DNA from: Ilumatobacter fluminis
GTDB lineage: Bacteria > Actinomycetota > Acidimicrobiia > Acidimicrobiales > Ilumatobacteraceae
Assembly (NCBI RefSeq): GCF_004364865.1
Contig: NZ_SOAU01000001.1
Span: forward strand, 1,054,001 to 1,118,000
Length of the DNA stretch: 64,000 nt
Direction: 5' to 3'
Of this stretch, positions 1 through 64,000 are shown piece after piece. A program made the translations under genes and the position numbers. Within the stretch, counting starts at the first letter, position 1; every line of letters begins with the position of its first letter. The notes under the pieces are model-generated. The model saw only the letters and a list, made by a program, of their open reading frames with translations, did no database searches and had not been told where the DNA came from.

Positions 1-177
1 ATCGCCGGCGTCACAGCGCCTCCGGGCAAGAAGATGGGCCACGCCGGCGCCATCGTCTCCGGCGGCAAGGGCACGGCCCAGGGCAAGATGGAGGCCTTGT
101 CGGCCGCCGGTGTCAAGGTCGGTCAGAACCCGACCGAGGCCGGCGAGCTGATGGCCGAGATCGTGGCCGGTCTGTAA
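1..177 (+). CDS. sucD: Succinyl-CoA synthetase (ligase) alpha subunit, 3' end only
   Basis: This is the last 58 codons of the alpha subunit of succinyl-CoA synthetase, the citric-acid-cycle enzyme that couples succinyl-CoA cleavage to nucleotide triphosphate synthesis. The gene starts before the window. The visible peptide contains [17 protein letters not shown]; in this family the histidine of GHAGA is the residue that is phosphorylated during catalysis. The rest ([15 protein letters not shown], then stop TAA) matches the usual SucD carboxy terminus. A strong hairpin follows 22 bases later, so the transcript probably ends here. The cytosolic partner SucB would be expected just upstream, outside the window. 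Confidence 0.95.
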
Positions 178-198
178 CCGATCCGTTCCCGAACGCGA

Positions 199-240
199 GA
201 AGGCGGCTCCACCCGAGGGTGGAGCCGCCTTCGACGTTTT
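199..240 (+). terminator. Rho-independent-type terminator after sucD
   Basis: A 14-15 bp GC-rich stem (AAGGCGGCTCCACCC pairing with GGGTGGAGCCGCCTT, 200-231) with a tiny loop is followed by TCGACGTTTT. The next gene converges from the other strand, so the hairpin may serve both. The bases in front (GAACGCGAGAA) recur in front of the terminator at 12855. Confidence 0.85.
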
Positions 241-253
241 CGATCCGTGGTCG

Positions 254-769
254 TCAGCTGCCGGCGGGCGGCGGGGGCGGCGGCATCTCGCCGGCCGCGT
301 CGCCGTCGTTGTCGAACGCCGACTTCAGCTTGTTCGGGTCGGTCAGGTCCTTGAGGTCACCGCCGGCAGCGGTGAAGCTCATCACGGCACCCGCGGTGGC
401 GACGAACGTCGAGATCGCCGACAGCCACAGTCCGATCGCTCGGCCGAGATCGACACCTTCCTTGTCGGGGCCGGTGACGATGAGGAACAGCATGAGGAGG
501 CTCGCCAGTCCGGTGGCTGCGATCAGGATGATCGGCCAGGGGAGCTTGTCGTCGAGCTTCTCCATCACACGCAACACCGTCACCACCGCGGCACCGACCA
601 CCAGGATCAGGGAGAACCAGCCGCGGAACCAGTCGAATGCGTTGCCGTCGCTCGCCGAGAACCCGAAGCTCTCGATCTTCGCCCAGTCGAAGAACAGGCC
701 GAAGACGATCATCCCCGCTCCGCCGCCGATGATGAGCCAATCGTTCGTCTTGAACTTGCTGAAATCCAT
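254..769 (-). CDS. Four-helix membrane protein of unknown function
   Basis: A 171-residue integral membrane protein. I do not recognise a family. The ATG at 769 is chosen over an upstream start because GGAGGG lies 5 bases before it. The chain has a short cytoplasmic start ([13 protein letters not shown]), four hydrophobic segments at about residues 10-25, 50-70, 80-100 and 112-135, and a polar tail ending in six prolines ([11 protein letters not shown]). The tail has [17 protein letters not shown], which could be a short amphipathic helix. The gene converges with sucD and diverges from purH. Nothing in the context suggests a role. Confidence 0.8.
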
Positions 770-905
770 GGGACCCTCCAATGTCGGTCGTGACTTCCCA
801 GTGATCGACACTACTCACCGTGGCCGACCGGGTCGGCGAATTACACCGTGGGTGTGTGTGGCTGACATTTCGTTCGGCGGCGACGGGGCTCCCGGGCTGA
901 CTCGC

Positions 906-911
906 TACGGT
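906..911 (+). promoter_or_regulatory. Leaderless -10 (TACGGT) of purH
   Basis: TACGGT lies 8 bases before the GTG of purH, with no ribosome-binding site in between; transcription would begin at the start codon. Confidence 0.6.
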
Positions 912-919
912 CGGCGGAC

Positions 920-2470
920 GTGCCAACCGCATTGCTCTCCGTGTACGACAAGACCGGCGTCGCCGAGCTCGCCGCCTCACTCCACGACCTGGGCTGGAGC
1001 CTGGTCTCGAGCGGCGGCACGGCCAGGGCGATCGCCGAACAGGGCGTGCCCGTCACCGACGTCGCCGACCTGACCGGTGTGCCGGCCATCCTCGACCACC
1101 GGGTCGTCACCCTGCACCCGAAGGTGCACGGCGGCATCCTCGCCGACCCGACGAGCGAGTCGCACCGCGCCGACATGGCCGAGTACGGCATCGAGCCGAT
1201 CTCCCTCGTCGTCGCCAACCTCTATCCGTTCGGGAGCGACACCGCCTTCGAACACGGCTCGGGGAGCGCGGTCGAGATGATCGACATCGGCGGACCGGCG
1301 ATGGTGCGGGCGGCCGCCAAGAACCACGCCCACGTCGCGATCGTCGTCGACCCGTCCGACTACGACACGGTCGTCGCCGACGTCCGAGAACACGGTGAGA
1401 TCACCCTCGCGACCCGGCGCCGCCTCGCCCGCGATGCGTTCGCCCACACCGCCGCGTACGACGCGGCGATCGTCACCTGGTTCGACAGCGACGGCGGCGA
1501 CGGAGCGACCGACCCCGAGCCGCTCCCGTCGACGATCCATCTGGCGCTCGAGCGTGCCGAGGTCTTGCGCTACGGAGAGAACCCGCACCAGCAGGGAGCC
1601 CGCTACCGCTTCAGCGGTGCCACCAGTTGGTGGGACACGATGACGCAGCACGGCGGCAAGGCGCTCAGCTATCTGAACCTGTACGACACCGAGGCGGCGT
1701 GGCGACTCGTCCATCGCTACGACGACCCCGCGTGTGTGGTCGTGAAGCACGCCAACCCGTGCGGCGTCGCCATCGGCACAACCGGCGACGACCTCATCGC
1801 CGACGCCTACGTCAAGGCGAACGCCTGCGACCCGGTGAGCGCGTTCGGTGGCATCGTCGCCGTCAACCGCACGGTCACCCAAGCCATGGCCGAACCGCTC
1901 TCCTCGGTCTTCACCGAAGTCGTCGTCGCTCCCGGCTTCGACGGCGACGCACTCGAGACGCTGCTCGCCAAGAAGAACATGCGCGTCATCACGGCCGAGG
2001 CACCGGACGAGTGGCCGTTCGACCTGAAGCCGCTCGACGGGGGCTTCATCGTGCAGCAGCCCGATCCGGTGTCACTCGACCGGTCGACCTGGCAGGTCGT
2101 CACCGAGACGCAGCCGACCGACGAGCAGTGGGACGACCTCGTGTTCGCCTGGGGCGTGTGTGCGGCGGTGACGAGCAATGCGATCGTCTACGCGAAGGAC
2201 CGTCAGGCGTTCGGCATCGGCGCCGGTCAGCAGAACCGGCTCGACTCGGCGCGCATCGCCGCCGATCGTTCGGACGGTCGAGCGGAGGGCGGCGTGTGTG
2301 CGAGCGACGCATTCTTCCCGTTCCGCGACGGACTCGACGCCGCCGCAGGTGCCGGCATCCGGGCCGTCATCCAACCCGGTGGTTCGGTCCGTGACGACGA
2401 GGTGATCGCCGCCGCGAACGAACACGGCATCGCCATGGTGTTCACCGGCGAGCGCCACTTCCGCCACTGA
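920..2470 (+). CDS. purH: Bifunctional AICAR transformylase / IMP cyclohydrolase
   Basis: Catalyses the last two steps of IMP synthesis: formylation of AICAR from 10-formyl-tetrahydrofolate and ring closure of FAICAR. The 516-residue length is normal. The amino-terminal IMP cyclohydrolase (MGS-like) domain spans about residues 1-190 and shows SSGGTARAI and [10 protein letters not shown]. The transformylase domain follows, with RYGENPHQQ and the catalytic KHANPCG (Lys276, His277), then [13 protein letters not shown] and a carboxy-terminal end at RHFRH. The GTG start fits a TACGGT hexamer eight bases upstream, so the message is probably leaderless. purN, the usual actinobacterial neighbour, is not present here; the gene stands alone between two genes on the other strand. 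Confidence 0.97.
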
Positions 2471-2489
2471 CGGAAGCCGCTCGTTCGGT

Positions 2490-2870
2490 TCAGGCGTACT
2501 CGTCGTAGACGTCGATCGGGACCGGCCCGTGGTCGTTGGCCTGCTTGTCGCCTTCCATCGCGAACAGCACGATCAAGACGATGAATCCGACGAACGGGAT
2601 CAGGCCGATCAAGAGGAGCCAGGCCGTCTTGTTCGTGTCGTGCAGGCGACGAGCACCGGCTGCGATGCCCGGGATCACCACGCCGACGGCATACAACACG
2701 TACGCGAGCCAGAAGACGACGCCGAACGTCTGGGCGAGGATGCTCAGCACGATCGAGATCACCAGGTTGACGAGGACGAACCGCCAGAACGCGCCGCGAC
2801 CCAGCCGTCCCTCGAAGTTGGCGTAGTTCTTGAGGACGACGAGCTTGTAGGCGTCGATGAACTGGTCCAT
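2490..2870 (-). CDS. DUF805 family inner-membrane protein
   Basis: A 126-residue protein of the DUF805 family, small inner-membrane proteins of unknown biochemical role. The family marks are clear: [17 protein letters not shown] near residues 16-32, and [19 protein letters not shown] in the second half, which is the usual R-R-x-H-D-x-x-x-x-G/A-W-x-x-L block. Three hydrophobic spans are visible. AGGAGG lies 8 bases before the ATG, so this gene is translated with a leader, unlike many neighbours. It converges with purH, 19 bases apart. Confidence 0.88.
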
Positions 2871-2938
2871 GGCGTTCCTCCTGGTCGAACGGACGATCCG
2901 AGACTAGTGACCGCCGTCACGGCTGTGTGACCATCGAC

Positions 2939-3445
2939 TCAGGCGGCAGCGTCTTTGGCGAGGCCGTCGATCACCTCGGCGCCCGGGAGCGCGGCGAGCG
3001 AGGCCGGGGGGACGAGCAGCTTTCGGTCGCGCGAACCCCCGCCGACGATCACCTGGTCGACCTGCACGACCCGAGCGTCGATCCACAGCGGCAGCGTGCC
3101 GGCGAGTCCGTAGGGCGTCACGCCGCCGATCTGCATGCCGGTCAGCTCGCTGGTCTCATCGGCCGAGGCGAACGACGCCTTCTTCACCCCGAGTCGCTTG
3201 CGGACGACCCCGTTCACGTCGAGTCGTGTGGTCGCGAGCACCAGGCACGCCACGTAGACGCGCGGGTCGCTCTTGCCGACGACGACGATCGCGTTCGCCG
3301 ACTGGTCGAGCCCGTACCCGTACGCCTCGCAGAACGCTGCGGTGTCGGCGAGATCGGGGTCACACGGCACGATCTCGAACGGGTGACCGGTCGCGGCGGC
3401 CGCCGCGAGGACCGGGTCGGTCGGATCGGATGCATCGGGAGCCAT
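2939..3445 (-). CDS. YbaK/EbsC-type aminoacyl-tRNA deacylase
   Basis: A 168-residue member of the YbaK/ProX editing family, which hydrolyses mischarged aminoacyl-tRNAs such as Cys-tRNA(Pro) in trans. The core is visible: ANAIVVVGK with the conserved lysine, VVRKRLGVKKASFAS, and the GGVTPYGL loop that lines the active site, followed by WIDARVVQVDQVIVGGG. The ATG at 3445 is preferred to the GTG at 3454 because TACGGT sits exactly 7 bases upstream of it and overlaps the longer start. Which amino acid is edited cannot be read from the sequence. Confidence 0.88.
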   Translation of the reverse strand: MAPDASDPTDPVLAAAAATGHPFEIVPCDPDLADTAAFCEAYGYGLDQSANAIVVVGKSDPRVYVACLVLATTRLDVNGVVRKRLGVKKASFASADETSELTGMQIGGVTPYGLAGTLPLWIDARVVQVDQVIVGGGSRDRKLLVPPASLAALPGAEVIDGLAKDAAA

Positions 3446-3452
3446 GCCCCGC

Positions 3453-3458
3453 ACCGTA
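3453..3458 (-). promoter_or_regulatory. Leaderless -10 (TACGGT) of the ybaK-like gene
   Basis: TACGGT on the minus strand, 7 bases before ATG 3445; it decides the start codon, since the alternative GTG at 3454 falls inside it. Confidence 0.6.
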
Positions 3459-3521
3459 GATCAGGTCGTTCCCGTGGGATGCCCACGGAATCCGCCGATC
3501 ACCAGCGATACTAGGACCGTC

Positions 3522-5513
3522 ATGTCCGACCTGACGTACGAGCGTCCGCGGGGCCGCCGCACCGAGAATCTGAGCCACGTGCCCTACCTGCCGGGCCTCG
3601 ACGGCATGCGCGCGCTCGCCGTGCTCGCGGTCCTCGTGTACCACGCCAACGCCGAGTGGCTGGCGGGCGGCTTCCTGGGCGTCGAGGTCTTCTTCGTGAT
3701 CAGCGGCTACCTCATCACGCTGCTGCTGATGTCGGAATGGGAAGAGCACGGCCGCATCGACATGATGGCCTTCTGGGGGCGTCGCGCCCGGCGGTTGCTG
3801 CCGGCGCTGTTCACGATGCTGTTCCTGGTGCTCACGTACACCTGGATCTTCGAGTGGGAGGCGCTCGGTCGACTTCGCGGCGACTTCCTGGCCGCCATCT
3901 TCTACGTCTCGAACTGGTACCAGATCTGGGTCGGCCAGCAATACGGTTCGGCGGCCGAGTTCGAACCGCTGCGGCACCTCTGGAGCCTCGCGGTCGAGGA
4001 GCAGTTCTACCTGATCTGGCCGCTCGTGATGGTGCTGTTCCTGAAGCGGTCCGGCACCCGCAAGCTCGGCATGACGGCCCGCTGGCTGGTACTCGCGGCG
4101 CTCCTCATCACGGTCGCGACGGCGTTCATCAACTACGGCGGCAGCGTCGGCACCTGCGAGACGACCCCGGACGCCTACTGGACGGTCGGCGACCGCTGCA
4201 TCTCCAAACAGAACTTCCTGTACCTGTCGACCATCACCCGCTCGAGCGGCATCCTCCTCGGTGCCGCGTTCGCCATGGTGTGGCGTCCGGTGGCCATCAT
4301 GCGCGGACCGCTCCGCAAGGCCGACCGACTGCTCGACCTCGTGTCGCTCGTCGGCCTGGTGATCATCGCCGTGTCGTGCTGGTGGTTGAGCTTCAAGCCC
4401 GGCCTCGGCACGAACTCGTTCCTGTTCCGAGGCGGCTTCCTGCTCACCTCGATCGCGACCCTCTTCATGATCGCCGCGGTCACGCACCCGTACACGCTGT
4501 CGGCGCGCTGGCTCGGCGCCCGGCCGATGGTCTACATCGGCACCCGTTCGTACGGCCTCTATCTCTACTCCTGGCCGATCTATCAGGTCCTGAAGGACCC
4601 GACTCGTGCCGGCCTCACCGGATGGCAGTTCCTGATCGGCATCGTGGCGACCTTCGTCCTGGCCGAGCTGTCGTACCGGTTCATCGAGACCCCGATCCGC
4701 AAGCGCCAGTTCGGTGTCTGGTGGCGCGGGTTGCGTCGACGCCGAGATCCGGTTCCTCGCATGCTGGCCACCGGCACCATGTTCGGCTGCGTCGGCTTGC
4801 TGGTCGCCGGTTCGCTGTTCATGTCGCTCGCCGACGTCGAGAAGTCGGCCAACGAGCAGTCGTTCGAGGAGAACGAGGGCGCAACCACCGATCTCAACGA
4901 TCTGCTCGGCGGCGACACCGCCACCGGCACCACGGCGCCGCCGGTCGCGACCGGGCCCACGACGGTCCCCGACACGGTGCCGGGCGAGACGACCACGACC
5001 ACGTCGTCCACCACGACCACGACCACGACGACGCTGCCGGCCGAGCCGGTCGACTATCTGGCGATCGGCGACTCGGTGATGCTCGGCGCGGCGAACGAGT
5101 TGTCGGAGCGTGGCTACGTCGTCGACGCCCAGAAGAGCCGTCAGTTCGGTGAGATCGTCCCGGCGGTGCAACAGCTCGTCGAGAAGGACCTGATCGGCGA
5201 CAGCCCGGTCACGATCCACCTCGGTACCAACGGCCCGATCGAGGAAGAGGATCTGAACGCGCTCCTCGACGCGTTGAGCCCGCCCAAGTACAAGAACGTG
5301 CTGTTGCTCAACGTGCGCGCCGACCGGTCGTGGACGGCTCGCAACAATGCGCTCATCGCTGCTGCCGACAGCCGGCCCAACGTCATCGTGGTCGACTGGG
5401 CCAATCGGTCGTACGAGTGCACCGGCAACTGCTTCGCCGCCGACGGCATCCACCTGTCGTCCGACGGCGTCACCTTCTACGCCAACCTCATCCGCTCCTA
5501 CACCGGCCGCTGA
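3522..5513 (+). CDS. OafA-type membrane O-acyltransferase with carboxy-terminal SGNH domain
   Basis: A 663-residue acyltransferase-3 protein of the OafA/YrhL type, which acylates cell-surface sugars such as peptidoglycan or exopolysaccharide. The first 380 residues form about ten membrane helices and carry YLPGLDGMRALAVLAVLVYH, FFVISGYLIT, the RRARRLLPAL loop and SLAVEEQFYLIWP. A threonine/proline-rich linker (about 470-510) is followed by an extracytoplasmic SGNH domain: IGDSVMLGA (nucleophile near residue 517), HLGTNG and FAADGIHLS (Asp/His near 640). ATG 3522 follows TACTAG by seven bases. The stop codon overlaps the first unit of a palindromic repeat. The acceptor polymer and acyl donor are unknown. 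Confidence 0.93.
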   Translation: MSDLTYERPRGRRTENLSHVPYLPGLDGMRALAVLAVLVYHANAEWLAGGFLGVEVFFVISGYLITLLLMSEWEEHGRIDMMAFWGRRARRLLPALFTMLFLVLTYTWIFEWEALGRLRGDFLAAIFYVSNWYQIWVGQQYGSAAEFEPLRHLWSLAVEEQFYLIWPLVMVLFLKRSGTRKLGMTARWLVLAALLITVATAFINYGGSVGTCETTPDAYWTVGDRCISKQNFLYLSTITRSSGILLGAAFAMVWRPVAIMRGPLRKADRLLDLVSLVGLVIIAVSCWWLSFKPGLGTNSFLFRGGFLLTSIATLFMIAAVTHPYTLSARWLGARPMVYIGTRSYGLYLYSWPIYQVLKDPTRAGLTGWQFLIGIVATFVLAELSYRFIETPIRKRQFGVWWRGLRRRRDPVPRMLATGTMFGCVGLLVAGSLFMSLADVEKSANEQSFEENEGATTDLNDLLGGDTATGTTAPPVATGPTTVPDTVPGETTTTTSSTTTTTTTTLPAEPVDYLAIGDSVMLGAANELSERGYVVDAQKSRQFGEIVPAVQQLVEKDLIGDSPVTIHLGTNGPIEEEDLNALLDALSPPKYKNVLLLNVRADRSWTARNNALIAAADSRPNVIVVDWANRSYECTGNCFAADGIHLSSDGVTFYANLIRSYTGR

Positions 5514-5601
5514 ACAGAAGGGGTCAGGCACCTTCTGTTCAGGTAGGTACCGGCGTCGTGTCGTCGCTATGCGAACAGAAGGTGCCTGACCCCTTCTGTT
5601 C
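5512..5601. repeat. REPIN-like palindrome doublet
   Basis: Two 29-base units, 5512-5540 and 5573-5601, are exact reverse complements of one another. Each is itself a palindrome with ten-base arms, GAACAGAAGG and CCTTCTGTTC. A 32-base spacer separates them. The first unit supplies the GA of the acyltransferase TGA stop. The arrangement is that of REP doublets mobilised by TnpA-REP transposases. A terminator role is possible, but there is no T run. Confidence 0.85.
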
Positions 5602-5656
5602 GACATGACTGCTTCCGTGGGTCTTCTTGCCCTTGGGGTTCCGGCGGGAATGCGCG

Positions 5657-5662
5657 TACGCT
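5657..5662 (+). promoter_or_regulatory. Leaderless -10 (TACGCT) of mdh
   Basis: TACGCT, 7 bases before the mdh ATG, with no Shine-Dalgarno sequence in between. Confidence 0.6.
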
Positions 5663-5669
5663 CGGCGCT

Positions 5670-6656
5670 ATGACGTCACCAGTTCGTGTTGCTGTGACCG
5701 GCGCCGCCGGTCAGATCGGTTACTCCCTCCTGTTCCGGATCGCCTCCGGGTCGATGCTCGGCCCCGACACGCCGGTCGCCCTCCAGCTCCTCGAGATCAC
5801 GCCGGCGCTCGGCGCGCTCGAGGGCGTGAAGATGGAGCTCGACGACTCGGCGTTCCCGCTCCTCACCGAGATCGTCTGCACCGACGACGCCGACGTGGCA
5901 TTCGGCGACGCCGACGTGGCACTGCTCGTCGGCGCCATGCCGCGCAAGGCCGGCATGGAGCGCGCCGACCTCCTCTCCGCCAACGGTGGCATCTTCAAGC
6001 CGCAGGGTGAGGCGCTGTCCCGCTCGGCCAAGCGTGACGTCAAGGTGCTCGTGGTCGGCAACCCGGCCAACACCAACGCCCTGATCGCACAGCAGAACGC
6101 CAAGGATCTCGATCCCGGCCGGTTCACCGCCATGACGCGTCTCGACCACAACCGCGCGATGACCCAGGTCGCCCAGAAGCTCGGCACGCCGGTCACCGAC
6201 GTGAAGAAGATGACGATCTGGGGCAACCACTCGGCGACCCAGTACCCCGACCTGTTCCACTGCGAGGTCGGCGGCAAGAACGCCTACGAGGCCGTCAACG
6301 ACCACGAGTGGGTCGACGGCACGTTCATCCCGACCGTGCAGAAGCGCGGCGCCGCCATCATCGACGCCCGTGGCGCCTCGTCGGCTGCGTCGGCCGCCAG
6401 CGCTGCGGTCGACCACATCCGCTCCTGGACGCTCGGCACGCCCGAGGGTGACTGGGTGTCGATGGCGATCCCGTCCGACGGCAGCTACGGCGTGCCCGAG
6501 GGCATCATCTCGTCGTTCCCGTGCACCTGCACCGATGGCAAGTACGAGATCGTGCAGGGCCTCGACATCGACGACTACAGCCGCGGCAAGATCGACGCCT
6601 CGGCGGCCGAACTCGTCGGTGAGCGCGACGCGGTCAGCGAACTCGGCCTGATCTGA
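5670..6656 (+). CDS. mdh: Malate dehydrogenase
   Basis: Oxidises malate to oxaloacetate with NAD in the citric acid cycle. At 328 residues it has the length of the actinobacterial/plant-cytosolic type MDH. The dinucleotide-binding loop TGAAGQIG is at residues 10-17. The substrate loop PRKAGMER gives the two arginines at 92 and 98, NPANTNAL follows at 131, and the catalytic pair is Asp159 (TRLDHNRA) with His187 ([11 protein letters not shown]). The start follows a TACGCT hexamer by 7 bases. The gene is monocistronic; an inverted repeat lies 36 bases after the stop. Confidence 0.97.
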
Positions 6657-6691
6657 CCCCGGTCGGCACCGCCCGACCGCACCTCGTCCAG

Positions 6692-6727
6692 GTCGCGCTG
6701 AGTTCCGATGACGGAACTCGGCGCGAC
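6692..6727. repeat. Inverted repeat between mdh and metY
   Basis: Fifteen-base arms GTCGCGCTGAGTTCC and GGAACTCGGCGCGAC with one mismatch and a six-base loop. It could terminate mdh, although only AACGCTTTTC follows, or be another REP-like unit. Confidence 0.6.
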
Positions 6728-6790
6728 ATGAACGCTTTTCGGGGCGGGGCGATCTCGAAATGTGACTTGGCAGGTCGGGATTCTGGCGCG

Positions 6791-6796
6791 TAGTGT
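6791..6796 (+). promoter_or_regulatory. Leaderless -10 (TAGTGT) of metY
   Basis: TAGTGT 8 bases before ATG 6805; it argues against the GTG at 6793 as start and leaves no room for a leader riboswitch. Confidence 0.6.
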
Positions 6797-6804
6797 GCGC
6801 CGAT

Positions 6805-8115
6805 ATGAGCGACAACTGGGGCTTCGAGACCAAGCAGATCCACGTCGGGGGCGATCCCGATCCGGCCACCGGTGCGCGTGCCGTGCCGATCTACCAGACG
6901 ACGTCGTTCGAGTTCCGCGACACCGACCACGCCGCGAACCTGTTCGCACTCAGCGAGGTCGGCAACATCTACACCCGCATCATGAACCCGACCCAGGGAG
7001 CGCTCGAAGCGCGCCTGTCGGCGCTCGAGGGCGGCTGCACCACGGCGATCGGGATCCCCGGCGCGCTGGCCGTCGCCTCCGGCCAGGCCGCAGCGACGCT
7101 CGCGTTCCTCACGCTCTGCGAGTCGGGCGACCACATCGTGGCATCGGCATCGCTCTACGGCGGCACGTACAACCTGCTGCACTACACGATGCCGAAGATG
7201 GGCATCGAGGTCACCTTCCTCGACGATCCTCACGACCTCGACGCCTGGCGCAACGCCATCCAGGACAACACGAAGGCGTTCTTCGGCGAGGTGCTCCCGA
7301 ACCCGAAGAACGACGTGTTCGACATCGAGGGTGTCTCCGGTGTCGCCCACGACAACGGCATCCCGCTGATCGTCGACAACACCGTGCCGACGCCGTACCT
7401 GATCCGCCCGCTCGAGTGGGGCGCCGACATCGTCGTCCATTCGCTCACCAAGTTCATCGGCGGCCACGGCACCTCGATCGGCGGCGCGATCATCGACGGC
7501 GGCACCTTCGACTACGGCGAGTCCGGCCGCTTCCAGAACTTCAACGAGCCCGACCCGAGCTACCACGGGCTCGCGTACTGGCCGGCGCTCGGTCACGGCG
7601 CCTTCATCCTCAAGGCCCGCGTCCAGTTGCTCCGCGACATCGGCATGGCGATCTCCCCGTTCAACGCCTTTGCCTTCCTGCAGGGCCTCGAGACGCTGAG
7701 CCTGCGCATGGAGCGGCACTGGTCGAACACCGCCAAGGTCGTCGAGTTCTTGCAGGGTCGCTCCGAGGTGAAGAGCATCAACTACGCCGGCATCGAGTCG
7801 AGCCCGTGGCACGAGCGCGCCAAGAAGCTCGGCGGTGGCAAGGGGTACGGCTCGGTCATCGCGTTCGAGATCGACGGCGGCCTCGAGGCGGGCAAGAAGT
7901 TCGTCGAGGGGCTCACGCTGCACAGCCACGTCGCCAACATCGGTGACGCCCGCAGCCTGGTGATCCACCCGGCGAGCACGACGCACAGCCAGCTCACGCC
8001 CGAGGAGCAGGCCGCCAGCGACGTCACGCCGGGCCTCGTCCGACTCAGCGTCGGCCTCGAGAGCATCGACGACATCCTGGCCGACCTCGAGCAGGGCTTC
8101 GCCGCCGCCGGCTGA
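6805..8115 (+). CDS. metY: O-acetylhomoserine aminocarboxypropyltransferase (sulfhydrylase)
   Basis: A PLP enzyme of the Cys/Met metabolism family that makes homocysteine from O-acetylhomoserine and sulfide. The 436 residues include [11 protein letters not shown] and the substrate-binding YTRIMNPT near the start, the cofactor ring-stacking region [23 protein letters not shown], and the Schiff-base lysine in [13 protein letters not shown] (Lys216). The length and GG-rich insertions favour MetY over the shorter MetB/MetZ. ATG 6805 is chosen because TAGTGT stands 8 bases before it. The window's sulfate-assimilation operon (38.2-42.2 kb) would supply its sulfide. Confidence 0.94.
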
Positions 8116-8141
8116 CCGGTTACCGCCGCCGACGGGCTTGG

Positions 8142-8147
8142 TACCGT
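8142..8147 (+). promoter_or_regulatory. Leaderless -10 (TACCGT) of the hydrolase-OsmC gene
   Basis: TACCGT, 7 bases before ATG 8155. Confidence 0.6.
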
Positions 8148-8154
8148 CGGCGGC

Positions 8155-9381
8155 ATGCCGACCCCTCGTCAACGCGTCACGTTCCCGGGTGCGCTCGGGC
8201 ACGAACTCGCCGCACGTCTCGATCTGCCGGCGGGCCCACCGAAGGCGTACGCGCTCTTCGCGCACTGCTTCACGTGTGGCAAGGACCTGCGCGCCGCCAC
8301 GTCGATCGCGGCGGGCCTGACCGACGCGGGCTTCGCCGTGCTCCGGTTCGACTTCACCGGGCTCGGTGGGAGCGAGGGCGAGTTCGAGAACACGAACTTC
8401 ACGTCGAACGTCGACGATCTCGTCGCCGCAGCGGCCTGGCTCCGTGTGGAGTACCGGGCTCCGCAGTTGCTCGTCGGTCACTCGCTCGGTGGGGCGGCCG
8501 TCGTGGTCGCCGCCGACCGGATTCCCGAGGTGCGCGCCGTCGCCACCATCGGGGCACCGTCCGAGTCGGGGCACGTCAATCAGCTGTTCGTCGACTCCGC
8601 CGACGAGATCGAGCAACGCGGGAGTGCCGACGTCGAGTTGGCGGGGCGACGCTTCACCATCACCAAGCAGTTGGTCGACGATCTCCGTTCGGGCCGGGTC
8701 GTCGAGGCGGCCGGTGAGCTGCACCGACCGCTCATGGTGCTCCACTCACCGATCGACAACGTCGTCGGCGTCGACCACGCCGCCGCCCTGTTCCGGGCCG
8801 CACGGCACCCACGCAGCTTCGTCTCGTTGGACGGAGCCGATCACCTGCTCGGTGACGTCGCCGATGCGGTCTACGCCGCGAAGACCATCGGCACCTGGGC
8901 CGAGCGCTATCTCGTCGACGAGAGTGGCGTGAAGCCGCCACCGCCGGCGTCTGCGCCGGTGATGGTCAGCGAGACCGGCCAGGGCAAATTCCTCAACCAC
9001 GTCGTCGTGGGTGAACACCGGTTCCTGGCCGACGAACCCGAGTCGATGGGTGGGTTCGACGCCGGACCGAGCCCGTACGACCTGCTCGGTGCGGCGCTCG
9101 GCGCCTGCACGTCGATGACCATCCGGATGTACGCCGACCACAAGGGCTACCCGCTCGGCCGGGTGACCGTCGACGTGTCGCACGACAAGGTCCACGTCGA
9201 CGATGCCGGGAACGTGGTCGAGGGCCGAGACGGCAAGATCGACCGGTTCCGGCGGTCGATCACCGTCGACGGCGATCTCGACGAGCAGCTCCGGGCGAAC
9301 GTGCTCCGGATCGCCGACAAGTGCCCCGTCCACCGAACGCTCGAACGCACGAGCCGGATCGAGACGGGGCTGTCGGAGTAG
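8155..9381 (+). CDS. Alpha/beta hydrolase fused to OsmC peroxiredoxin domain
   Basis: A 408-residue two-domain protein. Residues 1-250 are an alpha/beta hydrolase with the nucleophile elbow VGHSLGGAA (Ser110), an acidic residue in LHSPIDN (near 200) and a histidine in DGADHLL (near 230). Residues 260-408 are an OsmC/Ohr domain with the two redox cysteines in LGACTSMTIRMYADHKG and DKCPVHRTL. OsmC proteins reduce organic hydroperoxides; the fused hydrolase suggests a substrate that is both an ester and a peroxide, but this is unproven. The fusion is known from other bacteria. The start lies 7 bases after TACCGT. Confidence 0.92.
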   Translation: MPTPRQRVTFPGALGHELAARLDLPAGPPKAYALFAHCFTCGKDLRAATSIAAGLTDAGFAVLRFDFTGLGGSEGEFENTNFTSNVDDLVAAAAWLRVEYRAPQLLVGHSLGGAAVVVAADRIPEVRAVATIGAPSESGHVNQLFVDSADEIEQRGSADVELAGRRFTITKQLVDDLRSGRVVEAAGELHRPLMVLHSPIDNVVGVDHAAALFRAARHPRSFVSLDGADHLLGDVADAVYAAKTIGTWAERYLVDESGVKPPPPASAPVMVSETGQGKFLNHVVVGEHRFLADEPESMGGFDAGPSPYDLLGAALGACTSMTIRMYADHKGYPLGRVTVDVSHDKVHVDDAGNVVEGRDGKIDRFRRSITVDGDLDEQLRANVLRIADKCPVHRTLERTSRIETGLSE

Positions 9382-9403
9382 GCAGCGAGCGCCGAACGTT
9401 CGG

Positions 9404-10279
9404 CTACTCGTCGCCGCGTTGTTCGTCGAGGAATCGTTCGAACTCGGCGCCGAGATCGTCGGCGCTCGGGATCGCCGCCTCGGCCTTGCGGTCGTGGTCG
9501 GCCTCGAGCATCCGGACGTACATCTGGAGTTGCGGGTCGTTCTCGACGACCTCGTCGTGCAACGTGCGCCACCGCCCGATGTCGGCGACCAGCTCACCGT
9601 CGTCGTCGGGGACGGGCACGCCGAGCACGTGCGACAGGTGCGTCTGGAGTGCCGCGACGGCTTGGGGATGCTCGGCGTTCATCAGATAGTGCGGGATGCC
9701 GACACGCAACGACACCGACGGCAGGCCGGCCTCGGCCAGAGCGGTCTGGACGACGCCGACGACGCCGGTGACGCCCTGGTACGACGGCTGGCCGATGCCG
9801 AGCGACCGGGCCAGATCGGCATCGGTGGTGCTGCCGGTGACGAGCGGGGTGCGGGAGTGGGGGACGGCCTCGGCCGACGACCCGACGGTGACGACCGCCT
9901 CGCATCCGAGCTGTCGGGCGACGCGGACGATGCAGTCGGCGTACGTGCGCCAGTACAGATGCGGCTCGACGCCGAGCAGCACGACGAGATCGCGGCCGCC
10001 GCGGCCCGATACGACGTCGAAGCGGTTCTCGGGCCAGCGGATCACCCGGATGTCCCGCTCGTCGAACTCGACGAGCGGTCGTTCCTGGGTGAAGTCGTAG
10101 AACGGATCGGGGTCGATCTCGCCGACCGTGATCGCCGTGTCGGCGGGAGCGAAGCGGTCGAGCGCCGTCGTGGCGGCGCCGCCGATGTCGAACAGCCCGG
10201 TGAGGCCGATCAGCATCACGGGCGACCGCAGCTCGGTCAGCCCGGTGGTCTCCAGTTCGAGCACGTCGTCGACGTTCAC
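9404..10279 (-). CDS. PAC2 (proteasome assembly chaperone 2-like) family protein
   Basis: A 291-residue PAC2-family protein. Actinobacteria keep such genes, but their function is not settled; the family name comes from a eukaryotic proteasome chaperone. Typical stretches are LIGLTGLFDIGGAAT, DPDPFYDFTQERP (the family's D-P-D-x-F-Y-D-F), VVLLGVEPHLYWRTY and GIPHYLMNAEHPQAV. GTG 10279 is preferred to GTG 10285 because CAGACT (10286-10291) lies six bases upstream of the former and touches the latter. Its stop is 22 bases from that of the hydrolase-OsmC gene on the other strand. No proteasome gene is in view. Confidence 0.88.
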   Translation of the reverse strand: MNVDDVLELETTGLTELRSPVMLIGLTGLFDIGGAATTALDRFAPADTAITVGEIDPDPFYDFTQERPLVEFDERDIRVIRWPENRFDVVSGRGGRDLVVLLGVEPHLYWRTYADCIVRVARQLGCEAVVTVGSSAEAVPHSRTPLVTGSTTDADLARSLGIGQPSYQGVTGVVGVVQTALAEAGLPSVSLRVGIPHYLMNAEHPQAVAALQTHLSHVLGVPVPDDDGELVADIGRWRTLHDEVVENDPQLQMYVRMLEADHDRKAEAAIPSADDLGAEFERFLDEQRGDE

Positions 10280-10353
10280 GCCCACAGTCTGCCGCGAACG
10301 TCACCCGGACCGACCGTGCAACGCATCCACGCCCGATGCCGCCAGGCGCGGCG

Positions 10354-11481
10354 TCAGGCGAGTTGTTCGACGACGCCGTCGATGCAGGCGGTGAGCGCCT
10401 CGATGTCGGTGGGGTCGATCGCCGGGAACATGCCGACACGGAGCTGGTTGCGGCCGAGCTTGCGGTAGCTGTCGGTGTCGAGGATTCCGTTCGCCCGGAG
10501 GGCCGCATTGACGTCGTCGGCCGAGACCGAGTCGTCGAGATCGATCGTCGCGACGACGGACGATCGCTGCGCCGGGTCGGCGACGAACGGGGTGGCGTAC
10601 GACGACGCCTCGGCCCAGCCGTACATCGTCGCCGCCGACTGGTCGGAGCGGCCCGCACACCACTCGAGCCCACCGTTGGCGTTCATCCACCGGAGCTGGG
10701 CGTCGAGCATGATCAGGGTCGCGACGGCCGGCGTGTTGTACGTCTGGTTCGAGGTGCTGTTGCTCAGCGCGATGCCGAGGTCGATCGACGCCGGCACCCA
10801 GCGGTCGCTCGATGCGATCCGCTCGATCCGGTCGATGGCGGCGGGGGAGCAGGCCGCGAGCCAGAGGCCACCGTCGGCGGCGAAGCACTTCTGCGGGGCG
10901 AAGTAGTAGACGTCGACGTCGTCGGTGTTCCAGCGGAGGCCACCGGCGGCCGAGGTGGCGTCGACGGCGACGAGCGAGCCGGCGTCGGCGCCGTCGGGGC
11001 GGGTCGGGGTCATGGCGACGCCGGTCGAGGTCTCGTTGTGGGTCAGGGCGTACAGGTCGACACCCGCCTCGGCGGTGGGGAGCGGGTGGGTGCCCGTGTC
11101 GCTCTCGATCACCGTCGGGTCGCCGATGTGTGGCGCCTCGGCGCACGCCTTCGCGAACTTCGAGGAGAACTCGCCGAACACGAGGTGCTGGCTGCGCTGG
11201 TCGACCAGGCCGAACGTGGCGGCGTCCCAGAACACGGTGGTGCCACCGTTGCCGAGCACGATCTCCCACCCGTCGGGGAGCGAGAACAGGTCGGTGAGCC
11301 CCGCCCGGACCGAACCGACGAGGTTCTTGACCTGCGGCTTGCGGTGGGACGTCCCCATGATCGTGGAGGCGCCGGCGACGATGGCGTCGATCTGCTCGGG
11401 GCGGACCTTGGACGGGCCGCAACCGAAGCGTCCGTCGGCGGGCAACATCGAGTCGGGGAGGGTGATGTCCTGCGGGTTCAC
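10354..11481 (-). CDS. serC: Phosphoserine aminotransferase, actinobacterial type
   Basis: Transfers an amino group from glutamate to 3-phosphohydroxypyruvate in serine synthesis (and acts in pyridoxal phosphate synthesis). The protein begins with a short leader and [17 protein letters not shown], the hallmark of the actinobacterial SerC branch. [10 protein letters not shown] and [10 protein letters not shown] follow, then DATSAAGG, and the PLP lysine in [14 protein letters not shown]. The GTG at 11481 gives 375 residues, the usual length; CATCCT lies 7 bases before it. An ATG at 11532 would add 17 residues and cannot be ruled out. It diverges from the aspartate aminotransferase gene. Confidence 0.93.
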
Positions 11482-11638
11482 GCACGCCAGGATGGCACCG
11501 CACCGGCCCGGTCGCACAACGAGTTGCTTCATGTTTCGTACGACACTTCCGGTCCGCACGCCGTCACGATCCGGAACGGTTCGACCACTTCGCAACCGGG
11601 CGGGGAAACGACGCCGAAAGCTGGCACGATGTGATGCC

Positions 11639-12829
11639 GTGAACAGAGTCTCGGAACGTCTCGCGTCCATCGCCCCCTCCGCCACGCTCGCTGTCGACGC
11701 CAAGGCCAAGGCCCTCAAGGCCGCCGGCGAGAACGTCATCGGCTTCGGCGCCGGTGAGCCCGACTTCCCGACCCCGGCGCACATCGTCGAGGCGGCGGTC
11801 GAGGCGTGTCGCGATCCGAAGAACCACCGCTACACGCCGGCAGGTGGCCTGCCCGAGCTCAAGGAGGCGATCGCCGCCAAGACGAAGCGCGATTCCGGCT
11901 TCGAGTGCGAACCGAGTCAGGTCGTGGTGACCAACGGCGGCAAGCACGCCGTGTTCTCCGCCTTCGCCGCGCTGTGCGATCCGGGCGACGAGGTGCTGCT
12001 CCCGGCGCCGTACTGGACGACGTACCCCGAGTCGATCACCCTCGCCGGCGGCGTGCCGGTCGTGATCGACACCACCGACGACACCGGCTTCAAGGTCACG
12101 GTCGAGCAGCTCGACGCCGCCAAGACCGACCGCACCAAGGTGCTCTTGTTCGTCAGCCCCGACAACCCGTCGGGCGCCATCTACGATCCCGCCGAGGTGA
12201 AGGCGATCGGCGAGTGGGCCGTCGAGAACGGCATCTGGGTCGTCACCGACGAGATCTACGAGCACCTGGTGTACGGCGACAACGAGTTCGCCTCGATGCC
12301 GACCCTCGTCCCCGAACTCGCCGACACCTGCCTGATCCTGAACGGCGTCGCCAAGACGTACGCGATGACCGGCTGGCGCGTCGGCTGGCTGATCGGCCCC
12401 GCCGACGTCGCCAAGGCGTGCACCAACTTCCAGAGCCACGCCACGTCGAACGTCGCCAACGTGGCACAGCGCGCCGCGCTCGCCGCCGTGTCGGGTCCGC
12501 TCGACGACGTCGTGATGATGCGCGAGGCCTTCACCCGCCGCGGCACGACGATGCACGGCATGCTCAACGACATCGACGGCGTGACCTGCATCGAGCCGCA
12601 GGGAGCGTTCTACTGCTTCCCCAACCTGACGGGCCTGCTCGGTCGAGACATCAACGGACAGTCGGCCTCGTCGACGCTCGAGCTCGCCGACCTGGTGCTC
12701 GAGCAGGCCAAGGTCGCCTTCGTGCCGGGTGAGGCGTTCGGCGCGCCCGGATACGCACGCTTCAGCTTCGCCCTCGGCGACGACGACATGGCCGAAGGCA
12801 TCCGTCGCTTCGCCGAACTCGTCGGCTGA
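11639..12829 (+). CDS. aspC: Pyridoxal phosphate-dependent aspartate aminotransferase (class I)
   Basis: A 396-residue class I aminotransferase, most like bacterial subgroup Ib aspartate aminotransferases. Marks are [46 protein letters not shown] (the Asn-Pro cofactor site), [11 protein letters not shown], the PLP lysine in [16 protein letters not shown] (Lys239) and the carboxylate-binding arginine in [11 protein letters not shown]. It interconverts aspartate and oxaloacetate; aromatic or other keto acids may also be used. GTG 11639 follows CACGAT by eight bases. A strong terminator follows. Confidence 0.93.
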
Positions 12830-12854
12830 CCCGAACCCACCTCGAACGCGAGAA

Positions 12855-12890
12855 CGGCCCGCACCTCCGAGGAGGTGCGGGCCGCTTCGC
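12855..12890 (+). terminator. Terminator after aspC
   Basis: Fourteen-base perfect stem CGGCCCGCACCTCC / GGAGGTGCGGGCCG (12855-12884) with a two-base loop. Only CTTCGC follows, not a T run. The preceding bases GAACGCGAGAA are the same as those before the sucD terminator. It lies between converging genes. Confidence 0.75.
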
Positions 12891-12924
12891 GACTGGCGTC
12901 GGCTGACGATCGCCGACCGTGTGG

Positions 12925-15138
12925 TCAGCCGATCGTGGTGTCACCACCGGGGACGGTGAAGACATCCGGGCCGGCCGGAGCCGTGTTCTTGCGGATGTCG
13001 GTGCCGGAGACCGTGAGGGTGCCCGTCGCCGAGTTCCAGAGGCCGCCGCCCTCCTTGGCGGCGCTGTTGCGGAACACCCGACCATCGGTGATGTCGGCCG
13101 TGCCGGCGCCGCTGATGTGGAGGCCGCCGCCGTTGCCTGGCGCAGCGCCGGTCGAGTTGGCCTCGAGTCGGACCTCGACGAGGGTCGTCGTGCCGATGTT
13201 GGCTTCGATGCCGCCGCCCGCACGCATCGACTCGTTGCGACTGATGTTCGAGTCCTCGACGGTCAGGTCACCCTGATCGTTGAGGATGCCACCGCCCGAA
13301 CCCGACGCTCCATCCGCGACGTTCTTGAAAAGCTTCGTGCTCCTCACCTCGAGGGTGCCGCCGGCGTTGAACAGACCGCCACCGCCCTGATCGGCTTCGT
13401 CGCCGCTCGCCGTGTTGGTGTTGAGGAACGAGTCGGTCACGACCATGGTGCCCGTGCCGTTCCAGAGGCCGCCGCCCTCGGCCGCTGCCGTGTTGAACGA
13501 GATGTTGCTGTTGCTCACGGTCGCATCACCGGCGCCGGTGATGTGCAGGCCGCCACCGTTGCCGGGCGAGCCGCCCGTGGTGTTGCGGAACAGGTTCACG
13601 TCGTCGATCGTCGTGGTGCCGACGTTGGCTTCGATGCCGCCACCGGCCCGCACGGAGCTGTTGTCGGCGATCTCGGTGCCGGTCACTTCGAGCGTGCCTT
13701 GGTCGTTGAGGATGCCGCCGCCCGAACCGGCCTCGCCGGTTGCGGTGTTCTCATCGATGCTGCCTCCGTCGACGACGAGGGTGCCGCCGGCGTTGAACAG
13801 TCCGCCGCCGCCCTGATCGGCCGCTGGACCCGCCGCGGTGTTGAACGACACCTGGGTGTCCACGACGGTCATCGTGCCGACGCCGTTCCAGAGACCGCCG
13901 CCCTCGGCTGCAGCCTCGTTGCGGATGACGGTGCTGTTCCTGATGTCGGAGTTGCCGGCGCCGGTGATGTGGAAGCCGCCGCCGTTGCCGGGAGCGGAAC
14001 CCGTGCGGTTGGCTTCCAGGCGAACGAAGTCGAGGTCGGTCGTTCCGACGTTGGCCTCGATGCCACCGCCGGCACGATTCGAGGTGTTGCCGACGATGTC
14101 GGTCGACTCGATATCGACGGTGCCATCGTTGTTGAGCACACCGCCGCCGGAGCCTGCTTCACCGTCGGCGATGTTGCCGAAGATGGTCGAGCCGGAGATC
14201 GTCATGGTGCCGCCGTCGTTGAAGACGCCGCCACCACCCTGGTCGGCCTCGGCGCCACTGGCGGTGTTCCCATCGATCGACGAGTTGGCGACGACCATGG
14301 TGCCGCTCGCAGAGTTCCACAGTGCGCCGCCCTCGGCGGTCGCAGTATTGCCCCGGAACGTCGAACCGCTGACCGTGACCTGTCCTTCGCCGGTCAGGTG
14401 GAAGGCGCCGCCGTTGCCCGGCTCGGGGCCGGTCGTGTTCTCGACGAAGGTCGAGCCCACGATGTTCGTGGTGCCGCCGTTCGCCTCGATTGCGCCGCCG
14501 GCACGCGTGGCACGGTTGCCGTCGAAGGTGCTGAACCAGACGGACAGCTCGCCAGTGTTGAGAATCGCGCCGCCGGACGCCGCCGGACCCTCGGCGCGGT
14601 TGCCGACGAACGACACGATCTGCAGGGTGGTCGAGCCGGCGTTGGCGATGGCGCCACCGCTCCCGACGACCGGATCTGCACCGCCGGGCGCGTAGCCGTT
14701 GATGATGCTGAGTCCGCTCAGGACCAAGTTGCCCGACTCCGCGACGTCGAAGCCACGATCGAGCCAGTCGGTGTCGATCGTCGCGCCGAAGCCCGAGATC
14801 CGGATGTCGGTCGACACGTCGAGGTCGCCGGTCGCGCCTGCGTCCTCGTCGCCGCCGGTGTTCGCCAGCGTGAACCGGTACTCACCCGCCGGCAGTGAGA
14901 TGTGTGCGGCGCCGCTCGAGGCCTCGGCTTCTTGGACGGCGGCGCGCAAGCTGCACGAGCCGCTGGCGTCGGCGCACGCTCCGTCGCCTGGGTCGGCGTC
15001 GACGGTGTCGTCGGTCGTATCGACGGTCAGCTGATGTTCGACGGCGGCCGACGCCGAGTCGGCGCCGATCGCAACTGCTCCGGCGAGGAGCAGTCCGGAC
15101 GCTGTGGTGAGCGCCCGTCCGGTTCGTGAGCGTGCCAT
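12925..15138 (-). CDS. Secreted right-handed beta-helix protein with tandem 142-residue repeats
   Basis: A 737-residue exported protein. Residues 1-31 are a signal peptide (MARSRTGRALTTASGLLLAG, cleavage after ADSASA). A CSLREA-type motif follows (GSCSLRAAVQEAEA), which often opens polymorphic-repeat beta-helix proteins in bacteria. The rest is short parallel-coil repeats rich in GGGI/GGGL and N-x-A. Three consecutive 142-residue super-repeats begin at ADQGGGG and end before the next ADQ; a more divergent copy precedes them. Each super-repeat has the phrases GSGGGILN, RAGGGIEAN, GNGGGLHI and AEGGGLWN. AGGGAGGAC upstream of ATG 15138 is the ribosome site. No enzyme motif or cell-wall anchor is seen; a surface or matrix role is an inference. 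Confidence 0.9.
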   Translation of the reverse strand: MARSRTGRALTTASGLLLAGAVAIGADSASAAVEHQLTVDTTDDTVDADPGDGACADASGSCSLRAAVQEAEASSGAAHISLPAGEYRFTLANTGGDEDAGATGDLDVSTDIRISGFGATIDTDWLDRGFDVAESGNLVLSGLSIINGYAPGGADPVVGSGGAIANAGSTTLQIVSFVGNRAEGPAASGGAILNTGELSVWFSTFDGNRATRAGGAIEANGGTTNIVGSTFVENTTGPEPGNGGAFHLTGEGQVTVSGSTFRGNTATAEGGALWNSASGTMVVANSSIDGNTASGAEADQGGGGVFNDGGTMTISGSTIFGNIADGEAGSGGGVLNNDGTVDIESTDIVGNTSNRAGGGIEANVGTTDLDFVRLEANRTGSAPGNGGGFHITGAGNSDIRNSTVIRNEAAAEGGGLWNGVGTMTVVDTQVSFNTAAGPAADQGGGGLFNAGGTLVVDGGSIDENTATGEAGSGGGILNDQGTLEVTGTEIADNSSVRAGGGIEANVGTTTIDDVNLFRNTTGGSPGNGGGLHITGAGDATVSNSNISFNTAAAEGGGLWNGTGTMVVTDSFLNTNTASGDEADQGGGGLFNAGGTLEVRSTKLFKNVADGASGSGGGILNDQGDLTVEDSNISRNESMRAGGGIEANIGTTTLVEVRLEANSTGAAPGNGGGLHISGAGTADITDGRVFRNSAAKEGGGLWNSATGTLTVSGTDIRKNTAPAGPDVFTVPGGDTTIG
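12960..14320. repeat. Tandem 426-bp coding repeats
   Basis: Three DNA copies with a period of about 426 bases lie inside the beta-helix gene; for example the stretch CCGCCACCGCCCTGATCGG-like recurs near 13378, 13805 and 14230. They encode the 142-residue protein super-repeats and make the locus prone to copy-number change. Confidence 0.8.
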
Positions 15139-15222
15139 GTGAGAGGTCCTCCCTGATGTTGTTGACAGGGAGAGTTCGGAGCGCGTGCCGGACCGGATTG
15201 GTCCGTGTGCGATGCTCGGGGC

Positions 15223-16278
15223 GTGGATGCGATCGATGCCCGCCACCGCCACGTGGTGCAGGCTGCCTGGGACGACTACGACGGACGACAGGTCGCCGAA
15301 CTCCAAGAGCTCAGTGCCATGGTGTCGACGAACCGCGTGTACCGGCTCGTGCTGACCGACGGCGAGCAGGTGATCGCGAAGTCGTCGAACTACGGCTCGT
15401 TCTTCATGTTCGCCGAAGACCACGAGCGGCTCCACGAGGTCAACAAGCTGCTCGTCGGCGGCCCGTTCGAGCACTTCATGGCCGACGTCCTGACCCGCGA
15501 CGGTCGGCCGTACATCTGGTACGACGGCGAGATGTGGGTGGCGTTCTACGCCTCGATCGAACTCGCCGATCCGCTGCCGCGCCAGCTGGCCGACGGCCAG
15601 GTCGAGCAGCTCGCCCGGGAGATCGGACGATTCCACAACGCGTGCGCCGAGATCGCGCCCCAGTTGCCGGCGCCGTCGAAGACCGCCAAGTCGGACGCCG
15701 TCAACCTGTACGAGCGTCTCGGTGCCCGCAACGCCGGCGAGGTGTTCGGCCTCGACCAGAGCCGGATCGATCTGGTGCGTCGACACACCCACCGGTTCCT
15801 CATGGCGATCCTGGAGGCTGGGTACGACCAGTGGCCGAAGATCCCGGTCCTGATCGACTGGAACCTCGGCAACTTCTCCGTGCGCTTCGGTGAATCGACC
15901 GACGACTTCCACATGTTCAGCCGGTGGGACTACGACTGGTTCCGTCTCGAGTCACGTCTGCTCGACTTCTACTTCCTGTCGCGCGTCTCGTCGACGACGG
16001 GCGATCGCTCGGTGTGGACCTATGGCTCGCACACCCTGCTCGAACCCCGCTTCCGGCGCTTCCTGCACGCCTACCACCAGGTCGCACCGTTGACCGAGGC
16101 CGAGGTGCTCTTCCTCAAGGAGGCGTACCGGTTCTTCCTGCTGAACTACGTGGTGCGCGAAGGTCGCCACTTCTTCCGCTACGAGTTCTGGCAGCACCTG
16201 ATGCACGACGCCGTCGACGTGCAACTCCCGGCGATCGACGACCTCGACCTCACGCCGCTCCTGGGCATCCTCGACTGA
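15223..16278 (+). CDS. Aminoglycoside-phosphotransferase-fold kinase-like protein
   Basis: A 351-residue protein with the APH/choline-kinase fold. The amino lobe shows VYRLVLTDGEQVIAKSS, where the lysine would bind ATP. The catalytic region is IPVLIDWNLGNFSV (the D-x-x-x-x-N brace, with tryptophan in place of the usual histidine-linked motif), then a metal-binding acid in RWDYDWFRLESRLLDFYF. The substrate is unknown; it need not be an antibiotic. GTG 15223 is favoured over GTG 15205 because GATGCT ends 6 bases before it. It diverges from the beta-helix gene and converges with plsY. Confidence 0.75.
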   Translation: MDAIDARHRHVVQAAWDDYDGRQVAELQELSAMVSTNRVYRLVLTDGEQVIAKSSNYGSFFMFAEDHERLHEVNKLLVGGPFEHFMADVLTRDGRPYIWYDGEMWVAFYASIELADPLPRQLADGQVEQLAREIGRFHNACAEIAPQLPAPSKTAKSDAVNLYERLGARNAGEVFGLDQSRIDLVRRHTHRFLMAILEAGYDQWPKIPVLIDWNLGNFSVRFGESTDDFHMFSRWDYDWFRLESRLLDFYFLSRVSSTTGDRSVWTYGSHTLLEPRFRRFLHAYHQVAPLTEAEVLFLKEAYRFFLLNYVVREGRHFFRYEFWQHLMHDAVDVQLPAIDDLDLTPLLGILD

Positions 16279-16288
16279 CCCCCTCTCG

Positions 16289-16861
16289 TCAGGTCAGGGC
16301 GTGTTCTCGGCGGCCGATCAGGCGGCGGATGTTGCCGAGGTGGCGCGCCATCACGAGCAGGCACAGCCCGATCGTGGCGAACACCTCCCACCACTCCTGG
16401 CGGACCACGCCGACCCCGACCGGCAGCAGCACGATCCCGATGATCGAGGCGAGTGATGCCTTCTTCGTCAACCTCGACACCGCCAGCCAGATCACGGCGA
16501 GCGCAAGGATGACGAGTGGCGAGATCACGATGAAGACGCCGGCGCCGGTGGCGACGCCCTTGCCGCCCCGGAACCTCGTCCAGATCGGGAAAACGTGCCC
16601 GACGATCGCCGCGGCGCCGAGGACGTAGCCCGCAACGCGACCGTCGATCAGCAGACCGGCACCAGCCGCGACGGCGCCCTTGGCGGCGTCGAGCACGAAG
16701 ACCCAGATGCCCCGCTTCCACCCGAGGACTCGCGTCACGTTCGACGCACCCGGGTTGCCCGACCCGACCTGTCGGATGTCGACGCCGTTCGCTCGCGCGA
16801 CCCACATCGCGCTGGGGAACGTCCCGACCAGATAGGCGATCGGGATCAACAGCCACCACAT
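16289..16861 (-). CDS. plsY: Acyl-phosphate:glycerol-3-phosphate acyltransferase
   Basis: Membrane enzyme that acylates glycerol-3-phosphate from acyl-phosphate, the first step of phospholipid synthesis. The 190 residues have five hydrophobic segments and the three PlsY motifs: GSGNPGASNV, GHVFPIWTRFRGGKGVAT and ARHLGNIRRL. The ATG lies six bases after the mftC stop, so plsY is translated from the mycofactocin operon transcript or shares it. A functional link with mycofactocin is not known; the pairing may be chance or local. Confidence 0.95.
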   Translation of the reverse strand: MWWLLIPIAYLVGTFPSAMWVARANGVDIRQVGSGNPGASNVTRVLGWKRGIWVFVLDAAKGAVAAGAGLLIDGRVAGYVLGAAAIVGHVFPIWTRFRGGKGVATGAGVFIVISPLVILALAVIWLAVSRLTKKASLASIIGIVLLPVGVGVVRQEWWEVFATIGLCLLVMARHLGNIRRLIGRREHALT

Positions 16862-16867
16862 GGTGGC

Positions 16868-18004
16868 CTACCGGCGGCCGAGTGCGACCGGGACGGGTCG
16901 TGGTGGCTTGGAGTGGTCGGCCATCGGGCGCGGTGCGGTGCCGGCCCCGACGCCGGCGAGGGCGAGTTCGCCGTCGCCGCCGACGCATTCGGGGTCGGGA
17001 CCGTCGAGCGGGAGCCCGGTGAAGAACTTGGCGGCCATACACCCGCCCTGGCACGCGTCGTACGAGCCGCACGACGCGCACGCTCCCGCCGACTGCGGCT
17101 GACGGAGTTCGGTGAACAACTCGCTCTGCTTCCAGATCTGCGAGAAGCCACCGGTGTCGCGGACGTTGCCGGCCTTGAACTCGTCGTGGATCACGAACGG
17201 GCACGCGTACACGTCACCGATCGGGTCGATCAGACACACCACACGACCCGCACCGCAGAGGTTGAGACCGGGCAGGTTCTCGTCGCCGAGCGCGTTCAGG
17301 TGGAAGAACGAGTCGCCGGTGAGGACGTTGTCGCCGTGGGCGAGCAGCCACTCGTAGATCTGACGCTGCTGTGCGTTCGTGGGATGCAGGTCGTGCCACG
17401 CATCCGCGCCGCGCCCCGACGGGCGGAGCCGGGTGATGCGCAGCTGGGCGCCGTAGGAGTCCGCCAGTGCTTTGAACTCGTCGAGCTGGTCGACGTTGTG
17501 TCGCGTCACCACGACCGAGATCTTGAACGGGCCGTTGCGTTCGACGAATCCGGCGTCGCGCAGGTGGTCCATCGCCGCGATCGCCGTCGCGTACGACCCC
17601 GCACCGCGGACGGCATCGTTCGTGACGGCATCGGTGCCGTCGAGGCTGATCTGGATGTCGAGGTAATCGAGCTCGGTGAGTCGCTTCGCCTTGGCAGCGT
17701 CGATGAACGCGCCGTTGGTCGAGAACTTCACGCCGATGCCCTTGCCGATCGAGTACTCGACCAGCTCGAAGAAATCACGGCGGATCATCGGCTCGCCACC
17801 ACCGATGTTGATGTAGAACACCTGCAGATCGTGCAACTCGTCGAGCACGGCCTTGGCCTCGGCGGTGGTCAGTTCGCGCGGATCACGACGACCCGACGAC
17901 GACAGGCAGTGCACACACTCCAGGTTGCACGCGTACGTGAGTTCCCACGTGAGACAGATCGGGGCGTCGAGGCCACCTTTGAGTTGCTCAACCAGTGCGG
18001 TCAC
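16868..18004 (-). CDS. mftC: Mycofactocin radical SAM maturase
   Basis: A 378-residue radical SAM/SPASM enzyme. Known MftC proteins decarboxylate the carboxy-terminal tyrosine of MftA and then crosslink the last valine and tyrosine-derived unit. The SAM cluster motif is YACNLECVHC (Cys26, Cys30, Cys33), followed by FYINIGGGEPM and ISLDGTD. The SPASM region has CGAGRVVCLIDPIGDVYAC, CASCGSYDACQGGC and a last Cys in DPECV. GTG 18004 overlaps the end of mftB by 17 bases, implying coupled translation. The order mftA-mftB-mftC is standard, but mftD, mftE and mftF do not follow; plsY does. Confidence 0.93.
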   Translation of the reverse strand: MTALVEQLKGGLDAPICLTWELTYACNLECVHCLSSSGRRDPRELTTAEAKAVLDELHDLQVFYINIGGGEPMIRRDFFELVEYSIGKGIGVKFSTNGAFIDAAKAKRLTELDYLDIQISLDGTDAVTNDAVRGAGSYATAIAAMDHLRDAGFVERNGPFKISVVVTRHNVDQLDEFKALADSYGAQLRITRLRPSGRGADAWHDLHPTNAQQRQIYEWLLAHGDNVLTGDSFFHLNALGDENLPGLNLCGAGRVVCLIDPIGDVYACPFVIHDEFKAGNVRDTGGFSQIWKQSELFTELRQPQSAGACASCGSYDACQGGCMAAKFFTGLPLDGPDPECVGGDGELALAGVGAGTAPRPMADHSKPPRPVPVALGRR

Positions 18005-18275
18005 GGAGCATCTCCGAATCGAGCAGGGACGCAATCGCCTTCGCGAACGCGTCGTGACGGGCAGGATCGATGTCGCACGCCACCAGTGCGTCGGCGACCG
18101 TGTCGTGGTCGTCGAGCGCCTCGACCACACGCACGACGTCGAGATGCTTCAGGAACACCAGGCGACGCGTGTCGTAGTGATAGGCGAGCGCGCCGAACGG
18201 CTCCGGGCGCAACGCGACCTGCGGATGCAGGCCGAGCGAACGCCCCAAGACCGGGTGGGCGGCGACAGTGGGCAC
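17988..18275 (-). CDS. mftB: Mycofactocin precursor-binding chaperone (RRE protein)
   Basis: A 95-residue protein in the position and with the features of MftB, the PqqD-like recognition-element protein that presents the precursor peptide to MftC. It has LHPQVALRPEPFGALAYHYD and TRRLVFLKHLDVVRVVEAL, the strand-rich segment typical of these chaperones, then a helical tail ending SEMLRDRTG. The GTG at 18275 lies seven bases after the mftA stop. Assignment rests on both sequence and the flanking mftA and mftC. Confidence 0.92.
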   Translation of the reverse strand: MPTVAAHPVLGRSLGLHPQVALRPEPFGALAYHYDTRRLVFLKHLDVVRVVEALDDHDTVADALVACDIDPARHDAFAKAIASLLDSEMLRDRTG

Positions 18276-18282
18276 GGCGGGC

Positions 18283-18423
18283 TCAGTACACCCCGCACAT
18301 GCCGTCGATCGAGATCTCCTCGATCAACTGCTCCTCGACGACCTGCTCATCGGCGGTCGCCTGAACGGCGGCGGTCTCGGTGCTCGTGGTGGTGACGTCG
18401 GCGATGGTCGACTCGTTCTCCAT
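18283..18423 (-). CDS. mftA: Mycofactocin precursor peptide
   Basis: A 46-residue ribosomal peptide. Translated from ATG 18423 it begins MENESTIADVTTTSTETAAV and ends VVEEQLIEEISIDGMCGVY followed by TGA. The carboxy terminus IDGMCGVY is the invariant MftA signature; the last Val-Tyr is the part converted to the redox cofactor. A TAGTGT hexamer lies seven bases upstream, so the message is probably leaderless and the whole mftABC-plsY operon would start here. Five hairpin repeats begin 58 bases upstream of the ATG. Confidence 0.95.
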   Translation of the reverse strand: MENESTIADVTTTSTETAAVQATADEQVVEEQLIEEISIDGMCGVY

Positions 18424-18430
18424 CCCGCCG

Positions 18431-18436
18431 ACACTA
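18431..18436 (-). promoter_or_regulatory. Leaderless -10 (TAGTGT) of the mft operon
   Basis: TAGTGT on the minus strand, 7 bases before the mftA ATG. Confidence 0.6.
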
Positions 18437-18480
18437 CTCGGCCCCCTGGTCACGAGCCTGGTCGACAGGTGGCGGCGTGG

Positions 18481-18892
18481 GTTCTCGGTGGCTGTGGTGC
18501 GGGTTTCCGGACGTGAGCCGCCGAGATCGTTGGGGGCTTCGGTTGGTGGGTGGTGTCGGTGTTCGCGCTGGTCGGGAGGGTGGCGGCTTGGTTTCTCGGT
18601 GGTTGTGGTGCGGGTTTCAGGACGGGTGCCGCCGAGATCGTGGGGGCTTCGGTTGGTAGGTGGTGTCGGTGTTCGCGCTGGACGGGGAGGGTGGCGGCGT
18701 GGGTTCTCGGTGGCGGTGGGTGCGGGTTTCCGGACGGGAGCCGCCGAGAACTTGGGGTGCCTGGCGTTGCGTGGGTTCTCGGTGGCTGTGGTGCGGGTTT
18801 CCGGACGGGTGCCGCCGAGAACTTGGGGTGCCTGGCGTTGCGTGGGTTCTCGGTGGCGGTGGTGCGGGTTTCCGGACGGGTGCCGCCGAGAA
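18481..18892. repeat. Five-copy hairpin repeat array upstream of mftA
   Basis: The 507-base gap between mftA and the next gene holds five copies of a 47-base unit (starts 18481, 18592, 18703, 18775, 18846). Each begins TTCTCGGTGGC and ends GCCGCCGAGA, so each can fold on itself. The spacing is 111, 111, 72 and 71 bases. The first two spacers share GGGGCTTCGGTTGGT and TGGTGTCGGTGTTCGCGCTG; the last two share CTTGGGGTGCCTGGCGTTGC. I see no convincing coding frame. The array is strongly G-rich on the plus strand. Confidence 0.85.
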
Positions 18893-18930
18893 ACCCGCAG
18901 GCCCGATGGGCGGCGGCCCGGCGTGTGGTG

Positions 18931-19335
18931 TCAGGGCTGCCGAGTGTCGGGCTCGTCGGTGCCCGGGGTGCTGTCGGCTGCGCCTCCGGCGGCCGGTGCC
19001 GTGTCTCCCTCGGCCGGGGTGTCCTGGCCGCGGTCGACGCTGTCGAGGGCTCGACGGAGGAGGGGGCCGGTGTCGTCGGTCTGGCGCAACTGATCGACGT
19101 GGTCCTGTTCGGCGTCGAGCCGATCGGCCATCGTGCTGCCGGTGCGGTCGGTCGCCTTGTTCAGCGCATCCTCGAGCCCGGTCATCGGAGCGGGATCGGG
19201 CCGGGGCGTGCGCGGCGCCGTCGGCGGGTCAGGTGTCGGCGCGGGCGCCGAGGCGGTCCGCCGACGCATCACCATGACGCCGACGACGATCGCCACGACG
19301 ACGACCACGGCGATGATGGCGATGACGGTGCCCAC
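18931..19335 (-). CDS. Small single-pass membrane protein, unknown
   Basis: A 134-residue protein. Residues 1-22 are one membrane anchor (VGTVIAIIAVVVVVAIVVGV) ending in MRRR. A proline-rich stretch (about 27-50) follows, then a charged, probably helical region (DALNKATDRTGSTMADRLDA and DHVDQLRQTDDTGPLLRRAL), and a disordered acidic end. The basic residues after the anchor put the bulk in the cytoplasm. GTG 19335 lies 7 bases after TACGCT. It sits downstream of an ABC exporter and could belong with it, but I do not recognise it. Confidence 0.75.
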   Translation of the reverse strand: MGTVIAIIAVVVVVAIVVGVMVMRRRTASAPAPTPDPPTAPRTPRPDPAPMTGLEDALNKATDRTGSTMADRLDAEQDHVDQLRQTDDTGPLLRRALDSVDRGQDTPAEGDTAPAAGGAADSTPGTDEPDTRQP

Positions 19336-19342
19336 GGACCGC

Positions 19343-19348
19343 AGCGTA
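19343..19348 (-). promoter_or_regulatory. Leaderless -10 (TACGCT)
   Basis: TACGCT, 7 bases before GTG 19335 on the minus strand. It lies between this gene and the ABC permease stop, so the small protein has its own promoter. Confidence 0.55.
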
Positions 19349-19358
19349 GTGCCCGCCG

Positions 19359-20939
19359 TCAGCGTGCAGGGGTGACGGACGCGAGGAACGATTCGTCGCG
19401 TCCGGACAGCCGGCGGGTCGCGAACCAGACGCCACCCCGATACACCGCCGCACCGAGCACGATCGCCGCCACGACCAAACCGGCGACGGCGTACGCATGA
19501 CCGCGATCGGCCGCCCAGAGGAGGGCCAGTCCGATCGGGACCGTCACGATCGTCAAGCCGACGAGCACCAGCACCAGCAGCGCAGCCGCCAGGATTCCCT
19601 GTCCGGATTCGCCACTCGCGAACGGGTTGTCCGACTCGGGGACGGCGATCGGCACGAGGCACGACTGCACGACGGCTGCGCCGACCCCGGCCAGCAGCCC
19701 GCCGACCCCGACGCCGAGCCCGGCGGGCAGGAATCGCCAGGTGTCCGTGATCGCGGCCGCGGCGACCGGCCCGATGACCGCCAGCGGCGCGGCGACGATC
19801 AGGATGCTGCGCGCCTTGCCGGCCGCGGCGACCGACGGTTCGGCACCGGCGAGCATCTCGTAGGCGACTGCCGGGCCGTCGTTGCCGAAACTGTTGCCCG
19901 CCATGAACAGCACGCCGAGCTGCACGGCGCCGCCGACGAGCACGGCCTCGGCACCGGGGTCGTCCCGGAACAGTGCCGGCGACAGTGCGGCGGCGAGCCC
20001 GACTCCCGCGCCGGTGATCGTCTCGATGGCGGTCCGCGGTGTACGGAAGCGGGTGAGGAGGCTGCGCCAGGCCACTGTGCCGACGGCACCGGACCCGCAC
20101 GCGCGATGAGCCCAGCGGGCGATGACGTTGCGGTCGGCACTGACGGCCTGACCGCCCGACCGCATCGCCACGGCGAGCCGGTCGGTGGAGACCACGAAGC
20201 CCCACCAGAGCAGGATCAACCAGAGCGAACCGACGACGGTGCGCGCGAGCGACTCGGCGATCGACTCCTGCGCCACGGCGATCGCCTCGCCGATCTGGCC
20301 GGGTGGGGTCCACTGCAGCGCAGCGGCCAGATCGGCGCGCTCGTCGGCATCGATGCGGGCGAACGTCGCCGGGACGAACTGGAACAGGCCGTAGAAGGCG
20401 AGGCCGCCGAAACCGACGATGAACTGGCCGAGCCGTGGCGCACGGACGAGCAGCAGCGACAACCCGTTCGTCGCGGTGCGGGCGACGAGGAGGAGCGATG
20501 CGAGCCAGGACAGTGTCGCCAGGGCCACCGCCGGCAACGCTTCGGGTCGGTGCGTCATCCCCGCCGCCAGCGCGAGGCCGAGCACAGCACCGGCCAGGCC
20601 GGGCGGACCGACGGCGGCCGCGGTCAACAGGCCGATCGCGCGGTTGCGGTCGGAGAGCGGCTCGGTTGCGACCACACGCGGATCGATCGGCTGCGACACC
20701 CCGGCGACGATGCCCATGGCGAGGATCGCCAGCACCGCGGTGAAGCAGATCAGGACGGCCAGCGTCTGCCACTCGTCGCTGCGTCCGGCGGCGAGCAGCG
20801 CCAGACCGCCACCGAGCGCGACGATCGCCGACGCGACGACCGACAGCACCGCACCGAGCTGTTCGGCGCCGCCATGGCGGATCGCGCCGCCGAACAGCCG
20901 CCACCGCAACCGTGCGAACGAGCGGGCGGTCGACCGCAT
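19359..20939 (-). CDS. ABC transporter permease, multi-spanning
   Basis: A 526-residue protein with roughly twelve hydrophobic segments, overlapping the preceding ATPase gene by one base (TGATG). It is the membrane part of a two-gene exporter of the large-permease type. The amino end (MRSTARSFARLRWRLFGGAI) is cytoplasmic and basic. FMAGNSFGNDGPAVAYEM near residue 350 is a polar loop often conserved in this group. The substrate is unknown. Confidence 0.8.
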   Translation of the reverse strand: MRSTARSFARLRWRLFGGAIRHGGAEQLGAVLSVVASAIVALGGGLALLAAGRSDEWQTLAVLICFTAVLAILAMGIVAGVSQPIDPRVVATEPLSDRNRAIGLLTAAAVGPPGLAGAVLGLALAAGMTHRPEALPAVALATLSWLASLLLVARTATNGLSLLLVRAPRLGQFIVGFGGLAFYGLFQFVPATFARIDADERADLAAALQWTPPGQIGEAIAVAQESIAESLARTVVGSLWLILLWWGFVVSTDRLAVAMRSGGQAVSADRNVIARWAHRACGSGAVGTVAWRSLLTRFRTPRTAIETITGAGVGLAAALSPALFRDDPGAEAVLVGGAVQLGVLFMAGNSFGNDGPAVAYEMLAGAEPSVAAAGKARSILIVAAPLAVIGPVAAAAITDTWRFLPAGLGVGVGGLLAGVGAAVVQSCLVPIAVPESDNPFASGESGQGILAAALLVLVLVGLTIVTVPIGLALLWAADRGHAYAVAGLVVAAIVLGAAVYRGGVWFATRRLSGRDESFLASVTPAR

Positions 20940-21709
20940 CAGCCGAGCCAGTCGAGCGACGTGGTGTCGGAGTCGGTGGCGCCGACCACGTCGATGAAGA
21001 CGTCCTCGAGGCGCCGGCCCCGTCGCAGCTCCTCGGTCGTTCCGGTAGCGACGACCCTGCCCTGGTGGATCACGCCGATGTGGTCGCACAGCCGCTCGAC
21101 CAGGTCCATGACATGGCTCGACAGCACGACCGTGCCGCCGCCCGACCGGAACCGGTCGAGCATCGAACGCATCGTGCGAGCCGAGACGGGGTCGACACCT
21201 TCGAACGGTTCGTCCAGCAACAGCAGGCGAGGGCGGTGGAGCAGGGCTGCCGCCAACGCCGTCTTCTTGCGCATGCCGTGGCTGTAGCCCGAGATCGGTC
21301 GATCGGCGTCGTCGATCAGCTGGAGCGCGACGAACAACTGGTCGGCGCGCCCGGACGACACCTCGTCGTCGAGGCCGCGGAGATCACCCATCGTGCGGAC
21401 GAACTCGCGGGCCGTCAGTCGCTCGAAGAGTTGGAGCGGGTCGAGCACGACGCCGGTCGCGGCGCGAGCCCCCTGTGTGTCGGTGCCGACGTCGTGTCCA
21501 CACACCTCGATCGAACCGCCGTCGGGGCGGACCAGGCCGACGATCGACCGGACGGTCGTCGACTTGCCGCTGCCGTTCGGACCGACGAGGCCGAAGCAGC
21601 TCCCGGCGGGCACGTCGAGCGACAACTCGTCGAGCGCCTGTTTGTCACCGAACCACTTGGTCAGCCCGCGGATGCGCAGCGGCGCATCGGCGAGGGGTGG
21701 TGCCCACAT
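20939..21709 (-). CDS. ABC transporter ATP-binding protein
   Basis: A 256-residue ATPase. Walker A is GPNGSGKST (about residues 38-46), the signature is YSHGMRKK (a degenerate LSGGQ common in ABC-2 exporters), and Walker B is LLLLDEPFEGVDP, followed by the switch histidine in VLSSHVMDLVE. It pairs with the permease that overlaps its stop. A CAGACT-like hexamer is 8 bases before the ATG. Export of a small molecule or lipid is likely, but the substrate cannot be inferred. Confidence 0.92.
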   Translation of the reverse strand: MWAPPLADAPLRIRGLTKWFGDKQALDELSLDVPAGSCFGLVGPNGSGKSTTVRSIVGLVRPDGGSIEVCGHDVGTDTQGARAATGVVLDPLQLFERLTAREFVRTMGDLRGLDDEVSSGRADQLFVALQLIDDADRPISGYSHGMRKKTALAAALLHRPRLLLLDEPFEGVDPVSARTMRSMLDRFRSGGGTVVLSSHVMDLVERLCDHIGVIHQGRVVATGTTEELRRGRRLEDVFIDVVGATDSDTTSLDWLG

Positions 21710-21763
21710 GGCACGACAGTCTGCCTGCCCGCCGGTGCGATCGTGCGCCGGCGGGTCGGCCGA

Positions 21764-22564
21764 TCAGCCGACGACGACGCCGCCGTCGCAGGTGATGATC
21801 TCGCCGACCGTGTATGCCCCGGCGCGGCTGGCGAGGAAGATCGACAGGCCCGCGATGTCTTCGGGGGTGCCGACGCGACCACGAGGGTTCGTCAGCGCCA
21901 GCGAGTCCCAGTCGGTGTTGTCGACGTCGCCACCGCCACCGACGCCGGTGGAGAGCATCCACGTCGGGAACGGGCCGGGAGCGATCGCGTTGACGATGAC
22001 GTTGCGGGGTGCGAACTCGGCGGCGAGCTGACGAGTCATGGCGTGAATCGCCGCCTTCGACGGGCTGTACGAGTAGGTCTGCAGCTTGGGCGGACGAAGC
22101 CCGTCGATCGAACCGATGTTGATGATGCGGGCCGGGTCGTCGGCCGACGCTGCGGCTTCGAGGAGCGGCATCAGCTGCTGGATGACGAAGAACGGGCCCT
22201 TGACGTTCACGTTGAGGACTCGGTCCCAGCCCTTCTCGGGGAACTCCTCGAACGGCGCGCCCCAGGCCTGACCGGCGTTGTTGATCAGCACATCGAGCTT
22301 GGTCTCGCGCTGCTTCAGCTCGTCGGCGAGCGCCGTCGCCCCCTCGAGCCCGGACAGGTCGGCTGCGATCGGAACGCACTCGCCGCCGTACGTCTCCATG
22401 AGTCGCTTCGCCGTGGCGTCGCAGGCGTCTGCCTTGCGTGAGCTGATGTACACCTTGGCGCCGTTGGCGAGGAAGCCCGCGGCGATCATCTCGCCGATGC
22501 CGCGCGACCCACCGGTCACGAGGACGATCTTGCCGGACACGGAGAACAAATCGTCGATCTTCAC
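21764..22564 (-). CDS. Short-chain dehydrogenase/reductase
   Basis: A 266-residue classical SDR. The cofactor loop is VTGGSRGIGE, the structural NNAG follows, and the catalytic set is Ser in INIGSIDG and Tyr/Lys in YSYSPSKAA. It ends with EIITCDGGVVVG. SSRKADACD after strand two hints at NADP preference. GTG 22564 is taken because CAGGAT precedes it by 7 bases; ATG 22573 would add three residues. The sequence lacks the extra loop of mycofactocin-dependent SDRs, despite lying 3.3 kb from mftA. The substrate is unknown. Confidence 0.88.
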   Translation of the reverse strand: MKIDDLFSVSGKIVLVTGGSRGIGEMIAAGFLANGAKVYISSRKADACDATAKRLMETYGGECVPIAADLSGLEGATALADELKQRETKLDVLINNAGQAWGAPFEEFPEKGWDRVLNVNVKGPFFVIQQLMPLLEAAASADDPARIINIGSIDGLRPPKLQTYSYSPSKAAIHAMTRQLAAEFAPRNVIVNAIAPGPFPTWMLSTGVGGGGDVDNTDWDSLALTNPRGRVGTPEDIAGLSIFLASRAGAYTVGEIITCDGGVVVG

Positions 22565-22647
22565 GCCCAGCATCCTGCCCGCTGACGCTCGGCGCCGACG
22601 AAACGGACTCGGGACGAGCGTCGGGCTCCGCTAGCGTGGCATGCCCT

Positions 22648-24603
22648 GTGTCGACGGAATCCTTCCCCGAACTCGAGTTCGAGCGCGCCCGGCTGACCCG
22701 TGCGCGCGCCTGCCGCGACTCCATGATCGACCGTCTCGGAACCGTCGATCCATCGAGCGCGGCCGACGAGATCACGTCGGAGTACATCGAGATGACGGTG
22801 TGGGAGGCGCTCGACTCGCTGCGTTCGCCGGGCGCCGGCGACTTCTTCGGCCGGATCGACGAGCCGTCGCCCACGACCGGTGAGTCGGAGGAGTGGTACA
22901 TCGGCCGTCGCCACATCGAGGACGAACGCGGCGACCCGGTGGTCGTCGACTGGCGGGCTCCGATCTCGGCGCCCTTCTACCGCGCGACCGCCATCGATCC
23001 GTTGGGCGTCACGTTCCGACGCCGCTTCACGCTGTCCGAGGGCGAGATGACCGCCTACCTCGACGAGCATCTCGACGACCCCGACGCCGACGGCTCGGTC
23101 GCCGCCGGCATCCCCGACCCGGTCCTCGCGGAGATCGGAGCCGAACGGTCCGGTGCGATGCGCGAGATCGTCGCCACGATCCAGGGCGAGCAGGACATCG
23201 TGATCCGTGCCGACATCGATCAAGCGCTGATCGTGCAGGGTGGTCCCGGCACGGGCAAGACCGCTGTGGCGCTGCACCGCGCCGCGTTCCTGCTGTTCGA
23301 GCACCGCGCCCGACTCGCCCGCGACGGTGTGTTGGTCGTGGGGCCGAACCAGGCGTTCCTCGACTACATCTCCAACGTGTTGCCGTCACTCGGTGAGAAG
23401 GCGGTGCGGCAGTGCACGGCGCTCGACCTCTGCATCCCGAAGGTCGAGGTGACCGGCATCGACGAGCCCGAGGCGGCTCGGTGGAAGGGGTCGGCCGAAC
23501 GCCTCGCCGAGATCGAGGAGCGAGCCCTCGCAGCGATCCAGCCGCCCGACGACGATGTGGTCGTGCCGCTGGGTGCCCGCAAGTTCACCTTCGAGGCGTC
23601 GCTGATCGCCGAGTGGATCGAGACCGCCAAGGACGGCATCGTGCCGATCAACCAGCGTCGCGAACGCCTGCGGGTGCTCGCACAGCAGGAGCTGCGGCGG
23701 CGCTGCAACGGCGACGATCGCTGGCGTGAGGCGGGTCCGCTGAAGACGGCGCTGAACAAGTGCTGGCCGACCCAGAAACCGGTCAAGCTCGTCGACCAGT
23801 ACCTCGACGGCCCTCGTGGAAAGAAGCGGGCGTGGACGCCGGCTGATCAGTTCCTGGTCGACGAGGCGAACACCCTGCTCAACGGCACCCCGTTCACGTA
23901 CGCACACGTCGTGGTCGACGAGGCGCAGGATCAGTCGGCCGTTGCGCTGCGGGTGATCGGGCGACGGTCGCCCGCCGGGTCGCTGACGCTCGTCGGTGAC
24001 GTCGCCCAGTCGACCACGCCCGCCGGTCAGGAACGGTGGGCCGACGTGTTCGCCCATCTCGGTTCGGGTCGCTCGGGTGCCGGGGTCGACGGCACGATCG
24101 CCGATCTCACGATCGGGTATCGCGTTCCCGAGCCGATCCTGACGGTGGCGAATCGGCTGTTGCCGCTGACCGGCGTCGATGCGACGCCGAGTCGATCGGT
24201 GCGCGTCGACGGCGAGGCGCCGTCCTGGCGTCATACGTCGCCGGATGAGTTGCCGTCAGCAGTTGCCGCCACGGTGCGCGATGTGAAGCACAGGCACCGT
24301 CTCACCGGTCTGGTGGCGCCCGTCGAGCTCCACGACTCGATCGGTGCGGCGCTCGCGGAGGTCGGCTTGGTGGCCGTCGATCATGTGCACGAATTGGGTC
24401 ACGACGACGTCCCGATCTTCACGGCCGAAGCGGTCAAGGGGCTCGAGTTCGACGGAGTGGTCGTGGCGGAACCGCACACGATCCTCGACGCCACGCCGGC
24501 GACGAGAGGGGCACGCCTGCTGTACGTGGCGATGACGCGAGCCGTGCAGGAATTGGCTTTCGTCACGAGCGGCGACAAGCCCGCCGTCATCGACGTCGGC
24601 TGA
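22648..24603 (+). CDS. helD: HelD-like RNA polymerase-associated UvrD-family ATPase
   Basis: A 651-residue superfamily 1 helicase-like protein of the HelD group. HelD proteins insert into RNA polymerase and release it from stalled complexes or DNA; some actinobacterial members protect against rifampicin. The order fits: a helical amino end (LEFERARLTRARACRDSM), the YIGRRHIEDERG and VVDWRAPISAPFYRA block, Walker A GGPGTGKTAVALHRAA (near residue 198), Walker B VVDEAQDQS (near 421), and the carboxy-terminal GLEFDGVVV and YVAMTRAVQEL. GTG 22648 is the in-frame start, ten bases after TAGCGT. It is shorter than the mycobacterial HelD (about 730 residues). Confidence 0.88.
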   Translation: MSTESFPELEFERARLTRARACRDSMIDRLGTVDPSSAADEITSEYIEMTVWEALDSLRSPGAGDFFGRIDEPSPTTGESEEWYIGRRHIEDERGDPVVVDWRAPISAPFYRATAIDPLGVTFRRRFTLSEGEMTAYLDEHLDDPDADGSVAAGIPDPVLAEIGAERSGAMREIVATIQGEQDIVIRADIDQALIVQGGPGTGKTAVALHRAAFLLFEHRARLARDGVLVVGPNQAFLDYISNVLPSLGEKAVRQCTALDLCIPKVEVTGIDEPEAARWKGSAERLAEIEERALAAIQPPDDDVVVPLGARKFTFEASLIAEWIETAKDGIVPINQRRERLRVLAQQELRRRCNGDDRWREAGPLKTALNKCWPTQKPVKLVDQYLDGPRGKKRAWTPADQFLVDEANTLLNGTPFTYAHVVVDEAQDQSAVALRVIGRRSPAGSLTLVGDVAQSTTPAGQERWADVFAHLGSGRSGAGVDGTIADLTIGYRVPEPILTVANRLLPLTGVDATPSRSVRVDGEAPSWRHTSPDELPSAVAATVRDVKHRHRLTGLVAPVELHDSIGAALAEVGLVAVDHVHELGHDDVPIFTAEAVKGLEFDGVVVAEPHTILDATPATRGARLLYVAMTRAVQELAFVTSGDKPAVIDVG

Positions 24604-24629
24604 GGACGTGTCCCGGCCGAACGGGCCGG

Positions 24630-24788
24630 TCAGAGGACGACGTAGGCGGCCGCGAGGAGGGCCGACGTCAAGACGGCGAGGAGCACGTGGATCGAGCCGA
24701 TCCGTGGGTCGTTCGGCCCACGTCGATCGAGGGAATAGGTCAACGGTTGGTCGGTGTCGAACGGGGATGGTGCTGGGGTGGCGCTCAT
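24630..24788 (-). CDS. 52-residue protein with carboxy-terminal membrane helix
   Basis: A small ORF on the strand opposite helD's tail. It begins MSATPAPSPFDTDQPLTYSL, has a charged middle DRRGPNDPRI, and ends in the hydrophobic segment SIHVLLAVLTSALLAAAYVV. This is a plausible tail-anchored or single-pass micro-protein. The codons show the normal high-GC third-position bias. No family is recognised, and no clear Shine-Dalgarno site is seen; CACCAT upstream is a poor -10. It converges with helD, 26 bases apart. Confidence 0.55.
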   Translation of the reverse strand: MSATPAPSPFDTDQPLTYSLDRRGPNDPRIGSIHVLLAVLTSALLAAAYVVL

Positions 24789-25008
24789 CGGGATGGTGTC
24801 CTGTTGCTCGGAGCCCGTCGGTCGGGCTCATGTGCATTGGACGCACCAGTTCCCCGATCGGTTCCCGCCCGAACGTGACAACCGCCACCATCAGACCGAG
24901 TCACGTCGTGCAAGGCGGACCGTTTGCCGGTCGAGCCGAGCTCGTCGAGCAGCAGCAGGTCGGTGTGAGCGATATGGGCGGATCGCTGACAGCCGACGTG
25001 TGCTCATA

Positions 25009-25060
25009 GTGCCGGATAGCGCGCTGGCGCCAGCGGTTACGCGCCGTGTTGATATGCGCT
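25009..25060. repeat. Right half of the island repeat (copy E)
   Basis: GTGCCGGATAGCGCGCTGGC, then GCGGTTACG and GATATGCGC. The same parts occur at 26269-26321 and 31317-31368. It lies 26 bases from the 3' end of the antitoxin gene, as the copy at 31317 lies beside the decayed antitoxin copy. The rest of 24789-25085 shows no gene that I can support. Confidence 0.7.
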
Positions 25061-25085
25061 CGTCGGCCTGATGGTGGGGCCATGC

Positions 25086-25370
25086 TCAGCTGGCTTCGAG
25101 GTGGTGTCGAAGCGCCTCTCGGATCACTTCGGACACCGCAACGCCGTCTGCTTCTGCGCGGCGTGCGAGCCGCTCTTTGAGTTCGGGGTCGAGACGGACG
25201 GACTCGACGGTTGACGGCGCGGCGCCGAGTCGCGGTCGGCCTCGCTTGCCTCGACGGCTGACGATCTCGTTGACGTCGTAGCCGTCCTCGGCCTCGCGTG
25301 CGAGTTGCTCGATGACTTCGTCGTCGACGGGGCGGCCCGACTTGGTGTGTCCGTAGGTTCGCTTGGTCAT
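25086..25370 (-). CDS. Ribbon-helix-helix antitoxin
   Basis: A 94-residue antitoxin. The amino part (YGHTKSGRPVDDEVIEQLA) probably wraps the toxin. The carboxy part is a ribbon-helix-helix DNA-binding domain: TVESVRLDPELKERLARRAE, then DGVAVSEVIREALRHHL. Its ATG overlaps the toxin stop as ATGA, so it is the second gene of the pair. Such antitoxins repress their own operon. A decayed, frameshifted relative is at 31393-31600. Confidence 0.88.
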   Translation of the reverse strand: MTKRTYGHTKSGRPVDDEVIEQLAREAEDGYDVNEIVSRRGKRGRPRLGAAPSTVESVRLDPELKERLARRAEADGVAVSEVIREALRHHLEAS

Positions 25371-25606
25371 GGCTCGAGGAGCTTTCGGTAGACGGGTCGC
25401 AGCGGCATGGCGTGGATGATCAGCTCGTCGCCCTCGGTCGTGATGAGCACCACGAGCTCGAGCAGGTTGGCGGCTCGGTCCGGTCCCATGACGAGCCAAC
25501 GGTCGGGATCGTCACCGAGATCGTCGACCACGAGCGAGTGATCGACGGCGTGGAGCATGTCGGCGTCGGCGATGCCATGGCGTCGGGCCGAGGAGTGGAT
25601 GTCCAC
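25367..25606 (-). CDS. Small toxin of a type II toxin-antitoxin pair
   Basis: A 79-residue protein encoded just upstream of, and overlapping, the antitoxin. Visible blocks are HSSARRHGIADADMLHAVDH, WLVMGPDRAANLLELVVL and the end IIHAMPLRPVYRKLLEP. This pattern recurs in small actinobacterial toxins annotated as BrnT-like or RelE-superfamily RNases; the assignment to a ribonuclease fold is an inference. GTG 25606 follows CAGTAT by six bases in an AT-rich patch unusual for this genome. Confidence 0.75.
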   Translation of the reverse strand: MDIHSSARRHGIADADMLHAVDHSLVVDDLGDDPDRWLVMGPDRAANLLELVVLITTEGDELIIHAMPLRPVYRKLLEP

Positions 25607-25612
25607 ACATGA

Positions 25613-25618
25613 ATACTG
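25613..25618 (-). promoter_or_regulatory. Probable -10 (CAGTAT) of the toxin-antitoxin operon
   Basis: CAGTAT lies 6 bases before GTG 25606. The surrounding TAGTACAGTATTCAT is much richer in A and T than the neighbourhood. Confidence 0.45.
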
Positions 25619-25774
25619 TACTACGAAATCCCCCGTCCAGCGACCGCTCTTCGCGGTCGATGAGCGCACGACGAAACGCCCCACCTGCCGGTTCCTGAGC
25701 GGGCGGAGCAGCGCGGACAAGGGTGCCGATACTGAGCAGGTGCTTCCGTCTGCGAGATCTGGGACGATGTGCCT

Positions 25775-26170
25775 GTGAACAGCCAGACGATCGCCACTCC
25801 GATAGCGACCGCCGGTCGCGTCTGGCTGGTGCTCGGCTGGGGAGCGATACTGCTCCCGGTGGTCTACCTGACCGTCGTGGGCTGGGACTCCGGCGAGCAC
25901 GGTGGGACGGTGATCCTGATCGGGTTGTCCGCCACGCTCTTCCAGCTTGCCGTCTGGAGTTCCGTCTGGCTGGTGACTCGGCACAACGGATCTGCGGTCC
26001 GCCGCACTGCGTTCGGAGCAGGAGCGGCATCCAGTCTGATCACGTCAGTCCTCGTTCTTGCTGCAACCGTCAGCCCGGCGTGGGCTGTCACGACCTATGT
26101 GGTGGTTGCCTTGCTGGCCATCGTCGTCATTGCGCTCTTGACCGCTCGCAATCGCGGCGCTGCCGGCTGA
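25775..26170 (+). CDS. Four-helix membrane protein, unknown
   Basis: A 131-residue hydrophobic protein with four membrane segments (about residues 15-36, 45-67, 83-103 and 106-126). The first is GRVWLVLGWGAILLPVVYL. It ends in RNRGAAG. GTG 25775 follows GACGAT by six bases; GTG 25769 is an alternative. No family is recognised. It lies between the toxin operon and a copy of the island repeat that starts 15 bases after its stop. Confidence 0.7.
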   Translation: MNSQTIATPIATAGRVWLVLGWGAILLPVVYLTVVGWDSGEHGGTVILIGLSATLFQLAVWSSVWLVTRHNGSAVRRTAFGAGAASSLITSVLVLAATVSPAWAVTTYVVVALLAIVVIALLTARNRGAAG

Positions 26171-26184
26171 CGGCAGCCGCCTTC

Positions 26185-26321
26185 AACGGCACGTCCGCGG
26201 AGCGGTACGTGTCACCGGCGACGCCCGCAACGCGATCACTGACGGCGGCCACCGGGATAGCGCTCGGTGTGCCGGATCGCGCGCTGCTCCGAGCCTCGCC
26301 ATTCGCTGGCGATATGCGCAC
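26185..26321. repeat. Island repeat, near-complete copy A
   Basis: Begins AACGGCACGTCCGCGGAGCG, continues with ACGTGTCACCGGC, and ends with GTGCCGGATCGCGCGCTG and CGCTGGCGATATGCGC. It starts 15 bases after a stop codon. Related copies lie at 26741 (left part), 30297 (left part), 31223-31368 (complete) and 25009 (right part). Confidence 0.7.
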
Positions 26322-26404
26322 CTGATGCGGCGACCGATGACACGAGGACCGTTGTCACTGCGGCTTGCATCGGGCAACCTGAGCACGTGGAGCCGACAAC
26401 GTTG

Positions 26405-26659
26405 ATGGACAAGACCGACGACACGATGAGCGGGATGCGCGTCGGGGTCCGAGCGGCGACATTCGGCGTCGGCGGCGAGCAGCGGTCGGCCGTCATGCTC
26501 ACCGTGGTCGTGTCCGATGGTCACTTCAACGTTGTCGACGGAGGCGTGGCTGCAACGGTGCTTCTCAACCCAGATGAGGCCGCAGGCATCGCGGAGTGGC
26601 TTCGTGAGGCGGTTCGGGCTGCGGACTCGGCGGCGCCTCCGATGTACGGCGGGGACTGA
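26405..26659 (+). CDS. Hypothetical 84-residue protein
   Basis: A small soluble protein starting at ATG 26405 (MDKTDDTMSGMRVGVRAATF), with GGAG about 12 bases upstream. The middle SAVMLTVVVSDGHFNVVDGG looks like paired beta-strands, and VLLNPDEAAGIAEWLREAV a helix. It ends PPMYGGD. I do not recognise a family; a GTG at 26387 is an alternative start. It sits alone between repeat copies, like a cassette gene. Confidence 0.55.
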   Translation: MDKTDDTMSGMRVGVRAATFGVGGEQRSAVMLTVVVSDGHFNVVDGGVAATVLLNPDEAAGIAEWLREAVRAADSAAPPMYGGD

Positions 26660-26740
26660 TCTCGGGATCTGATCGGGTGTCGGTTGCGCAACGACGGGCG
26701 CCCATATCGTGCACAGGACGCTGACGGTTGCCGCGAGTAG

Positions 26741-26760
26741 AACGGCACGACCGCGGAGCG
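26741..26760. repeat. Island repeat, left-end fragment B
   Basis: AACGGCACGACCGCGGAGCG, the left end of the repeat seen at 26185 and 31223, 81 bases after a stop codon. Confidence 0.6.
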
Positions 26761-26809
26761 TTGTCGGGGCCGAAGCCGCCCGATATCGCGCTCACGTACC
26801 GGGGGCAGG

Positions 26810-27430
26810 TCAGAGCGGTCCGGTGAGGTAGCGCTGGAGGGTGGGGGCGACGAGGGCGATCAGTTCTCGGCGGTCGATGTGGGTGAGGGTGTCGAGTTGG
26901 ATGATCTGGTGGGCGACGACGAGGCCGAGGGTTTGGGTGGCGGTGAGGGTGGCTCGGAGCTGGGGGCGGTCGGTGTCGAGTTGTTCGGCGAGTGGGAGCA
27001 GGATGCTGTGTTTGATGCGGTCGCCGAGCATGACGGCGATGTCTGGGTTGTTGGCGGCGGTGCGGAGCAGCGCGGTGAAGGTGGCCCCGTAGGTGGGGTC
27101 GTCGAGGAGTCCGACGACGAGTTCGGCGAGGCGTTCACCGAGCTCATCCGGTGGCACCTCGGCGAGCGCCGTGATGATGGTGTCGGGGTCGACGGGCGGC
27201 TCGACGACTTCGGCGAAGAGTTGGCGTTTGGTGCCGAAGTAGTGGGTGATGAGGGCGGGGTCGACGTCGGCGTCGGCGGCGATCGCTCGCAGGGTGGCGT
27301 TGTCGTAGCCGCGTTCTCCGAAGTGGCGTCGGGCGATGGTGGCGATGTGGCCGCGGGTGTCGACCGAGCCGGGTCGGCGTCCGATGGGTTTGGGTTGCTG
27401 TGGCGATGTCGGGGTGGTCGCGTCGCCCAT
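26810..27430 (-). CDS. TetR family regulator of the adjacent ABC exporter
   Basis: A 206-residue repressor-like protein. The helix-turn-helix occupies about residues 25-72 (IARRHFGERGYDNATLRAIA, then DVDPALITHYFGTKRQLFAE). The rest is an all-helical ligand domain ending in LQRYLTGPL. ATG 27430 follows TAGCGT by 8 bases. It diverges from the exporter operon, and an imperfect palindrome overlaps the exporter's -10, so local repression is likely. The inducer is unknown. Confidence 0.9.
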   Translation of the reverse strand: MGDATTPTSPQQPKPIGRRPGSVDTRGHIATIARRHFGERGYDNATLRAIAADADVDPALITHYFGTKRQLFAEVVEPPVDPDTIITALAEVPPDELGERLAELVVGLLDDPTYGATFTALLRTAANNPDIAVMLGDRIKHSILLPLAEQLDTDRPQLRATLTATQTLGLVVAHQIIQLDTLTHIDRRELIALVAPTLQRYLTGPL

Positions 27431-27438
27431 CGGCGGCA

Positions 27439-27444
27439 ACGCTA
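27439..27444 (-). promoter_or_regulatory. Leaderless -10 (TAGCGT) of the tetR gene
   Basis: TAGCGT, 8 bases before ATG 27430 on the minus strand. Confidence 0.55.
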
Positions 27445-27456
27445 GTGCTTGCCCGA

Positions 27457-27480
27457 GAAACTCAACCTGCGTAGAGTTCC
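27457..27480. promoter_or_regulatory. Candidate TetR operator over the exporter promoter
   Basis: GAAACTC and GAGTTCC are separated by ten bases (six of seven pairs complementary). The site covers TAGAGT (27472-27477), the likely -10 of the exporter operon, and lies 13 bases from the tetR -10. A repressor bound here could block both. Confidence 0.45.
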
Positions 27481-27508
27481 GGCGTTCGACGAGGAAGGAT
27501 GCCGGCCG

Positions 27509-28582
27509 ATGAAGGCGATGATCATCAAGGAGTTCCGCGAGCTCGTCCGTGATCGGCGGACGTTGGCGATGCTGGTGGTGTTGCCGCTGCTGTTGCTGGT
27601 GATCTTCGGCTACGCCGCCAACTTCACCGTCTCCTCCGTCGACACCGCCGTGGTCGGCCCGCAGGCCGAACAGGTCGCGGGCCAGTTGCCGGACTACTTC
27701 GACGTCACGACCGTCGAGGTCGACGACACTGAGTCAGACGCGGAGGAGATGCTGGTCGACAACGACGTCGACGTGGCGATCGTGACCGGTGAGATGCCGG
27801 CAACCGCGCTGGTGGACGGGTCGAACCTGTTCGCCGCCCAGTCGAGCGTGGCGGTGTTGAGCCAGGCCGGCGACAACGTCACCATCGACATCTTGTTCAA
27901 CCCGGACCTGACGACGTCGTGGGTGATGGTCCCGGCGATCATCGGGTTGATCCTCACCTTCATCGGCACGATCATCACCTCGATCGGCCTCGTGCGCGAA
28001 CGCGAGGCCGGCACGTTGGAGCAGTTGGCGGTGATGCCGATCCGGCCCTCGACGGTGATCTTCGGCAAGATCAGCCCGTACTTCTTGCTCGCCGGTCTGG
28101 ACATGATCGTCGTGACGGTGCTCGGTGTGCTGTTGTTCGACGTCCCCTTCGTCGGCAACGTCGCCCTGTTCGCGATCGGTGCGGCGATCTTCTTGTTCGT
28201 GGTCCTCGGACTCGGGGTGCTGATCTCCACGATCTCCCAGACGACCGGGCAGGCGATTCAGGCGGCGTTCATGATCCTGATGCCCCAGATCCTCTTGTCG
28301 GGGATGATCTTCCCGCTCGACGCGATGGCGGCCGGGGTCCGTTGGATCGGCTACCTGCTGCCCCTTACCTACTTCACGATCATCTCCCAAGGGATCATGT
28401 TGCGCGGCGCCTCGATCGACTCGCTGTGGTCGTCGTTCCTGATCCTCACCGTGATGGCCGTCGTCGTGTTCACCGCCGCCACCCTGCGCTTCCGTCGCGA
28501 CCTCGCCCCCGGCGGACACCACGACAACGACGACGATGGTGCGCCGGCACCGTCGACCGACGCGTCGGCGGTGGCGTCGTGA
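27509..28582 (+). CDS. ABC-2 type exporter permease
   Basis: A 357-residue permease of the ABC-2 family (YhhJ/YbhR-like). It has an amino-terminal membrane segment (MLVVLPLLLLVIFGYAANFT), a long extracytoplasmic loop (about 40-150), and five further helices after TTSWVMVPAIIGLILTFIG. LVREREAGTLEQLAVMPI is the cytoplasmic coupling segment conserved in the family, and LLSGMIFPLDAM follows. GAGGAAGGA lies 10 bases before ATG 27509. Its stop overlaps the next gene (GTGA). Drug or small-molecule export under TetR control is likely. Confidence 0.92.
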   Translation: MKAMIIKEFRELVRDRRTLAMLVVLPLLLLVIFGYAANFTVSSVDTAVVGPQAEQVAGQLPDYFDVTTVEVDDTESDAEEMLVDNDVDVAIVTGEMPATALVDGSNLFAAQSSVAVLSQAGDNVTIDILFNPDLTTSWVMVPAIIGLILTFIGTIITSIGLVREREAGTLEQLAVMPIRPSTVIFGKISPYFLLAGLDMIVVTVLGVLLFDVPFVGNVALFAIGAAIFLFVVLGLGVLISTISQTTGQAIQAAFMILMPQILLSGMIFPLDAMAAGVRWIGYLLPLTYFTIISQGIMLRGASIDSLWSSFLILTVMAVVVFTAATLRFRRDLAPGGHHDNDDDGAPAPSTDASAVAS

Positions 28583-29403
28583 CGTTCGGGGTCAATAACG
28601 CCACCGTCACCTTCGGTGGTGTGACCGCGCTCGACGACGTCACCGTCGACGTCCCCGCCAGGACCGTTGTCGCATTGGTCGGTGGCGACGGCGCCGGCAA
28701 GACGACCCTGCTGCGCGCCCTCGTCCGCGAGGTTGCGCTCGACTCCGGTGAGGTGCGCGCCCCGGACAAGCCTTGCCTCGGGTTCCTCCCGGCGTCGTCG
28801 GGCAGTTGGGCGTCGCTCACCGTCGCCCAGAACATCGACTTCGCCGGCGGCGTCTACGGACTCACCGGCGACGCTCTCGACACCCGCCGCAGCGAGCTGC
28901 TGGGCGCGGCCGATCTCACCGATGCTGCCGACCGTCTCGCCTCACAGCTCTCCGGGGGGATGCGCCGCAAACTCGGGTTCTGCATGGCCATCGTCCACCA
29001 GCCCGACCTGCTCGTGCTCGACGAACCGAGCACCGGCGTCGATCCCGTCAGCCGCATCGACCTGTGGCGGCTCATCGCCTCCGCCGCTGCCGGCGGCACC
29101 GCCGTGATCATGTCCACTACCTACCTCGACGAAGCCGAACGCGCCGGCCAACTCCACGTCCTCGACGCCGGCCACATCCTCACCGAAGGCACCTACCAAC
29201 AGGTCCGCGATCACTTCGACGGCACCGTCACCCGCGGTACGCCCAGCCGACCCGAATGGTCATGGCGCCGAGGCCACCACCGCCACGAATACTGGCCCGA
29301 CAACGACCCACCCCCGACAGCAGAAGTCGTCGACCCCGACCTCGAAGACATCGTCATCGCCCTGTCCCTCGCCCGCACCACACCAGCCGGCACCCCGACA
29401 TGA
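28579..29403 (+). CDS. ABC exporter ATPase 1
   Basis: A 274-residue ATPase. Walker A is GGDGAGKTT, the signature is QLSGGMRRK, and Walker B is LLVLDEPSTGVDP. The expected switch histidine is replaced by a threonine in VIMSTTYLDEAE. The tail has HHRHEYWPDNDPPPTAE and LEDIVIALS, as in the first half of YbhF-type dual ATPases. GTG 28579 overlaps the permease stop, and its own stop overlaps the next ATG. With the next gene it probably forms a heterodimer. Confidence 0.92.
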   Translation: MTFGVNNATVTFGGVTALDDVTVDVPARTVVALVGGDGAGKTTLLRALVREVALDSGEVRAPDKPCLGFLPASSGSWASLTVAQNIDFAGGVYGLTGDALDTRRSELLGAADLTDAADRLASQLSGGMRRKLGFCMAIVHQPDLLVLDEPSTGVDPVSRIDLWRLIASAAAGGTAVIMSTTYLDEAERAGQLHVLDAGHILTEGTYQQVRDHFDGTVTRGTPSRPEWSWRRGHHRHEYWPDNDPPPTAEVVDPDLEDIVIALSLARTTPAGTPT

Positions 29404-30260
29404 GTGGAACTTCACTCGTGCAGGCCGACGCCGTCACCCGACGATTCGGCAACTTCACCGCCGTCGACCAAGTGACGATGCACGTCGCCCCCGGCGAAGT
29501 CGTCGGACTGCTCGGCGCCAACGGCGCCGGCAAGACCACCCTCATCCGCATGCTCCTCGGCGTCCTCGCCACCAGCGACGGCCACGTCACCCTCCTCGGC
29601 GGACACCCCAACCGACAACGACGCAGCCGACTCGGCTACGTCCCCCAGAACCTCGGCCTCTACCGCGACCTCACCGTCACCGAGAACTTCGACTTCATCG
29701 CCGGCTCCTATGGCGTGACCCCACCACCCGTCCCCGACGAACTCGCCGACTACCGCGACACCCTCGTGGGCGCGATGCCACTCGGCGCCCAACGCCAAGC
29801 CGCGTTCGCCGCCGCCCTCGCCCACCACCCCGAACTCCTCCTCCTCGACGAACCCACCTCCGGCGTCGACGCCCTCGCCCGAGCCCGCCTGTGGGACACC
29901 ATCCGCGCCCAATCCGACAACGGCGTCGGCGTCCTCGTCTCCACCCACTACATGCAAGAAGCCCAAGAATGCGACCGGCTCCTGCTCATGTCCCACGGTG
30001 AGCTCGTCGCACAGGGCACCGAAACCGACATCATCGGCAACACCACAGCGGCCGTCGTTCACACCGACAACTGGGCCGACGCCTTCGCCGCACTCAACGC
30101 CGCCGGCACCGCCGTCATCCTCGACGGACGCACCGTCCGCGTCGCCGACACCACCCCCGCCGACGTCGAACACATCCTCGACACCGCCGGCATCCACCAC
30201 CACATCGAACCCGCACCCGCCACCATCGAAGAACGCATGCTCATCCTCGCCCGCACATAA
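29400..30260 (+). CDS. ABC exporter ATPase 2 (degenerate signature)
   Basis: A 286-residue ATPase with Walker A GANGAGKTT, Q-loop YVPQNLGLYRD, Walker B LLLLDEPTSGVD and the switch histidine in VLVSTHYMQEAQ. The signature reads MPLGAQRQ, not LSGGQ, so in a pair with ATPase 1 one composite site may be degenerate. ATG 29400 overlaps the previous stop as ATGA. Codons here favour C at third position and avoid G more than elsewhere in the window, which hints that the cassette was acquired by transfer. Confidence 0.9.
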   Translation: MSGTSLVQADAVTRRFGNFTAVDQVTMHVAPGEVVGLLGANGAGKTTLIRMLLGVLATSDGHVTLLGGHPNRQRRSRLGYVPQNLGLYRDLTVTENFDFIAGSYGVTPPPVPDELADYRDTLVGAMPLGAQRQAAFAAALAHHPELLLLDEPTSGVDALARARLWDTIRAQSDNGVGVLVSTHYMQEAQECDRLLLMSHGELVAQGTETDIIGNTTAAVVHTDNWADAFAALNAAGTAVILDGRTVRVADTTPADVEHILDTAGIHHHIEPAPATIEERMLILART

Positions 30261-30296
30261 CACGCCCCGTCCCGGGCACGAATCAACGCACGGTTC

Positions 30297-30325
30297 GGCA
30301 CCTCGGCGGAGCGCTACGGCGTCAC
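30297..30325. repeat. Island repeat, left-end fragment D
   Basis: GGCACCTCGGCGGAGCGCTA followed by CGGCGTCAC, a diverged left part of the island repeat, 37 bases after the ATPase 2 stop. The rest of 30261-30515 shows no gene I can support. Confidence 0.45.
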
Positions 30326-30515
30326 GACCCACTCGGTAACGCGACCACCGACGGTCGTCTGCGGTCGTCCAGTCACAGCGATCGTCGTGCCGGTCGGGTG
30401 TCCCCGACGCACGCAGGCCCAGCTCGGTCGTTCAGGAGCGGGTCGATGTTGATCGGTCGAGCAGGCTGAGCCTCGCGAATGCAAGATCGCCGTTGCGACA
30501 CGCACGGCGCAGCGT

Positions 30516-30521
30516 TAGCTT
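30516..30521 (+). promoter_or_regulatory. Leaderless -10 (TAGCTT) of the vapBC operon
   Basis: TAGCTT, 7 bases before GTG 30529. Its last three bases lie inside the operator palindrome. Confidence 0.55.
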
Positions 30522-30543
30522 TACATTTGTGGGGAATGTAAAG
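30519..30543. promoter_or_regulatory. Operator palindrome over the vapB start codon
   Basis: Perfect nine-base arms CTTTACATT and AATGTAAAG flank a seven-base centre that contains the GTG start codon. The AT-rich palindrome overlaps the -10, as expected for an autoregulated AbrB-type antitoxin. Confidence 0.65.
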
Positions 30544-30774
30544 GAACGACGTCGGGGCGCCACGACCATCAGCTCCAAGAACCAGATCACCATCCCCGCT
30601 GCGGAGCTTCGCGCCGCCGGACTGGAAGCCGGCGAGCGCCTCGTCGCCCGCGCCGATGGTCCGGGACGCGTCGTCCTCGAGCGCGAAGAAGACGTCGTCT
30701 CTGAGTTCGCTGGCGCACTGAGTGGCGTGTACGCCGATCGTGAGCTCGATTCCCTGCGCGACGAATGGGACTGA
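30529..30774 (+). CDS. vapB: AbrB/MazE-fold antitoxin
   Basis: An 81-residue antitoxin with a SpoVT-AbrB swapped-hairpin domain: ATTISSKNQITIPAAELRAA followed by GLEAGERLVARADGPG. The carboxy tail (EFAGALSGVYADRELDSLRD) would bind and block the PIN toxin. GTG 30529 is chosen because TAGCTT lies 7 bases upstream and the operator palindrome is centred on it. It overlaps vapC by ten bases. Confidence 0.85.
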   Translation: MGNVKERRRGATTISSKNQITIPAAELRAAGLEAGERLVARADGPGRVVLEREEDVVSEFAGALSGVYADRELDSLRDEWD

Positions 30775-31178
30775 TCCATCTCGACGCCGGCGTCGTGATC
30801 GGGCTCCTCGATTCGAACGACGCCCACCACAGCGCAGCGACTACCGCGCTCACTGCCGCTCAGCGCGCCGGGGACCGGCTGGCGATGGCTGCGTCAGCGT
30901 TCGCCGAATGTCTCGTCGGACCGTCACGACGTGGAACCCGAGCCGTCGCTGTTGTACAGGACCTGTTCGACCGCCTCCCGATCGACGTTGTCGACCTCGA
31001 CGCCGACACGGCGCTCGCCGCGGCCGACCTGTGTGCACGACACCGGTCGCTGCGACTCCCCGATGCGCTGGTCCTCGCGACCGCAGCACGACGGTCAGTC
31101 GACGAACTGATCACGACCGATCGCAAGTGGCCCACGGCGCGCAAGCTCAGACTCGACTTCGCGATCACGCTCCTCTGA
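30765..31178 (+). CDS. vapC: PIN-domain ribonuclease toxin
   Basis: A 137-residue PIN-domain protein. The acidic metal-binding residues are in place: Asp7 (IHLDAGV), Glu48 (FAECLV), Asp100 (RLPDALVLATA) and Asp119 (ITTDRKW). VapC toxins cleave tRNA or rRNA and are neutralised by the co-translated antitoxin. The ATG lies within the end of vapB, ten bases before its stop, so translation is coupled. A full copy of the island repeat follows 44 bases after the stop. Confidence 0.9.
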   Translation: MGLIHLDAGVVIGLLDSNDAHHSAATTALTAAQRAGDRLAMAASAFAECLVGPSRRGTRAVAVVQDLFDRLPIDVVDLDADTALAAADLCARHRSLRLPDALVLATAARRSVDELITTDRKWPTARKLRLDFAITLL

Positions 31179-31222
31179 ACCGCCCAGAACGTCGCTGAAT
31201 CCGACTTCTCGACTCATCCGGT

Positions 31223-31368
31223 AACGGCACGACGGCGGAGCGGAACGTGTCACCGGCAGCGCTCATAGCGTGCTCACCGAACGTGACCGACAGTCGCCGT
31301 CGTCGTGCCGCTCGCCGTGCCGGTTCCTGAGTTGGCGCTGGCGGTTACGGGAGATGTCGATATGCGCT
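31223..31368. repeat. Island repeat, complete copy C
   Basis: Left part AACGGCACGACGGCGGAGCG and ACGTGTCACCGGCAGCGC; right part GTGCCGGTTCCTGAGTTGGC, GCTGGCGGTTACG and GATATGCGC. Internally GGCACGACGGCGG is nearly the reverse complement of CCGTCGTCGTGCC at 31297, so the copy can fold. It joins the vapBC stop to the decayed antitoxin. Confidence 0.7.
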
Positions 31369-31392
31369 TCTCGGGCCGGCGATCGGCGGTTG

Positions 31393-31600
31393 TCAGCTGG
31401 CTTCGAGGTGATGGCGGAGTGCCTGTCGGATGACTTCGAGACGGCGACACCTTCGTCTTCGGCGCGCTGCACGAGTCGCTCCTTGAGGTCGGGATCGAGT
31501 CGGACGGATTCGACGGTCGAGGGTGCGGCACCGAGCCGTGGGCGTCCTCGGTTGCCTCGGCGGCTCACGATGTGGTCGATGGCCGGTTCGTCGACGTCAG
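31393..31600 (-). pseudogene. Decayed copy of the 25-kb antitoxin gene
   Basis: The minus strand encodes IVSRRGNRGRPRLGAAPSTV and then ESVRLDPDLKERLVQRAEDE, matching the antitoxin at 25086-25370 almost residue for residue. One base is missing near 31439, so the last helix is read out of frame and the original stop (31393) is lost. The amino part is shortened (VDEPAIDH joins directly to IVSRRG) and no start remains. The upstream end runs into the 3' end of the acetyltransferase gene. The bases beyond the stop also match those of the intact locus. Confidence 0.85.
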
Positions 31601-32155
31601 TCGGGCCATGATGTGTGCGTCGGTGTAGCGGCCGCGCGCAAAGGCGTACGACCGCATCGTTCCCTCGTGTTCGAAGCCGAGCCGGCGGTACAGACGGATC
31701 GCCCCCTCGTTTCCGGCGAACACGATCAGTTCCAGTCGCTCGATCGCCATCCACTGCTCGGCCATGTCGATCACCGAGCGGATGAGGAGCGATGCGACAC
31801 CTCGATGCCGGTGGTCCTCGTGGGTGGCGACCAGATCGATGTGGGCCACGTGGTGGAAGCGCGGGGCCTCGAGGTGGGTGACCAGCACCAGCATGCCGAC
31901 GACCTCGTCGCCGTCGACGGCGACGAGCACCTGCTGGTTGGCGTGTTGCCGGAGCGACTCGGTCGTCGAGGCCTCGGTCGTGTGCGGGATGCGCAGGGTT
32001 CCGTCGAGGACCTGGTCGCCCTCGAGGATGGTGCACATCGCGGGCGCATCCTCGGGCGTGGCGGCACGCACTCGCAGCCGACTGGACCCGGGGGATCGTT
32101 CGACGATGGTGCCGGTCTGTTCGACGAGGGTGTCGTATTCGGTCGTCGTGGTCAT
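31565..32155 (-). CDS. GNAT-family N-acetyltransferase
   Basis: A 196-residue acetyltransferase. The acetyl-CoA loop is EDHRHRGVASLLIRSV, preceded by the strand HIDLVATH and followed by FAGNEGAIRLYRRLGFEHEG. The substrate is probably a small amine or a protein amino terminus, but it cannot be named. AGGAGG lies 7 bases before ATG 32155. The last residues (TSTNRPSTTS) are encoded over the end of the decayed antitoxin copy, so the carboxy terminus may have been rebuilt by that insertion. Confidence 0.88.
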   Translation of the reverse strand: MTTTTEYDTLVEQTGTIVERSPGSSRLRVRAATPEDAPAMCTILEGDQVLDGTLRIPHTTEASTTESLRQHANQQVLVAVDGDEVVGMLVLVTHLEAPRFHHVAHIDLVATHEDHRHRGVASLLIRSVIDMAEQWMAIERLELIVFAGNEGAIRLYRRLGFEHEGTMRSYAFARGRYTDAHIMARLTSTNRPSTTS

Positions 32156-32332
32156 GGTGTTCCTCCTGTATCGGATTGACTCGTTCCGGTCGTTCGATCC
32201 CGGTGTGATCGTGCGATCCGGACATCTGGAACGGCGTGAGATTCGTCCTCACGATGTGAGGTCGCTCGTATCGAGACGTACACGCGGCCCTCCGAGTCGG
32301 ATACTGGCTGGCCGGTCGGCGACGATGAGCGG

Positions 32333-33139
32333 ATGGGAGACACCGTCCTGATCGACCACCCGGCCGATGGCGTCACGCGGTTGACGCTGAACCGGCCCGA
32401 CGACATGAACACGATCAACCTCGAGTTGGTCACCGATATGCACGAGGCACTCGACGCTGTCGATGCCGATCACGACTGCCGAGCGGTGATCCTCACCGGT
32501 GCCGGGCGTGCGTTCTGCGCCGGACTCGACTTGAAGGGCTATGGCGTGGTGCCGGGAACCGAGGAGTTCGGACACGCCCAGCGCGGCTTCGCCGTCCAGC
32601 AGCACATCGCCGAGGTGGTGCATCGCATCCGTGGTGTTCGTCAGCCGGTGATCGCCGCGATCAACGGCGCAGCCGCCGGCGGGGGACTGGCGTGGGCGCT
32701 GGCCTGCGACATCCGCTACTGCGCCGACACCGCCAAGTTCGGCACCGCCTTCATCCGGCTCGGCATCTCCGGCTGCGACATGGGCGTGAGCTGGCTGCTG
32801 CCCCGCCTGATCGGTGCCTCACGGGCATGGGAGCTCATCCTGACCGGCCGGGTGTTCGACGCAGAGGAGGCCGATCGGCTCGGCATCGTCAGCCGGTCGG
32901 TGCCGGCCGACGAGCTCGTCGATCGTTGCATGGGCGTCGCCGAGGAGATCCGGGGCAACAGTCCGTTCGGCACGTGGATGACGAAGGAGGTGCTCTGGGC
33001 CAACCTCGAGATCCCCAGCCTCACTGCCGGCATGGACATCGAGAACCGCAACCAGATCATGACCAGTCTCACCGACGACTCGAAGGAAGCGATGCAGAGC
33101 TTCCTCGCCAAACGCCCCGTCGCCTGGAAGAACCGCTGA
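32333..33139 (+). CDS. Enoyl-CoA hydratase/isomerase family protein
   Basis: A 268-residue crotonase. The acyl-CoA and oxyanion-hole elements are clear: LTLNRPDDMNTIN, RAFCAGLDLKG and INGAAAGGGLAWALACDI. At the catalytic positions it reads KFGTAFIRLGISGCDMGVSW: the first glutamate of classical hydratases is absent, and an aspartate stands where the second acid lies. It may therefore be an isomerase, hydrolase or other family reaction rather than a plain hydratase. The ATG follows GACGAT by six bases. Confidence 0.88.
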   Translation: MGDTVLIDHPADGVTRLTLNRPDDMNTINLELVTDMHEALDAVDADHDCRAVILTGAGRAFCAGLDLKGYGVVPGTEEFGHAQRGFAVQQHIAEVVHRIRGVRQPVIAAINGAAAGGGLAWALACDIRYCADTAKFGTAFIRLGISGCDMGVSWLLPRLIGASRAWELILTGRVFDAEEADRLGIVSRSVPADELVDRCMGVAEEIRGNSPFGTWMTKEVLWANLEIPSLTAGMDIENRNQIMTSLTDDSKEAMQSFLAKRPVAWKNR

Positions 33140-33147
33140 GTGACGGC

Positions 33148-33232
33148 GGTCGGTTGATGTCAGACATCAACCGACCAGCGTTGCGGGGGCGAGTGTGTAG
33201 GACGGTCGGTTGATGTCTGACATCAACCGACC
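33148..33232. repeat. REPIN-like palindrome doublet, second family
   Basis: Two 29-base units (33148-33176 and 33204-33232), each a near-perfect palindrome with arms GGTCGGTTGATGTC and GACATCAACCGACC, are exact reverse complements of one another (centre A versus T). A 27-base spacer separates them. The second unit encodes the last residues and stop of the DUF3445 gene. It has the same architecture as the doublet at 5512 but a different sequence. Confidence 0.88.
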
Positions 33233-34068
33233 AGGTGGGTGCGGATGGTGGCGGAGAGGTCTTTGTAGTCGCGGACGTCGTCGGGCATGGCGTCGACGAT
33301 GCGGGCGATCGCGTGGCGGTCGTCGGCGTCGTCGAGCACGGTCGCCAGCGGGGTGACGTAGGTGCGGATCGTGAACAGGACCGACCGGTGGACGGGGAAC
33401 CGCCGGAGCGTCTCGCGTTCGACCCGTACGTGCAGGTCGTCGATCGTCGGATGGGCCGGACGTGGCGCAGCCGTGCCGTCGATGGGCGCGTAGCCGTCGG
33501 CCGTATCGAGGATGCCCCAGCCGAGACGCCAGAACGATCGGTCGGGTTCGAGCCGATCGAAGAAGGAGTCGACCGCCTGCTCGAGTTGCTCGTTGAGCTG
33601 TGCGACCGGTGCGTGGACGGCGGCCATCGATCGGCCCAGTTTCGATCGGAGATCCCACCGGTTCGGGAAGCACACCGAACCGCCGCCGAACACCAGCTCG
33701 CCGTCGCGCTCGACCATCACGACGAGATCGTCGGGCACCAGCCGAGCCGCTGCATCGAGCGGGTGCAGCGATGGGTCGAGCTGCGTCGAATCGGTCCGTT
33801 CGGGTGCGGTTCGGACGAGGTGGTCGACGAGGGCGTCGGCGATCTCCTGGCAGTCGGGTTCGATCCCGTCGATCGCAGCGAACGCGGTGTCGGCGTGGTG
33901 TCGCATCACGTCGGCCTTCTCGGCCACCCAGTCGGCACCGTCGACGTCGAACTCGATCCAGTCGTCGAGGTCGAGTGGGCGGGTGCCGAGCCGCCAGCGG
34001 AACTCGCCGTCGACCACGAACCCGCGTTGGAGCCACGGCCGGTACGGGGGCTCCGCGATCGTCGCCAT
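33223..34068 (-). CDS. DUF3445 family protein (heme-dependent oxidative N-demethylase-like)
   Basis: A 281-residue member of the DUF3445 family, some of whose members are heme-dependent N-demethylases with a PAS-like fold. Family blocks are RLGTRPLDLDDWIEFD, LVPDDLVVMVERDGELVFGG, VCFPNRWDLRSKLGRSMAAV followed by HAPV, and FWRLGWGILDT. ATG 34068 follows TAGCGT by seven bases. The last three residues (LVG) and the stop codon come from a palindromic repeat unit, so the original carboxy end may have been longer or different. The substrate is unknown. Confidence 0.8.
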   Translation of the reverse strand: MATIAEPPYRPWLQRGFVVDGEFRWRLGTRPLDLDDWIEFDVDGADWVAEKADVMRHHADTAFAAIDGIEPDCQEIADALVDHLVRTAPERTDSTQLDPSLHPLDAAARLVPDDLVVMVERDGELVFGGGSVCFPNRWDLRSKLGRSMAAVHAPVAQLNEQLEQAVDSFFDRLEPDRSFWRLGWGILDTADGYAPIDGTAAPRPAHPTIDDLHVRVERETLRRFPVHRSVLFTIRTYVTPLATVLDDADDRHAIARIVDAMPDDVRDYKDLSATIRTHLVG

Positions 34069-34075
34069 GAGGCCG

Positions 34076-34081
34076 ACGCTA
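34076..34081 (-). promoter_or_regulatory. Leaderless -10 (TAGCGT) of the DUF3445 gene
   Basis: TAGCGT, 7 bases before ATG 34068. It lies 18 bases from the divergent -10 at 34100. Confidence 0.6.
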
Positions 34082-34099
34082 CCCCTCGTCCTGCGGGCG

Positions 34100-34105
34100 T
34101 AGTCT
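34100..34105 (+). promoter_or_regulatory. Leaderless -10 (TAGTCT) of aguB
   Basis: TAGTCT, 7 bases before GTG 34113; no Shine-Dalgarno sequence. Confidence 0.6.
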
Positions 34106-34112
34106 CACGGAT

Positions 34113-35015
34113 GTGACGACCCTCGCAGCGATCCAGATGGCGATGACCGACTCGGTCGACGACAACGTGGCGACCGCCGAACGCCTCGTGCGCGATGCCG
34201 CCCGTCAGGGCGCGAACATCGTGCTCATCCCCGAGCTGTTCGAGGGACCCTACTTCTGCATCGACCAGCTCCCCGAGCACTTCGGGCGAGCCCTGCCGAT
34301 CGAGGGACACCCGACGGTGGAACACTTCCGGGCCGTCGCACGCGACCTCGAAGTGGTCCTGCCGATCAGTGTGTACGAACTCGCCGGCCAGGCGACGTTC
34401 AACACGGTGGTGATCGTCGACGCCGACGGTTCGGTACTCGGCACCTACCGCAAGAGCCACATTCCCGATGGTCCCGGATACACCGAGAAGTACTACTTCA
34501 ACCCTGGCGACACGGGCTTCCGGGTGTGGCCGACCCGCTTCGGCACGATCGGCGTCGCCATCTGCTGGGATCAGTGGTTCCCCGAAGCCGCTCGGGCCAT
34601 GGCGCTGCAGGGCGCCGAGTTCCTCTTCTATCCGACGGCGATCGGCACCGAACCGCCCGACCCGACCTGGGACTCGGCCGGTCACTGGCAGCGGGTCATG
34701 CAGGGACATGCCGGTGCCAACCTGACCCCGCTCGTCGCGGCCAACCGCATCGGCCACGAGGTCGGACGCGGCGACGACACGCTCGGCCGACGCGAGATCA
34801 CGTTCAACGGCTCGTCGTTCATCGCCGATCCGACCGGTGCCAAGGTCGCCGAGGCCGACCGCACGAGCGAGGCGGTGCTCACCGCGACGTTCGACCGCGA
34901 CGAACTCAAGGAGATGCGGCACTCGTGGGGCCTGTTCCGCGACCGCCGCCCCGACCTCTACGGCCCGCTGCTCACCCTCGACGGGAGCTCCGGCCGACGG
35001 AGCGGTTCGCTGTGA
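34113..35015 (+). CDS. aguB: N-carbamoylputrescine amidase
   Basis: A 300-residue carbon-nitrogen hydrolase that converts N-carbamoylputrescine to putrescine, CO2 and ammonia. The nitrilase triad is Glu in IPELFEGPYFC, Lys in YRKSHIPDGPG and Cys in AICWDQWFPEAAR. YTEKYYFNPGDTGF is typical of the plant-type AguB. Its stop overlaps the start of aguA (GTGA), so the two steps of agmatine breakdown are translated together. GTG 34113 follows TAGTCT by seven bases. Confidence 0.95.
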   Translation: MTTLAAIQMAMTDSVDDNVATAERLVRDAARQGANIVLIPELFEGPYFCIDQLPEHFGRALPIEGHPTVEHFRAVARDLEVVLPISVYELAGQATFNTVVIVDADGSVLGTYRKSHIPDGPGYTEKYYFNPGDTGFRVWPTRFGTIGVAICWDQWFPEAARAMALQGAEFLFYPTAIGTEPPDPTWDSAGHWQRVMQGHAGANLTPLVAANRIGHEVGRGDDTLGRREITFNGSSFIADPTGAKVAEADRTSEAVLTATFDRDELKEMRHSWGLFRDRRPDLYGPLLTLDGSSGRRSGSL

Positions 35016-36016
35016 CGGCGCGCATGCCGGGGGAGTTCGGTCCTCACGAACGGACGGTCATCTGTTGGCCGACCCGCACCGAGTTGTATCCGGGCGAGCG
35101 TCTCGACGAGGCCCGTGACGCACACGCCGAGCTCGCGCGGGCGATCGCCGCGTTCGAACCGGTCACGATGATCGCCCCACCCGGCGCCGGCGACGACGCG
35201 ACCGAACGGTGCGGGGGCAACGTCGAGGTGGTCGAGATCCCGATCGACGATTCGTGGTTCCGCGACAGCGGTCCGATCTACGTCGCCGACGACGACGGTT
35301 CGCGCACCGCGGTCGACTTCGCGTTCAACGCGTGGGGCGAGAAGTTCCCGCCGTGGGACGACGACGCCGCCGTCGCTCGGCGCTGGGCGGAGCACGCCGG
35401 GCACGACGTGCGGAGCGTCGACCTCGTGTTCGAGGGCGGGTCCATCTCGACCGACGGTGAGGGATCGTTCGTCACGACGATCCAGTGCCTGATGCACCCG
35501 AACCGCAACCCGTCGAAGACCCAGCGCGAGATCGAGGCCGTGATGGCGGAAGCACTCGGCGCCGAGTCGGTCTTGTGGCTGCCGCACGGTCTGGCGCTCG
35601 ACGACGACACCGACGGCCACGTCGACAATGTCGCAGCGTTCGCCCGCCCCGGCGTGCTCGTCGTGCAGGGATGCGACGACCCGGCCGAGCCCGACCACCT
35701 CTTGATGGACGTCAACCGCCGCATCGCCGACGGTTGGGTCGACGCCCGCGGCCGTACCGTCGAGGTCGTGGAGGTGCCGGTGCTGCCGTTCCGGGAGCGT
35801 GACGGCGAGCGCGTCCCGGTCCCGTATCTGAACTACTACGTCGGCAACGGTTTCGTCGCTGTGCCCGTGTGTGGCCACGCGGCCGACGACGACATGATCG
35901 CGATCATCGCCGAGCAGTACCCCGGCCGTGAGACGTTCGGGCTCGACATCGGTGAGATCCTGGCGCTCGGCGGTGGCGGCATCCACTGCATCACCCAACA
36001 GATCCCGGCGGTCTGA
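35012..36016 (+). CDS. aguA: Agmatine deiminase
   Basis: A 334-residue peptidyl-arginine-deiminase-family enzyme that turns agmatine into N-carbamoylputrescine, the substrate of AguB. It begins MPGEFGPHERTVICWPTR. The active site has DDSWFRDSGP, DDDTDGHVDN (catalytic His) and the nucleophile Cys in GGGGIHCITQQIP near the end. GTG 35012 overlaps the aguB stop. No arginine decarboxylase lies nearby, so the agmatine source is elsewhere or external. Confidence 0.96.
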   Translation: MTARMPGEFGPHERTVICWPTRTELYPGERLDEARDAHAELARAIAAFEPVTMIAPPGAGDDATERCGGNVEVVEIPIDDSWFRDSGPIYVADDDGSRTAVDFAFNAWGEKFPPWDDDAAVARRWAEHAGHDVRSVDLVFEGGSISTDGEGSFVTTIQCLMHPNRNPSKTQREIEAVMAEALGAESVLWLPHGLALDDDTDGHVDNVAAFARPGVLVVQGCDDPAEPDHLLMDVNRRIADGWVDARGRTVEVVEVPVLPFRERDGERVPVPYLNYYVGNGFVAVPVCGHAADDDMIAIIAEQYPGRETFGLDIGEILALGGGGIHCITQQIPAV

Positions 36017-36020
36017 CGCC

Positions 36021-36536
36021 GTGCGTCGGCTCGTGCTCGTCCGGCACGCGAAGTCGGCGTGGGACGACGAGTCGCTCGACGACCACGACCGCCCGCTCGC
36101 TCCTCGGGGCCAGCGCGCCCTCGAACCGATGCGGACCCACGTCGCCGCCCTCGATCTGCCCACCCTCGTCGTGCTGTGTTCGACGGCCCGACGGGCCGAG
36201 TCGACGTTCGCCGGCTTCCGCTCGTCGCTGCCGGACGACGCAGCGGTCGAACACGACCGTGGCGTCTACGACGACGACGCCCGGTCACTCCTGGAGCGGA
36301 TCCGTCGGCGTGGTGCCCACCACGCCTCGTTGATCGTCGTCGGCCACAACCCGACGCTGCAGGACCTGGCGTGCGGGCTCGTCCGCGACGGGGACCCCGC
36401 CGACCGCGACCAGCTAACGCGCAAGCTCCCCACCGGCGCGATCGTCTCGATGTCGTTCGACGGCGACTGGGCCGACCTCGACATCGGGTCGGCGAGGCTC
36501 GACAGCGTGTTCATGCCTCGCCGCCCCCGTGGCTGA
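36021..36536 (+). CDS. SixA-type histidine phosphatase
   Basis: A 171-residue phosphatase with the RHG-like motif LVLVRHAKSAWDD at the start, LAPRGQRAL, and the second catalytic histidine in IVVGHNPTLQDLA. E. coli SixA acts on phosphohistidine in phosphorelay proteins; the target here is unknown. GTG 36021 lies four bases after the aguA stop, so it is probably the third gene of that operon, although a functional link is not evident. Confidence 0.88.
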   Translation: MRRLVLVRHAKSAWDDESLDDHDRPLAPRGQRALEPMRTHVAALDLPTLVVLCSTARRAESTFAGFRSSLPDDAAVEHDRGVYDDDARSLLERIRRRGAHHASLIVVGHNPTLQDLACGLVRDGDPADRDQLTRKLPTGAIVSMSFDGDWADLDIGSARLDSVFMPRRPRG

Positions 36537-36554
36537 GCGCTCGGCACCGGAGGG

Positions 36555-37748
36555 TCAGGCGAGCAGTTGCTTCTGGTTGGGGCTCGGGAAACGTGGCGTG
36601 AACCGCGTGTCGCCGACCAGGGCTCGGAGTCGATCGATCTCGGCGTCGAGGAGGTCGTGGTGGACGCCACCGAGCGTTGCCAGCTCGACGTCGTGGACGA
36701 TCGTGCCGTCGGGTCGCTGCGCCCAGCCGCCGACGACGCTGCCGTCGACCCACACGGTCGGGCCGATGTTGCCGTTCCGGTCGGTCACGCGGGCGTTGGT
36801 CTCGTCGTCGAGGTACCACGCCCGCTGCTTCCACCCCATGGCCGTCGGATCGAGCCCCGGGAGGAGAGCGACCCACGGTCCGGGGTCGGCGCCGGTGATC
36901 CCGTCGAGCGCGTCGTCCGGGAGGACGTAGCCGGTGACGTCGGTCCGTCCGTCGTTCGTCACGACCTCGACGGCCTCGATCTGCTCGAGTGAACGGCGGA
37001 CGAGCGTCTTGGTCGACCCGGTCCACCACACGAGATCGTCGAGCGTGGCAGGTCCGGACGTGGCGAGCCACGCTCCGATCACCGCGGCTGCTCCGGCGAG
37101 CTCGTCGTGGTCGTCCTGGTCGTCGAGGCGTCGTCCGACCCACGATTCGACCGGCCACCAGTCGTACTGCGATGCGATCCAGGTGCCGGCGGGCCGTCCT
37201 CGCGCGATGTGCCCCTCGAACGCGGCGACGAGCAGTGCTCGGGTGTGGACGGCCATCGTGCCGCCGTAGTTGGTGCCCTGGTTGACGGGCCGCGGTTCGG
37301 CCAGGTCGGGAAGGATCTCTCCGACCGCACGGGTGCTGATCGGCCCGCCGTGTTCATGCACGGCGGTCGTCACCCGCTCGATGGCGTCGTCGATGCCGGT
37401 CTCGTCGAGGCCGAACAGCTTGCCGGTCCGTCGTCGTTCGGCGGCGGCGATCTTGCGGGTGAATCCGGCGTGGGCGGCGACCGTCGTCGCCGGAGTCATC
37501 GCCCAGAGGGTGCGGCGCATCGCGTGGTGGCGCAGCAGTCGCCGGTCGTCGTAGAGCGCTCGGTCGACTGTGTCGATCGAGGGCTGACGGAGACGGAGCG
37601 CCGCCGACAGGTACACCGTCACCGGGTCGGAGGAGTGGAGGGCCACCAGTGCCTCGGCGACCTGGTCGACGGTGTCGACCCGAGCGTTCGGCGTGAGCAG
37701 GTGCCGCACCGCCAGCCGCCGCCGTCGCTCCTCGACCGAGATCTCCAC
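36555..37748 (-). CDS. AlkZ-like winged-helix DNA-binding protein
   Basis: A 397-residue protein of the winged-helix family that includes the DNA glycosylase AlkZ, which unhooks crosslinks, and many uncharacterised actinobacterial relatives. It begins RRRRLAVRHLLTPNARVDTV and VAEALVALHSSDPVTVYLSA, then RRTLWAMTP, VNQGTNYGGTMAVHTRALLV, and a carboxy half with WVDGSVVGGWAQRPDG. Glycosylase activity is not proven for this subgroup. GTG 37748 follows TACGGT by six bases. It converges with sixA. Confidence 0.8.
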   Translation of the reverse strand: MEISVEERRRRLAVRHLLTPNARVDTVDQVAEALVALHSSDPVTVYLSAALRLRQPSIDTVDRALYDDRRLLRHHAMRRTLWAMTPATTVAAHAGFTRKIAAAERRRTGKLFGLDETGIDDAIERVTTAVHEHGGPISTRAVGEILPDLAEPRPVNQGTNYGGTMAVHTRALLVAAFEGHIARGRPAGTWIASQYDWWPVESWVGRRLDDQDDHDELAGAAAVIGAWLATSGPATLDDLVWWTGSTKTLVRRSLEQIEAVEVVTNDGRTDVTGYVLPDDALDGITGADPGPWVALLPGLDPTAMGWKQRAWYLDDETNARVTDRNGNIGPTVWVDGSVVGGWAQRPDGTIVHDVELATLGGVHHDLLDAEIDRLRALVGDTRFTPRFPSPNQKQLLA

Positions 37749-37754
37749 AACCCG

Positions 37755-37760
37755 ACCGTA
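37755..37760 (-). promoter_or_regulatory. Leaderless -10 (TACGGT) of the alkZ-like gene
   Basis: TACGGT, 6 bases before GTG 37748 on the minus strand. Confidence 0.6.
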
Positions 37761-37782
37761 CCCCCACCCCGACCCGACCGAA

Positions 37783-37823
37783 GCGTGAACAGTTTGCGCA
37801 CCCGGTGCGCAAACTGTTCACGC
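37783..37823. repeat. Perfect 41-base palindrome
   Basis: Twenty-base arms (GCGTGAACAGTTTGCGCACC and its exact complement) around a single base. The outer GAACAG/CTGTTC is shared with the palindrome at 5512. It lies 22 bases upstream of the -10 of the alkZ-like gene and 25 bases after the stop of the next gene, so it could be a terminator, an operator or a REP unit. Confidence 0.8.
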
Positions 37824-37847
37824 CTTGCGGGGTTCGGCGGGGGTGGG

Positions 37848-38102
37848 TCAGGCGGGTTCGCCGATTTCTTTGAGGGCGTCGGCGATGGCGACCCGGAGGC
37901 GGCGGGCGACGTCGGGGGAGAGGTGGGTCACGAGCCCGGCCCCGGCCTGGCCGACCTCCTCGACGGTGAGCACGACGCGCGGTTCGGCGTCGTCGTAGTC
38001 GTCGCTGATGGCGACCGCCCACGACACCGGCGCGAGGTCGTCCTCCCAGCCCGGTGGGATGTCGTCCGGCGTCGCCGGGTAGTCGTCGATCGATCGGCGC
38101 AC
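37848..38102 (-). CDS. Hypothetical 84-residue protein
   Basis: A small acidic protein. It begins VRRSIDDYPATPDDIPPGWE, continues SWAVAISDDYDDAEPRVVLT, and ends in an amphipathic helix SPDVARRLRVAIADALKEIG. AGGAGG lies 6 bases before GTG 38102. It reads like a beta-hairpin plus helix, and I do not recognise the family. It is divergent from the cysH operon and may share regulation through the 120-base gap between them. Confidence 0.65.
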   Translation of the reverse strand: MRRSIDDYPATPDDIPPGWEDDLAPVSWAVAISDDYDDAEPRVVLTVEEVGQAGAGLVTHLSPDVARRLRVAIADALKEIGEPA

Positions 38103-38201
38103 CTGTTCCTCCTGGTCAGCGGGTTGTCCGGACTTAAACCCGACAAAATTGATCGGAATTATGTTGTATCGAACCGGGCCCGAGCGTAGTGTCGTCGCAA
38201 A

Positions 38202-38222
38202 TCCCGACCAACCTAGTCGGGA
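38202..38222. promoter_or_regulatory. Palindrome over the cysH promoter
   Basis: TCCCGAC and GTCGGGA, perfect seven-base arms, flank CAACCTA. The centre contains CAACCT, the likely -10, and the palindrome ends at the base before ATG 38223. It is a candidate operator of the sulfate-assimilation operon. Confidence 0.5.
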
Positions 38223-38927
38223 ATGATCCGGACAAACTCCCAGATGCAGACCCTCACCCCCGTCACCCTCCGATCCCGCCCGTCGCTCGACGAACACGAA
38301 CTCGCGCTCGTCAACGCCCGCCTCGAGACGGCGTCGCCGAGCGAGATCGTCGCCTGGGCACACGACCGCTTCGGCGCCCGCCTCGCGATGACGGCCTCCT
38401 TCGCCGACACCACCCTGATCGACATCGCGACGTCGGTCGCCCCCGACGTCGAGGTGATCTTCCTCGACACGGGATTCCACTTCGCCGAGACCCTGAACGC
38501 CGTCCGGCGGGCGATGGAACGCTATGCGCTGAACCTGACCGTGCTGCGGCCGCCGGCGGACGCTGCCGACGTCTGGGAACACGGCTCCGACGCCTGCTGC
38601 GCAGCGCGCAAGGTCGACCTGCTCGACCAGCACCTGACCGGTCGTGTCGACGCCTGGCTCAGTGGTGTCCGTCGTGCCGACAGCCCCGAGCGCGCCGACG
38701 CAGCGATCGTGTCCATCGATCGCCGCGGCCTCGTCAAGGTCAACCCGATGGCCAACATGACCGACGACGAGTACGAGCGCTACATCGCCGAGCGCGACGT
38801 CATCGTCAACACGCTCCAGTACGACGGCTACGCGTCGATCGGCTGCTGGCCGTGCACCGAGCCGTCCACCGACGGTCGTGCGGGTCGCTGGGGTGGCACC
38901 AAGACCGAATGCGGGCTCCACCTGTGA
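38223..38927 (+). CDS. cysH: Assimilatory adenylylsulfate (APS/PAPS) reductase
   Basis: A 234-residue reductase that makes sulfite from adenylylsulfate. Two cysteine pairs that bind a 4Fe-4S cluster are present: DACCAARKV and the distal CWPC, so the substrate is probably APS rather than PAPS. GRWGGTKTECGLHL at the end has the catalytic cysteine. FADTTLIDIATSV and FLDTGFHFAET form the nucleotide site. ATG 38223 is used; ATG 38244 is an alternative. Its stop overlaps the next start. Sulfate adenylyltransferase is not in the window. Confidence 0.93.
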   Translation: MIRTNSQMQTLTPVTLRSRPSLDEHELALVNARLETASPSEIVAWAHDRFGARLAMTASFADTTLIDIATSVAPDVEVIFLDTGFHFAETLNAVRRAMERYALNLTVLRPPADAADVWEHGSDACCAARKVDLLDQHLTGRVDAWLSGVRRADSPERADAAIVSIDRRGLVKVNPMANMTDDEYERYIAERDVIVNTLQYDGYASIGCWPCTEPSTDGRAGRWGGTKTECGLHL

Positions 38928-39592
38928 GCGGCGTCTTCGAGGCGCCGTACCCGGTCGTCCTCGATCTGGTCGGCAAGCGGGCGCTCGTCGTCGGAGCCGG
39001 ACCCGTCGCGGCGCGCAAGGTCGCCGGCCTGCTGCGTGCCGGGGCGCACGTCACCGTCGTCGCCCCCGACGCCGTCTCGGAGATCGCCGAGGATCCCGAC
39101 GTTCGCTGGCACGAGCGGCCGTACCGCCGCGGCGAGGTCGCCTCGTACGCGATCGCGATCACGGCGACCAGCGACCCCGCCGTCAACCGGCAGGTCGCCC
39201 GCGACGGCAACGCCGCCAACGTGTGGGTGAACTCGGCCGACGACCCGGCCAACTGCGCCTTCATCCTGCCGTCGGTGGTCCAGCGCGGTCAGCTCCAGGT
39301 CTCGGTGTCGACGAACGGTCGGAGCCCGGCGATGGCCCAATGGGCGCGCCGCCGGCTCGAGCAGCTCTTCACCGACGCACACGGGGCGGCGCTCGACGTC
39401 CTCGCCGAGGTGCGGGCCGAAGTGCAGCAGGCACGGGGCACGTCCGAGGTCGACGGCTGGACCGACGCACTCGACGACCACTTCTTCGATCTCGTCGCCG
39501 CCGGCGAACTCGACGCCGCGCGCGACCAGCTCCGCCGGGCGCTCGGCGTCGACGGTGAGCACGACCCAACGCACCAGGAGGTGCCGTCATGA
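38924..39592 (+). CDS. Precorrin-2 dehydrogenase / sirohydrochlorin ferrochelatase (CysG amino-terminal type)
   Basis: A 222-residue siroheme-synthesis enzyme. The NAD-binding motif is RALVVGAGPVAARKVAGLL, followed by ITATSDPAVN, WVNSADDPANCAFILPSVV and VSTNGRSPAMAQWARRRLE, all family marks. It oxidises precorrin-2 and may insert iron. GTG 38924 overlaps the cysH stop, and its own stop overlaps cobA as ATGA. With cobA it makes the siroheme needed by the reductase two genes on. Confidence 0.93.
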   Translation: MSGVFEAPYPVVLDLVGKRALVVGAGPVAARKVAGLLRAGAHVTVVAPDAVSEIAEDPDVRWHERPYRRGEVASYAIAITATSDPAVNRQVARDGNAANVWVNSADDPANCAFILPSVVQRGQLQVSVSTNGRSPAMAQWARRRLEQLFTDAHGAALDVLAEVRAEVQQARGTSEVDGWTDALDDHFFDLVAAGELDAARDQLRRALGVDGEHDPTHQEVPS

Positions 39593-40341
39593 CCGTCCAT
39601 CTCGTGGGCGCCGGACCGGGCGATCCCGATCTGCTCACCCTGCGTGCGGCATCGCTGCTCGCCCGAGCCGAGGTCATCGTCCACGACCGGCTCGTCGACC
39701 CGCGCCTGCTGGCGTCGGCGTCGTCGTGGGCCGAACTGGTCGACGTCGGCAAGACCCCGGGTTCGCGCCGCAACAGCCAGGACGAGATCAACGACATCCT
39801 CGTCGACCGTGGACGTCGCTACGAGACCGTCGTCCGGCTCAAGGGCGGCGACCCGTTCGTGTTCGGACGAGGCGGCGAAGAAGCCGAAGCATTGCGTGCC
39901 GCCGGCATCGACGTCGAAGTCGTCCCCGGGATCTCGTCGTCGGTCGCCGGTCCGGCGGCGGCCGGGATCCCGGTCACCATGCGCGGTGTCGCCAGCGGCG
40001 TCAGCATCGTGACCGCCCACCAGGACCCGAACAACGACCGCCAGCTCGACTGGACGGCGCTCGCCAACGCCGGTACGACCCTCGTCATCCTGATGGGCGC
40101 CGCTCGTGCCCGGTCGATCGCCGAGCGGCTCGTGGCCGGCGGCATGCGGCCCGACATGCCCGTCGCCGTCGTCACGAACGCCACGTGCCCCGACCAGTGC
40201 ATCGACCGCCTGACCCTCGACCGGCTCGGCAGCGAGCCCGTCGCCAACCCGTCCGTGATCGTCGTCGGAGAGGTCGCCGCCCGCGACGTGCTCCGCGACG
40301 TGCCCGTCCTCGCCTCGCTCGTCGAAGGAGCAACCTCATGA
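39589..40341 (+). CDS. cobA: Uroporphyrinogen-III C-methyltransferase
   Basis: A 250-residue SAM-dependent enzyme that methylates uroporphyrinogen III twice to give precorrin-2. Motifs are VHLVGAGPGDPDLLTLRA, VIVHDRLV, RLKGGDPFVFGRGGEEAEAL, EVVPGISSSVAGPAAAGIPV and TLVILMGA. AGGAGG lies 6 bases before the ATG. It overlaps both neighbours by four bases. It could also feed cobalamin synthesis, but the operon points to siroheme. Confidence 0.95.
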   Translation: MTVHLVGAGPGDPDLLTLRAASLLARAEVIVHDRLVDPRLLASASSWAELVDVGKTPGSRRNSQDEINDILVDRGRRYETVVRLKGGDPFVFGRGGEEAEALRAAGIDVEVVPGISSSVAGPAAAGIPVTMRGVASGVSIVTAHQDPNNDRQLDWTALANAGTTLVILMGAARARSIAERLVAGGMRPDMPVAVVTNATCPDQCIDRLTLDRLGSEPVANPSVIVVGEVAARDVLRDVPVLASLVEGATS

Positions 40342-42173
40342 CGATTCTCGACCGCCCCGACACCGACCGCCGTGACGAACACGGCATCGACGTCCTCCCC
40401 GTCGAGGAGTGGGATGCCGGCCAGGTGGCCGACATCGAGAAGTTTCGCGACCAACTCGCCGGCTACTTGTCGGGTGATGTGCCCGAGGACGTGTTCCGCG
40501 TCTTCCGACTGACGAACGGCATCTACGGCCAGCGTCAGGGTGGCACGAACCAGATGGTGCGCGTCAAGGTGCCGTACGGATCGATGACGCCGGAACAGCT
40601 CGAGATGATGGCCCACATCGCCGAGCGCTACAGCCGTGGCTGGGGGCACATCACGACGCGCCAGAACCTGCAGTTCCACTTCGTGCAGCTCACTGACATC
40701 CCCGACGTGATGGAGCTCATGGCGTCGGTCGGTCTCACGAGCCGAGAGGCCTGCGGTGACACCGTGCGCAACATCCAGGGCTGCCACCTCGCCGGTGCCT
40801 GCCCGCAGGAAGTGCTCGACATCACCCAGTGGGCCGAAGCGGCGTACCAGCACTTCGTGCGGAACCCGCTCGGTCAGCGCCTGCCCCGCAAGTTCAAGAT
40901 CAACTTCTCGGGCTGCGCGACCGACTGCGGCCAGGCGATGTTCAACGACGCCGGGGTGATCGCGGTGACCCGCACCCTCGACGACGGCACCGTGGAACGT
41001 GGCTTCCGTGTGTACGTCGCCGGTGGGCTCGGGGCGACCCCGCATCCGGCGCTCGCGCTCGAAGAGTTCACGCCGCGTGATCAGCTGATGCCGACCATCG
41101 AGGCGATCCTGCGGGTGTTCAACGAGGCCGGCAACCGCGACAACAAGTTGCGCGCCCGCATGAAGTGGCTCGTCGACACGCTCGGCTTCGAGGAGGTGCA
41201 GCGGCGGGTGTTCGCCAGCCGCAAGTTCCTCGTGGCGTCGTCGTCGTGGCCCGGCGGCATCCCCGACGAGGTCGAGCAACACGGCGACGATCCCGCCGGG
41301 TCGACGACCGACGGCGAGATCACCAAGATCGGCCAGGGAATCGACACCCGCCCGGTCTCGATCGGCGGCCTGTCGCCGTACGTTCGGTGGCACCATGCCA
41401 ACGTCGTCCGCGGCGCTGCGAACGGCTCGGTGAGCGCCTACGCGTACGCCCAGCTCGGCGACATCACCGCCGACCAGTTCCGTGCCCTCGCCGCGATCCA
41501 GCGCGAGTTCGGCGCCGGCGTCCGGCTCAGCAACCGGCAGAACGTCGTGTTCCGCGACCTCACCGACGAGCAACTCCCGACGCTGTACGAGCGACTCGAT
41601 GCGATCGATATGGCGCAGCCCGGTGCCGAGCTGGTGCGCGACGTCGTCGCCTGCCCCGGCGCCGACACCTGCAACCTGGCCGTCACCCAGAGCCGTGGCC
41701 TCGCCAAGGCGATCGGTGACCGGCTCGAGGAGGAAGGGCTCGCCGAGGTCGGCGGGCTCCGCATCAACATCTCGGGCTGCACGAACTCGTGCGGTCAGCA
41801 CCACGTCGCCGACATCGGCTTCTTCGGTGCCGAGCGTCGTGCGAACGGGCGGTCGGCACCCGGGTACCAGATGTTGCTCGGTGGCTACGTCGGCGACGAG
41901 CAGATCCACTTCGGTGACAAGGCGACTCGCCTGCCGGCCAAGAACGCGGCCGAGGCCGCGGTGCGGGTGATCCGACGCTTCGCCGGTGAGCGCGAAGCGG
42001 GGGAGACGTTCCGCACCTGGCTCGACCGGGTCGGCGGGGCGAAGGCGCTCGGTACCGATCTGAAGGAACTCGACGCCTTCCCCGAGTTCGAGGACAACCC
42101 GGACTTCTACATCGACTTCGGCGAGACGGGTCCCTACGTCGCCGAAATCGGTGAGAGCGAGTGCGCCACCTGA
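40338..42173 (+). CDS. Ferredoxin-type sulfite (nitrite) reductase with two complete cluster motifs
   Basis: A 611-residue siroheme/4Fe-4S reductase that would reduce sulfite to sulfide. It has the duplicated layout: TTRQNLQFHFVQL and LSNRQNVVFRDL begin the two halves. The carboxy half has the usual cysteines (439, 445, 481, 485; CPGADTC and SGCTNSCGQ). The amino half also has a full set (149, 155, 193, 197; CHLAGAC and SGCATDCGQ), which in well-studied enzymes is lost. It ends the operon that makes siroheme, and its ATG overlaps cobA. Sulfite is favoured over nitrite from the context. Confidence 0.88.
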   Translation: MTILDRPDTDRRDEHGIDVLPVEEWDAGQVADIEKFRDQLAGYLSGDVPEDVFRVFRLTNGIYGQRQGGTNQMVRVKVPYGSMTPEQLEMMAHIAERYSRGWGHITTRQNLQFHFVQLTDIPDVMELMASVGLTSREACGDTVRNIQGCHLAGACPQEVLDITQWAEAAYQHFVRNPLGQRLPRKFKINFSGCATDCGQAMFNDAGVIAVTRTLDDGTVERGFRVYVAGGLGATPHPALALEEFTPRDQLMPTIEAILRVFNEAGNRDNKLRARMKWLVDTLGFEEVQRRVFASRKFLVASSSWPGGIPDEVEQHGDDPAGSTTDGEITKIGQGIDTRPVSIGGLSPYVRWHHANVVRGAANGSVSAYAYAQLGDITADQFRALAAIQREFGAGVRLSNRQNVVFRDLTDEQLPTLYERLDAIDMAQPGAELVRDVVACPGADTCNLAVTQSRGLAKAIGDRLEEEGLAEVGGLRINISGCTNSCGQHHVADIGFFGAERRANGRSAPGYQMLLGGYVGDEQIHFGDKATRLPAKNAAEAAVRVIRRFAGEREAGETFRTWLDRVGGAKALGTDLKELDAFPEFEDNPDFYIDFGETGPYVAEIGESECAT

Positions 42174-42182
42174 GGAAACACC

Positions 42183-42258
42183 GGGTCGGGTGTCGAAGGG
42201 AACGGCGAGGAACGAGCTTCGGGTCAGGTGTCAGAGGTGACGGCGAGGAACGAGCCGT
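42183..42258. repeat. Tandem 38-base direct repeat
   Basis: 42183-42220 and 42221-42258 are two diverged copies in tandem, both containing GGGTC(G/A)GGTGTC and ACGGCGAGGAACGAG. The second copy forms the left arm of the large inverted repeat that follows. Confidence 0.65.
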
Positions 42259-42397
42259 TACCGTCGATCACCTGACCCGGGACCGGTGCGAAACCGGAGC
42301 ACTCGAGCTTCTTGGCCAGACCACAGGACCCCGGAGTCAGGTGACCGCCGGTAACGGGTTCGGCTGTGCCTCACCCGTCACCTCTGGCACCTGACCC
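42221..42397. repeat. Nested 177-base inverted repeat
   Basis: The outer arms (42221-42243 and 42375-42397) match in 22 of 23 positions: GGGTCAGGTG(T/C)CAGAGGTGACGG. An inner pair (about 42254-42280 and 42333-42357) also matches, around CGTTACCG and TCACCTGAC. The central 50 bases do not pair. It lies between the sulfite reductase and deoC. It could be a MITE/REPIN or a structured 3' region. Confidence 0.75.
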
Positions 42398-42435
42398 GGT
42401 GACCCGGCCCGGCGGAGTTGGCTGCGGCGAGTGCG

Positions 42436-42441
42436 TAGGCT
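42436..42441 (+). promoter_or_regulatory. Leaderless -10 (TAGGCT) of deoC
   Basis: TAGGCT, 7 bases before ATG 42449. Confidence 0.6.
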
Positions 42442-42448
42442 CGCGGGC

Positions 42449-43165
42449 ATGGATGCTGCTCGTGCTCGTCTCGCCATCGGCCTCGTCGATCTGACCAACC
42501 TCGACGACCGGTGCACCGCCGCGGACGTCGACGCGTTGTGCGCCCGCGCCGCCGAGCACGGCACCGCCGCGGTGTGCGTGTGGCCCGACTTCGTGGAGCG
42601 AGCGGTTGCCGCCTTGTCCGACACGACCGTCGACGTCGCGACGGTCGTCAACTTCCCGACCGGCGACGAGCGGCCCTTCGCGGTTCGGACCCTGACCGAG
42701 CGTGTCGTCGCCGCCGGGGCCGACGACGTCGACCTCGTCCTGCCGTATCGCGCCTTCGCTGCCGGCGACCTCGAGTGGTGTGCGGCCGTGCTCGACGAGA
42801 CGAAGGCGGCGACGGGCGACCACGCACACCTCAAGGTGATCCTCGAGACCGGTGAACTCGTCGACGTCGACGTGATCGAACGTGCGGCGCGGTTCGCCAT
42901 CGAACACGGCGCCGACTTCGTGAAGACGTCCACCGGCAAGTCGCCGACATCGGCCTCGCCCGAGGCGGTCGCCGCGATGCTCGTCGCGATCGCCGACGCC
43001 GGTCGCACCGTCGGTCTCAAGCCGTCGGGCGGCATCTCCACGGCTGAGGCGGCCGACGCCTACCTCGTGCAGGCCGAGTCGGTGATGGGCGCCGACTATC
43101 TCGCCCCCGCCACGTTCCGCTTCGGCGCGAGCAGCCTCCTCGGCGCACTCCTCCCGCTCGTCTGA
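42449..43165 (+). CDS. deoC: Deoxyribose-phosphate aldolase
   Basis: A 238-residue class I aldolase that splits 2-deoxyribose-5-phosphate into glyceraldehyde-3-phosphate and acetaldehyde during deoxynucleoside use. The catalytic residues are Asp in DDVDLVLPYRAF, the Schiff-base Lys in ADFVKTSTGK, and the second Lys in VGLKPSGGIS. It is closer to the E. coli type than to the short bacillary type. ATG 42449 follows TAGGCT by seven bases. It converges with a LacI-family gene, 10 bases apart. Confidence 0.93.
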   Translation: MDAARARLAIGLVDLTNLDDRCTAADVDALCARAAEHGTAAVCVWPDFVERAVAALSDTTVDVATVVNFPTGDERPFAVRTLTERVVAAGADDVDLVLPYRAFAAGDLEWCAAVLDETKAATGDHAHLKVILETGELVDVDVIERAARFAIEHGADFVKTSTGKSPTSASPEAVAAMLVAIADAGRTVGLKPSGGISTAEAADAYLVQAESVMGADYLAPATFRFGASSLLGALLPLV

Positions 43166-43175
43166 CTCCGGTTCG

Positions 43176-44228
43176 TCAGCCGACGACGACGGTCGCTGGT
43201 GCTGCGGTCGTCGTGCGTTCGACCAAGGTGATCGGCGCGATGAAGCGTTCGACCGAGTGGTCGTCGTCGCGCAACAGATCGACGAGCCAGCGAGCGACAC
43301 GGGCCCCGTGCTCGGCGACGTCCTGGTGCACCGTGGTCAGGCCCAACACTTCGGCAACGGGCTGATCGTCGACGCCGACGATCGAGAGGTCGCCGGGGAT
43401 GTCGATGCCGAGCTCACGTGCCCGCTGCATCGCGCCGAGGGCCATGATGTCGCCGATCGCGAAGATCGCCGTCGGCGGATCGTCGAGCGCCATCAACTGG
43501 TCGAAGGCCTCGGCGCCGCCCTGCACCGTGAAGCTACCGTCGACGATCAGTTCGTCGTCGAGTTCGACGCCGGCCGCGTTCAGCGCCGCCTCGTAGCCCT
43601 GCTGGCGCATCGTCGGCACCATGAAACCGAACACGGTGTCGGTGGTGTCGCCGATCAATGCGATGCGGTGGTGTCCGAGGCCGAGCAGATGCTCGGTCGC
43701 CATGCGGCCCACGGCGACGTCGTCGATGCCCGTCGAGGCACAGCCGGGCAGTGGGGGCCCGATCGACACGACGGAGAGTCCGCGGCTGATCATCTCGTCG
43801 AGTTCGGCGGGTTCGAGCGCGACGTCGACGACGACGATCCCGTCCACCCGTCGGTGCAGCGCCTCGGTGCCGTCGATCGGGCGTCGGTCACCGTTCTCGG
43901 CGCGGAGCGCGATGACGACCATGTCGTAGCCGGCCTCGGCACAGACGGCCTCGACACCTGCCATCACCTCGGCGCAGTACCAGGTGTTGACGAACGGTAC
44001 GAGCACCGCGATCGCATGTGAGCGACCGGTGGCCAGCCGACGAGCGGCCGGGTCGGCCTGGTAGTTCAACTGGCCGGCCACCTCGACGACGCGGCTGCGG
44101 GTCGACGCTGCGACGTTCGGCAGGCCGCGCAGGGCGCGCGACACCGTGGCGACCGAGACGTTCGCCGCAGCGGCGACGTCTTCGATCGTTGCCCGCGAGG
44201 CGGGCGGACTGCTGCGTTGCTGGGTCAT
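43176..44228 (-). CDS. LacI family transcriptional regulator
   Basis: A 350-residue repressor. The amino-terminal helix-turn-helix is TIEDVAAAANVSVATVSRAL with hinge RRLATGRSHAIAVLVP. The sugar-binding-protein-like domain follows, with DDVAVGRMATEHLLGLGHHR and FAIGDIMALGAM. A LacI-type operator (44244-44257) lies 16 bases upstream of the ATG, so it probably regulates itself. Its position next to deoC and an SDR suggests control of a sugar or nucleoside pathway, but the ligand is unknown. Confidence 0.92.
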   Translation of the reverse strand: MTQQRSSPPASRATIEDVAAAANVSVATVSRALRGLPNVAASTRSRVVEVAGQLNYQADPAARRLATGRSHAIAVLVPFVNTWYCAEVMAGVEAVCAEAGYDMVVIALRAENGDRRPIDGTEALHRRVDGIVVVDVALEPAELDEMISRGLSVVSIGPPLPGCASTGIDDVAVGRMATEHLLGLGHHRIALIGDTTDTVFGFMVPTMRQQGYEAALNAAGVELDDELIVDGSFTVQGGAEAFDQLMALDDPPTAIFAIGDIMALGAMQRARELGIDIPGDLSIVGVDDQPVAEVLGLTTVHQDVAEHGARVARWLVDLLRDDDHSVERFIAPITLVERTTTAAPATVVVG

Positions 44229-44243
44229 TGGCAGGGGCGCGAC

Positions 44244-44257
44244 TGAAAGCGTTTACA
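44244..44257. promoter_or_regulatory. LacI-type operator
   Basis: TGAAAGCGTTTACA has the central CG and flanking AAA/TTT typical of LacI/CcpA-family operators. It lies 16 bases upstream of the LacI-family start codon. Confidence 0.55.
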
Positions 44258-44309
44258 CCATTGTTGCCGACATCGGTGTCCCAGGGAAAGCCCGTGTCAC
44301 CCGAACGGG

Positions 44310-45347
44310 TCAGCCGTCGATCAATCCGCCACCGGTGAAGTGCCCGTCGGCCTGCAGGCCGGCCATGAACGACTCGGTGTAGACCTCGGTCGGCTGGGCG
44401 CGCAGCGCGGTGTCGAGCGCTGCGGCGTCGTCACCGATCAGGACGCGCCACGTGTTTGCTTTCACCGCGTCGAGCATCACGGTGGCGGCCTCGCCGGCGG
44501 TCGTCGGTGCCGCGTTCTCGAACAGTTCGGCCCGCATCTGCATCAGGTTGCGGATGTCCTCGTCGGAGGCTCCGGCAAGATCGATGCCCGAGTCCTCGAT
44601 CTGCTGGCGGAGTTGTGCGACGGCGTCGTCGGACATGTTCTTCGGGTCGTAGCCGGCGGCGATCATCGAGTTGCGTGCGATCTGCGTGCCGATGTGGCCG
44701 GGCATGACGACCGACACGGTGAGGTGCGGTGCGTTCATCCGGAAGTCGACGAGCATCGACTCGGTGAGGCCGCGAACGGCGAACTTGGCGGCGCTGTACG
44801 CGCTGTGCGAGCCCGTCGGGCCGAGGCAGGCCCACAGGCCGTTGACGCTGCTCGTGTTGATCACGTGACCTCGATCGGCCTGCATCAGCATCGGCAGGAA
44901 CGAGCGCATCCCGTTGAGCACCCCGCCGAACGTGACGGCGAAGACGCGATCCCAGTCGGCGTGATCGGCGGTGACGATGCTCGATGCGCCGGAGATACCG
45001 GCGTTGTTGAACAGCAGGTTGATCGACTCGGTCTCGAACTCGCTCGCGACATGGGCGGCGAACTCGTTCATCGCCTCGGCGTCCGACACGTCGGCGACGC
45101 AGGCGGTCAGGCGCACACCGGCGCGACCGGCCGACTCCGCATCCGCCGAGGCGAGCTCGATCGTTTCGCTCATTGCCTCGTCGGAGACGTCGCAGATCGC
45201 GACGTCGCAGCCGGCCGCGGCCAGTTGACGCGTCAGTTCGCGACCCATGCCGGTGCCGCCACCGGTGATGACGGCGACGAGGCCGGCGAAGTCGGTGATC
45301 GGTGCCGGCGGGTAGGGCGCGGGCGTGGCGGCGTCGGTCAGGGTCAT
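44310..45347 (-). CDS. Short-chain dehydrogenase, extended tail
   Basis: A 345-residue SDR, longer than the classical 250. The cofactor loop is VITGGGTGMGRELT, then FNNAGISGASS, Ser in NTSSVNGL and Tyr/Lys in YSAAKFA. Beyond residue 235 a helical extension (PKNMSDDAVAQLRQQIEDSG and beyond) is followed by TWRVLIGDDAAALD, as in SDRs near steroid or lipid degradation genes. GGAG lies 8 bases before ATG 45347. CDVSD after strand two suggests NAD. The substrate is unknown. Confidence 0.88.
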   Translation of the reverse strand: MTLTDAATPAPYPPAPITDFAGLVAVITGGGTGMGRELTRQLAAAGCDVAICDVSDEAMSETIELASADAESAGRAGVRLTACVADVSDAEAMNEFAAHVASEFETESINLLFNNAGISGASSIVTADHADWDRVFAVTFGGVLNGMRSFLPMLMQADRGHVINTSSVNGLWACLGPTGSHSAYSAAKFAVRGLTESMLVDFRMNAPHLTVSVVMPGHIGTQIARNSMIAAGYDPKNMSDDAVAQLRQQIEDSGIDLAGASDEDIRNLMQMRAELFENAAPTTAGEAATVMLDAVKANTWRVLIGDDAAALDTALRAQPTEVYTESFMAGLQADGHFTGGGLIDG

Positions 45348-45405
45348 GTCGGGTCTCCCGGTCGTGTTCGTGCCGCCGTTCCCGCCGACGGTCGCGGTGC
45401 GCCGG

Positions 45406-45819
45406 TCAGCGCTGGAAGTACTTGGGGTTCGGGTGCACCTCGTCGACGGCGCCGCCGGCGGCCGCCCACCCGTTGAAGCCGACCTCGAGGTGGGCGACGT
45501 TGGTGTAGCCGAGGTCTTGGAGCACCTTGGCGGCCAGTGCGGAGCGTTGGCCGCCTGCGCAGTGGAGGACGTACCGGTCGTCGAAGCCGACGTCGCCGCG
45601 GTAGTAGGGCGATTCGGGATCGAACCAGAACTCGAGCATGCCGCGCGGCATCGACTTGGCGCCGGGGATCGCCCCCTTGTCCCACAACTCGCGAACGTCG
45701 CGAATGTCGATCACCGTGCACGTGCCGGCGTCGATCTCGGCCTGCAGCTGGTCGACGGACAGCTCTTCGATCGCCGCCTTGGCTTCGGCGATCATCTCCG
45801 ACAGCGGCGTGCGCGCCAC
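45406..45819 (-). CDS. Rhodanese-like sulfurtransferase
   Basis: A 137-residue single-domain rhodanese. It has VIDIRDVRELWDKGAIPGAK, PRGMLEFWFDPESPYY and the active-site loop HCAGGQRSALAA, where the cysteine carries persulfide. GTG 45819 is preferred to ATG 45795 because related proteins carry the extra amino-terminal residues and it lies 13 bases after the thiolase stop. It is the last gene of the DUF35-thiolase operon; such rhodaneses often accompany these genes, but the sulfur acceptor is unknown. Confidence 0.88.
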   Translation of the reverse strand: MARTPLSEMIAEAKAAIEELSVDQLQAEIDAGTCTVIDIRDVRELWDKGAIPGAKSMPRGMLEFWFDPESPYYRGDVGFDDRYVLHCAGGQRSALAAKVLQDLGYTNVAHLEVGFNGWAAAGGAVDEVHPNPKYFQR

Positions 45820-45832
45820 GGGGCTCGTCCGG

Positions 45833-47053
45833 TCAGGCCGCGAGGCCGGACTTCTCGAGGATGTGGACGCCGCACGCCGAACCGAGGCCGATGACGTGGG
45901 CGAGGCCGACCTTGGCGCCCTCGATCTGGCGGGGGCCACCTTCGCCACGAACGTGCTGGCAGATCTCCCAGATGTTGGCGATGCCGGTCGCCGAGATCGG
46001 GTGCCCCTTCGACTGCAGGCCACCCGACACGTTGACCGGCAGTTTGCCGTCACGCCACGGAGCGCCCGACTCGAAGAAGTCGACGGCGCCACCCTCTTCG
46101 CACAGCTTCAGGTTGTCGTAGTGGACGAGTTCGGCGGTGGCGAAGCAGTCGTGCAACTCGACGAGGTCGAGGTCGTCGGGGCCGACGCCGGCCTGCTCGT
46201 ACGCCTGCGTTGCGGCCATCCGGGTGAGCGTGTTCACGTCGGGGAGTACCTGACAGGCCTCCTGGTACGGGTCGCTCGTGAGGATCGACGCCGACACCTT
46301 GATGGCACGGCGCTGCTGCTCGAGCGACATCGTTCGGAGCTTGGCGCCGCTGACGACCACGGCGGCTGCGGCGCCGTCGCAGTTCGCCGAGCACATCGGC
46401 CGAGTGTTCGGGTAGGCGATCATGATGTCGTTCATGATCTGCTCGAGCGGCATCTCCTTGGAGTAGGCCGCGAGCGGGTTGAGCGTGGAGTGACTGTGGT
46501 TCTTCTCGCTGATCTTGGCGAACAGTTCGAAGGCGGTGCCACCGTACTGGTGCTCGTGCAGGTACTCCATGCCGACCTGGGCGAAGACACCGGGCATCGC
46601 CTCGGTCCCGATGCGCCCGTCGACCGGGGCAACGGCGCCGTAGCGGCCGCTGCGCTCCCATTCGTTGCCGTCGGACTTCGACTGGCCCCCTGCGCCGAGC
46701 AGGCCGACGCCGGCGAGCTTCTCGACGCCGCAGGCCAGGCCCATGTCGGTCTCGCCGGCCTTCACGGCCATGATCGCCGTGCGGAGCGCCGTGGCGCCGG
46801 TGGCGCAGGCGTTCGACACGTTGTAGGCGGGGATGCCGGTCTGGCCGATCTGCTTCTGGAGCTGCTGGGCGATGCCGCCGCGTCCCATGAGGTTGCCGGC
46901 GGCGAAGACGCCGATGTCTCTCATGGTGACGCCGGCGTCGGCCAGTGCCGCCATGATCGCCTCGGAGCCGAGGTCGACGACGTCCTTGTCGGGGTGCTTG
47001 CCGAACTTGGTCATCGAGATGCCGAGGATGAAGATGTCGTCGGATGCGCTCAT
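45833..47053 (-). CDS. Thiolase of the SCP-x/acetyl-CoA acetyltransferase family
   Basis: A 406-residue thiolase. The acyl-carrying cysteine is Cys83 (NVSNACATGATAL). The other catalytic elements are VELHDCFATAEL, GGLQSKGHPISATG and IGLGSACGVHIL. Members paired with a DUF35 zinc protein, as here, take part in lipid or steroid side-chain beta-oxidation, where the pair performs the retro-Claisen or aldol step. AGGAG lies 7 bases before the ATG. The exact chain length cannot be inferred. Confidence 0.93.
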   Translation of the reverse strand: MSASDDIFILGISMTKFGKHPDKDVVDLGSEAIMAALADAGVTMRDIGVFAAGNLMGRGGIAQQLQKQIGQTGIPAYNVSNACATGATALRTAIMAVKAGETDMGLACGVEKLAGVGLLGAGGQSKSDGNEWERSGRYGAVAPVDGRIGTEAMPGVFAQVGMEYLHEHQYGGTAFELFAKISEKNHSHSTLNPLAAYSKEMPLEQIMNDIMIAYPNTRPMCSANCDGAAAAVVVSGAKLRTMSLEQQRRAIKVSASILTSDPYQEACQVLPDVNTLTRMAATQAYEQAGVGPDDLDLVELHDCFATAELVHYDNLKLCEEGGAVDFFESGAPWRDGKLPVNVSGGLQSKGHPISATGIANIWEICQHVRGEGGPRQIEGAKVGLAHVIGLGSACGVHILEKSGLAA

Positions 47054-47108
47054 GGTGCTGCTCCTGTGTGTCGTGCTCGTCGAACGGGTGTCTGCTGGTC
47101 GTGCTCGG

Positions 47109-47513
47109 TCAGGCGGGCTCGAAGCCGTAGTTGAGGGCTTCGACGCCGTTGTCGTCGGTGCCCATCGAGTACGTCGCGAGGCGAACCTTCATGCCGAGCT
47201 TGACGTGCTCGGGGTCGGGCGGGCAGTTGATGATGTTGCCCTTGGCGGTCGTGCCGTCGAGATCGACCACGCTCGCCACGAAGGGCACGTCGACGCCGGG
47301 GGCCGCGAACGTGACGATCGAGAACGACCGCACGATGCCTTCGGTGGCGATGTCGACCGGGGCGAACTCCGTGCCGAAACACGCCGCGCACGCGTTGCGG
47401 CGATCGAAGTAGCGGGCACCACAGCTGGTGCATTCGTGGGCACGGAGGTGGGGGGCGCCGTCGTCGAGTACGAGGTAGTCGACGAACGGGATCTGCGAAA
47501 CCGTCTCGCTCAT
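47109..47513 (-). CDS. DUF35 OB-fold/zinc-ribbon partner of thiolase
   Basis: A 134-residue acyl-CoA-binding accessory protein. The zinc ribbon has Cys28, Cys31, Cys42 and Cys45 (HECTSCGARYF and NACAACFG). The OB-fold follows with IVRSFSIVTFAAPG, PFVASVVDLDGTTAKGNIIN and KLGMKVRLATYS. Such proteins form complexes with the thiolase encoded directly downstream. It is the first gene of the three-gene operon. Confidence 0.92.
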   Translation of the reverse strand: MSETVSQIPFVDYLVLDDGAPHLRAHECTSCGARYFDRRNACAACFGTEFAPVDIATEGIVRSFSIVTFAAPGVDVPFVASVVDLDGTTAKGNIINCPPDPEHVKLGMKVRLATYSMGTDDNGVEALNYGFEPA

Positions 47514-47577
47514 GTGGGACAGCTTCCCCGCTGACGCCCACCCGGAACGAATCGGAGCGACGCGACGTCGCCGCCGG

Positions 47578-49845
47578 TCAGGCGAGGCGTTCGAGGACGA
47601 CGTCGGGGGTGAGCGGGAAGGTGTCGAACCAAACGCCCGTCGCGTCGTGGAGGGCCGAGAGCACGGCGGGGGCGTACGCCATCATCGGCATCTCGGCCAT
47701 CCCGCGTGCACCCCACGGGCCGCGCGGGTCGGCGAGTTCGAGCACGACCGCGTCGATCCGGGTCGGCATGTCGCCGATGCCGGGGATCAGGTAGGTCGAC
47801 AAGCGCGGGTTGAGCACCCGTCCGTCGGCGACCCGGAGCCGTTCGCTCATCGTGTAGCCGTGGGCCTGGGCGAGGCCACCGTCGATCTGGCCGATGACGA
47901 GTTCGGGGTTGATCGCCTTGCCGACGTCGTGGGTGCTGACGACCCGGTCGACCACGATGTGCCCGGTGCGTCGGTCGACGGTGAGCTCGACCGCCTGGGC
48001 GACGTACCCGTAGCTGAAGTTCGGCTGGCAGATGCCCGTCTCGGGGTCGAGCGCCTCGGTGGGCGGCGGCACGTACCGGAAGAAACCGACCGCCGGCCGA
48101 TCGCCGTTGCGCCAGGCCTTCTCGGCCTCCTCGGCCGCGCCCAGGATCGAGTTGCCGGCCATGAAGGTGAGACGCGACGCCGACGCCGAACCGGAGTCGC
48201 CGGTGGTCGAGGTGTCGGAGAACGTCGCCTTCACCGACTCGATCGGGAGCCCCGTTGCCTCGGCGGCCATCTGGACGAAGGCGGTGTGGGCGCCCTGGCC
48301 GACGTCGGCGCCGGCGTGGAAGAACTCGGCCCACTCGGGCGTGTCGCCGTCGCCGTGCAGGATGATCTCGGCCTCGCACCGTTCCGGGAACCCGAACGAG
48401 AATCCGACGTTCTTGTAGGCGCACGCGAACCCTCGCCCGCGGAGCAGGTCGTCGGTGGCGGGTGCGAGTGACGCGAACGGTGAGAACGGTTCGGCGTCGG
48501 GCAACGGCTGATCGAACTGCGCCGCCTCTGCGCAGGCCTCGAGCACCTCGGGCAGGGTGACGCCCGGCGGCAGCGGCGCCTGGGTGATGCCGATCGACCC
48601 GTCGCGCAGCGTGTTGCGGCGGCGGATCTCGACCGGGTCGATGCCGAGCGCCTCGGCGAGCCGATTCATCTGCATCTCGGACACGAAGCTGCCCTGCGGG
48701 CCGCCGAACCCACGGAACGCGCCACCCGGCACGGCGTTGGTGTAGACGGCGTGGCTGTCGATGTGGGCGTTCGGCACCTCGTACGGTCCGGCTTGGCTCA
48801 AGTGGCAGTTCCCGAGCACCTTGTTCGAGGTGTAGTTGTACGCGCCCGCGTCGAGCCAGGCCTCGCTCTCGATGGCGACGATCTTGCCGTCGGCGTCGGC
48901 GCCCCACTTGGCGTGGATACGCCCGCGGTGTCGCTTGTGGTGGCCGACGATCGACTCTTCGCGTGACCACTGCACCGTCACCGGACGGTTCTCGCCGCGG
49001 GCGTGCAGTTGTTGGGCGGCGACGGCGAGCACGATCTGGATCGACGTGTCTTCGCGGCCGCCGAACGCGCCGCCGATCGCCGGGTAGATCACGCGCACCC
49101 GATCGTCGGGGAGATCGAGCGCGTGGGCGATCTGTTCGCGATCCTCGTGCGTCCACTGGCCGGCCACCTCGACGGTGACGCGGCCGTCGTCGTCGACGTA
49201 CGCCAGCCCGGCCTCGGGCTGCAGGTAGGCGTGCTCCTGGTACGGAACTTCGTACGTGGCCTCGACGACCGCGGCGGCCCTCGCCCAGCCGGCGTCCATG
49301 TCACCCTTGCGGATCTTGTAGTTGGTGTAGCTGTTGGTCGACTCACCGTTCTCGGGGTGGAGCAACACCGCATCGTCGGCGAGCGCGTCGTCGATGTCGC
49401 CGACGATCGGGAGCTGTTCCCACTCGACGTCGATCGCCCGGGCTGCCGCGTCGGCGGCTTCCTTGGTTTCGGCGACGACGAACGCCAGGTGATCGGCTTC
49501 CCAACGGCTGACGTCGCACGGCACCGTGCTGCGGCCCGTGTGCTCGACTGCGATGAACACCGGCTGGTCGAACATCGTCAGGCCGTACTCGTTGACCGGC
49601 ACGTCTCGGCCCGTGAACACGGCGACGACGCCCGGCACCGCCTCGGCGGCGCGGACGTCGAGGCGTGTCAGGCGAGCGTGTGGCTGGTCGGTGAAGACGA
49701 CCTTGCCGACGAGCGCGTCGTCGGGGAACCGGTCGGCGGGATAGGTGGCGGCGCCCGTGACCTTGTCGTGGGCGTCGAGCCGCAGCGGTGTCGCGCCGAC
49801 GCTGGTCGTGCTCACGGGCGGGGGAGTGGTCGCGTCGGCGCTCAT
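47578..49845 (-). CDS. Xanthine dehydrogenase-family molybdopterin-binding subunit
   Basis: A 755-residue large subunit of a molybdenum hydroxylase. Visible marks are DAHDKVTGAATYPADRFP at the start, VYPAIGGAFGGREDTS-like cofactor loop (IGGAFGGRED), PGGAFRGFGGPQGSF, the GADVGQGAHTAFVQ loop, and GPWGARGMAEMPMM, which carries the catalytic glutamate. The partner gene overlaps as ATGA. Substrates of this family include purines, aldehydes, nicotinate and aromatic acyl-CoAs; none can be chosen here. A XdhC-type maturation gene is not in view. Confidence 0.9.
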   Translation of the reverse strand: MSADATTPPPVSTTSVGATPLRLDAHDKVTGAATYPADRFPDDALVGKVVFTDQPHARLTRLDVRAAEAVPGVVAVFTGRDVPVNEYGLTMFDQPVFIAVEHTGRSTVPCDVSRWEADHLAFVVAETKEAADAAARAIDVEWEQLPIVGDIDDALADDAVLLHPENGESTNSYTNYKIRKGDMDAGWARAAAVVEATYEVPYQEHAYLQPEAGLAYVDDDGRVTVEVAGQWTHEDREQIAHALDLPDDRVRVIYPAIGGAFGGREDTSIQIVLAVAAQQLHARGENRPVTVQWSREESIVGHHKRHRGRIHAKWGADADGKIVAIESEAWLDAGAYNYTSNKVLGNCHLSQAGPYEVPNAHIDSHAVYTNAVPGGAFRGFGGPQGSFVSEMQMNRLAEALGIDPVEIRRRNTLRDGSIGITQAPLPPGVTLPEVLEACAEAAQFDQPLPDAEPFSPFASLAPATDDLLRGRGFACAYKNVGFSFGFPERCEAEIILHGDGDTPEWAEFFHAGADVGQGAHTAFVQMAAEATGLPIESVKATFSDTSTTGDSGSASASRLTFMAGNSILGAAEEAEKAWRNGDRPAVGFFRYVPPPTEALDPETGICQPNFSYGYVAQAVELTVDRRTGHIVVDRVVSTHDVGKAINPELVIGQIDGGLAQAHGYTMSERLRVADGRVLNPRLSTYLIPGIGDMPTRIDAVVLELADPRGPWGARGMAEMPMMAYAPAVLSALHDATGVWFDTFPLTPDVVLERLA

Positions 49846-51332
49846 GACGCGCTCCTCACGTCGACGCTGGTCGTTCGCTCGCCACCGGTTCGGGCGGCCG
49901 CGGTGGCGACCGCAGCTTCGATCGCCCGGTACCCGGTGCAGCGGCACAGGTTGCCGGCCAGACCGGACTTGATCTGATCGGGCGTCGGCGTGCCGGTCTC
50001 GGCGATCAGCGCCGTACACGACACGAGAAAGCCCGGGGTGCAGAACCCGCACTGCACGGCGTGGTGCTCGACGAACGCCTGTTGGATCGGTGCGAGTTCA
50101 CCGTCGGTGGCGAGGCCCTCGACGGTGGTGACCTCGGTGCCGGCGGCGCGGGCGGCGGGGACGAGACACCCCATCACGGCGGTGCCGTCGATCAACACCG
50201 TGCAAGCGCCGCACTCGCCTTCGGCGCAGCCTTCCTTCACGCCGGTGCAATGGGCCTCGTCGCGGAGCCAGTCGAGCAGGGTGACCCCGGTGGCGGCGGC
50301 CGCGCTGACGGGTGATCCGTTGACGGTCACCTCGATCGGGGTGTCGTGATCGATGACGGTCGACGGCGCCTCGTCGGCCGGTTCGTCCGGCCGTGCGGAG
50401 GAGCGCAGCAGGGTGGGCCGCTCCGGCCAGCGCGCCGCCTGCTCGCCCCGTCCGATCGCGAGCAGCCCCCGCTCGACCATGGTGGCGATCTGGGAGGTGC
50501 GGTATCCGGCGGTGGCGCGGAGGTCGTCGATCGGGGTCGCTGCCGCCGCGGCCGCGAGTCCGGCGGCGCGGCATGTGTCGGCGTCGAGCGTCGTGCCGCT
50601 GATCAGCTCGGTGACGGCAGGAGCGGTGATGATGGTCGCTGCGACGCTGCCGAGAGCGATCGTCGCGTCGGTCACCGTGTCGCCGTCGAAGGCGACCGAC
50701 ATCGCCACGTGGACGACGGAGATGGCCTGCGCCCGACGGAGGCCGGACTTGACGAACAGTGAGCGAACGTCCCCGCTGATGCGGGGAATCGAGATGCCGG
50801 TCACGAGTTCGTCGTCGGCGAGCGTCGTCGTGCGGAATCCGGTGATGAAGTCGTGGAGCGGTTCGACACGCACGGCATCGGCCGAGGCCACGTGCACCGT
50901 GGCACCGAGCGCAGTGAGCGCCGAGATGGTGTCGTTGGCCGGGCTGGCGGTGACGATGTTGCCGACCACGGTCGCCCGGTTACGGAGCTGCGGCGAGCCG
51001 ACCTCGAGGCATGCCTGCGCGAGCGCGAGCGCTTCGGTGCGGCACGTTTCGTTCGCGACCACGTCGTGGTGGGTGCTCGTGGCGCCCAGCCGGATCTCGT
51101 CGTCGGTGACGACGATGTCACTCGTCCCGGCAATGCGGCTCGTGTCGATCAGGAGCTCGACACCGGTGTGCGCGCCTCGGTCGAGTTCGACCGTGAGGTC
51201 GGTGCCGCCGGCGACGGCGCGTGCCGTTGGCCCGTGCTCGGCCTTCAGCGCGAGCGCCTCACCGAGGGTGCGGGGTGCGACGTACGACGGCACGCGAGTG
51301 GGCGGCCGCTGGACGGGATGCAGATCGCTCAT
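49842..51332 (-). CDS. Fused FAD-binding and 2Fe-2S subunit of the molybdenum hydroxylase
   Basis: A 496-residue fusion. Residues 1-290 resemble the FAD subunit (CoxM-like): AVAGGTDLTVELDRG, then SPQLRNRATVVGNIVTASPA and ISIPRISGD. Residues 330-490 are the two-cluster ferredoxin subunit (CoxS-like): GCAEGECGACTVLIDG for the plant-type cluster and QCGFCTPGF with NLCRCTGY for the second. In classical xanthine dehydrogenase the order is reversed, with the Fe-S domain first. TAGCGT lies ten bases before ATG 51332. It passes electrons from the molybdenum site to FAD. Confidence 0.9.
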   Translation of the reverse strand: MSDLHPVQRPPTRVPSYVAPRTLGEALALKAEHGPTARAVAGGTDLTVELDRGAHTGVELLIDTSRIAGTSDIVVTDDEIRLGATSTHHDVVANETCRTEALALAQACLEVGSPQLRNRATVVGNIVTASPANDTISALTALGATVHVASADAVRVEPLHDFITGFRTTTLADDELVTGISIPRISGDVRSLFVKSGLRRAQAISVVHVAMSVAFDGDTVTDATIALGSVAATIITAPAVTELISGTTLDADTCRAAGLAAAAAATPIDDLRATAGYRTSQIATMVERGLLAIGRGEQAARWPERPTLLRSSARPDEPADEAPSTVIDHDTPIEVTVNGSPVSAAAATGVTLLDWLRDEAHCTGVKEGCAEGECGACTVLIDGTAVMGCLVPAARAAGTEVTTVEGLATDGELAPIQQAFVEHHAVQCGFCTPGFLVSCTALIAETGTPTPDQIKSGLAGNLCRCTGYRAIEAAVATAAARTGGERTTSVDVRSAS

Positions 51333-51579
51333 GTGGCGACCCACGCTAGACGTTTCGTAAAGCAGTCGGCCCGCATCGTGCCCCTGTTCACGGTGACGTA
51401 ACGCACCGCCCGGGGTGGGGATTCGACCGCGACACGCCGCCGTGTCGTGGCACCGTTCGTGCCGTCTCGAGTCGAGGTGCGCCGGGTGCTGCTCGTCCCG
51501 CCACACTCACGACCCCTCAACTCCTCGCAGCCGACTTCGGTTCCACTGATCGTCCAGAAACCGTGTGACACCCTCGCCG

Positions 51580-51585
51580 TAGGGT
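51580..51585 (+). promoter_or_regulatory. Leaderless -10 (TAGGGT)
   Basis: TAGGGT, 7 bases before ATG 51593. The rest of 51333-51579 holds nothing I can identify apart from TAGCGT (minus strand, 51343-51348). Confidence 0.6.
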
Positions 51586-51592
51586 GCGATCG

Positions 51593-52009
51593 ATGCCATT
51601 CGAACACGTCTCCGTCAGCGAATCGACCCTCGACCGGGTTGTCGCCGCGATCGTCGCGAGCTGGAGCAACGAGTCCAGCGCATCACCCGACGACTGGTCG
51701 CTCGGCAACCCGGCCAAAGGGCAGTGCGAGGTGTCGTCCTTCGTGGCGTGGGAGCTGCTCGGCGGCGAGCTCGTACTCGGCCACGTCTACGCAGGTACCG
51801 ACTTTCAGGAGTACCACTATTGGAACCGGATCGACGGCGCCGATCTCGATCTCACCCGTCGTCAGTTCGTCAATGGGGAGACCATCACCGAGGTCGACAC
51901 GCTGACCTCGGCGTTCATCGAGGCGAATCGAGCCGACATGCGACCCGAACTGGCCCAGCGCATCGATGTGCTCAGGGTCTCGGTGGCCGAACGATTGGGT
52001 GCGTCCTGA
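51593..52009 (+). CDS. YunG-like protein
   Basis: A 138-residue protein resembling the YunG family, which has no known function. Marks are WSNESSASPDDWSLGNPAKG and GQCEVSSFVAWELLGGELV, then YHYWNRIDGADLDLTRRQF. The invariant Cys (GQC), His (HYWN) and Asp (DLT) are arranged like a small papain-type or transglutaminase-type active site; that is an inference. The ATG follows TAGGGT by seven bases. It stands alone between two operons on the other strand. Confidence 0.75.
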   Translation: MPFEHVSVSESTLDRVVAAIVASWSNESSASPDDWSLGNPAKGQCEVSSFVAWELLGGELVLGHVYAGTDFQEYHYWNRIDGADLDLTRRQFVNGETITEVDTLTSAFIEANRADMRPELAQRIDVLRVSVAERLGAS

Positions 52010-52170
52010 ACGGACGCACTTGACCTGTACCGAGGTACATGCGCTGCGTGGTCTGGTCAGCGGCGGGGGAGTGGTCGCATGATGACGCTGCGCAGCGGGA
52101 GCGGATCCGATGCGGCGGGAGGACCTGGGCGGGTACCTCCCGCCGTGTCAGAGCCCCCTCCGGCACGGCA

Positions 52171-53346
52171 TCACGCCCGCATTGACCGCTCGACCGCTGT
52201 TGCGATCTCGTCCGGTGTGGCCCCGAGCGACCGGGCAACCTCGACCACGTCGTCGTGTTCGGCCTTCCAGCCGAGCGTTCGGCCACGCCACGAGCGGACC
52301 TTCACCCGCACGGCGTGACCCTCGATCTCGACGGTCGTCTCCGATCGGTCCGCCTCGTAGCGGTCGATCGGTTGGCGACGCACCCCGAGCGTGGTCGTCC
52401 ACGCGAACAGCACGTCGACCACCGCCCGCTCGGCGTCGACCGGGCACACCACGGTGACGTCGGTGCCGAGCCGCCGCTTCTTCATCGCGACGGCGGCGCT
52501 CCACGCCTCATGGGCGCCCGCCTCGACGCACGCATCGAGTGCAGCGGCGACCCGTTCCGGCGATTGATCGTCGATCGTCGCCGAGAGCAGGACGACCGGT
52601 CGTGTTGCCGGTGTCGCTGTGGTGGGCGCCGTTCCCAGCACGGCCCGAAGGCAGTTCGCCCGGGGCAGCTTGGTCGACGTGCCGAAGCCGTAGCCGATTG
52701 CGCTCACGGTCATCTCGGCGCCGACGGACGGTGTCGTCAGCTCGGCGACGAGTGCCGCGCCGGTCGGTGTGACGAGTTCCATCGGGTCGTCGGTGAACCG
52801 CCACGTGTGGCCGGTGCCCTCGACCAGACGCAGTGTCGCCGGCGCGGGAACCGGCAGTTCGCCGTGCGCGGTCATCACAGTGCCCGACCCGGTCGGCAGG
52901 GCAGCGCACGTCGCCGTCTCGATTCCGAGGTGATGCCAGGCGGAGCACACGCCGACCACGTCGACGATCGTGTCGAGCGCACCGACCTCGTGGAAGTGCA
53001 CCTGTTCGATGTCGACGCCGTGGATCGCCGCCTCGGCGACGGCGATCCGGTCGATCACGGCGATCGACCGATCGGTGATCGGCGCCGGCAGGTCAGCAGC
53101 AGTGATGATCCGGCGGAGCTCGCTCGCCGACCGGTGCGTCGCCGTGTCGGTCGTCGCGACCTTGGCGAGCGATCCGCTGATGCCGTGGCGGACGACCGGC
53201 TCGACGTCGAGCGTCCAGCCCGGGACCTCGAGCCGCTCCAGGTCGGCGCGGACCGCATCGATCGGTGCGCCGGCGTCGAACAGCGCACCGAGCAGCATGT
53301 CGCCGCTGACGCCGGTGGTCGGGTCGAGGTGGAGGTGGGTGGTCAT
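52171..53346 (-). CDS. larC: Nickel-pincer cofactor synthase LarC (nickel insertase)
   Basis: A 391-residue protein that inserts nickel into the pyridinium-3,5-bisthiocarboxylate cofactor using CTP. It starts HLHLDPTTGVSGDMLLGALF, then VHFHEVGALDTIVDVVG (metal-binding histidines), GELPVPAPATLRLVEG, ELVTPTGAALVAEL and TIDDQSPERVAAAL. Here it is one continuous frame, unlike the split larC1/larC2 of Lactobacillus. Its ATG overlaps the larE stop as ATGA. It completes the larB-larE-larC operon. Confidence 0.93.
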   Translation of the reverse strand: MTTHLHLDPTTGVSGDMLLGALFDAGAPIDAVRADLERLEVPGWTLDVEPVVRHGISGSLAKVATTDTATHRSASELRRIITAADLPAPITDRSIAVIDRIAVAEAAIHGVDIEQVHFHEVGALDTIVDVVGVCSAWHHLGIETATCAALPTGSGTVMTAHGELPVPAPATLRLVEGTGHTWRFTDDPMELVTPTGAALVAELTTPSVGAEMTVSAIGYGFGTSTKLPRANCLRAVLGTAPTTATPATRPVVLLSATIDDQSPERVAAALDACVEAGAHEAWSAAVAMKKRRLGTDVTVVCPVDAERAVVDVLFAWTTTLGVRRQPIDRYEADRSETTVEIEGHAVRVKVRSWRGRTLGWKAEHDDVVEVARSLGATPDEIATAVERSMRA

Positions 53347-54323
53347 CCGCGCACCGTGGTCCGGGTCGGGTGATCTCCGGAAACGCCGACTCCGTCGTCG
53401 TTCCCTCCGACACCCGACCCGTTCGATCCGTCGTCGTTCCCTCCGACACCCGACCCGTTCGATCCGTCGTCGGTCCCTGCGACACCCGACCCGTCGGATT
53501 CGTCGTCGTTCCCTCCGACACTGGACTCGTCGGTGATGACGCGGTTGAGCTTGCCCGAGGCGAAGCCCTCGAGATCGAGGGCGACGAAGTCGAAGCCGGC
53601 GCCACGCACCGCGTCGCTGATCCGATCGTGCAGATCGGCGGCCTCGGCGATCCGCTCGGCCGGCACCTCGACCAGGCCGAGCCGGTCGTGGTGACGTACG
53701 CGGACCTCGTCGAACCCCAGCCGGCGTAGCGCCCGCTCGGCGAGTTCGACCTGCGACAGCCGACCCAACGTGACCGGCGTGCCGTACGGCAGCCGCGACG
53801 ACAGACACGGCGACGCCGGCTGTTCCGCCGTGCTCAACCCGAGCGCTCGTGAGACGTCGCGCACGTCGTCCTTCGTCATGTCGGCCTCGACGAAGGGAAA
53901 CCGGGCGCCGCGCTCGCGGGCGGCCCGCTGGCCGGGGCGATGGTCGCCGAGATCGTCCACGTTCACGCCCAGCACGACGGTGCCGACGGCGACCGGTTCG
54001 AGCGCCTCCATGAGGTGCGTCTTGCACCAGTAGCAGCGGTCGGTGTCGTTCACCTGATACCGCTCGTCGGCCATCTCGTCGGTGTCGACGGTGCGCCAGT
54101 TCAGCTCGTGGTCGCGCGCCAGCTCGGCGCATCGATCGAAGTCGTCCGACGCCAGCGACGGTGACACCGCCGTGATCGCCGGTGCCTGCTCGGCGCCGAC
54201 CACGGCCGTGGCGGCAATGGCGAGCAACGTCGAGTCGACCCCGCCCGAGTAGGCGACCGTCATCGGCCCGATGTCGGTCAACACGTCGATCAACCGTTGG
54301 GGGAGCGCGTCACGAACCGACAT
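53343..54323 (-). CDS. larE: ATP-dependent sulfur transferase LarE, three-cysteine type
   Basis: A 326-residue PP-loop enzyme that converts the two carboxylates of the LarB product to thiocarboxylates. The ATP site is SGGVDST (26-32). Three cysteines, 97 and 100 (DRCYWCK) and 173 (SPCLSSRLPYG), match the 4Fe-4S-dependent LarE class rather than the sacrificial single-cysteine one. Residues 266-326 are an extra tail of 12-residue repeats (GGNDDGSNGSGV) not seen in typical LarE. ATG 54323 lies within larB, overlapping by 14 bases. The tail extends over the larC start. Confidence 0.92.
   Translation of the reverse strand: MSVRDALPQRLIDVLTDIGPMTVAYSGGVDSTLLAIAATAVVGAEQAPAITAVSPSLASDDFDRCAELARDHELNWRTVDTDEMADERYQVNDTDRCYWCKTHLMEALEPVAVGTVVLGVNVDDLGDHRPGQRAARERGARFPFVEADMTKDDVRDVSRALGLSTAEQPASPCLSSRLPYGTPVTLGRLSQVELAERALRRLGFDEVRVRHHDRLGLVEVPAERIAEAADLHDRISDAVRGAGFDFVALDLEGFASGKLNRVITDESSVGGNDDESDGSGVAGTDDGSNGSGVGGNDDGSNGSGVGGNDDGVGVSGDHPTRTTVRG
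53380..53530. repeat. 36-base minisatellite in the larE tail
   Basis: Two identical 36-base units (53401-53436 and 53437-53472), a diverged third (53473-53508) and partial copies on both sides. Each begins TTCCCTCCGACACCCGACCC on the plus strand. They encode the 12-residue repeats on the minus strand. Confidence 0.85.
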
Positions 54324-54990
54324 GACGCTCCCGCATCCATCGCGCGACGACGCAGGCCGCCCCGAAGCCGTTGTCGATCCCGACGACCGACACCCCGGGT
54401 GCACAACTCGCCGTCATCGCCGCCAGCGCCGTCATCCCGTCGAACGACGACCCGTAGCCGGTGCTGGTCGGCACGGCGACGAGTGGCGTGTCGACGAGGC
54501 CGGCGACCGCCGTCGGCAGTGCTCCCTCCATCCCGGCGACGACGATCAGGACGTCGAGCGCGGCGAGATCGTCCGCCCGGTCGAGCAGCCGGTGCACACC
54601 GGCGACGCCGACGTCGTCGATCCGGGTCACGTCGTGCCCGAGCGCGTCGAGGGTGATCGCAGCTTCGTCGGCGACGACGTGATCGGCCGTACCTGCGGTC
54701 ACCACGCCGGCGCGCCGTCCGGTCGGCCCGGTCGGGTTCCACACCGACGTACGACCGAGCACGTGCGCGCCGTCGATCTCGGCCAAGGCGGCCTGATGGT
54801 CGTCGTCGCACCGGGTGGCGATCACCGGTTCGACGCCGCGCTCGATCAGTTCGAGCACGATCTCTCGCACGTGGGTTGGTGTCTTGCCGGGCGAGTAGAC
54901 GGCCTCGGGCACACCGGTCCGGCGTCGACGATCGACGTCCAGGACCCAGGGGCGTGCGTCCGGGGTGGGAGCGGACGATGGGGAGGTCAC
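54310..54990 (-). CDS. larB: Nickel-pincer cofactor carboxylase LarB
   Basis: A 226-residue enzyme that carboxylates and hydrolyses nicotinic acid adenine dinucleotide to begin the pincer cofactor. The PurE-like fold shows VYSPGKTPTHVREIVLELI, GVVTAGTADHVVADEAAITL, DVGVAGVHRLLDR, VVAGMEGALPTAVAGLV and VPTSTGYGSSF. It is the first gene of larB-larE-larC. GTG 54990 lies nine bases after TACCCT. The cofactor's best-known user, lactate racemase LarA, is not in the window. Confidence 0.94.
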   Translation of the reverse strand: MTSPSSAPTPDARPWVLDVDRRRRTGVPEAVYSPGKTPTHVREIVLELIERGVEPVIATRCDDDHQAALAEIDGAHVLGRTSVWNPTGPTGRRAGVVTAGTADHVVADEAAITLDALGHDVTRIDDVGVAGVHRLLDRADDLAALDVLIVVAGMEGALPTAVAGLVDTPLVAVPTSTGYGSSFDGMTALAAMTASCAPGVSVVGIDNGFGAACVVARWMRERHVGS

Positions 54991-54999
54991 AGGCGGCTG

Positions 55000-55005
55000 A
55001 GGGTA
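55000..55005 (-). promoter_or_regulatory. -10 (TACCCT) of the lar operon
   Basis: TACCCT, 9 bases before GTG 54990 on the minus strand, giving a leader of at most one or two bases. Confidence 0.5.
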
Positions 55006-55032
55006 GCGCCGACGAGGCGTCGCCCGCCCCGG

Positions 55033-56163
55033 CTACCCGTCGACGCCGACCGGTGTGTCCGGGCCGTCGATGAGTACGTGTTGCGTGCGGGCGGACCGGA
55101 TCGAACTCACGGCCGCCGACAGCGCCGCCGTGATCGGTACGGCGACGATGGCGCCGACGATCCCGGCGATCGCAGCGCCGGCGGCAAGTGCGACCAGGAC
55201 GACCACGGGGTGGAGCGAGACCTGGCGCTGCATCACGAGCGGCATCAGGATGTCGCCCTCGATCTGCTGGACGGCGAGCACGACGATCGCCACGATGATG
55301 GCGGTACCGGGGCCGTCGGACACCAATGCGATCAGCGTCGCCAGGCCTCCGGCGACGGTTGCGCCGACCACGGGCAGGAAGGCGGCGAAGAACGTGATCA
55401 CGGCGAGCGGGATCGCCGCCGGCACGTCGAGGATCACGAGCGCCGCGCCGATCAGGATCGCATCGGCAACACCGGTGATCGCGACACCTCGGATCCAGCC
55501 CTGCATCGCCGAGAACGCAGCGCATCCCGCATCGTCGAGGAGCAGGCGTCGCGAGGTGGCGACACGGTCGACCAGCCACCGCCACATCGTCGGGCCGTCC
55601 TTGAGGAAGAAAAAGGTGAGGACGATGGCGAGGAAGAAGCCCCCGACGACCTCGGTCAGGGTCCGCGCCGCGCTGGCGGGCTCGGCCAACAGGCCGGAGC
55701 CGAGTCGCTCGGCGGCATCGCGTGCGCTCTCCGACAGTCGATCGACGCGCTCGGCGGACAGACCGAACGGCCCGTCGATCAGCCACTGCTCGACGTCGGC
55801 GATCGCGTCGTCCCACTGGCTGCTCAGGTCGTCGAACGAACTCCGGAGCGGTCCCCAGAGCAGGTACCCGAGTCCGGCAACGGCCGCTGCGCACGTGAGC
55901 AGGGTCGACCACACCGCCAGCAGCCGCGGCAGCTTCGTCGCCAATCGCTCGACCACCGGACTCAACAGTGCGCTCGCGACGAGGGCGACGAACACGGGGA
56001 TCAGCACGACGCTGAGGCGGGCGAGGCTCCACGCGACGACGGCGAGCGCACCGGCGACCACGACGATCCGCCACGACCACGCAGCACCTCGTTCCAGCAC
56101 GTGCGGGACGGCCCACGGCCCGGCGTCGCGGGCCGGACGCGTCTCCACCGCTCGATCCGACAT
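55033..56163 (-). CDS. AI-2E family (PerM-like) membrane transporter
   Basis: A 376-residue polytopic protein with about eight membrane segments. Family blocks are VVLIPVFVALVASALLSPVV, IVLTFFFLKDGPTMW, AVITFFAAFLPVVGATVAGG, VVLAVQQIEGDILMPLVMQR and HPVVVLVALAAGA. A long polar loop (about 110-190) precedes the FFFLKDGP motif. Members move various small molecules or ions; quorum-signal export is only one case, so the substrate is open. It lies 42 bases upstream of the lar operon but on separate evidence is not linked to nickel. Confidence 0.9.
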   Translation of the reverse strand: MSDRAVETRPARDAGPWAVPHVLERGAAWSWRIVVVAGALAVVAWSLARLSVVLIPVFVALVASALLSPVVERLATKLPRLLAVWSTLLTCAAAVAGLGYLLWGPLRSSFDDLSSQWDDAIADVEQWLIDGPFGLSAERVDRLSESARDAAERLGSGLLAEPASAARTLTEVVGGFFLAIVLTFFFLKDGPTMWRWLVDRVATSRRLLLDDAGCAAFSAMQGWIRGVAITGVADAILIGAALVILDVPAAIPLAVITFFAAFLPVVGATVAGGLATLIALVSDGPGTAIIVAIVVLAVQQIEGDILMPLVMQRQVSLHPVVVLVALAAGAAIAGIVGAIVAVPITAALSAAVSSIRSARTQHVLIDGPDTPVGVDG

Positions 56164-56210
56164 GTCGACACCCGTACCCCGAGTGGGTGACGGGGAAACG
56201 GATCCGCTGA

Positions 56211-57890
56211 TCAGCCGGCGCGACTGTCGAGTCGTCGGACCGGTGTGCCGTCGGCCGACGGCCAACGGACGACCGACGGGTCGAGCACGCCCAGGAGGTC
56301 GGCGACCAGATGGACCGAGGCGTGCTCCGAGTTGACAAAGCAGACCTGACCGTCGGGCCCGATCGGCGCCAACGCAACGTTCGGGTCGGCCGAACCCGGC
56401 GCGAAGTTCACGTGCGACGCATCGGCCGCACGTTCGGTCGCGCTCCCGACGAGGAGGCCGTGACCGGCGGCCGTGGCCCGGACGGGTGTCAGGTTCACCA
56501 CGGCGACGTCGCCGGCATCGCCGGCCGGGAAGCAGCGTCGTGCCGACGGTGCGACCGCCGCGCCGAGGTCGCGAGTGTCGACCAGTCGGAGCGGGACACC
56601 GTCGGCGTTCGCCGGTTCGAACGCGTCGCCGTCGACCGACCCGAGGTGGTCGGCGACCAGGTCGACGGAGGTGTGCGTCGACGCATGGAAACACACCGTG
56701 CCGTCCGGGCCGATCGGGGCGAGGGCCACGTTCGGATCGACCGCGCCCGGTCGGTAGTTGGCGTTGGAGGCATCAGTCGGAGGTTCGGCGTCGCCGCTCG
56801 TCAAGACGCCGTGCCCCGAACCGTTCGGCCCGATCGGGGTCAGGTTCACGATCGCCGCGTCGCCCGGTTCGCCGGCAACGGCGAAACACACCGATCCACC
56901 CGCCGCGACCCGCTGGCCGGTGCGACGAGTGTCGAGTCGTCGCTTCGGGAGCCCGTCACTGCCCGCCGGCGTGTACGCCCCGCCGTCGATCGCCGCCAGT
57001 TGATCGGCGACCACGTGCACCGGCGCGTGCTCGCCGTTCCGGTAGCAGACCCGACCGTCACCACCGATCGGCGAGACCGCCACGTTCGGGTCGGCGGTGG
57101 CCGGCCGGTAGTTCACGTTCGACGCCGTGGCGGTCGCCTCGCCCGAACTCGACGTGAGCACGCCGTGGCCGTCGCCGCCGGCCGCCACCGGTGTCAGGTT
57201 CACCAACGCTGCCGACCCGGCGCCGCCCGACACGGCGAAGCAGGCGTCGGCACCCGGGTCGATGCGGGGCGGGCCGAGCGGCGGCAGGCCTGCCAACACG
57301 ACTCCGATCAGGTCGGCCATCGCCCGCGCTCCCGAGCCGGTGAGGTGCAGCCCGTCTGCGGCGACCCAGCTACTCCGTCCTGCGCTGTACGACGCCCAGT
57401 CGGCGATCGTCAGCTCCGGGTACTGCGCCGCCTTCTGCCACAACACCGAGTTGTGCGAACGGTAGATCCCGGCGTTCCCGCCCGCCACCCGATACGTGAG
57501 CCACACCACATTCGGTACACCTTGTCGCCGAGCCTCCGCGACGACGGCGTCGACCGCGCCCGAGATCGCGCCGTCGTTGTAGCCGGCTGCCACCACGATC
57601 GACCGGTTGGTCACGCCGCTCCACCCTCGGATCACGTCGAGCGCCGGCACCGGTCGGGTTCCCCGGTAGCTGCAACTGGTCGAGACGAGACGCCGGCAGA
57701 CCTTGGCGTCGAACACGTGATTCGGGAGCGAGGCGCGACTGGCCGAACTCATCCCGGCCATCACCGAGTCGCCGACGAGCAGGTCGGTCGAGGCGATCGC
57801 GCCGACATCGCCGGTGCGCGCTGGCAGCGCAGTGGCGAGGCCGACGACCGACACCACGACGATCAGCACTCGAGCAAACCGGTTCGGCAT
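56211..57890 (-). CDS. Secreted SGNH hydrolase with three carboxy-terminal repeats
   Basis: A 559-residue exported protein. Residues 1-25 are a signal peptide (MPNRFARVLIVVVSVVGLAT). An SGNH esterase-like domain spans about 33-205: LLVGDSVMAG with the nucleophile, VVAAGYNDG, and VAADGLHLTG with Asp/His. Three repeats of about 110 residues follow, each with VNLTPV/I, GHGVL/GHGLL, NVNYRP-like, DPNVA and VCY/VCF, then HVVADQL-like ends with RRLDTRR or RRLDSR. Repeats of this kind decorate many secreted actinobacterial proteins. ATG 57890 follows TACGGT by eight bases. It may act on surface polysaccharide esters. Confidence 0.85.
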   Translation of the reverse strand: MPNRFARVLIVVVSVVGLATALPARTGDVGAIASTDLLVGDSVMAGMSSASRASLPNHVFDAKVCRRLVSTSCSYRGTRPVPALDVIRGWSGVTNRSIVVAAGYNDGAISGAVDAVVAEARRQGVPNVVWLTYRVAGGNAGIYRSHNSVLWQKAAQYPELTIADWASYSAGRSSWVAADGLHLTGSGARAMADLIGVVLAGLPPLGPPRIDPGADACFAVSGGAGSAALVNLTPVAAGGDGHGVLTSSSGEATATASNVNYRPATADPNVAVSPIGGDGRVCYRNGEHAPVHVVADQLAAIDGGAYTPAGSDGLPKRRLDTRRTGQRVAAGGSVCFAVAGEPGDAAIVNLTPIGPNGSGHGVLTSGDAEPPTDASNANYRPGAVDPNVALAPIGPDGTVCFHASTHTSVDLVADHLGSVDGDAFEPANADGVPLRLVDTRDLGAAVAPSARRCFPAGDAGDVAVVNLTPVRATAAGHGLLVGSATERAADASHVNFAPGSADPNVALAPIGPDGQVCFVNSEHASVHLVADLLGVLDPSVVRWPSADGTPVRRLDSRAG

Positions 57891-57898
57891 GTCGGCGA

Positions 57899-57904
57899 AC
57901 CGTA
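57899..57904 (-). promoter_or_regulatory. Leaderless -10 (TACGGT)
   Basis: TACGGT, 8 bases before ATG 57890 on the minus strand. Confidence 0.6.
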
Positions 57905-57920
57905 GCCACTGCGAGTCTGG

Positions 57921-58538
57921 TCAGCCCGGCTTGACGGCGAAGCCCTCGGTGAACCACGTCCACGGCTTCGGGCCGCCGCCGTAGCGAGCCTCGACCCGTT
58001 CCACCACGAAGCCGGCCGCTTCGACGAGCGCATCCGGTCGTCGGGTGAGATGGCAACCGTCGGCGAGTCGCTTCTGGAACGGCTCGATCCGTCGTTGCCA
58101 GTCGGCGACACCGTCGTCCGGGGCGAGCCCGTGTTCGAGGAAGTGGAAGCGCCCGCCAGGCTTCAACACCCGCATCAGCTCCGTGAGCGCCATCTCGACG
58201 TCGGGGATCGTGCACAGCGTGAACGTCGACAGCGCCCCGTCGCAGCACTCGTCGTCGAGGGGGATCGACTCGCCGCGAAGCGCCACGTGCTCGACCCGGA
58301 TCGTCGACTGCTCGACCCGTTCCTCCGCCAGTCGTCGCGCCGTGCCCGACGGCTCGACGGCGTAGACCGTCGTCACCTCGGGCGGATAGGCGGGCATGTT
58401 GAGTCCGGAGCCGAAGCCGATCTCGGCGACATCGCCCGACAACCCGGTCGCCACCCGTCGGCGCCACCGCTGGAGCTTAGGTGTGCCGCAGGCTCGATCG
58501 ACGAGCCTCGGCAGCACGTGGTCGCGGTAGATCCCCAT
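57921..58538 (-). CDS. Class I SAM-dependent methyltransferase
   Basis: A 205-residue methyltransferase. The SAM-binding motif is VAEIGFGSGLNMPAY, followed by VYAVEPSG, ESIPLDDECCDGALSTF and LKPGGRFHFLEHG. The fold is of the UbiE/phosphatidylethanolamine N-methyltransferase type. The end (GGGPKPWTWFTEGFAVKPG) is common in small uncharacterised members. ATG 58538 follows TACCGT by eight bases. The substrate is unknown; it lies near lipid genes. Confidence 0.9.
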   Translation of the reverse strand: MGIYRDHVLPRLVDRACGTPKLQRWRRRVATGLSGDVAEIGFGSGLNMPAYPPEVTTVYAVEPSGTARRLAEERVEQSTIRVEHVALRGESIPLDDECCDGALSTFTLCTIPDVEMALTELMRVLKPGGRFHFLEHGLAPDDGVADWQRRIEPFQKRLADGCHLTRRPDALVEAAGFVVERVEARYGGGPKPWTWFTEGFAVKPG

Positions 58539-58546
58539 CGCGCCTG

Positions 58547-58552
58547 ACGGTA
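58547..58552 (-). promoter_or_regulatory. Leaderless -10 (TACCGT)
   Basis: TACCGT, 8 bases before ATG 58538 on the minus strand. Confidence 0.6.
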
Positions 58553-58651
58553 GTGGCGATGGAATACGAGGCGCCGTGTCGACGCTGCAGCAGGTATGAC
58601 CACCGCCTCGTTCCCTGTCGACACACCCCGGATCGTGCGTGGGGGACGGCG

Positions 58652-59317
58652 GTGAGCCGTTCGGTTCTCATCGCCGGGGCCTCGGGGGGACTGGGGTCGG
58701 CGATCGCGTCGATCCTGGCCGAGCGAGGCGATCGAATCACGTTGGTCGGCCGCGATCAGAACCGCCTCGACGCCGTTGCGGTCGAGGGGCGTCGGTTGGC
58801 GCTCGACCTCCGACTCCCGGCGGCGTGCGACGAAGCGGTCGATTCGGCGGCGGCCGACGACGGGATCGACGTCGTCGTGAACGCGGTCGGTGTCGTGGCG
58901 TTCGGCTCGGTCGACGAGCTCTCGATCGACACGATGGAGGAGCTGTTCCTCACGAACACGTTCGTGCCGATCATGCTCGCCCGCGCAGCTCTTCCTCGCA
59001 TGAACGACGGGGGCGTCATCGTCAACCTGTCCGGGGTGATCGCCGAACAGAACCTGCCGGGCATGGCGGCCTACGGCGCCTCCAAGGCAGCGGTGCGGTC
59101 GTTCGACGAGGCGCTCGCCCGTGAGGCGCGGCGACGAAAGGTCCGTGTGCTCGACGCTCGGCCACCGCACACCGAGACGGGCCTCGCCACCCGCCCGATC
59201 GCCGGCCAGGCGCCGTCGATGCCGACGGGGCTCGACCCGTCCAGCGTCGCCCGAACGATCTGCGACGCGATCGACGACGGGACGACCGACCTGCCCGCAT
59301 CGGCGTTCGGCGGCTGA
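58652..59317 (+). CDS. Short-chain dehydrogenase
   Basis: A 221-residue SDR. The cofactor loop is IAGASGGLGSAIAS, with VGRDQNRLDAV after strand two, NAVGVVAFGS in place of NNAG, Ser in NLSGVIAEQ and Tyr/Lys in YGASKAAVR. The carboxy end is short (DARPPHTETGL, then DLPASAFGG), so the substrate pocket is reduced. GTG 58652 is the best start; no clear ribosome site or hexamer is seen. It lies 42 bases upstream of the cyclopropane synthase and may be co-transcribed with it. Confidence 0.85.
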   Translation: MSRSVLIAGASGGLGSAIASILAERGDRITLVGRDQNRLDAVAVEGRRLALDLRLPAACDEAVDSAAADDGIDVVVNAVGVVAFGSVDELSIDTMEELFLTNTFVPIMLARAALPRMNDGGVIVNLSGVIAEQNLPGMAAYGASKAAVRSFDEALAREARRRKVRVLDARPPHTETGLATRPIAGQAPSMPTGLDPSSVARTICDAIDDGTTDLPASAFGG

Positions 59318-59347
59318 ACACCGTTCGAGGGGAGCGCCCGGGCGCAC

Positions 59348-59353
59348 TAGCGT
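59348..59353 (+). promoter_or_regulatory. Leaderless -10 (TAGCGT) of cfa
   Basis: TAGCGT, 6 bases before ATG 59360. Confidence 0.6.
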
Positions 59354-59359
59354 TCGGGC

Positions 59360-60481
59360 ATGGCGTCCTACGCCACTCGGCTGATCGAACGATGGGCGGA
59401 GGCGGCCGACATCCGGGTCGGCGGCGATCGTCCGTGGGATGTGCAGGTGCACGACGACCGCACCTTCGCCCGCGTGCTGGCGACCGGCACGCTCGGCCTC
59501 GGTGAGGCGTACATGGACGGGTGGTGGGATTGTGATGCGATCGACCAGATGGTCGAACGTGCCCAGGGGACCGGCCTGGCAGGAAGCCTCTCGACGCGGC
59601 TGGCACCGGCGCAGGCCGTCGCCTCGACCGTCGGCAACCGCCAGTCGAAACGACGCTCGCGCGAGGTCGGCCGCCGGCACTACGACATCGGGAACGACCT
59701 GTACCGGCGCATGCTCGACGACCGGATGCTCTACAGCTGCGGCTACTGGCGGACAGCGACCACGCTCGCCGAGTCGCAGGAACACAAGCTCGATCTGATC
59801 GCCGCCAAGCTCGGCCTGGAAGCCGGCATGCGGGTGCTCGACATCGGCTGCGGATGGGGCGGTGCCGCCGCCTACTTCGCGGAGACCCGAGGCTGCGAGA
59901 TCGTCGGCGTGACCATCTCCGAGCAGCAGGCCACGCTGGCTCGCGAGCGATGCGCCGGTCTGCCCGTCGACATCCACCTCCAGGACTATCGCGATGTCGA
60001 CGAGCCGTTCGATCGCATCTACTCGATCGGCATGTTCGAGCACGTCGGGGTGCGGAACTACGGCGCGTACATGCAGACCTGCCGACGCCTCCTCCGCAAA
60101 CCCGACGGTCTCGCGCTGCTCCACACCATCGGCGGCAGTCGCTCGCGACGAGCGACCGACCCGTGGGTCGCCAAGTACATCTTTCCCAACTCGATGCTGC
60201 CCTCGGCGAAGCAGATCGCCGCGGCCGCCGAGGGAGTGTTGCAACTCCAGGACTGGCACAACTTCGGACCCGACTACGACCGCACGCTGATGGCCTGGCA
60301 CGACAACGTCGAGGCGGCCTGGCCCGACCTCCCCGACTACGACGAGCGGTTCCGTCGGATGTGGCGCTTCTATCTGTTGTCGTCGGCCGGGAGTTTCCGC
60401 TCGGGCGGTCTGCAGCTCTGGCAGATCGTCTTCTCGCGCGACGGCCTGCGGTCGTCGTTCCGCCCCGACGGCATCCGCTGA
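59360..60481 (+). CDS. cfa: Cyclopropane-fatty-acyl-phospholipid synthase family protein
   Basis: A 373-residue SAM-dependent enzyme that adds a methylene or methyl group to unsaturated acyl chains of membrane lipids. It has the short amino domain (LGLGEAYMDGWWDCD), RRHYDIGNDLYRRML, the SAM site VLDIGCGWGGAAAYF (Asp161), VGVTISEQQ, YRDVDEPFDRI, MFEHVGVRNYGAYM and YIFPNSMLPS. The length fits bacterial Cfa. Alternatives in this family include methyltransferases that make branched 10-methyl chains. ATG 59360 follows TAGCGT by six bases. Confidence 0.93.
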   Translation: MASYATRLIERWAEAADIRVGGDRPWDVQVHDDRTFARVLATGTLGLGEAYMDGWWDCDAIDQMVERAQGTGLAGSLSTRLAPAQAVASTVGNRQSKRRSREVGRRHYDIGNDLYRRMLDDRMLYSCGYWRTATTLAESQEHKLDLIAAKLGLEAGMRVLDIGCGWGGAAAYFAETRGCEIVGVTISEQQATLARERCAGLPVDIHLQDYRDVDEPFDRIYSIGMFEHVGVRNYGAYMQTCRRLLRKPDGLALLHTIGGSRSRRATDPWVAKYIFPNSMLPSAKQIAAAAEGVLQLQDWHNFGPDYDRTLMAWHDNVEAAWPDLPDYDERFRRMWRFYLLSSAGSFRSGGLQLWQIVFSRDGLRSSFRPDGIR

Positions 60482-60569
60482 CGCGCCGCCCGCCGGGTCC
60501 CGAACCCTCGCTCGAAGCGATTCTTCGGGAAATCCACTCAAGTGACGCCTCGGTGCGTGCCGATCCATC

Positions 60570-60575
60570 TACGGT
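60570..60575 (+). promoter_or_regulatory. Leaderless -10 (TACGGT) of the large secreted protein
   Basis: TACGGT, 7 bases before GTG 60583. Confidence 0.6.
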
Positions 60576-60582
60576 GGATGAT

Positions 60583-63500
60583 GTGAACGCGGCGGTTCAG
60601 GTGAAACGATGGTGGTCGACGCGCGCCTGGATGGCGCTCGTCGTGGTGATGGGAATGTGCGCGACGGTGACGGTTGCTCCGACGGCAGCGCACGCCGCGC
60701 CCGACGAACCGCCGCCCACGACCGACGCGCCGGTCGAGGTTCCGGTCGGTGACGACGGCGACCTCGATCTCGATCTCGACGAGTTCGAGGCGCTCCTCGC
60801 CGCAGACCAACCAATGGCGACCGAACCGGTCGGCTTGCTCGCATCCTCGACGGGCGTTCGCGACGGTGCCACCACGGTGCTGTCGGGCGGTTTCCTCGCC
60901 GGCGGTCGGGCTCCCGCACCCCTCACCATCTCGATCACCGACCTGCCGGCGGGCACGACGGTGGTCGGTGCCGAGCCGTCGCCCGATCGGTCATCCGACG
61001 GGCGTGGGTGGAGCTGCGACGACGCGACGTGTCGGTACGTGACCGCCGGCGGCGATGTCGCCCCCGTGGGTGGTGCCGACATCGTTCCCGTCCTCGTGGT
61101 GTTGTCGGAACCCGAGACCGCTGAACCCGGTTCGAGCGTCACGGCCGCATTCGACGACCTCGAGCCGATCTCGGTGCCGCTCGATCGGCCGGACGACGCA
61201 TCACCGCTCGAATCGCCCGCCCTCGGTCTGACCGTGACCGGCGTCGAACTCGTCGCCGAAGGAACGCCGATCGAGACGATCGTGACCGTGACGAGCCTCG
61301 GCGACGAACCGATGGACGGCGCCGAGGTCGTCCTGTCCGGCCTCGACCTCACGGAACCCACGACCGCATCGGGCGACGGCTGGTCGTGCGCCGACGGACT
61401 CTGTCGCCGGACCGGAACGATCGCCCCGTACGAGTTCCTCCCGCCGATCACGATCAGCCACGTCGCACCCGACCTCGACGACCACCTCGACGTCGATGCC
61501 GAGATCGCGATCGACATCGACGCGACATCGACGTCGGACGGTGGCGACGTTGACACGTCGCATCGGCACGAGATCGACGTCGTCGACGACGTCACCGACA
61601 CGGTGGCGGTCACCGCACGCTTCCGATCGTCCACACTGCTCGCTCCGGCATCGCAGTCGGTCACGGTCGCCATCACACCGACCGGAACCGGCGATCTCGA
61701 CGGTGAGCTCGCCGTCACCGCGACCGCACCCGACGGCGTCGAACTCGACTGGCCGGCGGCGACCGGTGATCTGTCGTGGAACTGCGACGACACGAGCTGC
61801 CGCCTCGATCACGACGGGCCGCTCCCCGCCGGTGAGGAAATCGACCTCGTCGTGCCGATCGACGTCACGACCGACGCAGCAGAGGGCGTCGCGGACGTCG
61901 TGTTCGCGGCCTCGGTCGACGGCGCCACCGACGCCGACGCCGGCGTGATGTCGGCGTCGTTCGTCATCGCCACCCCGACGGCGACGGAACTCGTCCCGTC
62001 GGTCGCTCGCGCCGACGGCGCACCGAGCGATCGCAGCGGACAGATCGAGTTCAGCGCGTTCGAGCCCCGAGACCTCGTCATCACGATCGACAACGCCGGG
62101 AGCCGCTACGCCCCGGCCGCCAGCGTCGTCGTCGCCGAGATCGTGTTCCGCGACGGCGACGACGTCGCGGCCACAGGCCCCTCGTGGGACTGCGACACCG
62201 GATCGGTTCCTCCCGGTGGCACGATTCGTTGCCTCCACGTGCTGGACGACGACCTCCAACCCGGTGAGTCCCTCGGGCTCCCGCTCGCACTCGCCCCGGC
62301 CGGGCCGGGCGCCTCGACGATCTCGATCAGTGCCACCACCGGAGACGACGACATCAGCGACGACCACACCGTCGACGCGCACCTCGTGACCGTGGCCGAC
62401 GGCCCGGTGCTCACGGTCGCCTTCGACGCCGCAGAACGACCGCGTCCGGGCCTGACCACCGAGATCTCGATGGCGATCGCCAACGAGGGCGGCGCCGCCG
62501 CATCGGAACAGTTCGTCGTGGTCGAGACCCCACCCGGCGCCGACCTCGTCGGTGCCTCCGGCGACGGCTGGACCTGCACGATGACCGATCTCGGTGTCGC
62601 CTACGGAACCACCGTGTGCGCTCGGACTGAGACGCTCGACCCGGGGAGTTCGTCGACGATCACCCTGGCGTTGGAGCTGATCGGCGACCCGGCACCGGGC
62701 GCCGAACTGTGGGCGTGGACCGACGCACCCGGACAGCGCCACACGAGCGGCGTGCGCGACGGCTTCCGCTACCCGCTGGATCCCGGTGCGGAGGCGACCG
62801 TGTCGGCCGGGCCCGACGTCTCCGTCATTTCGCCCGTTCGGCGATCCGACGGCACCGTCGGTCCCGCCGTCGTCACCCTCCACGGTGAGGTCGACCTCAC
62901 GAGCCGGGCGGACGTGACGTGGCGCCAACGGTGCGTCGCAGGTCTGTCCGACACCATCGGCGACGAGTGCGATGTCGAGACCGATCCGGTCGAGTGGCTC
63001 GACGACCCCGTCCGATCGGTCGACGATCCCACCGTCCGGTTCCGACTGCCGGAGCTTCCCGTCGACCTCGACGCCCCCGTGCCGTTCGTGTTCGAACTGA
63101 GCGCCGGCCCGGCGGCCGACACCGTGACGGTCTTCGTGTCGTCGCCGGCGACCGACGACGACGATCGAACCTCCGACGACTCCGGCGACTCGGACGACTC
63201 GTCCGACGACCGCAGCGACGACAGCGACGATGGCGGAGCCGATGGAGACGACACCCGTCCCGACGACACGACGCCCGACACAACACCCGAAACGCAGGAC
63301 TGGGCCGATGTCATCGCCCCGCCCCAGCTGTACATCAGCAACCCCGACGGCGACGTCGCCTCTCGCGACCGTGTCACGATCTGGGCCGGCGGCAGCAGCA
63401 CCCAGCCGCTCACGTACGAGTGGGAGCAACTCGCCGGGCCGACGATCGAGCTGGACGGCGAGCCCGACTCGGCCACCCGGACCTTCACCGTGCCCGACCT

Positions 63501-64000
63501 CGCCCCCGGACAAGACGCCGACGTCCTCGAACTCCGGCTGACTGCGACGGACGACCATGGCCAAACGGCCACGGCCGATGTCTCGTACCGCATCGTGTGG
63601 CCCGACGACGGTCTCTCGGTCGACGTCGCCGACGGCGCACCCGTGCTCCTGGCCCAGGTCGCCCATCCCGTCTCCATCGGCGCGGTCGCCGAGTCGGCCG
63701 GCGCCCCGTATCAATGGGCATGGTCCGACGACGGTTCCGGATTGCTGGCCGGGACGGACGTCGATCAAGGGTCCGTGACGTTCGATGCGCCGCCGCAGCC
63801 CGGTGAAGCGACCGTGTCGGTCACGGTGACCGACGACTTCGGTCGCACGGTGTCGTCGTCCGTCGTCGTCCGGTTCACGGCGTACGACCCGTCGCAGCTC
63901 CCCGACGACCTGTGTGACGCGATCGACGCACTCGCCGCAGGTGGCCAAGCCACCCTGACCAACCCCGACGCCACCTTCGTGCTGACGCTCGCGAACGTTT
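60583..64000 (+). CDS. Very large secreted protein with DUF11/CARDB-like and PKD-like repeats, 5' part
   Basis: The first 1,139 codons of a gene that leaves the window. The frame stays open throughout. Residues 1-42 are a signal peptide (TRAWMALVVVMGMCATVTVA, cleavage after AAHA). Repeated beta-sandwich modules follow, each ending near a phrase such as GWSCDDATCR, GWSCADGLCR, SWNCDDTSC, SWDCDTGSV and GWTCTMTDL, as in DUF11/CARDB-like surface proteins. A Ser/Asp-rich spacer (about 863-910) leads to PKD-like modules (LTYEWEQLAGPTIELDG and FTVPDLAPG; YQWAWSDDGSG). It is probably an adhesin or matrix protein. The carboxy-terminal anchor is not visible. Confidence 0.85.
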   Translation, partial: MNAAVQVKRWWSTRAWMALVVVMGMCATVTVAPTAAHAAPDEPPPTTDAPVEVPVGDDGDLDLDLDEFEALLAADQPMATEPVGLLASSTGVRDGATTVLSGGFLAGGRAPAPLTISITDLPAGTTVVGAEPSPDRSSDGRGWSCDDATCRYVTAGGDVAPVGGADIVPVLVVLSEPETAEPGSSVTAAFDDLEPISVPLDRPDDASPLESPALGLTVTGVELVAEGTPIETIVTVTSLGDEPMDGAEVVLSGLDLTEPTTASGDGWSCADGLCRRTGTIAPYEFLPPITISHVAPDLDDHLDVDAEIAIDIDATSTSDGGDVDTSHRHEIDVVDDVTDTVAVTARFRSSTLLAPASQSVTVAITPTGTGDLDGELAVTATAPDGVELDWPAATGDLSWNCDDTSCRLDHDGPLPAGEEIDLVVPIDVTTDAAEGVADVVFAASVDGATDADAGVMSASFVIATPTATELVPSVARADGAPSDRSGQIEFSAFEPRDLVITIDNAGSRYAPAASVVVAEIVFRDGDDVAATGPSWDCDTGSVPPGGTIRCLHVLDDDLQPGESLGLPLALAPAGPGASTISISATTGDDDISDDHTVDAHLVTVADGPVLTVAFDAAERPRPGLTTEISMAIANEGGAAASEQFVVVETPPGADLVGASGDGWTCTMTDLGVAYGTTVCARTETLDPGSSSTITLALELIGDPAPGAELWAWTDAPGQRHTSGVRDGFRYPLDPGAEATVSAGPDVSVISPVRRSDGTVGPAVVTLHGEVDLTSRADVTWRQRCVAGLSDTIGDECDVETDPVEWLDDPVRSVDDPTVRFRLPELPVDLDAPVPFVFELSAGPAADTVTVFVSSPATDDDDRTSDDSGDSDDSSDDRSDDSDDGGADGDDTRPDDTTPDTTPETQDWADVIAPPQLYISNPDGDVASRDRVTIWAGGSSTQPLTYEWEQLAGPTIELDGEPDSATRTFTVPDLAPGQDADVLELRLTATDDHGQTATADVSYRIVWPDDGLSVDVADGAPVLLAQVAHPVSIGAVAESAGAPYQWAWSDDGSGLLAGTDVDQGSVTFDAPPQPGEATVSVTVTDDFGRTVSSSVVVRFTAYDPSQLPDDLCDAIDALAAGGQATLTNPDATFVLTLANV

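What the first reader, a model, noticed from the sequence alone, without database searches (positions are those of the whole stretch)
16289..18423. Short mycofactocin operon mftA-mftB-mftC ending in plsY, without mftD/E/F
A 46-codon mftA with the invariant IDGMCGVY end, mftB and mftC are tightly coupled (7-base gap, then 17-base overlap), but the usual peptidase, flavin dehydrogenase and glycosyltransferase genes do not follow; plsY starts six bases after mftC. Either the tailoring genes are elsewhere or the product differs.
Basis: partly seen in the sequence, partly recalled or inferred. Interest (0 to 1): 0.55.

Follow-up and report, generated by a model that had tools for sequence, protein, structure and literature searches.

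The report
Split mycofactocin pathway with embedded plsY
The first three genes for the redox cofactor mycofactocin sit in a tight gene run with a membrane-lipid gene while the three finishing genes lie elsewhere on the same chromosome; this is a lineage-specific layout of a known pathway, but comparing relatives shows that one finishing gene is repeatedly exchanged for a quite different set of redox genes.

Summary
Confirmed: mftA (46 codons, ...IDGMCGVY), mftB, mftC and plsY lie on the minus strand at 16289-18423 with the spacing described. The "missing" genes are elsewhere in the same one-contig 4.78-Mb genome: mftD at 4.653 Mb, mftE-mftF at 3.943 Mb, all over their curated cut-offs; two NDMA-type alcohol dehydrogenases are present too. 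The pathway is complete but split, so no different product is needed. The mftC-plsY order is conserved in this lineage (4 of 5 genomes of the window's family; 26 of 80 best MftC loci of named records). In 15 of 80 loci plsY is followed by mftE/mftF; where the DNA reaches far enough these are followed by the same alanine-racemase-like gene that follows mftF in the window genome, which suggests two pieces of one broken operon. Linked plsY genes form one side of a branch; elsewhere in the order plsY sits beside moeA-moaA. Side result: among 55 mftC-positive genomes of the order, mftD and a FadH/OYE + ETF cassette are almost mutually exclusive (33 / 19 / 1 both / 2 neither), with 13 label changes on the MftC tree. 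G060, in the window's family, keeps mftABC-plsY with OYE instead of mftD. This suggests, without proving it, that the cassette replaces MftD.

The parts
18283..18423 (-). mftA, mycofactocin precursor peptide, 46 codons plus stop, ends IDGMCGVY
   Evidence: TIGR03969 47.5 bits, cut-off 25; only match in the genome
17988..18275 (-). mftB, peptide chaperone of the precursor
   Evidence: TIGR03967 97.6 bits, cut-off 33
16868..18004 (-). mftC, radical SAM/SPASM maturase (GTG start inferred; overlaps mftB by 17 bases)
   Evidence: TIGR03962 608.8 bits, cut-off 265; Radical_SAM and SPASM domains
16289..16861 (-). plsY, acyl-phosphate:glycerol-3-phosphate acyltransferase, 6 bases after mftC; lineage-conserved gene behind mftC
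   Evidence: TIGR00023 147.7 bits, cut-off 137.2; PF02660 161.3 bits; for conservation

Best explanation
This is the front half of an ordinary mycofactocin pathway in an Ilumatobacteraceae-like actinomycete whose pathway genes are dispersed. SHOWN: mftABC-plsY is one tight gene run; mftD and mftE-mftF are elsewhere on the same chromosome; mycofactocin-type alcohol dehydrogenase genes are present; plsY is a conserved neighbour of mftC in this lineage, and in many relatives lies between mftC and mftE. INFERRED from published enzymology: MftB presents MftA to MftC, which decarboxylates and cyclises the terminal Val-Tyr; MftE releases AHDP, MftD deaminates it to premycofactocin, and MftF glycosylates it. 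INFERRED: the lineage once had mftABC-plsY-mftE-mftF-(racemase-like gene), with mftD unlinked; in the window's genome this run broke behind plsY. plsY, the only full-length copy found, probably moved once from beside moeA-moaA to behind mftC, is co-transcribed with it and keeps its normal phospholipid job.
For: Family hits over curated cut-offs. One-contig genome, one mftA. Two TIGR03989 ADHs in G000 (536.6 and 512.4 bits). plsY is the next gene after mftC in 4 of 5 genomes of the family (gap 4 to about 205 bases) and about 4 kb away on the same strand in the fifth. 26 of 80 named MftC loci have plsY directly behind mftC; 15 of 80 have plsY followed by mftE and/or mftF without OYE1. The racemase-like gene that follows mftF in G000 follows mftF in 12 of those 15; the other 3 end at or soon after mftE. 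The plsY start overlaps the mftC stop by 4 bases in 7 loci (nearest-start estimate). 35 mft-linked and 20 unlinked PlsY rows fall on two sides of one branch, support 100/99. In the 20 unlinked regions moeA lies by plsY in 19, moaA in 18, galU in 11 (families named). PlsY motifs: 30, 33, 34 and 34 of 35 linked rows keep four short motifs.
Against: Expression and co-transcription are untested; promoter and terminator consensus scans found nothing. The mftF score is modest (326.2 bits, cut-off 280). mftR and mycofactocin-coupled SDRs were not searched in G000. Overlaps as tight as 4 bases could mean more than hitchhiking. The PlsY tree has no outgroup, so the direction of the move, and the reading of the broken operon, rest on neighbourhoods. 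A strict form of the third PlsY motif is met by only 24 of 35 linked rows, though also by only 9 of 20 unlinked ones.
Confidence: 0.87

Rival explanations
1. Product differs: the short mftABC operon makes an unfinished or different peptide-derived cofactor because D/E/F are lost.
For: D/E/F are not next to mftABC. Some relatives do lack mftD.
Against: All three genes are present in this genome over their cut-offs; mftA ends in the canonical IDGMCGVY and scores below cut-off for the variant-MftA model (19.9 bits against 30); two TIGR03989 alcohol dehydrogenases are present.
Confidence: 0.05
2. plsY is functionally tied to mycofactocin (for example membrane-lipid supply matched to mycofactocin-dependent fatty-alcohol metabolism, or lipidation of the cofactor), not just a passenger.
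For: Conserved position behind mftC and before mftE across a family-level lineage, with 4-base start/stop overlaps in 7 loci. In M. [quoted passage not shown]
Against: PlsY motifs are mostly ordinary; it is the only full-length match found in the five family genomes, so a housekeeping role explains its retention; none of the 50 other mftC-positive genomes of the draw has plsY within 10 kb of mftC.
Confidence: 0.12
3. The separation of mftD and mftEF from mftABC is an assembly artefact.
For: None found beyond the oddity of the layout.
Against: Single contig; G097, also one contig, has mftD and mftE about 160 kb from mftABC and two below-cut-off mftF candidates elsewhere; G006 and G127 have mftD and mftEF on other contigs; plsY follows mftC directly in 26 of 80 named loci, none of which shows mftD.
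Confidence: 0.02

Closest known systems
Mycofactocin biosynthesis cluster mftABCDEF (Mycobacterium type; Haft 2011, PMC3023750)
   Same: Same precursor C-terminus, chaperone, radical SAM maturase, peptidase, FMN dehydrogenase, glycosyltransferase families and Zn-dependent NDMA-type dehydrogenases.
   Different: Not one cluster: mftABC, mftEF and mftD at three chromosomal places, and plsY follows mftC.
mftD-less mycofactocin clusters with a FadH/OYE oxidoreductase (17 Saccharopolyspora BGCs, BGCFlow, PMC11162802, passages read)
   Same: Same MftA/B/C/E/F logic; a relative in the window's own family (G060) is of this kind.
   Different: The window genome has mftD and no OYE_1 match at E<=1e-100. 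The passages read report the missing mftD and the TIGR03997 gene; they do not report mutual exclusion, the ETF genes or repeated switching.
plsY beside moeA-moaA (often galU) in other families of the order
   Same: Same PlsY family and mostly the same motifs.
   Different: Different neighbourhood, and the other side of the PlsY tree.

Membership tests
Mycofactocin biosynthesis system | MftA precursor with invariant IDGMCGVY-type C-terminus | tested here: met
Mycofactocin biosynthesis system | MftB chaperone and MftC radical SAM/SPASM maturase next to mftA | tested here: met
Mycofactocin biosynthesis system | MftE peptidase, MftD premycofactocin synthase and MftF glycosyltransferase in the genome | tested here: met
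Mycofactocin biosynthesis system | mftD/E/F clustered with mftABC (usual, not universal) | tested here: not met
   In linear contig coordinates mftD is 3.58 Mb and mftEF 2.87 Mb from mftC; if the contig is circular, about 1.2 and 1.9 Mb
Mycofactocin biosynthesis system | Mycofactocin-dependent dehydrogenases in the genome | tested here: met
   Two TIGR03989 hits over cut-off; SDR families TIGR03971/TIGR04504 not searched in G000
Mycofactocin biosynthesis system | Production of glycosylated mycofactocin | not testable with these tools
   Needs LC-MS
OYE/ETF-type (mftD-less) mycofactocin system | mycofact_OYE_1 and mft_etfA present, mftD absent | tested here: not met
   G000: no OYE_1 at E<=1e-100, no mft_etfA over cut-off, mftD present
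PlsY acyl-phosphate:G3P acyltransferase | Family score and the conserved PlsY sequence motifs (motif patterns recalled) | tested here: met
   (window row is on none of the miss lists)

The most novel reading that the evidence does not exclude
In mftD-less mycofactocin producers the FadH/OYE_1 (+OYE_2) enzymes with EtfAB and FixCX are a functional replacement for MftD: an amine-dehydrogenase-like flavoenzyme oxidatively deaminates AHDP and passes electrons through ETF to quinone. The window's lineage caught one such swap: G060 keeps mftABC-plsY, has OYE_1 behind plsY and no mftD match at E<=1e-90, while the other four family genomes examined, the window's included, keep an unlinked mftD. Support: mutual exclusion 33 / 19 / 1 / 2 among 55 genomes; 13 label changes on the best MftC tree, 8 forced by well-supported branches; of 10 independent pairs, 8 opposite, 0 alike, 2 without difference (sign test p 0.0078); mft_etfA over cut-off in 18 of 148 genomes, all OYE_1-positive; NDMA-type alcohol dehydrogenase in 31 of 33 mftD-only and 18 of 19 OYE-only genomes. 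The chemistry is inferred, and by sequence OYE_1 is somewhat closer to enoate reductases (143-149 bits) than to histamine dehydrogenase (117-130) or trimethylamine dehydrogenase (85-91). MftG was not searched genome-wide.
Probability: 0.42. Interest if true: 0.72.

Novelty: new variant of a known kind. Interest (0 to 1): 0.45.

Why it matters
It resolves an apparently truncated mycofactocin operon as a complete, dispersed pathway, a warning for genome-mining rules that demand clustered mftD/E/F. It shows that plsY is a stable, lineage-specific neighbour of mftC, in many relatives inside the mft gene run. If the side result holds, there are two interchangeable ways to make the redox centre of mycofactocin, MftD or an OYE/ETF module. 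That would give a probable function to families TIGR03996/TIGR03997/NF038209/TIGR04503 and make the question of how mftD-less organisms make mycofactocin directly testable.

Tried and rejected
Rejected: loss of the tailoring genes (found); misassembly (one contig, similar layout in relatives); a variant MftA (variant model 19.9 bits, cut-off 30).

Considered for OYE/ETF: replacement of MftG rather than MftD. The GMC protein I took from L062 is not MftG (77.9 bits, cut-off 387.45), so the GMC scan with it, which printed no hits, says nothing. Gene lists of nine loci (seven with mftD: L115, L117, L125, L126, L130, L131, L143; two with OYE: L128, L137) flagged no MftG-like gene by a crude N-terminal pattern; the gene caller missed known mft genes in L117, so this is a weak test. 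A TMADH-like active site could not be shown for OYE_1: at the place of the covalent-FMN cysteine of TMADH (recalled) the six OYE_1 rows have Glu (5) or Val (1), and one of four [4Fe-4S] cysteines is missing in the L119 OYE_1, though present in the six rows.

Other dead ends: promoter/terminator scan empty; the convergent gene 15205-16278 had no NCBIfam or Pfam match at E<=0.001. The local gene caller gave no genes in L146, L149 and L162 and few in L152, so the neighbours of unlinked plsY were recounted by tblastn.

Rows dropped or set aside: G016 is not in the MftC tree (its mftC is a fragment); both G064 rows were unlabelled there; G072 and G135 entered the pair test as having neither. That tree has five long end branches, a bootstrap that had not fully settled, and label changes hardly fewer than in shuffles (13 against a mean of 15), so frequent exchange and tree noise are not separated. 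The nearest-start gap of L067 is wrong (its plsY is 2.7 kb away) and it was not counted as adjacent. Of the 20 OYE_1 genomes 17 are over the curated cut-off; G067 (contig end), G077 and G111 are below it. Thirteen further genomes have TIGR03966 matches below cut-off (304-376 bits), among them the OYE-only G117 and the neither-genome G135; I counted these as paralogues. One mftC-negative genome, G087, has a TIGR03989 match over cut-off.

Full report
OBSERVATION. The sequence and the NCBIfam scan confirm the finding. On the minus strand, mftA (18283-18423, 46 codons, ending IDGMCGVY) is followed after 7 bases by mftB (17988-18275), which overlaps mftC (16868-18004, GTG start inferred) by 17 bases. 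plsY (16289-16861) starts 6 bases after the mftC stop. All four score over their curated cut-offs. Beyond plsY lies a convergent gene of unknown family (15205-16278; no NCBIfam or Pfam match).

WHERE THE OTHER GENES ARE. The window is G000:C1:1054001-1118000 of a 4,775,416-base single-contig genome. There is one mftA. mftD is at 4652815-4653966 (674 bits, cut-off 470.85). mftE is at 3942532-3943170 (263.6 bits, cut-off 172), and mftF at 3943233-3944447 (326.2 bits, cut-off 280); their open frames overlap by 16 bases. hmmscan of the three proteins agrees. Two NDMA-dependent alcohol dehydrogenases (TIGR03989, 536.6 and 512.4 bits, cut-off 440) are also present. So the pathway is complete, in three places, and no different product need be assumed. 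The chemistry of each step is as given in the introduction of PMC11778925 (passages read).

IS mftC-plsY CONSERVED? In a draw of 148 genomes of the order, 55 have mftC over cut-off. In the window's family, 4 of 5 genomes (G000, G006, G060, G127) have plsY as the next gene after mftC; in the fifth (G097, one contig) it is about 4 kb away on the same strand. None of the 50 other mftC-positive genomes has a plsY match (E<=1e-15) within 10 kb of mftC (searches compared by coordinates; many of these genomes are in many contigs, and many have no such match at all). A scan of named genomes with an MftC alignment returned the best 80 of 585 confirmed loci. plsY lies downstream of mftC on the same strand in 30 of 80 and directly behind it in 26 of 80. 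Record titles of these include Ilumatobacter sp., Ilumatobacteraceae, Acidimicrobiaceae and unplaced Acidimicrobiia or Actinomycetota, mostly MAGs. In 15 of 80, plsY is followed by mftE and/or mftF with no OYE_1. The plsY start overlaps the mftC stop by 4 bases in 7 loci (nearest-start estimate). Many of the contigs are short, so absence in the others is not always informative.

A BROKEN OPERON. Behind mftF the window genome has an alanine-racemase-N-like gene and a DUF418 gene (L063). By tblastn the racemase-like gene follows mftF in 12 of the 15 loci with plsY-mftE/mftF; the other three (L078, L087, L090) end at or soon after mftE. The DUF418 gene follows in 8 of the 15. Both also lie near mftE in G060 (L052) and G097 (L054). 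So the window genome's two loci, mftABC-plsY and mftEF-racemase-DUF418, look like the two pieces of one ancestral run. mftD is not in the fetched DNA of any of the 30 plsY-linked loci, so its being unlinked is probably older.

HISTORY OF plsY. In 20 regions from other families (fetched), moeA lies by plsY in 19, moaA in 18, moaC in 12 and galU in 11 (tblastn; families identified). A tree of 55 PlsY fragments puts the 35 mft-linked rows (five of them one to a few genes away from mftC) and the 20 unlinked rows on two sides of one branch with support 100/99. In the five family genomes the mft-linked gene is the only full-length PlsY match at E<=1e-15; the two further matches in G000 and in G097 are partial, 78-91 bits. 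Four short motifs are kept in 30, 33, 34 and 34 of 35 linked rows; a strict form of the third motif in only 24 of 35, against 9 of 20 unlinked. A single relocation of the housekeeping plsY, with co-transcription and no new function, is the simplest account. A link to lipid physiology is possible, since mft expression in M. smegmatis responds to long-chain acyl-CoA (PMC8728441, passages read).

SIDE RESULT: mftD AGAINST OYE/ETF. G060, in the window's own family, keeps mftABC-plsY but has no mftD match at E<=1e-90. Behind plsY lies a gene over cut-off for mycofact_OYE_1, and a few genes before mftE lie mft_etfA, a FixC-like gene, a small ferredoxin-like gene (judged by eye; no family at E<=1e-40) and mft_etfB. 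Across the 148 genomes OYE_1 (E<=1e-100) is in 20, all mftC-positive, 17 of them over cut-off; mftD over cut-off is in 34, all mftC-positive. The table over the 55 is 33 mftD only, 19 OYE only, 1 both, 2 neither (Fisher one-sided p 1.4e-11, ignoring kinship). The one with both, G064, has two mftC, two mftE and two mftF. The two with neither are G072 (90% complete) and G135 (96%, 240 contigs). Thirteen other genomes have TIGR03966 matches below cut-off (304-376 bits), among them OYE-only G117 and G135; I took these for paralogues. mft_etfA is over cut-off in 18 of 148, all within the OYE_1 set. On an MftC tree of 54 genomes the labels need 13 changes, 8 forced by well-supported branches; shuffled labels need 15 on average, so the labels hardly follow the tree. 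Among 10 independent pairs that differ in mftD, OYE goes the opposite way in 8, the same way in 0 and does not differ in 2 (sign test p 0.0078). In the 80 named loci 13 carry mftD and 30 carry OYE_1; none carries both, within the DNA held. Amycolatopsis has loci of both kinds: L143 with mftD, L135-L137 with OYE. TIGR03989 alcohol dehydrogenases over cut-off occur in 31 of 33 mftD-only and 18 of 19 OYE-only genomes, and in one mftC-negative genome, so both kinds appear to make a cofactor for the same enzymes.

WHAT THE CASSETTE MAY DO. An organism with mftA/B/C/E/F but no mftD still needs a step that makes the redox-active keto group. OYE_1 and OYE_2 belong to the long FMN/[4Fe-4S]/dinucleotide-domain family (domain make-up recalled) that contains 2,4-dienoyl-CoA reductase, NCR, histamine dehydrogenase and trimethylamine dehydrogenase. 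The last two oxidise C-N bonds, and TMADH passes electrons to ETF (recalled). ETF and FixC-like genes stand in the same cassette. Hence the proposal that the cassette deaminates AHDP and feeds quinone. Against it: the enoate reductases are somewhat closer by score, the cysteine that binds FMN in TMADH (recalled) is not seen in six OYE_1 rows, one OYE_1 lacks a cluster cysteine, and a role in re-oxidising mycofactocin was not excluded because MftG was not searched.

LITERATURE. Haft 2011 (PMC3023750; outline, sections 7 and 9 whole, and passages) states that the mftD and mftE families are in most but not all mycofactocin species; the terms 'old yellow', 'FadH', 'electron transfer flavoprotein', TIGR03996 and TIGR03997 do not occur in its text. 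BGCFlow (PMC11162802; passages read) reports 17 Saccharopolyspora clusters without mftD but with TIGR03997, and notes, citing Ellerhorst 2022 (not held), that S. erythraea makes a methylated mycofactocin; that is outside support that mftD is dispensable there. Three named Saccharopolyspora loci here (L128, L139, L144) carry OYE_1, OYE_2, EtfA, FixC and EtfB and no mftD in the DNA held. Searches joining mycofactocin with Acidimicrob*, Ilumatobacter or plsY found no paper. Mycofactocin with 'old yellow enzyme' and 'gene cluster' gave one paper on coumarin degradation, listing only. A looser search listed 15 of 572 papers, of which two hold the word mycofactocin. With amine dehydrogenases, none of 3 papers holds mycofactocin. 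With the family accessions, only BGCFlow. I saw no statement of the mutual exclusion in these; the library is open-access only.

VERDICT. The finding itself is a lineage-specific layout of a known pathway: real, conserved and explained. The interest lies in the conserved plsY inside the mft gene run and, more, in the repeated mftD/OYE exchange that it led to.

Noticed in passing
window 18466-18905: Five direct copies (spacing 111, 112, 71, 71) of a roughly 87-base unit with an internal TCTCGGyGGC...GCCGCCGAGA inverted repeat, directly upstream of mftA; its core is found nowhere else in the window. The near relative L066 has a similar hairpin in the same intergenic space. Possibly a palindromic intergenic repeat family.
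   Followed up: partly
window 15205-16278: Gene of unknown family, convergent with plsY (10 bases apart). Homologues lie near plsY in L066 (91% identity), L055 (66%) and L056 (64%), but in no other of the 30 plsY-linked named loci. No NCBIfam or Pfam match.
   Followed up: partly
L063 11522-13585 (G000:C1 about 3944521-3946584): An alanine-racemase-N-like gene and a DUF418 gene behind mftF recur behind mftF in relatives (12 and 8 of 15 loci with plsY-mftE/mftF). They may be unrecognised accessory genes of the mycofactocin run in this lineage.
   Followed up: partly
G064 (C27, C54, C1; L022, L187, L188): A genome with two mftC, two mftE and two mftF genes, one mftD and one OYE/ETF cassette: both routes in one genome bin.
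   Followed up: partly
G072 (L189) and G135: mftC-positive genomes with neither mftD over cut-off nor OYE_1 at E<=1e-100; G135's mftE lies in two pieces on two contigs.
   Followed up: no
L106 (CAMDER010000032.1): A MAG contig titled Bifidobacterium breve carries an MftC 80% identical to the window's, two ADH matches and OYE_1; the title is probably a mislabel.
   Followed up: no
window 12925-15912 (minus strand): A 995-codon minus-strand open frame with many near-repeated segments (GGGLHITGAG/GGGLWNG-type) overlaps long plus-strand open frames; it looks like a repeat-rich secreted protein. Not examined.
   Followed up: no
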